This document shows positions 1-37,102 of a stretch of DNA of 37,102 nt, piece by piece. Every line of letters starts with the position of its first letter. The first letter of the stretch is position 1. The notes under the pieces are model-generated. The model saw only the letters and a program-made list of their open reading frames with translations. It did not search any database and was not told the origin of the DNA. Position numbers and translations under genes: made by a program. The DNA comes from Oscillospiraceae bacterium (GTDB lineage: Bacteria > Bacillota > Clostridia > Oscillospirales > Oscillospiraceae), in the NCBI GenBank assembly GCA_015067435.1, contig SVMM01000024.1:1-37102 (forward strand), in the 5' to 3' direction.

Positions 1-975
1 CAGAACCGTCCAGCTGGAGTGGAAGTTCTCGGTGATAAACTTCGTCACCGCGCTGGTCGCCTTGGTCAGCGAGAGCACGCGGCCAAATGCGGTCGCAAAC
101 GCCAGCACGAAGGCGAGACCGCCGTAGGTCTTGACCGACGAGCAAAGCATCGGGACCAGATCCTTGACCTTAACGGACTTGTAGATGAACAGCGACACGA
201 TCAACGCATAAAATACGGAGATAACCGCCGCCTCGGTCGGGGTGACGAAACCGGCGTAAATGCCGCCCAGAACGATGATCGGGCACATCAGGGCCCAGAA
301 GCTCTCCTTAAAGAGCGTCCAGAAGCCGTTGCCCTTGAGCTCGTCCATCTTCTTGTTGATCAGCGCACGGTCCTCGCCCTTGGTCTTGCAGTAAAACACC
401 GCGTAGACCATCATGAAAACGCCGATCAGGATACCGGGGAAAATTCCGCCGAGGAACAGCGCGCCCGTGGAGACGCCGGTCGCCAGCGAGTACAGCACGA
501 AGGGTATCGACGGCGGGATGATGACCCCGAGGCCGCCCGCCACGGCGATGAGGCCCGCGCTCCACCTCCGCTCATAGCCCAGCGAGACCATGAAGGGGAT
601 GCACATGGAGCCGACCGCCGCCGTGGTCGCCGGGCCGGAGCCGGAGATCGCGCCGTAGAAAAGGCAGGTCAGGATGACCGCGCAGGGCACGCCGCCGGGG
701 ATACGGCCGACAAAGTAGGCGAAGAAATTGAACAGTCTGCGGGAGATGCCGCCCTCCGCCATGATGACGCCGCCGAGGATGAACAGCGGCACGGCAAGGA
801 TCGGCGTGGAGTTTGCGCCGGAGAAGGTGTTGTTGAGCACCTGTACGATGGAGCCGCCCTTGCCCATCAGCAGAATGGGCGCGAGGGAGCCGAGCACCAT
901 GGACGTGCCGATGGGGATTGAAACGGCAATGCCGACCAGAAATACGACAAAGACCAACAGCGCAGCGCTTGCCAT
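1..975 (-). CDS. dctM: TRAP transporter large permease (DctM), 3' truncated by window
   Basis: The reading frame is open from the ATG at 975 to the window edge (325 codons of about 430 expected). The product is very hydrophobic and close to the complete DctM at 27975-29267: both share GAISGSGPATxAAVG, GGLGVIIPPSIPF and GGIYxGFVTPTEAA. In the DctM family this 12-helix subunit carries the solute and sodium across the membrane in tripartite ATP-independent periplasmic transporters. Its ATG shares one base with the stop of the upstream dctQ (TAATG), so the two are probably translationally coupled. A solute-binding DctP gene for this system is not in the window and may lie just beyond position 1. 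The substrate cannot be read directly, but the AroE-family gene heading the unit suggests a cyclic carboxylate such as shikimate or quinate (inference). Confidence 0.93.
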   Translation of the reverse strand, partial: MASAALLVFVVFLVGIAVSIPIGTSMVLGSLAPILLMGKGGSIVQVLNNTFSGANSTPILAVPLFILGGVIMAEGGISRRLFNFFAYFVGRIPGGVPCAVILTCLFYGAISGSGPATTAAVGSMCIPFMVSLGYERRWSAGLIAVAGGLGVIIPPSIPFVLYSLATGVSTGALFLGGIFPGILIGVFMMVYAVFYCKTKGEDRALINKKMDELKGNGFWTLFKESFWALMCPIIVLGGIYAGFVTPTEAAVISVFYALIVSLFIYKSVKVKDLVPMLCSSVKTYGGLAFVLAFATAFGRVLSLTKATSAVTKFITENFHSSWTVL

Positions 976-1538
976 TATGCCTCGCCTCCTTCCGCTCTCT
1001 TACCGGCGTCGGCTTCCTCCGCCGCGTCGGCCATGGTCTGCTCCAGCGTGGTGAGCTCTTTTTCGTTGAAGTGCTTAATGTGGATGATTGCCATCTGCAC
1101 GGCGCGCAGCGCGCCGAGGCCGAAGCCCACCAGCAGGATGACATAGATGATCCACATCGGCCATGTCATCGCCGGAGACGCCTCCGCGCTGGTACGGATC
1201 TTGTCCACGAGTTCGATCGAGGACTTGAAGAGGATCCCCATCACGACCGCGTTGATCAGATCGATCAGGATATTGACGCTCTTGCGGACCGCCTGCGGCA
1301 GCATGTCGACGAGGACGTTCACGCGGAGCATGCTGCCCTTGCGGATCGTAAACGGGAGCGACAGGAACACGCTCCAGATCCAGCAGAAGCGGCAAAACTC
1401 CTCCGGCCAGGTCAGCGCGTCGACAAAGGGAAGGTTGCGGAAGATAACCTGTATCAGCTCGATACAGGAGATGAGAACCAGAAGCACGACCAGGATCGCC
1501 TCTTCAAAGTGCTCATCCAACCATTTCAGGACTTTCAA
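975..1538 (-). CDS. dctQ: TRAP transporter small permease (DctQ)
   Basis: This 187-residue protein has four hydrophobic segments and the DctQ hallmark near residues 45-60, with WPEEFCRFCWIW. In the family this four-helix subunit forms a complex with DctM. The start is a TTG at 1538, because a GGAGG lies 7 bases upstream at about 1546-1550 and no ATG is suitably placed. The second dctQ in the window (27483) also starts with TTG and shares the N-terminal pattern of a K-x-L/W-KWLDE start. The C-terminus extends past the last helix into an acidic, alanine-rich tail of roughly 35 residues that the 27483 paralogue lacks. The gene follows the AroE-family gene after an 82-base gap holding a hairpin, and overlaps dctM by one base. 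Confidence 0.93.
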   Translation of the reverse strand: MKVLKWLDEHFEEAILVVLLVLISCIELIQVIFRNLPFVDALTWPEEFCRFCWIWSVFLSLPFTIRKGSMLRVNVLVDMLPQAVRKSVNILIDLINAVVMGILFKSSIELVDKIRTSAEASPAMTWPMWIIYVILLVGFGLGALRAVQMAIIHIKHFNEKELTTLEQTMADAAEEADAGKRAEGGEA

Positions 1539-1588
1539 TTGACTTCCTCCATTCCTTTGAACTACGATCTTCTCTCTTCTGTATTGAA

Positions 1589-1607
1589 CCGCGCGAAGCT
1601 CGCGCGG
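1589..1607. other. Intercistronic GC-rich hairpin
   Basis: A perfect 8-bp stem (CCGCGCGA / TCGCGCGG) with a 3-base loop lies between the AroE-family gene and dctQ. No T-run follows on the minus strand, so it is more likely an mRNA-processing or stability element than a terminator. This role is inferred. Confidence 0.5.
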
Positions 1608-1620
1608 CGACCGCCGCCTC

Positions 1621-2496
1621 TTACTTCTGCTGCTCCGCCATGATATCCATCAGCTCCTTGCGCATGGCCTCCAGCGGCGCGCACTGGCCGCCGGTCCAGA
1701 GCTGGATCTGACGCAGGCCCTGATAGAGGGACATGTCCAGACCGTTGATGGTCTTGCAGCCGACCTCCTTCGCCTCGCGCAGGAAGCGGGTCTCGGACGG
1801 ATTGTAGGTCGCGTCGAAGCAGATGTGCTCCGGCTTGAGGTACTTCTTGTCGACGCAGGTCGTGTCCTCCTTGCCGCGCATGCCTGCGCCGGAGAGGTTG
1901 AGGATGATATCGGTCTCCTCCAGCGCCTTGGCGACGGCCTCCTCATTCGCGGCGCGGACGGGAACGCAGACGTCAGGATAGTACTTGTTCAGCTCCGCGC
2001 AGAGCTCCTCGCACGCGCCGGAGCGGGAGCAGATGTAGATGCGCTTCGCGCCCGCGTCAGCCAGCTCAAAGCAGACGCTGCGGCCCGTACCGCCCGCGCC
2101 GAAGGAGAACATCGTCTTGCCCTTGAGCTCGCCCAACTCCTCCTTGAGGGAGCGCAGCGCGCCGTAGCCGTCGGTGTTGTAGCCGATCAGGCGTCCCTCG
2201 GCGGTCTTGACGACCGTGTTGCTGGAACCCATCTTCTTGCACAGGGGATCGAAGTCATCCAGATAACGCATGACCTCCACCTTGTTGGGCTTGGTCACGG
2301 CGCAGCCGGCGAAGGCGGGCATATAGCGAATGGCGTTGATGGCGTCGGGCAGATGGTCGTTGCCTACTTCGGTGTAGAAATAGACCATATTGTAGTTGGC
2401 CGACTGGTAGCCGGCGTTCTGCATACGGGCGGCAAAGGACTGGCCGAGGGGCGTGCCGATGAGGGTAATGAACCGGGTATTGATGTCAATGTTCAT
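1621..2496 (-). CDS. aroE: Shikimate dehydrogenase (AroE) family protein
   Basis: A 291-residue AroE-family oxidoreductase, the enzyme type that interconverts 3-dehydroshikimate and shikimate (or quinate) with NAD(P)H. Visible are the N-terminal substrate loop (GTPLGQSFAA, Ser20), the catalytic Lys72 in VTKPNK, Asn93 in GSSNT, Asp109 in YNTDG, the dinucleotide-binding GAGGTG at 133-138, and a late Gln in SLYQGLRQ. The substrate loop is unusual: the family pattern S-x-S-P reads S-F-A-A here, so the second substrate-contacting Ser is Ala. The ATG at 2496 has AGGAGG about 6 bases upstream. It heads a unit with TRAP permease genes, which points to catabolic or scavenging use of an imported cyclic acid rather than housekeeping aromatic synthesis (inference). 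The exact substrate and cofactor are not readable. Confidence 0.85.
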   Translation of the reverse strand: MNIDINTRFITLIGTPLGQSFAARMQNAGYQSANYNMVYFYTEVGNDHLPDAINAIRYMPAFAGCAVTKPNKVEVMRYLDDFDPLCKKMGSSNTVVKTAEGRLIGYNTDGYGALRSLKEELGELKGKTMFSFGAGGTGRSVCFELADAGAKRIYICSRSGACEELCAELNKYYPDVCVPVRAANEEAVAKALEETDIILNLSGAGMRGKEDTTCVDKKYLKPEHICFDATYNPSETRFLREAKEVGCKTINGLDMSLYQGLRQIQLWTGGQCAPLEAMRKELMDIMAEQQK

Positions 2497-2546
2497 GGGA
2501 TGCCTCCTTTTGTTTTTGTGAAAAAGAATAATATTTTCTCTGCTTG

Positions 2547-2574
2547 ATTATACATGTTATTGCAATCTGTCCAA
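2547..2574 (-). promoter_or_regulatory. Putative promoter of the aroE-dctQM unit
   Basis: On the minus strand a perfect TATAAT (2547-2552) lies 16 bases from TTGGAC (2569-2574), about 50 bases upstream of the aroE start. The -10 is strong and the -35 weak, so an activator may be needed. Confidence 0.55.
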
Positions 2575-2837
2575 TAAATCAAATGCCTAATTTTCATTGA
2601 TTCATGCTTTATATGCATCTATTTGGTTTTCGGCTTTTTTCTCTCCTTTTCATACAACTTGCCTTTTTCGTTTTCGTTTATAACCAACAAAAAAATGTCG
2701 AAATATCGCAAAATACGGCATACATACCATTGTTCTATAGGTTAATCGATTTTCTCTATCACGCTTTCGCTTTCCGTTTGCATGATTGCTCCGCATTAAT
2801 ATATTCGGTCGTGACTCCGTCGTGAATATTCGTTTCA
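2575..2837. other. AT-rich intergenic stretch, no convincing gene
   Basis: This AT-rich segment separates the aroE promoter from the large hairpin at 2838. Short frames on either strand lack ribosome sites and recognisable protein character. I see no RNA gene. It may hold operator sites for the aroE-dctQM promoter, but none could be defined. Confidence 0.5.
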
Positions 2838-2890
2838 CACATAAATAGCATCCGGCGGGCATATTCTGCCCGCCGGATGCTATTTATGTG
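2838..2890. terminator. Bidirectional hairpin terminator with 24-bp perfect stem
   Basis: A perfect 24-bp inverted repeat with a 5-base loop (TATTC) has a GC-rich core (GCATCCGGCGGGCA and its complement) and AT-rich outer arms. A T6 run follows on the plus strand. On the minus strand the T-rich outer arm TATTTATG can act as the U-tract if only the GC core folds. It lies just downstream of the PepSY gene and would insulate it from the aroE promoter region. Confidence 0.7.
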
Positions 2891-2905
2891 ATTTTTTCCT
2901 GTATT

Positions 2906-3223
2906 TTACTCCCGCTCGGCAGAGAGGATCTCGCCCGTCTCGGCGTTGACCTGATAGCGATAGGCCATCCCCGCCTCGCTGGTCAGGGTAAATGTGACCT
3001 CATACCAAGCCTCGCCTTTTTCCGTCTCCAGCTTGATCTGCGGCGTCCCGACGGCTTCACGGGGAAGCCCCGCGTCCTCCAGCGCGACGGTAAACGCCTC
3101 GTCGCCGCTGAGGTAATTCTCGCGGAACCGGTCGATGAGATACCACGCGACCACCGCCTCGATCAGAATGAGGATAATCAGCGTTCCGACCACCGTCTTA
3201 TAGTTCCGCCTAAGCCATTCCAT
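2906..3223 (-). CDS. PepSY domain membrane-anchored protein
   Basis: A 105-residue protein with a short basic N-terminus, one membrane segment at about residues 11-30, and an extracytoplasmic PepSY-type domain at about 40-105 ending in the typical Y-x-V-N-A-E-T-G-E-I-L strand. PepSY domains are known as small extracellular folds, some acting as protease inhibitors or chaperones. The substrate or partner here is unknown. The ATG at 3223 was chosen over a longer frame because the membrane segment then sits at the N-terminus and the promoter at 3307-3335 lies inside the longer frame; its ribosome site (GGGGG) is modest. The gene is divergent from the zinc-ribbon/esterase operon and stands alone. 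Confidence 0.82.
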   Translation of the reverse strand: MEWLRRNYKTVVGTLIILILIEAVVAWYLIDRFRENYLSGDEAFTVALEDAGLPREAVGTPQIKLETEKGEAWYEVTFTLTSEAGMAYRYQVNAETGEILSAERE

Positions 3224-3306
3224 CCGTGTTGCCCCCTTCAATGAACCGTCCGCCGCCGCGGAAAGCGCGAACAGGACCGCCGTATGCGCCGTCCTGCGAT
3301 ATGATA

Positions 3307-3335
3307 AGGATAATGCCCCGCCGGCAAAATTGCAA
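3307..3335 (-). promoter_or_regulatory. Putative promoter of the PepSY gene
   Basis: On the minus strand TTGCAA (3330-3335) and TATCCT (3307-3312) are separated by 17 bases. The predicted 5' leader of roughly 75 bases contains a short stem (CAGGAC / GTCCTG, 3272-3296). Confidence 0.5.
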
Positions 3336-3356
3336 GCTCTGCCGCGCCCGTTTGCC

Positions 3357-3386
3357 GCCCGATAGAAAATTTGTCTTGCCCGATAG
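3357..3386. repeat. Two direct copies of GCCCGATAG spaced 21 bp
   Basis: GCCCGATAG occurs at 3357-3365 and again at 3378-3386. The start-to-start distance of 21 bp is two helical turns, and the pair sits between the divergent promoters, just upstream of the plus-strand -35 at 3408. A regulator-binding site is possible but unproven. Confidence 0.4.
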
Positions 3387-3407
3387 CCCTTATCAATCCC
3401 GCGCTGC

Positions 3408-3436
3408 TTGACTTTCCCGCGGGGCGTTGATAGAAT
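3408..3436 (+). promoter_or_regulatory. Promoter of the zinc-ribbon/esterase/MoxR/CoxE operon
   Basis: TTGACT (3408-3413) and TAGAAT (3431-3436) are separated by exactly 17 bases, about 33 bases upstream of the first start codon. This is a near-consensus housekeeping promoter. Confidence 0.7.
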
Positions 3437-3468
3437 TTCAGGGAAAATCACGGAAAGGAGTCCTCAGC

Positions 3469-3735
3469 ATGTCCGAACAAACAAAAAAGCTCTGCCCCGC
3501 CTGCAAATGTGAACTGACGCTCGCCTCCGCCGCTTTCCCGATGGGCAGCACGTTTGCCCACGAGCGGTTCCACGTCGACATCTACCGCTGCCCCCAGTGC
3601 GACCGCGTGGAGTTCTACGCCGCCGAGGAAGAGGAGAAGGTCACCTGCCCCGTCTGCGGCGCGACGCACAGTCCCAAGGAGAAGTGCCCCATCTGCGCAA
3701 TCAATTCCGCGTTCAGCGATCACGCCGCCCGATAA
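3469..3735 (+). CDS. Small zinc-ribbon protein
   Basis: An 88-residue protein with four C-x2-C knuckles (CPAC, CPQC, CPVC, CPIC), enough for two zinc ribbons. The middle region between the first and second knuckles resembles small clostridial nucleic-acid or protein-binding zinc-ribbon proteins. No specific function is assigned. The ATG at 3469 follows GGAAAGGAG with about 8 bases of spacing and fits the promoter at 3408-3436, which lies too close to an upstream alternative start. It is the first gene of an apparent four-gene operon and ends 7 bases before the likely GTG start of the esterase. C-x2-C pairs in the second ribbon are close together, so that ribbon would be short. Confidence 0.82.
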   Translation: MSEQTKKLCPACKCELTLASAAFPMGSTFAHERFHVDIYRCPQCDRVEFYAAEEEEKVTCPVCGATHSPKEKCPICAINSAFSDHAAR

Positions 3736-3742
3736 GCCGCGC

Positions 3743-4534
3743 GTGCTGTCACACGAGTTTTTAGCGAGCGACTGCCTTGGTCGCACGGTTGCGCTCCACA
3801 TCCACGTCCCCGATGACGTGCCGGACGACGCCCTGCCCGTCCTTTATATGTACGACGGCGGCGTTGTTTTCCGCGAGGAGAACGGCGGCTTCGGCTATGA
3901 ATCATACCAGCGGGCGCACGCCGCGTCCCTGCCCCGGATCGTTCTCGTGGGCATCGATCCGCCGGAGGGACGCTGGGCGCGCACGGCAGAGTTTGCGCCG
4001 TATACCAAAGCATTTGACACGCACGGAGCGGACTTCGAACCCGTCGTACACGGTCGCGGCAGCGCCCTGCTGGATTTCGTGTTCCGCGAGCTCAAACCAT
4101 GGGTGGATCGCAGTTTTCCCGCCGACCCGTCGCCGGAGCATACCGCCCTCGGCGGCATGTCCTCCGGCGCGCTCAACGCCATGTACGCGGCCATGTGCCG
4201 CGGCGGTGATTTTTCGCGTCTGCTGCTGCACGGGCCCGCATTCAACCTGTGGCTGCCGGAGCTGCTGAAAACCGCGAAAGGAACGAACTTCTCGCGCCTC
4301 CGGTACTGCTACATGGACATCGGCGACGAGGACGCCACCCGCATGAGCACAAAGGAACAGACCATGAAAAGCGCGCTGCGCATGAAGGACACGCTGCTCT
4401 CCGGCGGCATGGACGAGGCGGGGCTGCGCTTTCGCGTCATCCCCGGCGGGCGCCATGCCCCCGACACCTGGCGCAACACCTTTCCCGACGCGCTGCGTTG
4501 GATCTTTCAGGACAATGGAGGGACAAAACCATGA
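3743..4534 (+). CDS. Putative esterase, alpha/beta hydrolase (enterochelin esterase-like fold)
   Basis: A 263-residue alpha/beta hydrolase of the putative-esterase group. It shows a strand plus acidic turn LPVLYMYDGG, a nucleophile elbow GGMSSG (G-x-S-x-G type), a probable acid region at YMDIGDED, and a C-terminal histidine block GGRHAPDTWRNTFPDAL, the H-x4-W pattern of Fes/esterase-D-like enzymes. The fold lacks a signal peptide, so it is cytoplasmic. The start is uncertain: the frame stays open upstream across the previous gene, and GTG 3743, 7 bases after that gene's stop, is the best candidate although it has no good ribosome site; coupling to upstream translation is likely. Its stop overlaps the next ATG by 4 bases (ATGA). 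Natural ester substrate unknown. Confidence 0.8.
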   Translation: MLSHEFLASDCLGRTVALHIHVPDDVPDDALPVLYMYDGGVVFREENGGFGYESYQRAHAASLPRIVLVGIDPPEGRWARTAEFAPYTKAFDTHGADFEPVVHGRGSALLDFVFRELKPWVDRSFPADPSPEHTALGGMSSGALNAMYAAMCRGGDFSRLLLHGPAFNLWLPELLKTAKGTNFSRLRYCYMDIGDEDATRMSTKEQTMKSALRMKDTLLSGGMDEAGLRFRVIPGGRHAPDTWRNTFPDALRWIFQDNGGTKP

Positions 4535-5346
4535 ACGAGACCTTTCAGGGCACCGGCACCTACGTCGCCTCGCCGGAGCTGCTCGGCGCGGTGAACATCG
4601 CCGCGGCGCTGCAAAAGCCGCTGCTCGTCAAGGGCGAGCCGGGCACGGGCAAGACCATGCTGGCGCAGGCGGTGGCGGAGGCGCTGCACAAGCCTCTGAT
4701 CATCTGGAGCGTCAAGTCCACCACCAAAGCACAGGACGGGCTCTACGTCTACGACGTAGTGCAGCGCCTCTACGACAGTCAGTTCGGCAACGCGGGCGTG
4801 GATGATATCGCAAAATACATCAAGCTTGGCAAGCTCGGCGAGGCTTTTTCCTCCGAAGAGCAGGCCGTGCTGCTCATCGACGAGATCGACAAGGCCGATC
4901 TGGAATTCCCCAACGATCTGCTCTGGGAGCTGGACCGGATGGAGTTCTACATCCCGGAAACCAAGGAGACTGTAAAGGCAAAGCACCGTCCTATCGTTAT
5001 CATCACCTCCAACGCGGAAAAGGAGCTGCCGGACGCGTTTCTGCGCCGTTGCATCTTCCACTACATCGCCTTCCCCGATCCGGAGCAGATGGAGAAGATC
5101 GTCCGCGTCCATTTTGACAAGCTGGATGAAACCCTCCTCTCGCAGGCGATGGAGGCGTTCTATTTCCTGCGCTCCATCGACTCCGTCGAGAAAAAGCCCT
5201 CCACCTCCGAGCTGGTGGACTGGATCCGCGCGTTGGAGCTGGGCGGCATTGATCCCGCACGTATCCGCAAGGAAATCCCCTTTGCAGGTGTTCTGCTGAA
5301 AAAGGACAAGGATGTCGCCGCCATGGAGCGGCGGCTGGGGCGCTGA
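4531..5346 (+). CDS. MoxR-type AAA+ ATPase
   Basis: A 271-residue AAA+ ATPase of the MoxR branch. It has Walker A GEPGTGKT (35-42), Walker B LLIDEID (114-120), a sensor-1 region IVIITSN and an arginine-finger-like FLRRC. MoxR ATPases typically act as chaperones that insert cofactors or remodel complexes together with a VWA-domain partner, and such a partner is encoded next (5354). The ATG at 4531 has GGAGGG at 4517-4522 and overlaps the esterase stop by 4 bases. The C-terminal helical lid is present, so the protein seems complete. The client complex is not obvious: no large metalloenzyme gene lies in this operon. Confidence 0.9.
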   Translation: MNETFQGTGTYVASPELLGAVNIAAALQKPLLVKGEPGTGKTMLAQAVAEALHKPLIIWSVKSTTKAQDGLYVYDVVQRLYDSQFGNAGVDDIAKYIKLGKLGEAFSSEEQAVLLIDEIDKADLEFPNDLLWELDRMEFYIPETKETVKAKHRPIVIITSNAEKELPDAFLRRCIFHYIAFPDPEQMEKIVRVHFDKLDETLLSQAMEAFYFLRSIDSVEKKPSTSELVDWIRALELGGIDPARIRKEIPFAGVLLKKDKDVAAMERRLGR

Positions 5347-5353
5347 GCGCGCC

Positions 5354-6553
5354 ATGTTCATCGCATTTTTCTATCTGCTGCGCGCCCGCGGCTTCCATGT
5401 GACGCTCAACGAGTGGATGACGTTGACGGAGGCGCTGGCGCTCGGACTGCACCGCTGCTCCCTGACGGGCTTTTACGACCTCTGCCGCGCCGTCCTCGTC
5501 CACAACGAGGCGGATTACGACAAGTTCGACAGCGTCTTTCTCGAATACTTCGACGGTGTCCCCTTCCCTGAGGAAAATCTCCCCGAGGAGCTGATGAACT
5601 GGCTCAAAAAGCCGGATGACGTCATGCGCGAGTTCCGCGCTTTCCTGCAAACCGCCGATTATGAGAGCAAGAGCATCGAGGAGATCCTGCGGCGCTTCGA
5701 GGAGCGTCTGCGTGAGCAGAAGGAGGAGCACAACGGCGGCGACTACTGGATCGGCACGCACGGCTTCACCGAGTTCGGCCACAGCGGCCACACGCCGGAG
5801 GGGCTGCGGGTCGGCGGACAGGGGCGCTACCGCCGCGCTTTCAAGGTGGCGGGCGAGCGGCACTACCGTGACTTCCGCAGGGACAACACGCTGGACATCC
5901 GGCAGTTCCAGATGGCGTTCCGTATGCTGCGCCAGTATTCCAGCCGCGCACAAGGTGAAAAAAACGAGTTTGACGTGGACGAGACGGTCCGCGGCACCTG
6001 CGAGCAGGGCGGCGTTCTCGACGTGCGCTTCCGGCGGCCGCGCAAGAACACCGTCAAGGTACTGATGCTGATGGACTCCGGCGGCTCCATGGAGTATTAC
6101 GCGAACCTCTGTTCCATGCTCTTTCAGGCGGCGGAGCGGGACAACCAGTTCAAGGAGCTGCACGTCTACTATTTCCACAACTGCATCGCGCCGTCGGTCT
6201 ACACGCAGCCGCAGATGCGGCGGGAGCACTCCGTCGCGACGGAATGGGTGCTCAAAAACTTCGGCAGCGAGTACAAGGTCATCCTCGTCGGCGACGCCAT
6301 GATGGACATGTACGAGCTGCTGGAAAAGCGCTTCGACTGGCGCACCAACGAGGTGCGCTACTCCGGTATGGACTATCTCCGGCGGTTCCGGGAGCAATAT
6401 CCGCACCTCGTCTGGCTCAACCCGGAGGATGCGCCGGTGATGGGCGGGTTGTGGGGCGAAAGCTACGGCAAGATCGCGCGGATGGTGGACATGTACCCGC
6501 TTTCGGTCTCCGGACTGGAACGTGCGATGAAAAAGCTTCTGGTGACGAAATAG
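5354..6553 (+). CDS. CoxE-like VWA domain protein, MoxR partner
   Basis: A 399-residue protein with a long helical N-terminal region (about 1-220) and a C-terminal von Willebrand A domain beginning near residue 235. The metal-site motif reads DSGGS (241-245), the form common in CoxE-like partners of MoxR ATPases rather than the textbook D-x-S-x-S. A second conserved acidic stretch, VGDAMMD, follows. Such proteins usually act with a MoxR ATPase to mature a client complex, for example CO dehydrogenase in aerobes; the client here is unknown. ATG 5354 lies 7 bases after the ATPase stop with only a weak GGCTGGGG ribosome site, consistent with coupling. It is the last gene of the operon. Confidence 0.88.
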   Translation: MFIAFFYLLRARGFHVTLNEWMTLTEALALGLHRCSLTGFYDLCRAVLVHNEADYDKFDSVFLEYFDGVPFPEENLPEELMNWLKKPDDVMREFRAFLQTADYESKSIEEILRRFEERLREQKEEHNGGDYWIGTHGFTEFGHSGHTPEGLRVGGQGRYRRAFKVAGERHYRDFRRDNTLDIRQFQMAFRMLRQYSSRAQGEKNEFDVDETVRGTCEQGGVLDVRFRRPRKNTVKVLMLMDSGGSMEYYANLCSMLFQAAERDNQFKELHVYYFHNCIAPSVYTQPQMRREHSVATEWVLKNFGSEYKVILVGDAMMDMYELLEKRFDWRTNEVRYSGMDYLRRFREQYPHLVWLNPEDAPVMGGLWGESYGKIARMVDMYPLSVSGLERAMKKLLVTK

Positions 6554-6571
6554 TTCCCTTCCCATGTTTTT

Positions 6572-6593
6572 CGGAATGCGGCGCCGCATTCCG
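6572..6593 (+). terminator. GC-rich palindrome after the CoxE gene, possible terminator
   Basis: A perfect 22-base palindrome can form a 9-bp stem with a GCGC loop, 18 bases after the stop. Only a weak T-rich tail follows, so it may be a leaky terminator or a processing site. Confidence 0.45.
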
Positions 6594-6611
6594 GATTTGT
6601 CCAAAAGCACG

Positions 6612-6640
6612 TTGCTTTTTAACAAAAAAGCCGTTATAAT
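6612..6640 (+). promoter_or_regulatory. Promoter of the first SLH protein gene
   Basis: TTGCTT (6612-6617) and perfect TATAAT (6635-6640) are 17 bases apart, about 57 bases before the ATG. Confidence 0.7.
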
Positions 6641-6696
6641 ATCGCTTAATCCAACTGCGGCGCTAAGCGTCCGGAGCAATCAAAAGGAGACTGCAT

Positions 6697-7332
6697 ATGA
6701 AAAAACTCTGTATTTCCCTCGCGTTGGTCATCGCAATCCTTCCCGTGCTGACCCCCTCCGCTTCCGCGGCCAAGTCCTGGTATGACGTGTCGTCGCCGTT
6801 CACCGACGTGGACAGTGACGATTACTTCTACGAAAGCATCATGTGGGCCTACTACTCCGGTGTGACCACCGGCACGAGCTCCACTACCTTTTCTCCCGCG
6901 GCGACCTGTACCCGCGGTCAGGTCGTGACCTTCCTGTGGCGCGCCATGGGCCAGCCCGAACCGGAAACCAAGAAAAACCCGTTTGTGGACGTTGTTCCCG
7001 AGGATTACTTCTACAAGCCCGTGCTCTGGGCGGTAGAGCAGGGGATCACCAGCGGCACATCGAGCGAAACCTTCTCTCCGTCGGACACCTGCACCAACGC
7101 GCATATCATCACGTTTCTCTGGCGCGCGGTAGGCGCCCCCGCCGTGCCGATCACCAGATATTCCTCGGCGGTTTGTCCGGAGAGCTACGCGTGGTGCCAG
7201 CGCGCGGTCTCATGGGCAGACTCCTCCGGTCTGCTCGGCATCCTGCGGGAAGGCTTTGACCCGACTGTTCCCTGCTCGCGCGGCGATACGGCGGAATACA
7301 TGTACCGCGCCCTCGGCAGCCAGCCGAATTGA
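6697..7332 (+). CDS. Secreted protein made of three S-layer homology (SLH) repeats
   Basis: A 211-residue protein with a signal peptide (basic start, hydrophobic core, predicted cleavage after ASA near residue 24) followed by three SLH repeats at about 32-90, 91-150 and 155-211. Each repeat has the family pattern of a F-x-D-V start, W-A acidic helix, G-I-x-x-G-T and a T-R-G-x-x-x-x-F/Y-L-x-R-A end; the third is degenerate. SLH domains bind pyruvylated secondary cell-wall polymer, so the protein should sit on the cell surface. There is no other domain, so it may be an anchor, filler or wall-polymer binding factor. AAAAGGAG precedes the ATG. It is convergent with and paralogous to 7449-8771. 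Confidence 0.92.
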   Translation: MKKLCISLALVIAILPVLTPSASAAKSWYDVSSPFTDVDSDDYFYESIMWAYYSGVTTGTSSTTFSPAATCTRGQVVTFLWRAMGQPEPETKKNPFVDVVPEDYFYKPVLWAVEQGITSGTSSETFSPSDTCTNAHIITFLWRAVGAPAVPITRYSSAVCPESYAWCQRAVSWADSSGLLGILREGFDPTVPCSRGDTAEYMYRALGSQPN

Positions 7333-7384
7333 GATCCGGCGTTTCTTGCGCACTGCCCGTCGTCCGGATCATAATGAAAATCAA

Positions 7385-7422
7385 AACTGCGCGTCCACCT
7401 TTTTTGGGATGGACGCGCAGTT
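7385..7422. terminator. Bidirectional terminator between convergent SLH genes
   Basis: A 13-bp perfect stem (AACTGCGCGTCCA and its complement) with a 12-base T/G-rich loop is flanked by a TTTT run on the plus side and by AAAA giving a T-run on the minus side. It can serve both converging genes. Confidence 0.85.
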
Positions 7423-7448
7423 GTTTTCTGCCGCAAAGGGTCTCTCGG

Positions 7449-8771
7449 TTATTTCACGTAGGCGCGGTAGAGGAACGCCGCCACGTTGCCGCGCGGGCAG
7501 GTTTCATCGGGGCTGACCGTAATGCCGGTGCCCTCCAGCAGACCCTTGCCCGCCGCCCATGAGCGCGCCTCCTCGTACCAGCCGTCGCTGCCCGCGCCCA
7601 TTGCGCGGTAAAGGAAGGTGATGATGTGCGCCGTGCTGCACGTCTGGTCCGGCGAGAACTTATCCGCCGCCGTGCCGCCGGTGATCCCCTGCTCCACAGC
7701 CCAGAGCACGGGCTGATAGTAATAGTCGCTCTCCTTGACGTCCTTGAAGGGATTTACGGCGTTTCGCGGCTCCGGCTCGCCCGCCGCGCGCCACAGGAAG
7801 GTCACGACCTGACCGCGGGTACAGCTGTCCTCCGTGCCGAAGGTGGTGGCGGAGGTCCCGTTCGTCACACCGTTGGTATATGCCCACTTCACGGCGTCCG
7901 CGTACAGCCCGTTCGCCGGAACGTCGGTAAACGGCAGCGCCTGTTCGATCGTTCCCGGCACGATTTCGCCGCTGTAGAACTTCTCGTGCTCCGCCGCGGT
8001 GCTCTCGTCGCCCCGGGTCGACGCCGCCAGCTTGATCGCAGCCTGCCGCTCCGCCGCGGTGCTTCCGAGACCATTGCTCTGGTCGTAAAACAGCGTGTTG
8101 GACGACGCGCCGCTCGTCACGTACCAGCGGTCGCTGCCCTCGAACCTGCTCAGATTGATATTGACCTGATTGCCGCCGGCATTGCTCCTGACCCAGTAAA
8201 TGATGTTCAGCCGTCCCAGCGAATCCAGCGTCTGGGCGTTGACGGTCTCGGTATTCGTGCCGTTGTAGTACAGCTCGACCGTCAGCGGAAGCGTGGGCTT
8301 AAAGCCGTCCCGGACGTCTGTCCCCTTGAAATACGTACGCGGGAGCCATTTGTAGTTGTCATCCTTGAGACGCTCGTTGAAATACGTGTCCCAGCCCGCG
8401 CGGCCGGAGATCCCGCCCTCGGTAAATCCGCGGCCGTAAGGCTCCAGATCGGCAAAGAGGTACTTCATCATCGCCATGCCGTCGTTGTAGTTGTCCACAA
8501 GGCGGTTCACCGCCCAGACCCAGTACGCCGCGACGCTGCGCGGGTCCTGCACATCCACGACCTTCTTGAGCTCGTCGAGGTCCCACGGCGCGGGATCGGC
8601 AAGCGTGAAGTCCTTATCCTTCTTCCACTCTTCCCTGAGCTCGCGTGCGTCGGTCATGGGGATGGTGTTGTCGGTCTGCACCGTCGCGCCCATCGCCGCC
8701 GTCGTCAGCAGCGCCGCCGCGCACAGCATCACGGCAAGCACCCTGCGGATCGCTTTTCTCGTATGGTTCAT
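7449..8771 (-). CDS. Secreted SLH protein with N-terminal DUF6935-like domain
   Basis: A 440-residue surface protein: signal peptide to about residue 28, an N-terminal domain at about 40-235 and three C-terminal SLH repeats at about 265-440. The N-terminal domain (DELKKVVDVQDPRSVAAYWV, a F-N-E-R-L/PRTYF block, then paired beta strands ending YVTSG) resembles the clostridial family I know as DUF6935; this match is from memory. The SLH part is closely related to 6697-7332: both contain CTRGQVVTFLWRA and PVLWAVEQGIT. The second of two nearby ATGs (8771) was chosen because AGGAGG lies 6 bases before it, whereas the first ATG abuts that site. It is 62 bases downstream of the PlsC-like gene and may be co-transcribed with it. 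Confidence 0.88.
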   Translation of the reverse strand: MNHTRKAIRRVLAVMLCAAALLTTAAMGATVQTDNTIPMTDARELREEWKKDKDFTLADPAPWDLDELKKVVDVQDPRSVAAYWVWAVNRLVDNYNDGMAMMKYLFADLEPYGRGFTEGGISGRAGWDTYFNERLKDDNYKWLPRTYFKGTDVRDGFKPTLPLTVELYYNGTNTETVNAQTLDSLGRLNIIYWVRSNAGGNQVNINLSRFEGSDRWYVTSGASSNTLFYDQSNGLGSTAAERQAAIKLAASTRGDESTAAEHEKFYSGEIVPGTIEQALPFTDVPANGLYADAVKWAYTNGVTNGTSATTFGTEDSCTRGQVVTFLWRAAGEPEPRNAVNPFKDVKESDYYYQPVLWAVEQGITGGTAADKFSPDQTCSTAHIITFLYRAMGAGSDGWYEEARSWAAGKGLLEGTGITVSPDETCPRGNVAAFLYRAYVK

Positions 8772-8833
8772 GTTCATCCTCCTCGTTGCTTTTTATTCTC
8801 TTCCTGCGGTCACGGGCAATTGCCCATGGAGCT

Positions 8834-10105
8834 CTATGCCAATCCCGGCCTGCACGGCCGTCCCGCCGCGCGGCAATGCGCGAAGTACAGCTCCTCCGTC
8901 GCCAATGCCATCTTCGTCACGGAAAATCCACAGTCGTGCGGGTAGATGTACCACGTGTCCTCCAGCGTGTTGAGATCCACGCAGTCTCCGAATTTGCCGA
9001 GGTATTCATACTCAATGTGGCAGGAATAGAGGCTCGGCACGGTCTTGACCATTTCAAACGGCTCGCCGTCTCCGTCTGTGCCGCGCACGGTGAAGCCGTC
9101 CATGTCGTGCACCATGATGCCCTCGCCCAGCCGCAAAAAGCGCTTTGCGTTCGGCAGCGTGTCCACCGTCACGGGCAGCGGACCGCTGGAGTAGGCGCCC
9201 CGCGCCACCTCATCCCGGACATTGGCGCGCTCCCATTCGTACCAGTCGGGGATGTGCGAAAACTCCGTCTCCCCCTCGTCGGCGGTGAGCTCCCCCAGCT
9301 CGGACATCGTCCACCGCTTGCCGCATGCTTCGCAAAAGAGCTTCACGCCCTTTGATCCCATGCGGTACTCCGCACCGCAGGCGGGACATTGATACAGCAC
9401 CTTGTGCAGACCCTCCGCCCGTCCCTCGTAGGGCGTGCGGATACCGCGCGCCTTCTGCCAAGCGAAATCGTCGTACTGAAATGCTTCGACAATGCGGTCG
9501 TTGACCTCGTCCGCGGAGGAATTTTTCAGTTCCTCCGCCGTGAAGAGAACGTTCATCTCCGCCTCCGTCGGCGCGACGCCGCGGTCGTGCAGGTTCCAGA
9601 ACGGCGAATTGACGTGGTGCCCGTGGCAGATCAACGTCACGACAGGGACGCCCAGCAGCTTGCACAGCTTCCCCAGCGACGCGGGCAGCACCGCCGTCGT
9701 CCCGCAGAGCGAATAGCGCGCCTCGGGATAGATCACCGCGATGTCGCCGTTTGTCGCGACGCGCTTGAGCTGGCGGATCAGCCGGATGTCCTGCGTAAAC
9801 TTGCGCTTGCAGATGCAGCCCACGTCCCGCAGCAGCTTTTCCCGTCCGATGAACCCGTCGATCGCCACGACGTAGTTGGCGCGGTGCGGCCAGATCGCCT
9901 TGGTCGCCACCTTGAAGTCCAGAAATGCGTTGTGATTGCACAGCAGAACGTAGGGGGGCTTGAGCCCCTCGGTGCGGGTCTTTCGGATCACCGTGCGATG
10001 CCGGATCGTATCCGGCGCGCTCAGCGCCCATGTCACCGGGCGCAGATACCATTTCGTTCGGACCGGCGGCAAAGACATATCGAATCTTGCGGGTTCTTCT
10101 CTCAT
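8834..10105 (-). CDS. PlsC-like acyltransferase with C-terminal zinc ribbon
   Basis: A 423-residue protein with a lysophospholipid acyltransferase domain at about 40-210: NHNAFLD gives the catalytic H-x4-D (His58, Asp63) and YPEARYS the acyl-acceptor block around Glu128. The family transfers acyl groups to lysophosphatidic acid or related lipids at the inner membrane face. A zinc ribbon follows, with Cys240, Cys243, Cys258 and Cys261, and then a beta-rich C-terminal domain of about 150 residues. This is well beyond the 200-250 residues of ordinary PlsC and suggests a specialised acceptor or a regulatory metal site (inference). The ATG at 10105 has a suboptimal ribosome site (GGGGGA far, GGAG close); an ATG ten codons in is the alternative. 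Confidence 0.85.
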   Translation of the reverse strand: MREEPARFDMSLPPVRTKWYLRPVTWALSAPDTIRHRTVIRKTRTEGLKPPYVLLCNHNAFLDFKVATKAIWPHRANYVVAIDGFIGREKLLRDVGCICKRKFTQDIRLIRQLKRVATNGDIAVIYPEARYSLCGTTAVLPASLGKLCKLLGVPVVTLICHGHHVNSPFWNLHDRGVAPTEAEMNVLFTAEELKNSSADEVNDRIVEAFQYDDFAWQKARGIRTPYEGRAEGLHKVLYQCPACGAEYRMGSKGVKLFCEACGKRWTMSELGELTADEGETEFSHIPDWYEWERANVRDEVARGAYSSGPLPVTVDTLPNAKRFLRLGEGIMVHDMDGFTVRGTDGDGEPFEMVKTVPSLYSCHIEYEYLGKFGDCVDLNTLEDTWYIYPHDCGFSVTKMALATEELYFAHCRAAGRPCRPGLA

Positions 10106-10164
10106 TCTCCGTTTTCCCCCTGTTCAGCCGTTTTTGCCGCATGGGCTATAAATCTTCATGATTT

Positions 10165-10192
10165 ATTATAACTCCTATCACTTTTTTTGCAA
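10165..10192 (-). promoter_or_regulatory. Promoter of the PlsC-like gene
   Basis: On the minus strand TTGCAA (10187-10192) and perfect TATAAT (10165-10170) are separated by 16 bases, about 60 bases before the start codon. Confidence 0.65.
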
Positions 10193-10261
10193 GGTTTTCC
10201 CGACGCCCATGAAAATGCTTCGATTTTCCGCCGCTTCCCGATTTTTCTATCAAACATCTGT

Positions 10262-10290
10262 TTGCTTTTTTGCCTCTTTTGTGATATCCT
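10262..10290 (+). promoter_or_regulatory. Putative promoter of the Y-family polymerase operon
   Basis: TTGCTT (10262-10267) and TATCCT (10285-10290) are 17 bases apart. No LexA box of the Gram-positive GAAC-N4-GTTC type was seen nearby, so direct SOS control is not supported by sequence. Confidence 0.5.
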
Positions 10291-10325
10291 GAAAGCAACT
10301 CGTCGGGAAAGGGGGTGCGCCGCGG

Positions 10326-11867
10326 ATGCAGGGCCGCGTATATGTCGCCATCGACCTCAAATCGTTCTACGCCAGTGTGGAGTGCGTGGACCGCGGGCTC
10401 GACCCGTTGACCACCAATCTGGTGGTGGCGGATCAGAGCCGCACGGACAAGACCATCTGTCTTGCGGTCTCCCCCTCGCTCAAGACCTACGGCATCCCCG
10501 GCCGCCCGCGCCTCTTTGAGGTCGTGCAGAAGATTCGGGAGGTCAACGCCGAGCGGGAGCGGCGTTCACCGGACGGAAAGCTCTATGTCCGCGAGTACAA
10601 CGACGCCGTCATCCGCTCCGATCCCACGTGGGCGGTGGATTACATCGTCGCGCCGCCGCGCATGGCGAGATACAAGCAGGTCAGCACCGACATCTATCAA
10701 ATTTATCTGAAATACATCGCGCCGGAGCACATCCACATCTACTCCATCGACGAGGTATTCATCGACGTGACGGAATACCTGACGCTCCACAAAATGACCG
10801 CGCGCGAGCTGACCATGGCGATGATCCGCGACGTGCTGCGCAACACGGGCATCACGGCGACGGCAGGCATCGGCGCGAACCTGTTTCTTGCCAAGGTCGC
10901 GATGGACGTGGTGGCGAAGCACCTCCCCGCCGACCGCGACGGCGTTCGCATCGCGGAGCTGGATGAGATGGGCTACCGCCGCCAGCTCTGGACGCACACG
11001 CCCATCACGGACATCTGGCGCGTCGGCCCCGGCATCGCCAAAAAGCTGGCGGCGCACGGAATGTACACGATGGGCGACGTCGCCCGCTGCTCCGTGGGAA
11101 AACCCGGCGGCTATTACAGCGAGGAGCTGCTCTACGAGCTGTTCGGCATCAACGCCGAGCTTCTGATCGACCACGCCTGGGGCTGGGAGCCGTGCACGAT
11201 GAAGGAGATCAAGGCGTACCGCTCCGAGAGCAGCAGCCTCGGCTCCGGTCAGGTATTGCAGCATCCCTATGACTTCGGCGGCGGGCGGCTGATCGTGCGC
11301 GAGATGACCGATCTGCTGGTGCTGGATCTCGTGGACAAGGGGCTGGTCACGGACCAGATCGTGCTGACGGTGGGCTACGACGTCGAAAATCTCTCCGATC
11401 CCGCGCGGCGAAAGGCGTACAAGGGCGCCGTCGTCAGCGACCGCTACGGGCGGAAGATCCCCAAGCACGCCCACGGCACGGAAGCCCTTCCCCGCTATAC
11501 GTCCTCGACGAAGGAGCTCGTCGACGCCGCCATGCGCCTTTACGACCGCATCGTTGACCCGAACCTGCTGGTGCGCCGCATGTACGTCGTGGCGGGACGC
11601 GTCCTGCCGGAGGGCGAGGCGCCGGAGGAGGCGAAAGCGGAGCAGCTTGACCTGTTCACGGACTACGCCCATGTTGAGGAACGCGAGGCCGAGGACGCCG
11701 CGTCGCGGAAGCGGGAGAAGAAGCGGCAGGAGGCGATCCTCGCCATCCAGAAGAAATACGGAAAAAACGCCATCCTCAAGGGCATGAACTTTGAGGAGGG
11801 CGCCATGACGCGCGAACGCAACGGGCAGGTCGGTGGACACCGCGCGGGAACGGAGGACGAGCTATGA
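10326..11867 (+). CDS. Y-family translesion DNA polymerase (UmuC/UvrX type)
   Basis: A 513-residue Y-family polymerase, which copies damaged DNA. Catalytic acidic residues are visible: Asp10 in AIDLKSFYASVEC and Asp142-Glu143 in SIDEVFIDV. The palm motif TATAGIGANLFLAKVAMD and the helix-hairpin-helix block WRVGPGIAKKLAAHG follow, then the little-finger domain. QLDLF at 440-444 matches a sliding-clamp binding motif. The C-terminal tail after it is charged and ends with a short KKYGKNAILKGMNF block typical of Firmicute members paired with YolD-like proteins. The ATG follows AAAGGGGG with about 10 bases of spacing. The stop overlaps the YolD-like start by 4 bases. Confidence 0.93.
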   Translation: MQGRVYVAIDLKSFYASVECVDRGLDPLTTNLVVADQSRTDKTICLAVSPSLKTYGIPGRPRLFEVVQKIREVNAERERRSPDGKLYVREYNDAVIRSDPTWAVDYIVAPPRMARYKQVSTDIYQIYLKYIAPEHIHIYSIDEVFIDVTEYLTLHKMTARELTMAMIRDVLRNTGITATAGIGANLFLAKVAMDVVAKHLPADRDGVRIAELDEMGYRRQLWTHTPITDIWRVGPGIAKKLAAHGMYTMGDVARCSVGKPGGYYSEELLYELFGINAELLIDHAWGWEPCTMKEIKAYRSESSSLGSGQVLQHPYDFGGGRLIVREMTDLLVLDLVDKGLVTDQIVLTVGYDVENLSDPARRKAYKGAVVSDRYGRKIPKHAHGTEALPRYTSSTKELVDAAMRLYDRIVDPNLLVRRMYVVAGRVLPEGEAPEEAKAEQLDLFTDYAHVEEREAEDAASRKREKKRQEAILAIQKKYGKNAILKGMNFEEGAMTRERNGQVGGHRAGTEDEL

Positions 11868-12292
11868 CAAACGATCGCGGAAACCCCCGCCGGTATGACG
11901 ACATCATCGGCCTCCCGCACCACGTCTCCGCCGTACACCCGCAGATGGCGCTTTACGACCGCGCGGCGCAGTTTGCCCCGTTCAAGGCGCTGACAGGCTA
12001 TGAGGACGAGGCCGCCGAGGCCGCGCGGCTGACCGACGCGCGCGTCGAGCTGGACAGCGCGCGCATCGAACAGCTCGACGCGCGCCTCCGGCTTCTGGCG
12101 GAGCGTCTTTCCGACGCGCCCACGGTGTCGATCACCGTCTTCCGCCCGGACGGGCGCAAGGAAGGCGGCAGCTATGAGGCCGTCACCGCCGCGGTAAAGC
12201 GGATCGACGCAGTCCGCCGCGTTCTCATTCTGCGCGACGGGCGCGAGATCGCCTTCGGCGACATCTACGGCATCGAGGGCGATATCTTTTAA
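11864..12292 (+). CDS. YolD-like protein, partner of the Y-family polymerase
   Basis: A 142-residue protein with the YolD-like N-terminal signature (RYDDIIGLPHHVS, then RAAQFAPFKALTGYEDE) and a C-terminal beta-rich half. YolD-like proteins are regularly encoded next to UmuC-type polymerases in Firmicutes and have been compared to UmuD; a direct role in controlling the polymerase is inferred from this pairing. ATG 11864 overlaps the polymerase stop (ATGA) and has GGAGG 7 bases upstream, so the pair should be made together. The middle of the protein is a long alpha-helical, alanine/leucine/arginine-rich segment that could form a coiled coil. Confidence 0.88.
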   Translation: MTNDRGNPRRYDDIIGLPHHVSAVHPQMALYDRAAQFAPFKALTGYEDEAAEAARLTDARVELDSARIEQLDARLRLLAERLSDAPTVSITVFRPDGRKEGGSYEAVTAAVKRIDAVRRVLILRDGREIAFGDIYGIEGDIF

Positions 12293-12319
12293 TGAATCGT
12301 CTTTTTGCCGGATTTTTCG

Positions 12320-12349
12320 TTGACATCGTTATTCTCAAAAGAGTATAAT
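12320..12349 (+). promoter_or_regulatory. Strong promoter of the selenium/sulfur cluster
   Basis: Perfect TTGACA (12320-12325) and perfect TATAAT (12344-12349) are separated by 18 bases, about 32 bases before the yedF ATG. It is the best promoter match in the window. Confidence 0.85.
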
Positions 12350-12381
12350 GGTGGCAATTCATCAAACAGGAGGAACATACC

Positions 12382-12996
12382 ATGGCAAACACAGTCGTTG
12401 ACGCGCGCGGCGAGCAATGCCCCATCCCCGTGGTCAAGGCGACGAAGGCGATCGCCGCGCTGACGGAGCCGGGCATTGTCGAAGTACACGTTGACAACGA
12501 GATCGCGGTTCAGAACCTGCTGCGCATGGCGTCGGGCAAGGGCTTCGCCGCAAAAAGCGAGCAGGTGGAGGAAAAGCACTACCTTATCACGATCGACGTT
12601 GACCGTCTCGCGCCCGCGGACGCGGCGGAGCCGGAGGCGGCGTGCATCCCCGACCTGCGCGGCAGCACCGTCGTCGCCGTCGGCACGGCGATCATGGGCG
12701 TCGGCAGCGACGAGCTGGGCGCGACGCTGATGAAGGGTTTTCTCTATGCGCTTTCGCAGCAGGATGAGCTGCCGAAAACGATCCTGTTCTACAACGGCGG
12801 CGCGAAGCTCACGACCGAGGGCTCGGCGTCGATCGAAGACCTGAAAACGATGGAATCGCAAGGCGTGGAGATCCTGACCTGCGGCACCTGCCTCGACTAC
12901 TACGGACTCAAGGACAAGCTGCTCGTCGGCAGCGTGACAAACATGTACGCCATCGTCGAAAAGCTGACGAAAGCGGCGAAGGTCGTCAAGCCGTGA
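12382..12996 (+). CDS. yedF: Selenium metabolism protein YedF (TusA-like + DsrE-like)
   Basis: A 204-residue two-domain protein. Residues 1-75 form a TusA/SirA-type domain with the CPxP motif (RGEQCPIPVVKA, Cys13), a persulfide or selenide carrier site in this family. Residues 95-204 form a DsrE-like domain with LTCGTCLDYYGL, the cysteine pair typical of YedF proteins. YedF is linked by comparative genomics to organisms that use selenium as selenocysteine or as a molybdenum-enzyme cofactor. AGGAGG lies 8 bases before the ATG. It is the first gene of the cluster and its stop overlaps the DUF3343 GTG start by 4 bases. No SelD gene is in the window, so selenium rather than sulfur use is inferred from family membership. 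Confidence 0.92.
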   Translation: MANTVVDARGEQCPIPVVKATKAIAALTEPGIVEVHVDNEIAVQNLLRMASGKGFAAKSEQVEEKHYLITIDVDRLAPADAAEPEAACIPDLRGSTVVAVGTAIMGVGSDELGATLMKGFLYALSQQDELPKTILFYNGGAKLTTEGSASIEDLKTMESQGVEILTCGTCLDYYGLKDKLLVGSVTNMYAIVEKLTKAAKVVKP

Positions 12997-13229
12997 GGGA
13001 GAAAACGCTGCGCACGGTCGTCGCATTTCATACGACGACCGACGCGCTGGCGATGGAGGCGTACTGCGCCGAAAACGCCGTCCCCGGGCGGCTCATTCCC
13101 CTGCCGACGATCATCTCGGCGGGCTGCGGCATGTGCTGGAGCGCGCCGGACGAGGCGCGCTCCGCCGTAACCGCCGCGGCGGAGGCAGCAGGGATCGAGA
13201 CGGACGGAATCTATCAAATGATGCTATAA
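12993..13229 (+). CDS. DUF3343 protein, putative Se/S carrier (copy 1)
   Basis: A 78-residue protein of the DUF3343 family, annotated elsewhere as putative Se/S carrier-like. The central block LPTIISAGCGMCWSAP contains a Cys-Gly-x-Cys pair that could bind a persulfide, selenide or metal. It starts with GTG 12993, overlapping the yedF stop (GTGA), and ends 25 bases before the double-cubane reductase gene. Small size and coupling to yedF suggest a carrier that receives sulfur or selenium from, or gives it to, YedF (inference). A second, different DUF3343 protein is encoded at 14526. Confidence 0.85.
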   Translation: MREKTLRTVVAFHTTTDALAMEAYCAENAVPGRLIPLPTIISAGCGMCWSAPDEARSAVTAAAEAAGIETDGIYQMML

Positions 13230-13254
13230 AGACGAAAAAGGGAGAAAGCAAATT

Positions 13255-14526
13255 ATGTCAGATTATGTTCAGATGTGGAAAGACCTCGGCATGGACCTTG
13301 CAACCCACGACCAGCTTTGTCAGGTGCTGCCGACCGCGTTCGGCGACGTGTATCTCTCGCAGGAAAACCGTCCCGAGGCGATGGGCTTCTGGGATTTCGT
13401 GGTCTCGGAGATCCACGGCATCCGTCCCAAGGAGCTGATCGAGGCGCAGAAAAACGGTCAGAAGGTGTTCGGCACGTTCTGCGTCTACGTCCCGGACGAG
13501 GTGGTCATCGCGGCAAACGGCATCGTGACGGGCCTTTGCGGCGGCTCGCAGTTCTGGGTGCCCGGCGGCGAGAAGGTACTCCCCCGCTCCACCTGCCCGC
13601 TCATCAAGGCGTCGGTCGGCGCGCGGCTCGACAAAACATGTCCCTTCTTCCGCATCGCGGATATGTATGTCGGTGAGACGACCTGCGACGGCAAGAAGAA
13701 AGCATACGAAATTCTCGGTAAGGACGTGCCGATGTACGTCATGGACGTGCCGCAGATGAAGCGCGAGAAGGATATCGTCAAATGGGCGGACGAGATCGCG
13801 GAGTTTGCGAAGAAGGTCGAGGAGTTTACCGGCAACACGATCACGGTCGAGAAGCTGAATGAGGCGATCAAGACCGTCAACGAAAAGCGCAAGGCCATGG
13901 CGCGCGTCTTCGCCGCGACAAAGGGTGAAAACATTCCCATCAGCGGCAAGGATCGCCTGCTGATGACGCAGATCGCGTTCTTCGACGATCCCAAGCGCTG
14001 CGCCGAGATGTGCAACAAGCTCGCCGATGAGCTGGAGCAGCGCAACAAGGACAACGTCTCCGTCTTCCCGAAGGGCACGAAGCGTATCCTGCTCACCGGC
14101 ACGCCGCTTGCCATCCCCAACTGGAAGCTGCACCACGTCATCGAGACCTCCGGCGCGGCTGTCGTGTGCGAGGAGATGTGCACCGGCACGCGTTACTTCG
14201 AAAACCTCGTTGATGAGTCGCAGACGACGCTGGACGGTCAGTTCCGCGCGCTCTCCGAGCGGTACATGAAGAACAACTGCGCATGCTTCACGCCGAATCC
14301 GGGCCGCATCGAGGACGTTCTGCGCCTTGCGAAGGAATATCATGCGGACGGCGTGATCGACGTCAACCTCAAGTTCTGCTGCCTGTACGACACCGAGCGC
14401 TATGCCTTGGAGAACGCGTGCAAGGAGGCGGGCATCCGCTTCCTCGGTCTGGAAACCGACTACACCGACTCCGACGCGGAGCAGCTCAAGACCCGGATCG
14501 GCGCATTTCTGGAGCTCATGCGATAA
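13255..14526 (+). CDS. Double-cubane-cluster-type anaerobic reductase (2-hydroxyacyl-CoA dehydratase/HgdB fold)
   Basis: A 423-residue member of the HgdB/BcrB superfamily, closest to the single-subunit double-cubane-cluster proteins. Such proteins carry an [8Fe-9S] cluster and carry out low-potential reductions when driven by an ATP-dependent activator. Conserved cysteine-bearing blocks are TFCVYVPDE, RSTCPLIKA, DKTCPFFRIAD, VCEEMCTGTRYF and NLKFCCLYDTE. The true reaction is unknown. No ASKHA-type activator ATPase is encoded in the window, so its electron source must lie elsewhere or differ. A GGGAGAAAG ribosome site precedes the ATG. It sits between two DUF3343 genes, and its stop overlaps the second one by one base, suggesting a role in processing sulfur or selenium bound to these carriers (inference). 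Confidence 0.88.
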   Translation: MSDYVQMWKDLGMDLATHDQLCQVLPTAFGDVYLSQENRPEAMGFWDFVVSEIHGIRPKELIEAQKNGQKVFGTFCVYVPDEVVIAANGIVTGLCGGSQFWVPGGEKVLPRSTCPLIKASVGARLDKTCPFFRIADMYVGETTCDGKKKAYEILGKDVPMYVMDVPQMKREKDIVKWADEIAEFAKKVEEFTGNTITVEKLNEAIKTVNEKRKAMARVFAATKGENIPISGKDRLLMTQIAFFDDPKRCAEMCNKLADELEQRNKDNVSVFPKGTKRILLTGTPLAIPNWKLHHVIETSGAAVVCEEMCTGTRYFENLVDESQTTLDGQFRALSERYMKNNCACFTPNPGRIEDVLRLAKEYHADGVIDVNLKFCCLYDTERYALENACKEAGIRFLGLETDYTDSDAEQLKTRIGAFLELMR

Positions 14527-14798
14527 TGGATCCCGCGGAGCTGAACTACTACATCCTTTTTTACAACTACACGCAGGGGCTCGCCCTGCACGAGCTGCTT
14601 CGGAGCGAGGGGCTGAATGCCCGCATCGCCCCGACGCCGCGCTCCATTCAGGGCGAGCTGTCCTGCGGCATGTCGCTGCTGGTGCGGGAGGCGGACATTG
14701 CCGCGATAAAGGCGTGCATCGAGCGGCATCACGCCGAGCACCACAGCATCGTCGAGCTGCCCTGCCAGATCAATCCCAACCGGGGCAAATTCTGCTGA
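14526..14798 (+). CDS. DUF3343 protein, putative Se/S carrier (copy 2)
   Basis: A 90-residue DUF3343-family protein. Its central block is GELSCGMSLLV, so the second cysteine of copy 1's CGMC is a serine here, and one cysteine closes the C-terminus (GKFC) plus one lies in LPCQIN. This different cysteine layout suggests a non-redundant partner of copy 1. ATG 14526 overlaps the reductase stop by one base (TAATG). It ends 12 bases before the desulfurase start. As with copy 1, a carrier function is inferred from family and neighbours only. Confidence 0.83.
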   Translation: MDPAELNYYILFYNYTQGLALHELLRSEGLNARIAPTPRSIQGELSCGMSLLVREADIAAIKACIERHHAEHHSIVELPCQINPNRGKFC

Positions 14799-14810
14799 AA
14801 AGGAACCGCT

Positions 14811-15953
14811 ATGATCTATCTGGACAACGCCGCCACCACGCTCAAAAAGCCCCCGCAGGTCGCGGAGGCCGTCCTCCGCGCGCTGCAAACGCTGGGCAAC
14901 AGCTCGCGCGGCACACACGAGGGCGCGCTGGACGCCGCGCACACGGTCTACGGTGCGCGGGTAAAGATTGCGAAGTTTTTCGGTTGCGCAAGGGCGGACC
15001 ATGTGATCTTTACGAGCAATATAACGGAATCGCTGAACATTGCGCTGTGCGGCCTGCTGCGTCCGGGCGACCATGCAATCTCCACGGATCTGGAGCACAA
15101 CTCCGTGCTGCGCCCGCTCTACCGTCTGGAGACAGAGCGCGGCATCGCCGTCGATTTCGTTCCCGCCGACCGGCAGGGGTGCGTCAACTACGCCGATTTT
15201 GAGCGCTTGATGCGACCGAACACGCGGCTGATCGTCTGCACGCACGCCTCAAACCTGACCGGGAATATGGTTGACATAAGACGTATTTCGGACATCGCCC
15301 GCGCGCACGGCGCGCTGCTGGTGGTCGACGCGGCGCAGACGGCGGGGACGCGTCCGGTGGATATGGAGGCGCTGGGCGCCGACGTGCTTTGCTTCACGGG
15401 CCACAAGGGGCTGATGGGCCCGCAGGGCACGGGCGGGCTGTGCATCCGCGAGGGAGTGGAGATCACGCCGTTCAAGGTCGGCGGCACGGGCGTGCAAACC
15501 TACAGCAAGACCCAGCCGGAACAGTATCCGACGCGATTGGAGGCAGGGACGCTCAACGGGCACGGCATCGCCGGCCTTTCGGCGGCGATCGACTATCTGA
15601 ACGAGGTCGGGCTCGACGCCGTCCAGGCGCGCGAAGCGGCGCTGACGCGGCGGTTTTACGAGGGTGCGCGCACCATTGACGGCGTGACGGTCTACGGCGA
15701 CTTCTGCGGCGACCGCGCGGCGATCGTGGCGCTCAACATCCGCGGCTGCGACTCCGGCTCGGTGTCCGACGCCCTGTCGCAGGACTATGGCATTGCCACC
15801 CGTCCGGGAGCGCATTGCGCGCCACTTCTGCACGAGGCGCTGGGCACAAAGGCACAGGGCGCGGTGCGCTTCAGCTTCTCGTGGTTCACCACGGAGGATG
15901 AGATCGACGCGGCGCTGTACGCGCTGCGGGAGCTCTCCCAAAACAACGGATAG
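14811..15953 (+). CDS. Cysteine desulfurase-like PLP enzyme (EF2568-type class V aminotransferase)
   Basis: A 380-residue class V PLP enzyme. It opens with YLDNAATT, has EHNSVLRPL (PLP-stacking His), DAAQTAG, the PLP lysine in FTGHKGLMGP, and the mobile catalytic cysteine in RPGAHCAPLLH. Cysteine desulfurases remove sulfur from cysteine, or selenium from selenocysteine, as an enzyme-bound persulfide or selenide. The EF2568-type subgroup is associated with selenium-cofactor loci in comparative genomics. Its position beside YedF and two DUF3343 proteins supports it as the chalcogen donor of this cluster. AAAGGAAC precedes the ATG with close spacing. A strong terminator follows at 15973, so it is the last gene of the unit. 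Confidence 0.9.
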   Translation: MIYLDNAATTLKKPPQVAEAVLRALQTLGNSSRGTHEGALDAAHTVYGARVKIAKFFGCARADHVIFTSNITESLNIALCGLLRPGDHAISTDLEHNSVLRPLYRLETERGIAVDFVPADRQGCVNYADFERLMRPNTRLIVCTHASNLTGNMVDIRRISDIARAHGALLVVDAAQTAGTRPVDMEALGADVLCFTGHKGLMGPQGTGGLCIREGVEITPFKVGGTGVQTYSKTQPEQYPTRLEAGTLNGHGIAGLSAAIDYLNEVGLDAVQAREAALTRRFYEGARTIDGVTVYGDFCGDRAAIVALNIRGCDSGSVSDALSQDYGIATRPGAHCAPLLHEALGTKAQGAVRFSFSWFTTEDEIDAALYALRELSQNNG

Positions 15954-15972
15954 AACTGTCTGCGTTACAGCA

Positions 15973-16010
15973 CGCCGCGGGTTTTGACGATCCCCGCGGC
16001 GCGCTTTTTT
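15973..16010 (+). terminator. Terminator of the selenium/sulfur cluster
   Basis: A 9-bp GC stem (CGCCGCGGG / CCCGCGGCG) with an 11-base loop is followed by CGC and T6, 20 bases after the desulfurase stop. Confidence 0.85.
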
Positions 16011-16075
16011 GCATCTCATGGCATCACGTCATTGTTATATATTATATGATATATAGCAATTTGCAACAAAATTGC

Positions 16076-16104
16076 TTGACGAAACCCCTCATCTACGATA
16101 AAGT
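16076..16104 (+). promoter_or_regulatory. Promoter of the HNH-GGDEF operon
   Basis: TTGACG (16076-16081) and TAAAGT (16099-16104) are separated by 17 bases. The upstream 16026-16070 stretch is strongly AT-rich with an ATATAT-type inverted repeat, possibly an UP element or operator. The predicted leader is about 85 bases. Confidence 0.55.
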
Positions 16105-16198
16105 AATACAAAGTGTAAGAAACGGAAGGCTTCCCCCTCCCCCGCGCCGGCACAGAGAAACATGCGCGGCAGCGCGCACAGAGAAAAAGATAACGATT

Positions 16199-16855
16199 AT
16201 GACCGAGAAAACACAACCCAATCCCGCCGCGCCCGCCGTACCCACCTGCGCCATCTGCGGCAAGCCCATTACCTCGAACTGCACCATCGACCACGTCATT
16301 CCGCAGGCGATCTACAAATGGCACGAGAACTACCTCGACCGTCCGGAATTCATCGCGCTGCGCAACCGGATCACCTCCGGGCGGAACACCGTCAAAACGC
16401 ATCGCCGCTGCAACGAACGCAAGGAGGAATCCATCGTCCGCATCGAGTCGCTGCACGTCAGCCGGACAAAGCGCGCAAAGCTGAGAAAGACCTATGACGC
16501 TGTCGATCCCTATATCAAGGCATTTATGGAGCACAAAGCGGCGCTTCTGGACGCACAGCACGGGCGTTGCTATGTCTGCCGCACCCCGCTGCAGGGCGGC
16601 GGCGTTCTCCGACGCATTGACGAGGAGCTTAGCCGGACATGGGACAACGCGTGTCTGATTTGCCACCGCTGCAATTGCCGGGTTCGCTCCAAGGATGTGA
16701 AAACCTACCGCCAGCAGCGCAAGAAGGCATCCGCGTCGTTCCGAACGCGCAAACGGCGCAGCCCGTCCGGTCAGGAAACACCGAAACAGGCGCGGACTGC
16801 CGACGCCCGCACGAGCGCGGCGGATGCATCCGCCGGAAAGGGGGAAAAGCTATGA
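16199..16855 (+). CDS. Tandem HNH/zinc-finger nuclease-like protein
   Basis: A 218-residue protein with an HNH endonuclease module at about 15-80: Cys17-x2-Cys20, TIDHVIP (Asp31-His32) and THRRCN (His68, Cys71, Asn72). A second copy of the same layout lies at about 122-165: Cys124-x2-Cys127, RIDE at 139-142 and ICHRCN (Cys155 to Asn159). In the second copy the catalytic His of the DH motif is Glu142, so it looks like a degenerate, structural or DNA-binding module. The C-terminal 50 residues are basic and low in complexity. HNH modules cut or bind nucleic acid; the target is unknown. The ATG at 16199 has only a purine-rich GAGAAAAAGA upstream. Its stop overlaps the next start by 4 bases, coupling it to a diguanylate cyclase. 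Confidence 0.82.
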   Translation: MTEKTQPNPAAPAVPTCAICGKPITSNCTIDHVIPQAIYKWHENYLDRPEFIALRNRITSGRNTVKTHRRCNERKEESIVRIESLHVSRTKRAKLRKTYDAVDPYIKAFMEHKAALLDAQHGRCYVCRTPLQGGGVLRRIDEELSRTWDNACLICHRCNCRVRSKDVKTYRQQRKKASASFRTRKRRSPSGQETPKQARTADARTSAADASAGKGEKL

Positions 16856-18084
16856 AAAAGGTCCTTTTGGTTGGCGATCCCGGTAAAGTTGAGCTTCAGG
16901 CGATCCGTGAGGCGCTGGTGGAGGATTTCGAGCTTGCACCGTGCGCCGATGCGGCCGCCGCCATCGCGCTTCTGGGACCGGAGCGGGAGCATACGGTCGC
17001 TGCCGTTCTGCTGGATCGTCCCGCTGACACGAAGGGCGCACGCGAGTTGATCGAGTGTGTCAGCAGCGGAAATCATTTCATCTTTGCGCTGCCCGTGCTG
17101 CTGCTGACGGATCGGGAGCATCTGGAGGCAGACGCGGCCTTTTTGAGCGACACGGCGGTGGACTGCGTAGAAAAGCCCATCTTCCCCGCCCTTCTGCGCA
17201 ACCGCCTTATGCGCGGCATTGCGCAGGTGACATCCGTCTCTTTCCCGGAGTTCGCCTCCATGCTCACGGTGCTGCCCGCGAGCATTTACCTCAAGGACAC
17301 GCAGGGGCGCTATGTGTTTACCTCGCAGCTCTGGCACCACTTCGACACCAACGGTGATCCCAACTGGACCGTGGTCGGCAAAACCGACTACGAGGTGCGC
17401 AGCGACAAGGTGAACGGGAAGCGTGCGCTGGACTCCGATCTGGAGGTGGTCCGCACCGGTGAGGGAACGTCCTATCTGATCGAGGAAAACGCCGACGGCA
17501 ACCGGGAGTTCCTGCAAATCATCAAGGAGCCGATCCGCGCCGAGGACGGCAGCGTGCGCGGCATCATCGCCCTCATCAACAACGTGACCGAGCAGGAGCA
17601 GCTACGGCGCGAGCTCAAGCGTCAGTCCGTCACCGACGCGCTGACGGGGCTTTACAACAGAAGCTATTACAGCGAGTACGTGGAAACGCTCAACAAACCG
17701 GAGCTGTTCCCGTTGAGCATCCTTTCCATGGACTGCGACGGGCTCAAGCGCGTCAACGACGTCTGCGGCCATCAGGCGGGCGATCAGTATATCCGCACCA
17801 GCGTCATGCTGCTGCGCAGCTGCCTGCCCAAGACAAGCACGCTGTTCCGCACGGGCGGCGACGAGTTTGTGGCTTTCCTGCCCAACACGGACGCCGGACA
17901 GGCGGCGGCCTATGCCGACGCGATGCGAGCCATGGCGGCGCAGCAGGTCGTCCGCGGCAACCGGCTGAGCGTATCCATCGGCCTGAGCACAATGGATACG
18001 CCGGAGGAATCGCTTGCCGATCATTTCAAGCGCGCGGATGAGAACATGTACGCCGAAAAGGAGGCAAAAAAGGCAGACGCCTGA
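16852..18084 (+). CDS. Diguanylate cyclase with REC-like and PAS domains (GGDEF)
   Basis: A 410-residue signalling protein with an N-terminal receiver-like domain at about 1-122 (Asp55 in VLLDRP, Lys108 in VEKPIFP), a PAS-like domain at about 130-250 and a GGDEF domain at about 255-410. The active-site signature is intact (RTGGDEFVAFL, 335-339), so synthesis of cyclic di-GMP is expected. The R-x-x-D inhibitory site normally nine residues before GGDEF is absent (the stretch reads KTST), so classical product inhibition is unlikely. The receiver lacks the usual paired acids at its N-terminus (VGDPG), so phosphorylation is uncertain. ATG 16852, preceded by AAAGGGGG, overlaps the HNH stop. The long in-frame upstream extension is the shadow of the HNH gene. 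It converges on the HD-GYP kinase gene. Confidence 0.92.
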   Translation: MKKVLLVGDPGKVELQAIREALVEDFELAPCADAAAAIALLGPEREHTVAAVLLDRPADTKGARELIECVSSGNHFIFALPVLLLTDREHLEADAAFLSDTAVDCVEKPIFPALLRNRLMRGIAQVTSVSFPEFASMLTVLPASIYLKDTQGRYVFTSQLWHHFDTNGDPNWTVVGKTDYEVRSDKVNGKRALDSDLEVVRTGEGTSYLIEENADGNREFLQIIKEPIRAEDGSVRGIIALINNVTEQEQLRRELKRQSVTDALTGLYNRSYYSEYVETLNKPELFPLSILSMDCDGLKRVNDVCGHQAGDQYIRTSVMLLRSCLPKTSTLFRTGGDEFVAFLPNTDAGQAAAYADAMRAMAAQQVVRGNRLSVSIGLSTMDTPEESLADHFKRADENMYAEKEAKKADA

Positions 18085-18096
18085 TCTTATCCATAC

Positions 18097-18136
18097 AAAA
18101 ACATCGGATGAGCACATGCGCTCATCCGATGTTTTT
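18097..18136. terminator. Bidirectional terminator between the cyclase and the kinase
   Basis: A 13-bp perfect stem (ACATCGGATGAGC and its complement) with a 6-base loop is flanked by AAAA on the left and T6 on the right, serving both converging genes. Confidence 0.88.
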
Positions 18137-18138
18137 TG

Positions 18139-21100
18139 TTATGTAAGAATCTCGTTCAGTTGATCCCATTCAAAGTTTTCCGCCGCTTCTCTGAGCGCCT
18201 TGACGCGGTCCCGTTCGTCCTCCGGCAGCCGACAGCCGCCCAGATAGTCGATCAATTCGGCGGCGCGGTCGTACTCGAAATCCTCAAGCAGCCGGAGGAT
18301 CATGCTGTAGTTCTCCCGCAGCTCTTTCTCCGAGATCGGCGTCAGTTCCTCTTCCGGCTCCGCATCCCGCTCAAGGAGCGGCATAAGGCGCTTCCCCAGC
18401 GCACGGTAGCGCGCAAGCAGACCGCCCAGCTCCGCGTCCAGCGTTTGCGTATCGCCTGCCTTGCCCGCAAATTCCAGCTTTTCCGCCAACGCGCCGATTT
18501 CCTCCGCGCCCACGGCGCGCGACGTGCTCTTGAGCGCGTGTACCTTCAAGGCAACGGATGCGACGTCCCCGTTCCTGTGGCAAGCCTCGATCTCATCCGC
18601 AAAAGCGGCGGAGGTCCTTGCGTAGATCTCCAGCGTATCGAGATACGCGTCCTCCGCGCCGCAGAACCGAAGCCCCTGCGCGACATCCAGCTCCTCCGTA
18701 TGGTACAGCCAGTCCGGGATCTCGACTACAGGCGCCTCTTCGGCATCCGGCAGTTCCTCTTCATCATCCGCGGTCGCCGGCTCCTCCGGTTCCTTGGGTT
18801 CCTGCAAAACGGCCTCCCAAATCTGTACGCCACCCTTCCAGACACGGATATCCGCGGTCGCCTCGGTCATCAGACAGTCGACGTCTTCGTCGATCATTTG
18901 CAGCATGATCTCCGCGATGTGGGGATCGAACTGCGCGCCGCTGCATCGCGCGACCTCCGCGCGCACCGCCGCCTGCGTCTGCGGCGGCGAGTAGGCGCGT
19001 GTGGACGTCATCGCGTCATAGCAGTCCGCGACGCAGAGGATGCGCGCCGCCTCAGGAATCTCGGTGCCAACAAGTCCGTCGGGATAGCCCGTGCCGTCAT
19101 AGCGCTCGTGGTGCGAGCGCGCGCCCTGCGCAAGCTCCGGTATCTCGGCGATCGAGCGGAGAATGTCGCTGCCGATCAGGGTATGCCGCTTGATCTGCTC
19201 AAAGTCATCATCCGACAGTACCGTTTTGTTGAGCACTTCCTCGCTCACGCCGATCTTACCGATGTCGTGCAGAAGCCCCATCTCATAGATCAGCTCCTGC
19301 TCCTGCGCGCTCTTGCCCATGCGCCGCGCGATCTCGGCGGCGTAGGCGGCCACGCGCTCGGAATGGTCGTGCGTATAGCGGTCCTTTGCGTCGACGGAGC
19401 GGGACAGAGTGACCATCAGTTCCCTGTCGAGCCGCTGCTTGCGGCGGATCTGCCGCTTCACCTCGTTTTGCAGGTCGACCTGCGTCTGGTTGAGCGCGAT
19501 GATGCGTTTGGCCCGGCGAGGCAGAACCTCCCGCAGATACGCCTTGCGAATGAGGTCCGACGCGCCGTAGTGGAAACAAAGCTCCTCCGTCTCCGGGTTT
19601 TCCTCATCCGTCATGAGCACAACGGGGATGCCGTACGTCGCCGCGTTCAGCTTGATCGAGCGCAGGATCTCGAATCCGCTCGTCTCGCACACCCGGACGT
19701 CCAGCAGGATCATGTCGGGGTGATACGCCCGCGCGCACTCCACCGCATCCGCGCCGTTCCGGCAAAGCTCGACGCGGAAGGTGCCGCCGATGGCATCTTC
19801 GATCATCTTGCAGAGCGATTCGTCGCCGGTGATCGCCAGCACCGCCGACGCTGACCGCACGACTGCCGTCGGCTTCTCCGCCGTCTGGATCTTCTCCGGC
19901 GGAAGATGCGTCATCAGCATCTCCTCCAGCTTCTGGCTGTCCACGGGCTTGGACAGATAATCCGAAAAGCCCGCGTTGATGTACAGCTCCCGCGAGCCGG
20001 AGATGGCGTTCGCGGTCAGCGCGATGTACGCCGTCGCTTCACTCTCCGGCATTTTTTTCAGCTCGCGGAGCGTCTCAATGCCGTCCATTTCCGGCATCAT
20101 GTGGTCAATGAAGATCACGTCGTATTTCTGCTGCGACGCCTTCGCGATCGCCTGTGCGCCGGATGTTGCCGTTTCGACCGCGACCTGCGTTTTCTTCAAA
20201 AGGCCGCGGATGACCGTCAGATTGACCGGCATATCGTCCACAACCAAAATACGCGCGTCCGGCGCGCGGAACGACTCGTGGTACGCGACACGCTGCGCAT
20301 CGTGCGTATCAAAGCGGCCGGAGAACTCCCCGATGGGCATCCACTTGACAACGGGCTGTTCCAGCTCAAACGAGAACGTCGAGCCCTCGCCGTAAACGCT
20401 CTCCACCTCCAGTCGGCCGCCCATCAGCTCCAGCAGCTTCTTGGTGATGTTCATACCGAGGCCCGTCCCCTCGATGGAGCGGTTGCGGGATTCCTCAATG
20501 CGCGCGAACGGCTCATACAGCCGCTTCATATCCGCAGGCTTGAGGCCGATACCCGTGTCGGTGACGCGGAATTTGAGCAGGATCGCGTTCTCTCCGGACG
20601 GCTCGCAGTCCACCGCCAGCGTGACGCTGCCCCTTTCCGTGTACTTCACGGCGTTCGTCAGGAGATTCAACGCGCATTGCCGGATACGGATCTCATCGCC
20701 GAACAGCAGCTGCGGGATATCCTTCTGCACATGGACCTCAAACCGCAGCCCCTTGTCCTCCGCACGGGTGCGGATCATATTCACAAGGTCGTTTATCATC
20801 GAGCTGAGATCGTATTGCGCGGGAAGGATCTCCATCCTGCCCTCCTCTACCTTCGAGAAGTCCAGAATGTCGTTGATCAGGGAAAGCAGCGTCCTGCCCG
20901 CGGTCTGAATGTCCGCGGCGTAGCCGAGCGTTTCCCGCTCGCTGCTCTCGCGCAGGATCATCTCGTTCAGGCCGAGCATGGCGTTGATGGGCGTGCGGAT
21001 CTCGTGGGACATGTTGGCGAGAAAACTGCTCTTTGCCTTATCCGCCGCCTTTGCGCGCTCCAGCGCGTCCACGATTTCCGTCGTGTCCGAAAAAAGGATA

Positions 21101-21579
21101 TTCAGACCCACGACCTCGTCGTCGCGGTTCATGCAGCGGATGGTGCAGCGCCAGCGCTGCTGCCCTGCGCCGTTGATGAGATAGGGCTTGATCTCAAACC
21201 CCGTGAGCGCAGCCTCGCACATCTCCAGAAACTCGCCGAGCTCCTGCTCCGGGAACATGCCGGTCAGCGCCTCCCGCAGCGGGATGCCGCGCTGGATCGC
21301 CCTTCTGTCGTAGGTATCGTTGTAACGGAAATAGAGATCGGAGGTGATGACCGTGAACAGCCTGTAATCGGTCAGGATAACGATATTCGGCGACGTCCGC
21401 ATCAGCTGCTCGATGTAAAACATCTGCCGGTCGGTTTCCCTGCGGATGTAGCCCTGCGTATAGATCGCCTGCTCATTTGCCGCGCGAAGAGACGCAATAT
21501 CCTGATTCAGGCGCTTGACCTCTCTGGCCAGCTTTTTGTTTTCCAGAACCAGCCGCTTTTCGTCGTCTTTCACGTCCAT
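18139..21579 (-). CDS. Hybrid sensor kinase: PAS-HisKA-HATPase-REC-REC-HD-GYP-HPt
   Basis: A 1146-residue cytoplasmic signalling protein. Order: coiled coil (1-40), PAS (55-170), HisKA with SHEIRTP (His192), ATPase domain with NLLTNAVKYT, DTGIG and GTGLGM (295-405), receiver 1 (442-555, Asp492), receiver 2 (578-690, Asp627), HD-GYP (720-890; HDHSER at 737, HDIGK at 771, HHERYDGTGYP at 823), an acidic linker, and an HPt domain with HALKSTSRA (His1014). The HD-GYP signature is intact, so it should break down cyclic di-GMP, and the phosphorelay parts could control that activity within one chain. It has no membrane segment. The adjacent upstream FIST gene (46-base gap) may supply the sensing. The last about 70 residues form an additional small helical tail. 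RGGTGTTG-type ribosome site AGAGGTGTTGCC precedes the ATG. Confidence 0.93.
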   Translation of the reverse strand: MDVKDDEKRLVLENKKLAREVKRLNQDIASLRAANEQAIYTQGYIRRETDRQMFYIEQLMRTSPNIVILTDYRLFTVITSDLYFRYNDTYDRRAIQRGIPLREALTGMFPEQELGEFLEMCEAALTGFEIKPYLINGAGQQRWRCTIRCMNRDDEVVGLNILFSDTTEIVDALERAKAADKAKSSFLANMSHEIRTPINAMLGLNEMILRESSERETLGYAADIQTAGRTLLSLINDILDFSKVEEGRMEILPAQYDLSSMINDLVNMIRTRAEDKGLRFEVHVQKDIPQLLFGDEIRIRQCALNLLTNAVKYTERGSVTLAVDCEPSGENAILLKFRVTDTGIGLKPADMKRLYEPFARIEESRNRSIEGTGLGMNITKKLLELMGGRLEVESVYGEGSTFSFELEQPVVKWMPIGEFSGRFDTHDAQRVAYHESFRAPDARILVVDDMPVNLTVIRGLLKKTQVAVETATSGAQAIAKASQQKYDVIFIDHMMPEMDGIETLRELKKMPESEATAYIALTANAISGSRELYINAGFSDYLSKPVDSQKLEEMLMTHLPPEKIQTAEKPTAVVRSASAVLAITGDESLCKMIEDAIGGTFRVELCRNGADAVECARAYHPDMILLDVRVCETSGFEILRSIKLNAATYGIPVVLMTDEENPETEELCFHYGASDLIRKAYLREVLPRRAKRIIALNQTQVDLQNEVKRQIRRKQRLDRELMVTLSRSVDAKDRYTHDHSERVAAYAAEIARRMGKSAQEQELIYEMGLLHDIGKIGVSEEVLNKTVLSDDDFEQIKRHTLIGSDILRSIAEIPELAQGARSHHERYDGTGYPDGLVGTEIPEAARILCVADCYDAMTSTRAYSPPQTQAAVRAEVARCSGAQFDPHIAEIMLQMIDEDVDCLMTEATADIRVWKGGVQIWEAVLQEPKEPEEPATADDEEELPDAEEAPVVEIPDWLYHTEELDVAQGLRFCGAEDAYLDTLEIYARTSAAFADEIEACHRNGDVASVALKVHALKSTSRAVGAEEIGALAEKLEFAGKAGDTQTLDAELGGLLARYRALGKRLMPLLERDAEPEEELTPISEKELRENYSMILRLLEDFEYDRAAELIDYLGGCRLPEDERDRVKALREAAENFEWDQLNEILT

Positions 21580-21625
21580 GGCAACACCTCTTTTCGTCTG
21601 TATGCGAGCCCGCGGCCTCTCCCGT

Positions 21626-22822
21626 TCACAGCGCGAGGATCGTAAACGTAAAGTTGTGGAACATATTGTAATTCTTGCCTGTTTTCGCGCCCTGCACGGG
21701 GCAGCACTCCCCGTAGGCGTACAGCCCTTGCAGGGGCAGGTTCTTCGGCAGGCGGCTCATATACGCCTCCGCCTCCGCCGACGGGTTGTTCATCAGCGCC
21801 AGATAACGGGCGCCGCACGAGGTGCAAAGCAGCGTCGTGTACTCGCCGCCGCACTGTGAAAGCTCCCGAAGCATTCGGATAAACGCCGTCTCCACGCTCT
21901 GGCACACGTCTTCGCGGCTGAGCACGCCGATGCTGAGCGTTGCGCCCTCCTGCATCACGCCCTGAAATGTGCCGGCCCCCGTCTCCAGATCCAGCGTCGC
22001 AAGGATACGGGTCGCCTCCACCCTGTCGCCGCTCCCCTGATCGAGCGTCACGACAAAGGGAGAGAGGATGTAGGCGGACATCATGTCCTCCTGATCGACC
22101 CGCATATTCTCTTTTCTCAGCGCCTCCACAAAGGTGTCCTCTCCCAGTCGGAAGACCGTGTTCCCCTTCGCGGACGTGATCTCATACGAAAAGCTCGCCG
22201 TGTGCTCCACGGAGTTGACATACACAAACCGGGGGGATATATTGCCAGACACCAGCGCGAGAACCAATCCGTCCCGCACCTCGCGCTCGTTGCAAAACAC
22301 ATGGTAGCCGACAAAGGAGAGATTATCCGACGCTGCGCCGCCGTAGAGCGGCAGCCCTCCCGCCGCCGCGTCGAGCGCAGCAAGCAGATTGCTGCCCGAA
22401 AGCTCCATCTCGGTGACTGAGATGCCGAAGTAGCTCAATCCGAGCTTCACCTCCGACGTGTGCTGCGCCGCAAGCTCATTGTACAGATGAGCGATCTGCT
22501 CTTTGTAATGCGCCCGGTCCAGCTCGTCGGTGATGCCGACGGAGAACTGGCAGTCGTCCGCCGTGAGGACCATCACGGAAATGCCGCTTCTGCAATAGCC
22601 ATTCTGACCGGAGAGCATCGCCATCGCCGTGCAGCCCATCACCGGGAAGCTCCACCGCTGTGACAAAAGCGCATAGAGCGCCGGATAGTCGGTATCCTCC
22701 TCCGCAAACAGGATCGCGAGACTGTTGCGCGCCAAATCAAAGTCGCGCACCTGCGCAAACAACTCCTCGGCTGCCGCATCCAGATCGTCGATCTCCTCCG
22801 TATAGGCAACGATTGATCTCAT
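21626..22822 (-). CDS. FIST domain sensor protein (FIST_N + FIST_C)
   Basis: A 398-residue protein with the two-part FIST organisation: an N-terminal half (to about 210) with the conserved P-V-M-G-C-T-A and LPLYGGAASD-type glycine-rich block, and a C-terminal half ending with GRxNxx-like AYGECCPVQG and NFTFTILAL strands. FIST domains are found as ligand-sensing inputs of signalling proteins and have been proposed to bind small molecules such as amino acids. Here the domain is a free-standing gene directly upstream of the hybrid kinase, suggesting a split sensor and kinase. The ATG at 22822 has GGGGAG 8 bases upstream and was chosen over a longer frame. Its promoter is at 22909-22937. Confidence 0.9.
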   Translation of the reverse strand: MRSIVAYTEEIDDLDAAAEELFAQVRDFDLARNSLAILFAEEDTDYPALYALLSQRWSFPVMGCTAMAMLSGQNGYCRSGISVMVLTADDCQFSVGITDELDRAHYKEQIAHLYNELAAQHTSEVKLGLSYFGISVTEMELSGSNLLAALDAAAGGLPLYGGAASDNLSFVGYHVFCNEREVRDGLVLALVSGNISPRFVYVNSVEHTASFSYEITSAKGNTVFRLGEDTFVEALRKENMRVDQEDMMSAYILSPFVVTLDQGSGDRVEATRILATLDLETGAGTFQGVMQEGATLSIGVLSREDVCQSVETAFIRMLRELSQCGGEYTTLLCTSCGARYLALMNNPSAEAEAYMSRLPKNLPLQGLYAYGECCPVQGAKTGKNYNMFHNFTFTILAL

Positions 22823-22908
22823 GGCTCGTTCTCCCCTTCCACACACATCAGACGTCCGTCGGGGCGCAGCGGTACACTTTGGTGTCTTTGCCCCAAAAGG
22901 ATTTGTAT

Positions 22909-22937
22909 ATTATACCATAAACCAAGCGCTATGTCGA
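22909..22937 (-). promoter_or_regulatory. Promoter of the FIST-kinase operon
   Basis: On the minus strand TCGACA (22932-22937) and perfect TATAAT (22909-22914) are separated by 17 bases. The leader is about 80 bases. Confidence 0.75.
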
Positions 22938-22977
22938 GACTATTTCTCGTATTTATGACAAAATCGTCCCCGAACCA

Positions 22978-23406
22978 TCATTCGTCCGTGATCTCAAAAA
23001 AACGGATCGTCGGGCCCTTCTCTCCGGGATGTCCCTCGCCGCGGAACCTGTTTTGGTGCAGATACGGCGCGAGAGCCGCGCTGTCGGTGAAAAACGTCGG
23101 CGTCGTCTGAAACGGGCGCGGCAGCGGATCGGTGGTGAACCAGCCCTCGTTGTCCACATAGATATGGCAGGGCAGCCCCGCGCTGTCCGTGCCGGAGAGC
23201 ATGTACCGCGCCGACATGTTCCGCACGCCCACGCGGTTCGTCACCTGCGTGTCGACGCCGCCGGGACAGACGATGCCGTTGAAGATCTCTCCTTTCACCG
23301 TCCCTGTAAAGGGAAGCATCTTCACCTTTCCCGCCGGGCCGGTCAGCTCGACGACCTTGTCCGATTCCAGCTCCACAGATACCTCAAAGATCAATTTGTC
23401 CGCCAT
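22978..23406 (-). CDS. DUF3237 family protein
   Basis: A 142-residue soluble protein whose pattern fits DUF3237: an N-terminal F-E-V-x-V-E-L strand, a GTVKGEIFNGIVCPGGVDTQ block, an ARYMLSGTDSAG turn, then the I-Y-V-D-N-E-G-W strand. The family is a small beta-barrel of unknown function. GGGAGG lies 5 bases before the ATG. It is the third gene of a minus-strand unit (gap of 18 bases from the hydrolase), so it may work on the same small molecule as the hydrolase; this is inference. No terminator was seen before the FIST promoter. Confidence 0.75.
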   Translation of the reverse strand: MADKLIFEVSVELESDKVVELTGPAGKVKMLPFTGTVKGEIFNGIVCPGGVDTQVTNRVGVRNMSARYMLSGTDSAGLPCHIYVDNEGWFTTDPLPRPFQTTPTFFTDSAALAPYLHQNRFRGEGHPGEKGPTIRFFEITDE

Positions 23407-23424
23407 CGTGTCCTCCCTTTCCCG

Positions 23425-24279
23425 TCACTTCATGATCCGGTCTCGCTGATCCATGAAAAAGCTCAGCGCGACGAACTCTGGATCGTCAAAATCCTTCCCG
23501 AAAAAGCACATCCGCATATCCCGGCTCGCCATTCCGGGCACACTCCACTCCGCGCGCTCCGCCGTTTCCGGGTCGAACGCGTCGATCAGGCGCAGCATCT
23601 TGTCGATGAAGTCTGCGCCCAGCGGTTCGGGCCAGTGCGCGCTGAGAATATCGCGGATGGGCAGTGCCTTCGTTTTGACGAGCGCCGCGCGGTAGACGCT
23701 CAGCGGGACGCCGGAGCCGTAAAACACGCGCTTGAGAATAGCGTCGCCGGAGAGCAGCAGATGCGTATTCTCGTCAAAAAACGCGATGCTGCCCGGCGTA
23801 TGGCCGGGAATCTCCACGACGCGCAGCACACGCCCGCCCAGATCGACGGTATCCCCATCCCGCCAGAAGCGGAAGCGGTAGTCCCCGCCGTCCTTCACCG
23901 CGTCACAGGCGTCCCGCTGCCCCGGGATCCGGTAAAACAGCACGCCCTCGTCGCTCTTCGCCTCATGCTCGCCGACCCAGACCTCGTCGAACTGGCCGTT
24001 TCCGCCGGAATGGTCGGGGTGGATGTGCGTGTTTGCGACCACCAGCGGCAGCGCCGTCAGCCCCCGCACAAAGGCAAGCAGATCGGATATGCCGAAGCCC
24101 GTGTCGATCAGCAGCGCGCGCTCCGTGCCGAGCACAAGATAGGATATCACATAGCCCCATCCGGGCAGCCGCCCAGGGCCGGGTAAAAAGCCGGGGCACT
24201 GGATGGCGTAAATGCCGTCCCCCGCCTGCCACGAGACGCATTCCGTCGCATGGTTGTCGATGCCGAGTGTGACCGTCAT
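23425..24279 (-). CDS. Metallo-beta-lactamase-fold hydrolase
   Basis: A 284-residue MBL-fold hydrolase. The metal ligands are clear: THIHPDHSGG (His85, His87, Asp89, His90), His160 in EIPGHTPGS and Asp179 in LLLSGDA. The fold hydrolyses thioesters, lactones, phosphodiesters and other bonds with two metal ions; a C-terminal helical extension of about 70 residues after the core suggests a thioesterase- or lactonase-like branch, but the substrate is not readable. ATG 24279 was chosen because GGGAGG lies 8 bases upstream; a TTG six codons earlier would place the ribosome site inside the gene. It sits 22 bases after the membrane-protein gene and 18 bases before the DUF3237 gene. Confidence 0.87.
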   Translation of the reverse strand: MTVTLGIDNHATECVSWQAGDGIYAIQCPGFLPGPGRLPGWGYVISYLVLGTERALLIDTGFGISDLLAFVRGLTALPLVVANTHIHPDHSGGNGQFDEVWVGEHEAKSDEGVLFYRIPGQRDACDAVKDGGDYRFRFWRDGDTVDLGGRVLRVVEIPGHTPGSIAFFDENTHLLLSGDAILKRVFYGSGVPLSVYRAALVKTKALPIRDILSAHWPEPLGADFIDKMLRLIDAFDPETAERAEWSVPGMASRDMRMCFFGKDFDDPEFVALSFFMDQRDRIMK

Positions 24280-24301
24280 GATGTTTTCCTCCCGCAAAGC
24301 G

Positions 24302-24802
24302 TCAATATACGCCGTTCATTTTCTTTGCCTGCTCCATAAGCCCCGGCTCCAGCTCCGCGTAGGGCGCAATGCGCTCCAGCACGATGCCCGTCAACTCGCA
24401 CAGACCGTCAAGATACTGGTTGAGCGTCAAAGTCTCCCCCGCCGTCTGGAACTGCACGGGAAAAACGCCCCGAAACTGGAATTCCACCAGCCGCGCGGCG
24501 GTAAAATCCTTCCAGGCAAGCTGCCTCTCCCGCGCGCCGCTGATGATCGTCAGGCCCTCGTCCGTCACGCGGTAGCCGATGCCTGCGGCATAGCGTTCCG
24601 CGAACTTCATCGTCAACTTCGCGACCACGGCGCCGAGCAGCAAAAACACCGCCGCCAGCACCGTGTCGGACAGGCCGGGGAACACCCCCGACAGCAAAAA
24701 GCGATAGATAAAGAAAAAAACAAATACTATCAGGCAATTGATCGTCACGGAAAAATATTCCAGCCTCCGGAACCGCTTTCCGACGCGATAGGTCTTGTTC
24801 AT
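24302..24802 (-). CDS. Membrane protein with two helices and a PH-like domain
   Basis: A 166-residue protein with a basic N-terminus, two membrane segments at about residues 18-38 and 46-62, and a cytoplasmic domain at about 75-140 with a Y-R-V-T-D-E-G-L then L-A-W-K-D-F pattern typical of bacterial pleckstrin-homology-like (YcxB/DUF304-type) membrane proteins. No enzyme motif is visible. GGGGAGG lies 7 bases before the ATG. It is the first gene of the unit with the hydrolase and the DUF3237 protein, and divergent from the AraC-type regulator. Function is unknown. Confidence 0.75.
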   Translation of the reverse strand: MNKTYRVGKRFRRLEYFSVTINCLIVFVFFFIYRFLLSGVFPGLSDTVLAAVFLLLGAVVAKLTMKFAERYAAGIGYRVTDEGLTIISGARERQLAWKDFTAARLVEFQFRGVFPVQFQTAGETLTLNQYLDGLCELTGIVLERIAPYAELEPGLMEQAKKMNGVY

Positions 24803-24837
24803 CCCGCCGCCTCCCCGCAGTTTTCTGTTACAATAAT

Positions 24838-24866
24838 AAGGTATCCGACCTTGCGCCGTCTGTCAA
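24838..24866 (-). promoter_or_regulatory. Promoter of the membrane protein/MBL/DUF3237 unit
   Basis: On the minus strand perfect TTGACA (24861-24866) and TACCTT (24838-24843) are separated by 17 bases, about 36 bases before the start codon. Confidence 0.65.
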
Positions 24867-24937
24867 CTCACAATGCTCTTTGTTTTCGCACTTTTGATTC
24901 TTTTTTTCACATTCCGCGAAAATGTTCATGGGATGGT

Positions 24938-24966
24938 TTGACAAAAACTCCGTAATCTTATATGCT
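24938..24966 (+). promoter_or_regulatory. Promoter of the AraC-type regulator gene
   Basis: Perfect TTGACA (24938-24943) and TATGCT (24961-24966) are separated by 17 bases. It lies inside the longest frame and so fixes the regulator start downstream, at 25012. Confidence 0.75.
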
Positions 24967-25011
24967 AAAGGGCAAATACTTTCAAGTCCTGACCGGGCGG
25001 AGGTGAAACGC

Positions 25012-27318
25012 GTGAGACGCTTGCTGCTGTATGCCATCGATCACAAGGGAAAGATCTACACACGGACGTTCTGCGCGCTGCTCGCCATGTCGATCTGTGT
25101 GGTCTCCGTATTCTATGTTTCGCTCAACCGGATGTTTGTGCGGCACCACCGCGAGCAGATCGCCACGACGAATCTGGACTACCTTCGGCTGAGCGCGTCG
25201 TCGCTGGACGTGACGTTCAGCGTGTTGAGCCGCTCCATGACGCAGGCGCTCTGGCATCAGGATTTCATTGCCTACATGATTAACCCCGCCACGGTGGATC
25301 AGGAAATGTACTACCGCATCAGCCAGCGGCTGCGGCAGGACGTGTCCAGCGTCGAGCTGATCTCCTGCGCGTACTTCTTTTCGCCCCTCTCGGACGTCGT
25401 GTTCCGCAACGGAAACCCCGTGATGAGCAAAAGCGACCTGCCCGACCGTGACATTCTGGAGGCGTTCGAGCGCTCGGAGCACTCCGCCGCGCTGAACGAG
25501 GCACGGACCTCCACCGAGCTTTTCTTTTACGAAGGCCGCCTGTTTCTGTTTCAGGAGCTGAACATCGCCTCCCACATCGGCACGATGGTCTACGAGCTGA
25601 ACCAGCAGGCGATCCGCGACCGCCTGCTGGCGGTGAGCACCCCCGGCGACGTGGTTCTGGTCTTCGACGAGAACCGGCACCCGATGTTCCTGCCCGCGGA
25701 GGAAACGGCTGAGGTGGACTGGCAAAACTGGGATTGCTTCATTACCCCGGGAAACGTCAACAGCCGCTATGCAAGCGTCACCAGCGGCTGGTATCTCTAC
25801 CGCAACGAGCTGGGCTGGTGCTTCATGCTCCCCATCGACAGCGAAAGCCTCCGCATCTCCTGGACGCAGGTGCTCACCAGCTATCTGCCCGTGTTCCTCT
25901 GCCTGCTCGGCATCTGTTTCCTTCTCTCATGGTACATCACGCGGGTGCTGTACTATCCCATCAACCATTTGATGCGGCTGGTCATGCCCGCGCCCGGCAG
26001 CGCGGTGCGCGCCAAAAGCGAGACGGATATCCTGGAATCGGCGTACCATACGGCGTTGGAGGAGCAGTCGCAGCTGCGCGGCATCGTGAGCAACATTGCC
26101 CCGGAAATACAGGAATCCATGCTGAAAAACCTGCTCATCGGCAAACATCTGACGCAGGAGCGCGTAACGGAGATCCTCCGCAGCATCGGCGATCCGATCA
26201 GCGCAAACGGGCAGTTTCTGGTGCTGGGCTGCCATTTGGCCTTTGTCGGGGACGCCCAGCTCGACGACACGGAGTTCAACCTTTATCTGCTCACCGTCCG
26301 CCGGCTGATTCAGCAGCTTCAGGACGTCTCCTGCACGATTTATGACATCCACGCGGATGTGATGATGATTGCGCTGATCTGCTGCTTCCCCGAGGATACG
26401 CCGCTTCCGCGCATTGCGCTGGATGCGAAAAGCATCCTGCAAACGCTCCGTCTCAACGCGGAGGGGATGCCGTTCCGCCTGTTCTGCGCCCGCGGCAAGG
26501 TCTACCACAGCCTGCTGGACGTTCGCTACTCCTACCGTGAGGCGATGGAGCGGGTCAAGTATCAGGAGTACCTGTTCTTCACCGGCGACAGCGAGGGCGA
26601 AGCCCCTGCGGAGGCGGACGAGGAAACCGCCCTCGCCACGGATCAGGACCGCATCAAGGCAAGGGCAAAGGAGATCATGGACCATGCGGCGCGGGACGAG
26701 CAGGCACAGGCGGAAGCGCTGCTGGAGCGCACGCTGGACGAGATCGGCCGACAAACGGCGGACGGTGATCCATGCCGGAGCGCGCTGCAAATGCTGCGCG
26801 ACGAAATGCTGGAGCGCGTCATCACCTATCCCCTGACGGAGGAGGACCAGTATCTGCTGACCCACCGCGGCGCAAGCGCCGAAACGGCGGGCGGCTGGTC
26901 CCGCGAGGAGCATCTGCGCCTTTTGCGCGCCGATGCGCGGGATATGTTCCGCATGGTGCTCACCTACGGGCAGAAAAACCGCTACCGTTACATCGAACAG
27001 GCCAAGCAGTACATCACCGAGAATTATATGGACAGCAACCTCTCTCTCAGCTCCGTGGGCGATCATGTGGGCATCAGCTCGTCCTATCTCAGCGAGCTAT
27101 GGAGCGAGGTGACGCACGAGAAGTTTTCCTCTTATCTCGCCGCTTTCCGCGTGGAGAAGGCGCAGCAGCTCCTGCGTACCACCACGCTGACTGTAAAGGA
27201 AATCGGCTTCCGCTGCGGCTTCAACTCCGCGCAGAATTTTATCCGGGTATACAAGAAATACACCGGCATCTCACCCGGTCAGCTGCGCGAACGATTGCAG
27301 CATCCGGAGGTGCCATGA
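25012..27318 (+). CDS. Membrane-bound AraC-family regulator with extracytoplasmic sensor
   Basis: A 768-residue regulator: a membrane segment at about 19-38, an extracytoplasmic sensor of about 250 residues, a second membrane segment at about 287-312, a cytoplasmic linker domain, and an AraC/XylS DNA-binding domain at 661-768 with two helix-turn-helix units (LSSVGDHVGISSSYLSELW; TVKEIGFRCGFNSAQNFIRVY). This layout is typical of Firmicute regulators that sense an external solute and switch on transport genes in cis; the TRAP operon follows directly, so it is the likely target. The start is GTG 25012, with GGAGG 8 bases upstream. A longer frame to 24922 is rejected because it would contain the promoter. 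The linker has an acidic, low-complexity stretch of about 20 residues. Confidence 0.9.
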   Translation: MRRLLLYAIDHKGKIYTRTFCALLAMSICVVSVFYVSLNRMFVRHHREQIATTNLDYLRLSASSLDVTFSVLSRSMTQALWHQDFIAYMINPATVDQEMYYRISQRLRQDVSSVELISCAYFFSPLSDVVFRNGNPVMSKSDLPDRDILEAFERSEHSAALNEARTSTELFFYEGRLFLFQELNIASHIGTMVYELNQQAIRDRLLAVSTPGDVVLVFDENRHPMFLPAEETAEVDWQNWDCFITPGNVNSRYASVTSGWYLYRNELGWCFMLPIDSESLRISWTQVLTSYLPVFLCLLGICFLLSWYITRVLYYPINHLMRLVMPAPGSAVRAKSETDILESAYHTALEEQSQLRGIVSNIAPEIQESMLKNLLIGKHLTQERVTEILRSIGDPISANGQFLVLGCHLAFVGDAQLDDTEFNLYLLTVRRLIQQLQDVSCTIYDIHADVMMIALICCFPEDTPLPRIALDAKSILQTLRLNAEGMPFRLFCARGKVYHSLLDVRYSYREAMERVKYQEYLFFTGDSEGEAPAEADEETALATDQDRIKARAKEIMDHAARDEQAQAEALLERTLDEIGRQTADGDPCRSALQMLRDEMLERVITYPLTEEDQYLLTHRGASAETAGGWSREEHLRLLRADARDMFRMVLTYGQKNRYRYIEQAKQYITENYMDSNLSLSSVGDHVGISSSYLSELWSEVTHEKFSSYLAAFRVEKAQQLLRTTTLTVKEIGFRCGFNSAQNFIRVYKKYTGISPGQLRERLQHPEVP

Positions 27319-27377
27319 ACATTTTTCCGGCGCCGTTACAATTCTTCGGAACATCGGAAATACTGTGACTTTTCCAC

Positions 27378-27412
27378 GGAAACGCCCCTTTCGCGGGGAC
27401 GTTTCTTTTGTT
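27378..27412 (+). terminator. Terminator after the AraC-type regulator
   Basis: A stem of GGAAACG-CCCC with GGGG-a-CGTTTC (one bulged base) and a 6-base loop is followed by TCTTTTGTT. It separates the regulator from the TRAP genes, implying a further promoter in 27412-27470, where I could not define clear hexamers. Confidence 0.7.
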
Positions 27413-27482
27413 ACTCTGACCATGTCAAACATGAGCGTGCCGCCGGACCGCGCGGCACATCAGGGAGAGGAGGAACACACAT

Positions 27483-27974
27483 TTGAAACGTTTTTGGAAG
27501 TGGCTGGATGAGAATTTTGAAGAAACGCTCCTGATGATCCTGCTCGTGGCCATCTCCGTGGTCATGATGGCGCAGGTCGTCATGCGCTACTTCTTCCGCC
27601 AGTCCATGTCGTGGCCGGAGGAGTTCTGCCGGTTCTGCTTCGTTTATTCCGGCTTCATCTCCATGGGCTACTGCGTGCGCAAGGGGAAGATGCTCAAGGT
27701 CGACATCCTGCTGGGGCTGTTCCCCGCGGCGCTGCAAAAACTGCTGGATCTGCTCAGCCGTGTGATTACGCTGGTATTTTTCGTATACCTTACTTATCAC
27801 GCGTGGCTGGCAACGGCGAACTCCATGCGCGGCGGCATGAAGAGCGCGGCGATGGAGCTGCCGATGTGGATCATCTATGCAGCGGTGCTGATTGGCGCTT
27901 TCCTTGGATCTGTCCGGCAAGTGCAGGATCTTTACAAGTTCTTTAAACCCGCGAAAGAGGAGGCGATGCAGTAA
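27483..27974 (+). CDS. dctQ: TRAP transporter small permease (DctQ)
   Basis: A 163-residue protein with four membrane segments and the DctQ signature MSWPEEFCRFCFVY. It pairs with DctM, encoded directly next. The start is TTG 27483, with AGGAGG about 9 bases upstream. It is paralogous to the dctQ at 975-1538 (shared WPEEFCRFC, RKG-x-M-L, PMWIIYxxxL), with a shorter C-terminus. The small CATGT-CAA-ACATG repeat upstream (27421-27433) could be an operator. It is the first gene of a complete dctQ-M-P set placed next to a membrane-bound AraC-type regulator. Confidence 0.93.
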   Translation: MKRFWKWLDENFEETLLMILLVAISVVMMAQVVMRYFFRQSMSWPEEFCRFCFVYSGFISMGYCVRKGKMLKVDILLGLFPAALQKLLDLLSRVITLVFFVYLTYHAWLATANSMRGGMKSAAMELPMWIIYAAVLIGAFLGSVRQVQDLYKFFKPAKEEAMQ

Positions 27975-29267
27975 ATGTTGGGCGTTGTTTTCGGCGCGTT
28001 TCTCGTCGCCATGGTTCTGGGGCTTCCGATGGCGGTCGCCATGGGCTCTGCGACCTTTCTTCCGCAGCTGATTAAATCCAGCTTCCCCGGCAGCATGAAC
28101 ATGATTATTCAGGCCATGATCGGCGGTCTGAACACAACGCCGATCCTTGCGATCCCGCTGTTTATGCTCTCCGGCGCGCTGATGACCCGCGGCGGCATCT
28201 CTAAAAAGCTCTTTGACATCTTCGCTTACATTGCGGGCAAGAAGACCGCGGGCGTACCCTGCGCCGTGGTCGTGACGTGCCTGTTCTACGGTGCGATCTC
28301 CGGCTCCGGCCCCGCCACCGCCGCCGCGGTCGGCGCGATGTGCATCCCCATTCTGGTGGGTCTCGGCTACGACAAGGTGTTCTCCGCCGCCATCGTGGCG
28401 ACGGCAGGCGGTCTCGGCGTCATCATTCCGCCGTCGATCCCCTTTATCATGTACGCTCTGTTCACCAACGGCTCGGTGGGCGACATGTTCACGGCGGGCA
28501 TCCTGCCCGGCTGCCTGATCGCCTTCATCCTGATGTTCTACTGCTGGTTCTACTGCAAGCGTCACGGCGAGGACAAGGCGCGCATCGCGGAGAACTTCGA
28601 GTCTCTGAAAAAACGCGGCTTTGGCAGGGTGTTTATGGACGGCTTCTGGGCCGTGTTAACGCCGATCATCATCCTCGGCGGTATCTATGGCGGCTTTGTC
28701 ACCCCCACTGAGGCGGCGTGCGTGTCCGTGTTCTATGCGCTGATCGTCTGCGTCTTCATCTACAAGACGATCAAGCCCAAGGACGTTCCCCAGCTGCTCA
28801 AGGACGCCATTGCCTCCTACGCTCCCATCTGCGTCCTGATTGGCCTCGCCACCGGCTTCAGCCGTATCCTGGTGCTGCTGCGCGCGACGGACGCCTTCCA
28901 AACGCTGCTCCAGAGCTTCATCGGCAGCCGCACCTCCCTGCTGCTCTTTGTCATCATCCTGCTGCTGATCCTCGGCATGTTCATGGACGTCGGCGCGGCG
29001 GTCGTTATCCTCGCCCCGATGCTGCTGCCCGTGGCGCAGAGCTTCGGCATCAGTCAGGTGCACCTCGGCATCATCATGGTCACCGACCTCGCCGTCGGCT
29101 TCGTCACCCCGCCGTTCGGCATGAACCTGTTCGTCGCCGCGCCGCTGGGCGATACGAACGTCGCGACACTCGGTAAAAAGGCGCTGCCGTTCATCGTCTG
29201 CTTTATTTTTGCGCTGCTGCTGATTGCCTTTATCCCCGCCATCAGCCTGTGCCTGCTGCAGAAGTGA
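27975..29267 (+). CDS. dctM: TRAP transporter large permease (DctM)
   Basis: A 430-residue polytopic membrane protein with about 12 helices. Family blocks include IPLFMLSGALMTRGGIS, GAISGSGPATAAAVGAM, GVIIPPSIPF, GGIYGGFVTPTEAA and a C-terminal GFVTPPFGMNLF. This subunit moves the solute with sodium ions in the TRAP system. The ATG immediately follows the dctQ stop (TAA then ATG), with no separate ribosome site, so coupling is expected. It is nearly full length for the family and a close relative of the truncated DctM at 1-975. Confidence 0.95.
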   Translation: MLGVVFGAFLVAMVLGLPMAVAMGSATFLPQLIKSSFPGSMNMIIQAMIGGLNTTPILAIPLFMLSGALMTRGGISKKLFDIFAYIAGKKTAGVPCAVVVTCLFYGAISGSGPATAAAVGAMCIPILVGLGYDKVFSAAIVATAGGLGVIIPPSIPFIMYALFTNGSVGDMFTAGILPGCLIAFILMFYCWFYCKRHGEDKARIAENFESLKKRGFGRVFMDGFWAVLTPIIILGGIYGGFVTPTEAACVSVFYALIVCVFIYKTIKPKDVPQLLKDAIASYAPICVLIGLATGFSRILVLLRATDAFQTLLQSFIGSRTSLLLFVIILLLILGMFMDVGAAVVILAPMLLPVAQSFGISQVHLGIIMVTDLAVGFVTPPFGMNLFVAAPLGDTNVATLGKKALPFIVCFIFALLLIAFIPAISLCLLQK

Positions 29268-29271
29268 TCCC

Positions 29272-29289
29272 TCTCCCTGATACGGGAGA
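29272..29289. other. Intercistronic hairpin between dctM and dctP
   Basis: A perfect 6-bp stem (TCTCCC / GGGAGA) with a 6-base loop lies just after the dctM stop. A second AT-rich stem (AATAAA / TTTATT, 29296-29312) follows near the dctP ribosome site. Such elements often raise the amount of binding-protein mRNA relative to permease mRNA; this is inferred. Confidence 0.45.
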
Positions 29290-29328
29290 ACAAATAATAA
29301 ACCAGATTTATTTATGGAGGAAAAGAAC

Positions 29329-30471
29329 ATGAAGCGCAAACACATCATCTCTCTGGCTCTTGCACTGGTCATGGTGTTCAGCCTCGTCGCCTGCGGCGGC
29401 GGTGACACCGGCAGCACCCCCACGACCACCCCTGCGGCTCCCGCGGCTACCGGCACCACCACGACCCCCGCAGCCCCCGCCGCCAGCACCACCACCGAGC
29501 TGGTGGACGACACCACCGGCCTCAAGATCGCCTGCGAGCCCATCGAACTCTCCATGGGCTGCTCCGGCACCATCGACGGCACCGCCAGCGGCGACGCTGT
29601 CTACAAGTACCTTGAAGAGATCAAGCAGTGGACCGACGGCAACTTCGTCATTAACTTCTATCCCTCCGGCCAGCTGGGCGGCGACGCTGAGCTGATCGAG
29701 GGCGTGCAGATGGGCAGCGTGGACATCTTCATGGGTTCCCCCTCCGCCCAGATCGGTCTTGTTCCGGAGCTGGCGATCCTCGACATCGCGGGCCTCTATG
29801 AGAACATCGAGCAGTGCAACGAGGTGCTCTCCGGCGGCGTGAGAGACCAGCTTGAGACCTACTACAACAAGGCCGGTCTGCATCTCGGCTCCGCCTTCTC
29901 CACCAGCTTCCGCATCACCTCCTCCAACAAGGCGATCAACAGCCTTGCCGACCTGCAGGGCCTGAACATCCGCACGCAGGAAAACAAGTACCACATGGCG
30001 TTCTGGAAGGCGCTGGGCGCCAACCCGACCCCGCTGGCGTGGGGTGAGGTCTACATCGCTCTCCAGCAGAACATGCTGGACGCGCAGGAGAACCCCTGGG
30101 TCTCCTATGTCGGCGCCAAGATCTGCGAGGTCCAGAGCAACATGACATTCACCAACCACATCCCCTTCATCCTCACCTTCGTCACCAGCAATGCCAAATA
30201 TCAGAGCATGAGCGACGCGCAGAAGCAGGCGCTCAACCAGTTCTTCTACTCCGTTCAGAAGGAGACCGCCGAGAAGTCCCCCGCCGACGATGAGCGCATG
30301 CAGAAGATGTGCGAGGACACCTACGGTCTCGTGTGCGCCGACCTCGCGCCGGACATCTGGGCCGCCTATCCCGCCGCCACGCAGGCTGTCGTCGACCTGA
30401 TGAAGCAGGATATCGATCCGACGCTTGTGGACAATTATGTCGCCGCGGCGAAGGCTGCCGTCGGCAACTGA
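29329..30471 (+). CDS. dctP: TRAP transporter solute-binding lipoprotein (DctP)
   Basis: A 380-residue extracellular binding protein. The signal peptide ends with the lipobox LVAC (Cys22), followed by a Thr/Pro/Ala-rich linker of about 40 residues that tethers the domain to the membrane. The DctP fold follows, with the carboxylate-binding arginine in LNIRTQENKY and the block ANPTPLAWGEVYIALQQNMLDAQENPW. The ligand is therefore probably an organic acid. ATG 29329 was chosen because GGAGG lies 8 bases upstream; an earlier ATG at 29314 overlaps that site. It is last in the dctQMP operon and is followed by a terminator at 30622. Confidence 0.94.
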   Translation: MKRKHIISLALALVMVFSLVACGGGDTGSTPTTTPAAPAATGTTTTPAAPAASTTTELVDDTTGLKIACEPIELSMGCSGTIDGTASGDAVYKYLEEIKQWTDGNFVINFYPSGQLGGDAELIEGVQMGSVDIFMGSPSAQIGLVPELAILDIAGLYENIEQCNEVLSGGVRDQLETYYNKAGLHLGSAFSTSFRITSSNKAINSLADLQGLNIRTQENKYHMAFWKALGANPTPLAWGEVYIALQQNMLDAQENPWVSYVGAKICEVQSNMTFTNHIPFILTFVTSNAKYQSMSDAQKQALNQFFYSVQKETAEKSPADDERMQKMCEDTYGLVCADLAPDIWAAYPAATQAVVDLMKQDIDPTLVDNYVAAAKAAVGN

Positions 30472-30621
30472 TCGCACGGACGACGCTCTCCCTTTTCCCG
30501 TCGCCGCCCTGTGCGGCGGCGGGATATTCGGGGCAAAAGCATGGTTGAAAATGCCGGTTTCAGGAATCGGCTTTTTCATGTCTGTGCGCGGGCTTCAGGA
30601 CCCCGCTCACAGCTTCCTCCA

Positions 30622-30659
30622 CCCGGACTGCCGGCAAAGGCAGTCCGGGCTTCCTTTTC
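30622..30659 (+). terminator. Terminator of the dctQMP operon
   Basis: An 11-bp perfect stem (CCCGGACTGCC and complement) with a GGCAAA loop is followed by CTTCCTTTTCT. A weaker hairpin with a T5 tail (about 30550-30580) lies upstream. Confidence 0.75.
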
Positions 30660-30669
30660 TCCAAAAGCG

Positions 30670-30703
30670 CAAAAAAGGACCGCCGCTTCACTTGCGGCGG
30701 TCC
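30670..30703 (-). terminator. Terminator of the solute-binding lipoprotein gene
   Basis: A 10-bp perfect stem (GGACCGCCGC / GCGGCGGTCC) with a 7-base loop gives T6 on the minus strand, 25 bases after the stop. Confidence 0.85.
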
Positions 30704-30727
30704 CTGCTTTTCCTGCGGGATGTTGGT

Positions 30728-32365
30728 TCAGTTCTTGACCACGTCGTTGAACCATACGCGGTCGTCCATCGCGGTGGCAATGCCGGTCAGGTTCGACTTG
30801 CTCACAATGATGAAGTTGTCGGCATACAGCGCAATTGCCTTGAAATCCTGCATCAACCGCTCCGACACGGCGACATATGCCTCCGCGCGCTCGTCAGGGT
30901 CGTTGATGTGCCGCGCGGTGTTGAGCAGTGCGGTCAGCTCCTGATCCTCCCAGCGATAGCCGGATTCCTCCGTAAAGCACCAGTACAGGATGTCCGCGTC
31001 GTTCCACTCATAGGCGCGCGAACCGATGGTATAGTCATCGGCGCGCATCCGCTCCTTGATGTACTCCGCCGGCTCGTAAAGCACCTCCGTATCCACGCCG
31101 ATGGCGGCAAACTGCTTCTCCAGCACCCCGCCGGCGGTCATAAAGCTGTACCGGTCCGAAGGGATCATCATGTAGAAGCTCAGCGGCTCGCCGTTCTTTT
31201 CCACAATGCCGTCACCGTCGATATCCTTCCAACCCGCCTCCGCCAACAGCGCGCGGGCATGCTCGGGATCGTATCGCAGCGTCTCGGAGAGCTTTTCCTC
31301 CTCCTCCGCGCTGTAACCCGCCTGCGCCGGAACCAGAAAACCGTAGAACGGGGTAACAATACCGCCCAGCACCTCGTTGATCGCGTCGCGATCCACGGCA
31401 TAGGTCAGCGCCTGACGCACGCGGATGTCCCGCAGAGGCTCCTGATTCGTTTGCAGATTCAGGTAGCAGACGCCGGGCTGCTGATACGACCAGACGTTGT
31501 AGTTCGAGTTGGCCTCCAGCTCCGCCCAGCGGTATGTCGGAGCATGGTACGCAATGTCCACGCGGCCGGCGTCAAGCTCTCTCATGCGCTCCTCCCCGTC
31601 CGGGATAAAGCGGATCACGATCGTCTCAAAATTCGGCAGGCCATGGTTCTTCAGCGCGGGATTGTTCGTGTGGAAGTACTCGTTGCGCTTGAGCACCAGA
31701 TGGGAGCCCTCCACCCATTCGTCAACATAGTACGCGCCGTTCATGACGGGGCAGCGGTTGAACTCCCAGTCCCCGACGTGCCCGACCTCCGCGACGTCCA
31801 CGATGCCGCAGAACAGGCTTGCGATATCCGCGATGCTGTAGGGCGAAGGAGCGCTGAAATTATACCGGACCGTGCGCTCGTCGATGACGTCGATGCTGGT
31901 CAGGGTATCCAGATCATCCACATATTCGCTGATCGCGAGGAACCGTTCCGTCGACGCCTTGACCGCCTCGGCGTCCAGCTTGTCGCCGTTGCTGAACCTT
32001 GCGTCGGCAGGCAGGACAAACTCGATGTAATCATCCGTGAGCGTGAAGGACTCCGCAAAAGCGGGATGCAGCTCCGTCAGATCGGTGCTGTAGACCACCA
32101 GCGGCTCCGCCACCAGGTCATGCACCATGTTGCCGTAACTGATCTGCTGGACGTCAAGCCCCTCGATCTCATCCTCGATGGCGATCACCAGCGTGTTCTC
32201 ATCCGGAAGTGGGATCGTCGGCTCGTCGTCGACGACCGGCTTGTCCGGCTCAACCGCGGGCGGCGTTGCCGGCTGCTCGGCATCGGGCTTTGTTCCCCCT
32301 CCGCCGCAGGCGGCAAGAGACAGAAGCAAAAGCAGAGCCAGCCCAAATGCACGGATCTTTTTCAT
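30728..32365 (-). CDS. ABC transporter solute-binding lipoprotein, family 5 (peptide/nickel type)
   Basis: A 545-residue secreted lipoprotein: signal peptide, lipobox LAAC (Cys20), a Pro/Asp-rich linker, and a family-5 solute-binding fold (IEDEIEGLDVQQ, LPADARFSNGDKL, VRYNFSAPSPYS, RVDIAYHAP, L-N-L-Q-T-N-Q-E-P-L-R-D-I-R-V-R-Q-A-L-T-Y-A-V-D type block). This family usually captures peptides, nickel or opines for an ABC importer. No permease or ATPase genes are next to it, so it is an orphan here and may serve an importer elsewhere or act as a sensor. ATG 32365 with AGGAGG 6 bases upstream was chosen over a longer frame that includes the promoter at 32427-32454. Confidence 0.9.
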   Translation of the reverse strand: MKKIRAFGLALLLLLSLAACGGGGTKPDAEQPATPPAVEPDKPVVDDEPTIPLPDENTLVIAIEDEIEGLDVQQISYGNMVHDLVAEPLVVYSTDLTELHPAFAESFTLTDDYIEFVLPADARFSNGDKLDAEAVKASTERFLAISEYVDDLDTLTSIDVIDERTVRYNFSAPSPYSIADIASLFCGIVDVAEVGHVGDWEFNRCPVMNGAYYVDEWVEGSHLVLKRNEYFHTNNPALKNHGLPNFETIVIRFIPDGEERMRELDAGRVDIAYHAPTYRWAELEANSNYNVWSYQQPGVCYLNLQTNQEPLRDIRVRQALTYAVDRDAINEVLGGIVTPFYGFLVPAQAGYSAEEEEKLSETLRYDPEHARALLAEAGWKDIDGDGIVEKNGEPLSFYMMIPSDRYSFMTAGGVLEKQFAAIGVDTEVLYEPAEYIKERMRADDYTIGSRAYEWNDADILYWCFTEESGYRWEDQELTALLNTARHINDPDERAEAYVAVSERLMQDFKAIALYADNFIIVSKSNLTGIATAMDDRVWFNDVVKN

Positions 32366-32426
32366 GGTCAACCTCCTATTGCCCAATGCAGTCGCGTCGT
32401 AGAATGCCATAGCTGCTTTTCTGTCT

Positions 32427-32454
32427 ATTATACCATGGATCACGGAAATATCAA
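32427..32454 (-). promoter_or_regulatory. Promoter of the solute-binding lipoprotein gene
   Basis: On the minus strand TTGATA (32449-32454) and perfect TATAAT (32427-32432) are separated by 16 bases. Confidence 0.75.
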
Positions 32455-32482
32455 GTACCCGAGCCGGCTGCGTCGGGCCGCG

Positions 32483-33163
32483 TCACTTTGTGATGACGCG
32501 ATGGTCGATGTTATAGCGAATTTGTCCGAGCCGCGCGTCCAGTTCCGCGCCGAGCTCTGCGCACGCGCGCAGCTCCCGTCGAACCTGCTCCGGCGCGATG
32601 AGGTCCTTCTCCTGCGCAAGCCTTTCGCGCACGTCGCTCCAAAGCTGCATGACGCCCGTCCGCAGCCGCACCTCGACCTTCATCTGCCGCGTCTGCCCGC
32701 GCAGCGTGACCGGCACGGCGAGCAGCAGATGCAAGGCGCGATAGCCGTCTTCTCCGGGCGCCTCAACCCAATCCTCCCGTTTGAGCACCGTCACGCCGTC
32801 CTCTCCTGTGAGTGCGTCGGCGAGCTGATACAACGCCGTCGGGAACATGCACACGACCGTTATCGCAGCGATATCGTCGATCGCCTTTTCGACGTTTTCG
32901 GCGGTCATCTGCTTCTGCTCGTTGAGCATCGCGTCGACCACCGCGTCCGCGGCCTTCAGCTCCGGGCGCACCGACACGACGGGGTCACTCTCATTTTTCA
33001 GCGTCAGCTCCTCACGCAGACGGCTGACCCGCGCCTCCGTCTCCGTCAGCGCTGTGCGATAATACGCCATCAGCTCCTGAAAGGCAATGGCGTTCTCCTC
33101 CACCCAGCGGCTCAGCTCCTTTTTCGATACGCGCTTGACCAGCGCCTTTTCCACTGTGCTCAT
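32483..33163 (-). CDS. RelA/SpoT-like synthetase domain protein, divergent (small alarmone synthetase type)
   Basis: A 226-residue protein aligning by eye with RelQ-type small alarmone synthetases: an N-terminal ELMAYYRTALTE helix, an ID-DIAAITVVCMF strand (family DIAG-x-R-V), KREDWVEAPGEDGYRALH (family NGYRSLH) and MKVEVRLRT (family EVQIRT). Several usually conserved nucleotide-contact positions differ: the R after DIAG is Thr, the family EHK after the tryptophan helix reads RER, and lysines in the N-terminal loop are lost. It may therefore have altered or no (p)ppGpp synthesis. It starts right after the dnaJ stop (TAA then ATG), with AAAGGAG upstream, so the two are co-expressed under the CIRCE-controlled promoter. 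This pairing is unusual. An unrelated nucleotidyltransferase fold is the alternative. Confidence 0.78.
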   Translation of the reverse strand: MSTVEKALVKRVSKKELSRWVEENAIAFQELMAYYRTALTETEARVSRLREELTLKNESDPVVSVRPELKAADAVVDAMLNEQKQMTAENVEKAIDDIAAITVVCMFPTALYQLADALTGEDGVTVLKREDWVEAPGEDGYRALHLLLAVPVTLRGQTRQMKVEVRLRTGVMQLWSDVRERLAQEKDLIAPEQVRRELRACAELGAELDARLGQIRYNIDHRVITK

Positions 33164-34306
33164 TTATCCCGCGCTCCTTTTCATCCGATAGTTTTCCGCG
33201 TGCAGCGACGCGTCGAATTTCCGCAGCAGCTCCGCCTGCGCGGGGCTGAGGTTTTGCGGTGTCTCCACGCGCACGGTCACATATTGGTCGCCGCGGCCGC
33301 AGCCGTTCGCAACGCCCTTGCCCCTGAGGCGAAACCTCGTCCCGGACTGCGTGCCCGCCGGAATCCGGTATTTCACCCGTCCGTCGATGGTCGGCACCTC
33401 GATCTCCGCGCCGAGCGCCGCCTGCGCCATCGTAACCGGCGCCTCGCAGCAGACGTCCGCACCCTCGCGGCGGAAAATGCCGTGCGGCCGGATGTTGACC
33501 GTGATTTGCAGGTCGCCCGCCGGACCGCCGTTTCTCCCCATGCCGCCCTGTCCGCGCAGCGTAACCGTCTGCCCGCTGTCGATTCCGGCGGGAATATGCA
33601 CCCGAATCGTCCGGCGGCGGCGCACCGCGCCTTTTCCGCCGCAGGTTGGGCAGGGCTTTCGAATCAGCTTGCCCGTGCCGCCGCAGCGCGGGCAGGGCGC
33701 GCCGGTCGACAGGAAGCCCAGCGGCGTCTGCTGGCGGCGCTGCGTTGTACCGCTGCCGCCGCAGTCGGGGCAGCGCTCCGCCGCTGTGCCCCGCGCGCAG
33801 CCGCTCCCCCCGCAGTCGGCGCAGGGTTCGATGCGCTCGATGCGCATATCCTTCTCACAGCCGAACGCCGCCTCCTCAAAGCTGACGCTCGTCTCCGCGC
33901 GCAGCGTGTCGCCGCGCTGCGGCGCTTTTGCCCGCGTTCCCGACGCACCGCCGAAGCCGCCGCCGAAGATCCCGCCGAACAGATCGCCGAGGTCGCCGAG
34001 ATCGAAGTCCATGCGGCCGGTAAAGCCCGACGCGCCCTGCGCTCCGGCAGCCGCCTCCGGTGAAAAATTGGGGTCGACGCCGGCAAAGCCGAACTGATCA
34101 TAGCGCGCTTTCTTTTCCGGATCGGACAGCACCTCGTTTGCCTCGTTGATCTCTTTGAACCTCTCCTCGGCGGCCCTGCTGTCCGGATTCATGTCCGGAT
34201 GATACTTCCGCGCCAGCTTTTTGTATGCCTTCTTGATTTCCTCCGCCGAAGCGCCGCGCCGCAGGCCCAGCACCTCGTAATAATCTCGCTTATTGTTCGC
34301 AGGCAT
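33164..34306 (-). CDS. dnaJ: Chaperone protein DnaJ
   Basis: A 380-residue type I Hsp40: J domain (about 7-72, HPD at 36-38), a Gly/Phe-rich linker ([12 protein letters not shown]), a zinc region with four C-x2-C-x-G-x-G repeats ([32 protein letters not shown]), and the two beta-rich substrate domains. DnaJ delivers clients to DnaK and stimulates its ATPase. ATG 34306 has GGGAGG 8 bases upstream; a longer frame reaches 34390 without a better site. It is not next to dnaK or grpE in this window, and it is followed by the RelA/SpoT-like gene instead. A CIRCE element lies about 90 bases upstream, pointing to HrcA control. Confidence 0.95.
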
Positions 34307-34396
34307 CGTCTCCGCCTCCCTTGCATATCTTTTTGTAACCAGTATAGGACGCACCTGTGAACAAAACTGCACTAACTTATGAACAAACAATGAACA

Positions 34397-34423
34397 TTGG
34401 CACTCTCAGCGTTTGAGTGCTAA
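34397..34423. promoter_or_regulatory. CIRCE operator (HrcA site) upstream of dnaJ
   Basis: TTGGCACTC-N9-GAGTGCTAA matches the CIRCE consensus TTAGCACTC-N9-GAGTGCTAA at 17 of 18 arm positions. CIRCE binds the heat-shock repressor HrcA. Its place about 90 bases upstream of dnaJ makes dnaJ and the following gene the likely targets; the plus-strand carboxypeptidase promoter lies 52 bases away. Confidence 0.88.
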
Positions 34424-34434
34424 CGACGGTGATG

Positions 34435-34464
34435 CGGCAAAAATCAATCGATTGCCGTTTTTTT
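34435..34464 (+). terminator. Possible plus-strand terminator upstream of the carboxypeptidase promoter
   Basis: CGGCAA and TTGCCG form a 6-bp stem around an 11-base loop, followed by T7. No plus-strand gene ends here, so it may stop readthrough or antisense transcription across the dnaJ upstream region. Confidence 0.4.
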
Positions 34465-34475
34465 CGACGTTTTTA

Positions 34476-34504
34476 TTGACACCAATCCAATGCTTTGATA
34501 TGCT
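34476..34504 (+). promoter_or_regulatory. Promoter of the D,D-carboxypeptidase gene
   Basis: Perfect TTGACA (34476-34481) and TATGCT (34499-34504) are separated by 17 bases, the same hexamer pair and spacing as at 24938-24966. Confidence 0.75.
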
Positions 34505-34579
34505 TTCCCGGAAGGAGATGAAGCAACCGCGGGCAGCCGCTGATTCTTCCGCCGCCATGTGTTTGCTTCTGCTGGTAAA

Positions 34580-35683
34580 ATGATAAAGTCATACAACGGC
34601 CGCGGGTTCGGAACGGGACAGATGCGGCAAAGGAAAAAAAGAATTTGGATCGGCGTGGGCATTTTCGCTTGCCTTGCCCTTGCCGGCACGCTGATCCTGC
34701 TGCAGCATCTGCTGCCCGCGGCGCAGCCGGAGGCGCCGACGGAACCGGATGAAACCGCCGTCGAGACGATCGCCATCGTACACGAGGATGAACCCGTGGA
34801 GCCGGAGCCGGAACCCGAACCGCCGTTTTCCCTGCACGAGGAGGCCGATACGATCTTCCTCGACGCGGACGCCGAAAGCTCCGGGGGCGATGACAAGCAT
34901 CAGGTCGAAAGCAAATTCATCGTGCTGGCAGACGCCGAGACCGGCGAGATCATCGTGGAGAAAAACTCAGACGCAAGAATGTACCCCGCGTCGATGACAA
35001 AGGTACTGACGCTTCTGGTTGCCACGGAGCACATGCCGGAGGACGCCGACGGCACATTTACGATGACGCGGGAGGTCGCGGATTACTGCTACCTCAACGA
35101 GTGCAGCGTGGTGGGCTACATCGTCGGCGAGGAGATCCCCATCAGCGAGTTGCTTTACGGCTGTATCCTGTGCTCCGGCGCGGACGCCTGCCTCGGATTG
35201 GTCGAGGTGACCGCCGGCGGCTCCCACGAGCAATTTGTGGAGTGGATGAACGAAAAGGTCGAGGAGCTGGGTCTTTCGGAAACGACGCATTTCACCAACT
35301 GCGTCGGCCTGTTCAACGAGGAGCACTACACCACGGCGCGGGATATGGCGGCGATCATGCACGCCGCGCTGGGAAATGAAAAATGCCGAGAAATTCTCTC
35401 CACCCATAAATTCCTGTCGGAACCGACGGAGCAGCATCCCGACGGTCAGGTGCTGTCCAACCTGTTCCTGCGCCGCATAGAGGATCAGGATACCGGGAGC
35501 ATCACGGTCCTCTGCGGCAAGACGGGCTATGTTCCCGAATCCGGCTGCTGTGCCGTCAGCTACGGCGAGGATGAGGCGGGACACCGCTATCTCTGCGTCA
35601 CCGGAAAATCCAGCGGCTCGTGGAGAACGGTCTACGACCACACCGCGCTCTACTACGATTATACACAGAACACCGGCGGTTGA
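34580..35683 (+). CDS. D-alanyl-D-alanine carboxypeptidase (peptidase S11, DacA-like)
   Basis: A roughly 367-residue membrane-anchored penicillin-binding protein: a membrane segment at about 22-43, an acidic Pro/Glu-rich linker (to about 100), and a peptidase S11 domain that trims the terminal D-Ala from cell-wall peptides. The catalytic S-x-x-K is SMTK (138-141) and the third motif KTG is at 314-316. The second motif, normally S-G-N, reads SGA (199-201): the active-site Asn is Ala, which I recall in some clostridial homologues. The start is uncertain: ATG 34580 overlaps the stop of a 21-codon frame (34518-34583), while ATG 34622, directly before the membrane segment, is the alternative; neither has a strong ribosome site. 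Confidence 0.87.
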   Translation: MIKSYNGRGFGTGQMRQRKKRIWIGVGIFACLALAGTLILLQHLLPAAQPEAPTEPDETAVETIAIVHEDEPVEPEPEPEPPFSLHEEADTIFLDADAESSGGDDKHQVESKFIVLADAETGEIIVEKNSDARMYPASMTKVLTLLVATEHMPEDADGTFTMTREVADYCYLNECSVVGYIVGEEIPISELLYGCILCSGADACLGLVEVTAGGSHEQFVEWMNEKVEELGLSETTHFTNCVGLFNEEHYTTARDMAAIMHAALGNEKCREILSTHKFLSEPTEQHPDGQVLSNLFLRRIEDQDTGSITVLCGKTGYVPESGCCAVSYGEDEAGHRYLCVTGKSSGSWRTVYDHTALYYDYTQNTGG

Positions 35684-35707
35684 TCCGTCCGGAACCATAA
35701 CGCACAT

Positions 35708-35747
35708 AAAAGGGCTGCAGCGAAGATTGAACCGTTGCAGCCCTTTT
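35708..35747. terminator. Bidirectional terminator after the carboxypeptidase gene
   Basis: A 12-bp perfect outer stem (AAAAGGGCTGCA and complement) ends in TTTT on both strands, serving the convergent carboxypeptidase and isochorismatase-like genes. Confidence 0.85.
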
Positions 35748-35762
35748 GTTGTTGATGTGATT

Positions 35763-36359
35763 TCAGTCTCCCGCGATCGCGGCCAGATACTCGCCGCTGC
35801 TCATGATCGTCGTGTGCACCGGCGTGAAGATCTCCGCAAGCGCCTTGATCTCCGCATCCAGCTCCACGCTCTGTCCGGCGATGCAGTCATAGAGGTACAC
35901 GACCTCGTAGCCCATGTCGATCGCGTCCATCATCGTCGCCAGCACGCAGCACTCCGCCGTCACGCCGGTCAGAACAATCGCTTTCTTCCCCTCCAGCGCG
36001 GCGAGCACGCCCTCCGCCTTCATGGAGGAATACGTCGTCTTCCCGGCAACCTTCCCCTCCGCCGCATACGGCGCCATCTCTCCGGACAGCTCGGCGAGGA
36101 ACGGGTTTTCGTTGATGTCCCGGAACGCCTCGTTGTACTGCTTCCAGCGTCCGGCCGGAGCGGTCGGGGCAAGAAATCTGGTCAGGATATAATCCGGCGC
36201 ATTTGCCGCATTCAGGAGCCGGATCGTGTTTTTCATCGCCTCCGGCATCCCCGGGCAGCCCCAGTCATAGCCCGGAAGATAGACGTTTTGGAAATCGACG
36301 ACAAGCAGAAGGTCCTGCGAGGCATCACGGCGCGCGGCTTTCGTTTCCACGGTTTTCAT
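35763..36359 (-). CDS. Isochorismatase-like cysteine hydrolase
   Basis: A 198-residue hydrolase of the isochorismatase/nicotinamidase superfamily. The catalytic triad is visible: Asp22 in LLVVDFQN, Lys107 in AGKTTYSS and Cys138 in TGVTAECCVL, with the adjacent Cys137 unusual. Family members cleave amides or enol-ethers such as nicotinamide, N-carbamoylsarcosine, ureidoacrylate and isochorismate; the specific substrate is not readable. Its ATG overlaps the STAS gene stop by 4 bases (ATGA), so both are co-translated. The nearby preA (pyrimidine reduction) makes a ureide or carbamoyl substrate one possibility, but this is speculative. Confidence 0.88.
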   Translation of the reverse strand: MKTVETKAARRDASQDLLLVVDFQNVYLPGYDWGCPGMPEAMKNTIRLLNAANAPDYILTRFLAPTAPAGRWKQYNEAFRDINENPFLAELSGEMAPYAAEGKVAGKTTYSSMKAEGVLAALEGKKAIVLTGVTAECCVLATMMDAIDMGYEVVYLYDCIAGQSVELDAEIKALAEIFTPVHTTIMSSGEYLAAIAGD

Positions 36360-36652
36360 TCGATGCTGAGGATGTCCGAAAAACCGGTCACTTCAAAAAT
36401 ATCCATAATGTCGCTGTTTGCATTGCGCACCACCATACTGCCCTGCTTGTTCATGGTTTTCTGCGCCGAGAGCAGGACGCGAAGCCCCGCGGACGAGATA
36501 TAGGCAAGCTCCGCGAAATCGAGCTCCAGCTCCGTCACGCCGTCCAGAGACGTGCGCAGCTCCTCCTCAAGCTGCGGCGCGGTGGTCGTGTCCAAGCGTC
36601 CCTCCAGTGCAAGAGTCAGCTTGCCGCCGTCTTTTTTATTGGTGATTGTCAT
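36356..36652 (-). CDS. STAS domain protein (anti-sigma factor antagonist type)
   Basis: A 98-residue single STAS domain with the pattern GRLDTTTAPQLEEEL, then LELDFAELAYISSAGLRVLL, where the Ser of the S-S-A-G-L loop is the usual phosphorylation site in the SpoIIAA/RsbV family. Such proteins bind anti-sigma or serine-kinase partners in a phosphorylation-dependent switch. No anti-sigma kinase gene is next to it, so it may act with a remote partner. ATG 36652 was chosen because GGAGG lies 8 bases upstream; an ATG five codons earlier would overlap that site. It is translationally coupled to the isochorismatase-like gene. Confidence 0.88.
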   Translation of the reverse strand: MTITNKKDGGKLTLALEGRLDTTTAPQLEEELRTSLDGVTELELDFAELAYISSAGLRVLLSAQKTMNKQGSMVVRNANSDIMDIFEVTGFSDILSIE

Positions 36653-36697
36653 TGTTACCGCCTCCATAAATGAATTCTTATCGTCTGCTCACAGAGC

Positions 36698-37102
36698 TTA
36701 TGTTTTTTCCACGCGCTTGCGGCTGGATGTGATCGCCCGCTGCGGGCAGACCAGCACGCACAGGTGGCAGCCCACGCACTTTTTCGCGTCGAGGCGCGGC
36801 CTGCGATCCTCACCGAGCCGGATTGCCTGATGCCCGCCGTCCGCGCAGGAGATCTCGCAGCGTCCGCAGCCGATGCACTTCTCGCGGTGGAACTTCGGAT
36901 AGATGACCGTGTCGCGCTCCAGCACGTCCGTCGTCTCGCTGACGGAGCCGAGCGCAAGGCCCCGCGCCTCGGCGACGCTGCGGAAGCCCTTCTCCGCAAG
37001 ATAGTAGTTGAGGCCCGCCTTGAGGTCGTCGATGATGCGGTAGCCGTACTGCATCACCGCGGTCGTAACCTGGATGCTGCCCGCGCCGAGCAGGATGAAC
37101 TC
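36698..37102 (-). CDS. preA: NAD-dependent dihydropyrimidine dehydrogenase subunit PreA, C-terminal part
   Basis: The frame enters from beyond the window edge, so only the last 134 residues are seen. It begins with EFILLGAGSIQVTTAVMQYG, the end of a flavin-binding dihydroorotate-dehydrogenase-like barrel, and continues into two [4Fe-4S] ferredoxin motifs (CIGCGRCEISC and CVGCHLCVLVC). This arrangement is characteristic of PreA, which with PreT reduces uracil and thymine to dihydropyrimidines. Electrons pass through these clusters. The partner preT could lie upstream, outside the window. The gene ends 45 bases before the STAS start on the same strand, so an operon is possible. Confidence 0.88.
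   Translation of the reverse strand, partial: EFILLGAGSIQVTTAVMQYGYRIIDDLKAGLNYYLAEKGFRSVAEARGLALGSVSETTDVLERDTVIYPKFHREKCIGCGRCEISCADGGHQAIRLGEDRRPRLDAKKCVGCHLCVLVCPQRAITSSRKRVEKT

Follow-up and report, generated by a model that had tools for sequence, protein, structure and literature searches.

The gene set considered here has a close described counterpart in Slackia heliotrinireducens, where the consecutive locus tags Shel_25420-25470 cover an activase, DUF3343, Sec lyase, YedF, DUF3343 and a 2-hydroxyglutaryl-CoA dehydratase-type protein; the set appears in a STRING table of YedF and DUF3343 partners, and the accessible part of that paper (Lin et al. 2015, PMC5322559) does not suggest what the dehydratase-like protein might do. 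For EF_2566-EF_2568 of Enterococcus faecalis, Haft and Self (2008, PMC2276186) considered a part in selenium use likely, probably at a step that precedes selenophosphate synthesis. The double-cubane-cluster protein DCCP and the DCCP-reductase have been solved (PDB codes, 6eno and 7yyl), and Kountz and Balskus (2023, PMC10418091) regard DCCP as "provisionally linked" to the metabolism of selenium, its function still being called unknown in a 2025 paper (PMC11971306). In Methanococcus maripaludis, TusAD transcripts rise by 4.5-4.6 log2 upon selenium depletion, the accessible part of that study containing nothing on DCCP or DUF3343 (PMC11097638). Two questions meet in the operon described below, namely (i) the purpose of double-cubane proteins and (ii) the source of the selenide that SelD uses in cells.

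The window, a 37,102-nucleotide stretch of DNA from an Oscillospiraceae bacterium, carries five genes of this type behind one predicted promoter and ahead of one strong hairpin-U terminator:

12320..12349, + strand: predicted sigma-70-type promoter, TTGACA-18-TATAAT, 12/12 consensus matches
12382..12996, + strand: yedF (TIGR03527, 217 bits, cut-off 110; PF01206 and PF02635)
12993..13229, + strand: DUF3343-A (Se_S_carrier; PF11823, 71.7 bits, cut-off 25), yedF-adjoining subtype by alignment
13255..14526, + strand: DCCP, double-cubane-cluster anaerobic reductase (NF040772, 484 bits, cut-off 350)
14526..14798, + strand: DUF3343-B (Se_S_carrier; PF11823, 63 bits), DCCP-following subtype with a C-terminal Cys
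14811..15953, + strand: EF2568-type cysteine desulfurase, candidate selenocysteine lyase (TIGR01977, 416 bits, cut-off 377)
15969..16010, + strand: predicted intrinsic terminator, GC hairpin and six T (-24.5 kcal/mol, z -3.9)

This layout confirms the operon that the original prediction had placed between a near-perfect promoter and a strong terminator, and all five genes score over the cut-offs of the families then assigned to them. The promoter ranks best among six promoter-like sites found in 11500-16800, against 1.0 in shuffled sequence; the terminator hairpin (15969-16005, with the T-run reaching 16010 and the energy computed over a 56-base stretch) was detected by folding and is not listed by the simple scan that found the promoter. 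Overlaps of 1-4 bases, expected at most junctions, occur at only two of the four, yedF/DUF3343-A (4 bp) and DCCP/DUF3343-B (1 bp), the other two being gaps of 25 bp (DUF3343-A/DCCP) and 12 bp (DUF3343-B/desulfurase). The arrangement is no accident of one assembly, because a contig from another assembly (L110) keeps the identical five-gene order, with 83% DNA identity over 3,559 columns; the exact promoter hexamers are absent from the 500 bases searched there.

Compared with the Slackia set, the window operon lacks both the activase (Shel_25420) and a nearby SelD (Shel_25360, judged by locus tag) (PMC5322559). It shares YedF (TIGR03527) and the EF_2568 lyase with the E. faecalis cluster, which has selD inside and neither DCCP nor DUF3343 in the published table (PMC2276186). 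The mlp clusters with DCCP/DCCPR are built round corrinoid methyltransferases, absent from the window operon (PMC10418091), and the window DCCP differs from the solved proteins in being set among selenium genes without an adjacent activase. Since Lin et al. list the gene set and Kountz and Balskus link DCCP provisionally, the operon joins an already known cluster type; what is added is a firmer case for the purpose of the reductase.

The window DCCP aligns along its whole length with the solved protein (PDB codes, 6eno/7yyl; E about 2e-134), and eight cysteines (C76, C95, C114, C129, C144, C309, C342 and C375), invariant in 14 aligned sequences, are also present in the 6eno/7yyl alignments. 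An activase gene of the YjiL/DCCP-R type lies within 8 kb of DCCP in 35 of the 40 full-length named loci; none is found within the window operon, and five activase matches occur elsewhere in the source genome, the best of which (275 bits, G000:C29) adjoins two hydroxyacyl-CoA dehydratase-type (HGD-D) genes. The desulfurase carries a GHKG lysine motif and an RPGAHCAP cysteine. It reaches 366 bits against the SclA model NF040779, below the cut-off of 525, and SclA identity is not claimed; the desulfurase may nonetheless act on selenocysteine.

The carrier proteins all display cysteine motifs. YedF comprises a TusA-like domain (CPIP, Cys13) fused to a DsrE-like domain (CGTC, Cys167/170), the CPxP and CGxC architecture of its family, and scores over the cut-off. 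Both DUF3343 copies exceed the gathering score, and the DUF3343 cysteine is invariant in 86 B-subtype and 30 A-subtype aligned sequences. DUF3343-A shows the motif ISAGCGMCW of the subtype adjoining yedF, whereas the subtype behind DCCP usually ends in an extra cysteine; structure prediction gives DUF3343-B a ferredoxin-like fold (pLDDT 79.7). The source genome encodes a third DUF3343, which is paired with a further EF2568-like desulfurase next to ispD and cdaA.

A search for selD elsewhere in the source genome had been proposed, and the gene is present, adjoining matches to yqeB (354 bits) and yqeC (163 bits), both over cut-off, with a TIGR03311 selenium-dependent xanthine dehydrogenase gene near by (1,227 bits, cut-off 830). 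The genome thus displays the selenium-cofactor (SDMH) trait, in that selD and yqeB/yqeC lie close to a molybdenum hydroxylase gene. Absence of selD and all selenium-cofactor genes, combined with conserved linkage of the operon to a non-selenium pathway, had been named as grounds against a selenium role; both kinds of gene are there, so this refutation fails. No selA match was found at E 1e-40 in this genome, rated 96% complete (33/176 class-set genomes are positive), and no selU over cut-off, the single match reaching 20.6 bits against 219.75. The labile selenium of the molybdenum hydroxylase is the sole selenium use found in the source genome.

Among the genomes sampled, DCCP, the iron-sulfur reductase at the operon centre, is nearly confined to those that use selenium. 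The comparison covered (i) a class set of 176 Clostridia genomes, (ii) a phylum set of 249 genomes and (iii) named relatives. selD is present in 22/22 DCCP genomes of the class set against a background of 44/176 (p 4e-16) and in 78/79 of the phylum set against 168/249 (p 1e-15), genome-level values that shared ancestry inflates; counted by family in the class set, the figures are 8/8 against 16/62 (p 4e-6), and all 50 genomes of named relatives checked carry selD. DCCP is as tightly bound to selD as accepted selenium genes, for which the share with selD in the class set is 23/23 (yqeB), 32/33 (selA) and 41/44 (yedF). Together with the selD, yqeB, yqeC and xanthine dehydrogenase genes of the source genome, this tracking lends good support to the proposed selenium role; DCCP is the gene for which the original prediction had the fewest leads. 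The expected co-occurrence with selD was borne out, but the focus on molybdenum hydroxylases proved too narrow: the module serves selenium use generally, because DCCP genomes of the class set carry selA (18/22) or yqeB (12/22), and never neither. The one exception in the phylum set (G387, 94% complete) has DCCP without selD, in a yjiL-DCCP-yedF-desulfurase-DUF3343 run.

A shared lifestyle, with anaerobic Clostridia and relatives favouring both DCCP and selD without a common pathway, would be a very unlikely source of this pattern. The genome sets are dominated by Bacillota, largely the anaerobic part of the phylum, and only 6/22 class-set genomes place DCCP no more than 15 kb from yedF, selD, selA or yqeB, which fits such a correlation; yet about 1.1 are expected (P 6e-4), the selD background is only 25% in the same class sample, and the family-level association holds. 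The contrast also appears within one genus (g91), where three genomes have DCCP, DUF3343, yedF, selD and selA and a fourth (G129) has none of the five over cut-off. Moreover, selD is missing from 3/8 genomes whose match to the DCCP model stays below cut-off. On the other side, in G036, a genome without selD, a more distant relative (270 bits, below cut-off) adjoins an activase, which tells against the selenium reading.

The linkage of individual genes bears on a second alternative, in which sulfur is what the desulfurase, YedF and DUF3343 deliver, for example to assemble the DCCP [8Fe-9S] cluster or to sulfurate the molybdenum cofactor, and the selD link is indirect. DUF3343 occurs in 127/176 class-set genomes, far beyond selD, so by itself it is no selenium marker. 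This breadth, the third DUF3343-desulfurase pair and the position of DUF3343 directly behind DCCP in 76/80 named loci, as an assembly factor might be placed, are in line with sulfur supply. Such a role is nonetheless improbable, leaving unexplained (i) the confinement of DCCP to selD genomes, (ii) selD-yedF-desulfurase-DUF3343 runs with no DCCP near by (L092, L093, L094, L096 and L097) and (iii) a fusion of DUF3343 to SelD, a single instance in L204 (DCCP-DUF3343-yjiL-desulfurase-[DUF3343+SelD fusion]-yedF). Three further loci (L117, L121 and L125) read selD-yedF-DUF3343-yjiL-desulfurase-DCCP-DUF3343, and DUF3343 is fused to activase once, in L150.

Gene content, family membership, selD in the genome, DCCP-selD co-occurrence and the repeated clustering of these genes with selD together suggest that the operon is probably a selenium-mobilising module upstream of SelD, which would extract and reduce selenium and pass it on carriers. 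The PLP desulfurase would take selenium (or sulfur) from selenocysteine (or cysteine) as perselenide (or persulfide), accepted by the cysteine carriers DUF3343-A and YedF; an ATP-driven activase would charge DCCP with low-potential electrons, which would free selenide from carrier-bound selenium or from low-valent or organic forms, with DUF3343-B as the putative dedicated carrier of DCCP; and SelD would convert selenide to selenophosphate, destined in the source genome for the labile selenium of the selenium-dependent xanthine dehydrogenase. We infer the reductive step on a carrier-bound sulfur or selenium group and the order of steps, as the original prediction did. Several points count against the module: the operon has no activase gene, the desulfurase scores below the SclA cut-off, half of the selD genomes of the class set do without DCCP, close linkage is seen in only 6/22 class-set genomes, and G387 has DCCP but no selD.

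More speculatively, DCCP may itself be a dedicated selenide-producing enzyme in which selenium enters the cluster directly, one conceivable route being exchange of the bridging sulfide between the two cubanes for selenide from the two-cysteine carrier DUF3343-B, super-reduction by the activase then releasing selenide to SelD. If true, this doubtful reading would supply the natural substrate still missing for DCCP and show anaerobes feeding SelD without loose, toxic selenide.

The distribution of DCCP also bears on a tentative alternative, that DCCP reductively cleaves C-Se bonds in small organic molecules, methylated selenium among them, and that the carriers and desulfurase handle the selenium so freed; the role would still be acquisition, with a nutrient rather than a carrier-bound atom as key substrate. 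DCCP is dispensable, being absent from 22/44 selD genomes of the class set, including one of the same family (G029) and one of the same order (G103), as expected of a nutrient-specific route; many loci hold only DCCP, DUF3343 and activase among the genes scanned for, and Kountz and Balskus (2023, PMC10418091) place DCCP genes in clusters with a proposed function in methyl-selenium metabolism. Against this, the window DCCP shares its operon with desulfurase and YedF, no other gene intervening. Ten groups of further reading frames recur in at least 5 of the 80 named DCCP loci, and the seven scanned, all but three short ones, include no corrinoid methyltransferase.

Co-occurrence, DCCP-DUF3343 adjacency and the DUF3343-SelD fusion make both opening questions testable in common laboratory strains, E. 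coli K-12 included. Its yjiM-yjiL-ytiA cluster differs from the window operon in having no yedF, desulfurase or selD within the 11 kb examined and in a YtiA without the C-terminal Cys of DUF3343 subtype B; it unites a DCCP-type protein, scoring over the DCCP cut-off, with an activase and the PF11823 protein YtiA (48.9 bits).

The operon comprises yedF, two genes for DUF3343 carriers (PF11823), the gene for the double-cubane-cluster reductase (DCCP, NF040772) and an EF2568-type desulfurase gene (window 12382-15953, +). The five genes, the promoter and the hairpin-U terminator lie where the original prediction placed them, the promoter (12320-12349) matching the consensus at 12/12 positions; the overlaps it described between genes hold at two of the four junctions (4 and 1 bp), the other two being gaps of 25 and 12 bp. 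The products score above their family cut-offs, including (i) YedF (217, curated cut-off 110), (ii) DCCP (484, curated cut-off 350), (iii) the desulfurase (416, curated cut-off 377), and (iv) both DUF3343 proteins (72 and 63 bits, Pfam cut-off 25). The alignment of DCCP to the double-cubane proteins of known structure, 6eno and 7yyl, spans the entire protein (E ~2e-134), and eight cysteines are invariant across 14 aligned sequences. A contig of another assembly, L110, displays identical five-gene content and order, with DCCP 91% and the operon DNA 83% identical to the window.

The original prediction named the absence of selD, the selenophosphate synthase gene, as grounds against a selenium role; selD is present in the genome (406 bits, cut-off 125). 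It adjoins a YqeB-family protein (354, cut-off 220), and a YqeC match (163, cut-off 73) overlaps that protein's open frame; the same region holds a protein matching the selenium-dependent xanthine dehydrogenase family (TIGR03311; 1,227, cut-off 830) and XdhA/XdhB-type genes. In this assembly, rated 96% complete, selA gave no match at E 1e-40 and selU none above cut-off (best 20.6 bits); the selenium use found is thus the labile molybdenum-hydroxylase cofactor, described by Haft and Self (PMC2276186). Between ispD and cdaA/ybbR genes, a third DUF3343 of the genome (contig C30, 99411-99614; L090:7370-7621) is paired with another EF2568-like desulfurase, which at 351 bits falls below the cut-off of 377; this possibly reflects a selenium-independent sulfur role of the family.

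Across genomes, DCCP is as selenium-bound as the accepted selenium genes. In the class set, a single draw of 176 genomes reused for every gene, selD and yedF each exceed the cut-off in 44, yqeB in 23 and DCCP in 22, with selA found in 33; selD is co-present in 41/44 yedF, 32/33 selA, 23/23 yqeB and 22/22 DCCP genomes (hypergeometric p 4e-16 for DCCP), and all 22 of the latter also carry yedF. At family level, with families tallied by eye from the genome labels, 8/8 DCCP families fall within the 16/62 with selD (p 4e-6). In the phylum set (n=249), at least nine of whose genomes also belong to the class set, DCCP exceeds the cut-off in 79, and selD is present in 78 of these versus 168/249 overall (Fisher p 1e-15); only G387 lacks it, an assembly 94% complete with the locus yjiL-DCCP-yedF-desulfurase-DUF3343, yjiL being the activase type. 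Among the 80 named DCCP relatives, 50 genomes picked for taxonomic spread, which include Coriobacteriia and Synergistaceae by title, were checked and selD exceeds the cut-off in 50/50; in three of these selD lies inside the DCCP locus itself. The named genomes also overlap with the draws, at least three of them having selD at a place identical to that in drawn genomes. Of the 14 control genomes, E. coli and M. jannaschii alone are positive for DCCP and DUF3343, and these are the two with selD over cut-off. Eight class-set genomes match the DCCP model below its cut-off (at E 1e-40 or better), three of them without selD (G036, G129 and G175); the G036 protein (270 bits) adjoins an activase. Within genus g91, G107, G147 and G164 carry DCCP, DUF3343, yedF, selD and selA, and G129 has none of these five over cut-off.

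DCCP lies within 15 kb of yedF, selD, selA or yqeB in 6/22 class-set genomes, versus 1.1 expected (P 6e-4); tight linkage is therefore the minority, and where present it is telling.

Gene orders at linked DCCP loci (square brackets, one reading frame)
L074, L078: yqeC-yqeB-yedF-selD-DCCP-yjiL
L077: selD-selA-selB-DCCP-DUF3343-yjiL
L204: DCCP-DUF3343-yjiL-desulfurase-[DUF3343-SelD]-yedF
L207: DCCP-yjiL-DCCP-DUF3343-desulfurase-SelD-yedF
L117, L121, L125: selD-yedF-DUF3343-yjiL-desulfurase-DCCP-DUF3343

Contig ends shorten half of the 80 named loci. DUF3343 directly follows DCCP in 76 of the 80; an activase is encoded in 57, a desulfurase in 47, yedF in 15 and selD in 8, and 17 carry at least one of yedF, selD, selA, selB, yqeB, yqeC or xdh. 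An activase is encoded in 35 of the 40 full-length loci, the window type (L110) being among the five without; the operon itself has no activase gene and the best candidate of the genome adjoins dehydratase-type genes, so that its activase would be either shared with these or a dedicated one missing from the assembly. E. coli K-12 displays a yjiM-yjiL-ytiA cluster, in which the uncharacterised YtiA (L104:4669-4926, -) is PF11823 Se/S-carrier-like (48.9 bits).

The DUF3343 proteins divide by neighbourhood into those following DCCP, with a motif of roughly PTPRxxSxCCGxSLL, and the others, with roughly IPxPRxISAGCG; a cysteine lies within the last four residues in 70/89 of the former versus 4/39 of the latter, and the central cysteine is invariant in both (86 after-DCCP and 30 other sequences). 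The window operon encodes one of each, the after-DCCP protein terminating in Cys. The AlphaFold model of the latter (pLDDT 79.7) folds as beta-alpha-beta-beta-alpha-beta, and the loop joining its second and third strands holds the conserved Cys47; the ferredoxin-like arrangement behind its structural matches is a common one, and they give no information on function. Two natural fusions, each a single instance, join DUF3343 to its proposed partners: (i) L204:4869-6167 (+), DUF3343 (residues 2-64) with SelD (97-401) in one reading frame, at a locus also holding DCCP, DUF3343, activase, desulfurase and yedF; and (ii) L150:9351-10505 (+), a YjiL-type activase with a C-terminal DUF3343 from a Coriobacteriia MAG.

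In the proposed pathway the operon acts upstream of SelD: selenium or sulfur would be withdrawn from the amino acid by the desulfurase, the carriers would take it over, DCCP would supply low-potential electrons, and selenide would be handed to SelD. The opening and closing steps rest on what is known of the protein families; the DCCP step is one that we infer. A related desulfidase, which has a [4Fe-5S] cluster as its sole cofactor and appears to have been turned into a sulfur-transferring enzyme (PMC11971306), offers a family precedent for a cluster handling a chalcogen.

YedF and DUF3343 were linked to selenium by Lin et al. 2015 (PMC5322559), whose Table 1 lists a Slackia run of desulfurase, YedF, two DUF3343, activase and a 2-hydroxyglutaryl-CoA dehydratase-type protein, the latter given no role in the relevant passages. 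The dicubane protein was 'provisionally linked to selenium metabolism' (Kountz and Balskus 2023, PMC10418091), and the operon therefore belongs to an already known kind of cluster; a 2025 structural paper calls DCCP function unknown (PMC11971306). Within the library searched, only Lin 2015 brings hydroxyglutaryl-CoA dehydratase together with selenium and SelD. As far as the literature searched goes, the quantified DCCP-selD tie, the after-DCCP carrier subtype and the DUF3343 fusions are new.

Other DCCP neighbours comprise (i) a desulfurase-like class-V aminotransferase carrying a fused diphthamide-synthase-type domain (L081:7879-9720, -), adjoining DCCP, with frames of similar size at L084 and L085 (Pfam domains scanned for L081 only); (ii) a 264-aa protein of the hydroxyacyl-CoA dehydratase type (HGD-D-like) immediately before DCCP (L180:7195-7989, +), with similar proteins at L140, L149, L171, L178, L179 and L181, in Finegoldia, Anaerococcus, Peptoniphilus and other hosts; and (iii) a LysR-type regulator near DCCP (L114:4833-5732, -, and seven further loci), possibly the LysR that Lin et al. 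2015 link to selenium (PMC5322559). Elsewhere, the window encodes a hybrid sensor kinase that carries receiver, HD and Hpt domains near the 3' side of the operon (18139-21579, -), and a TRAP transporter permease (DctM) with its binding protein (DctP), unlinked to the operon (27975-30471, +).
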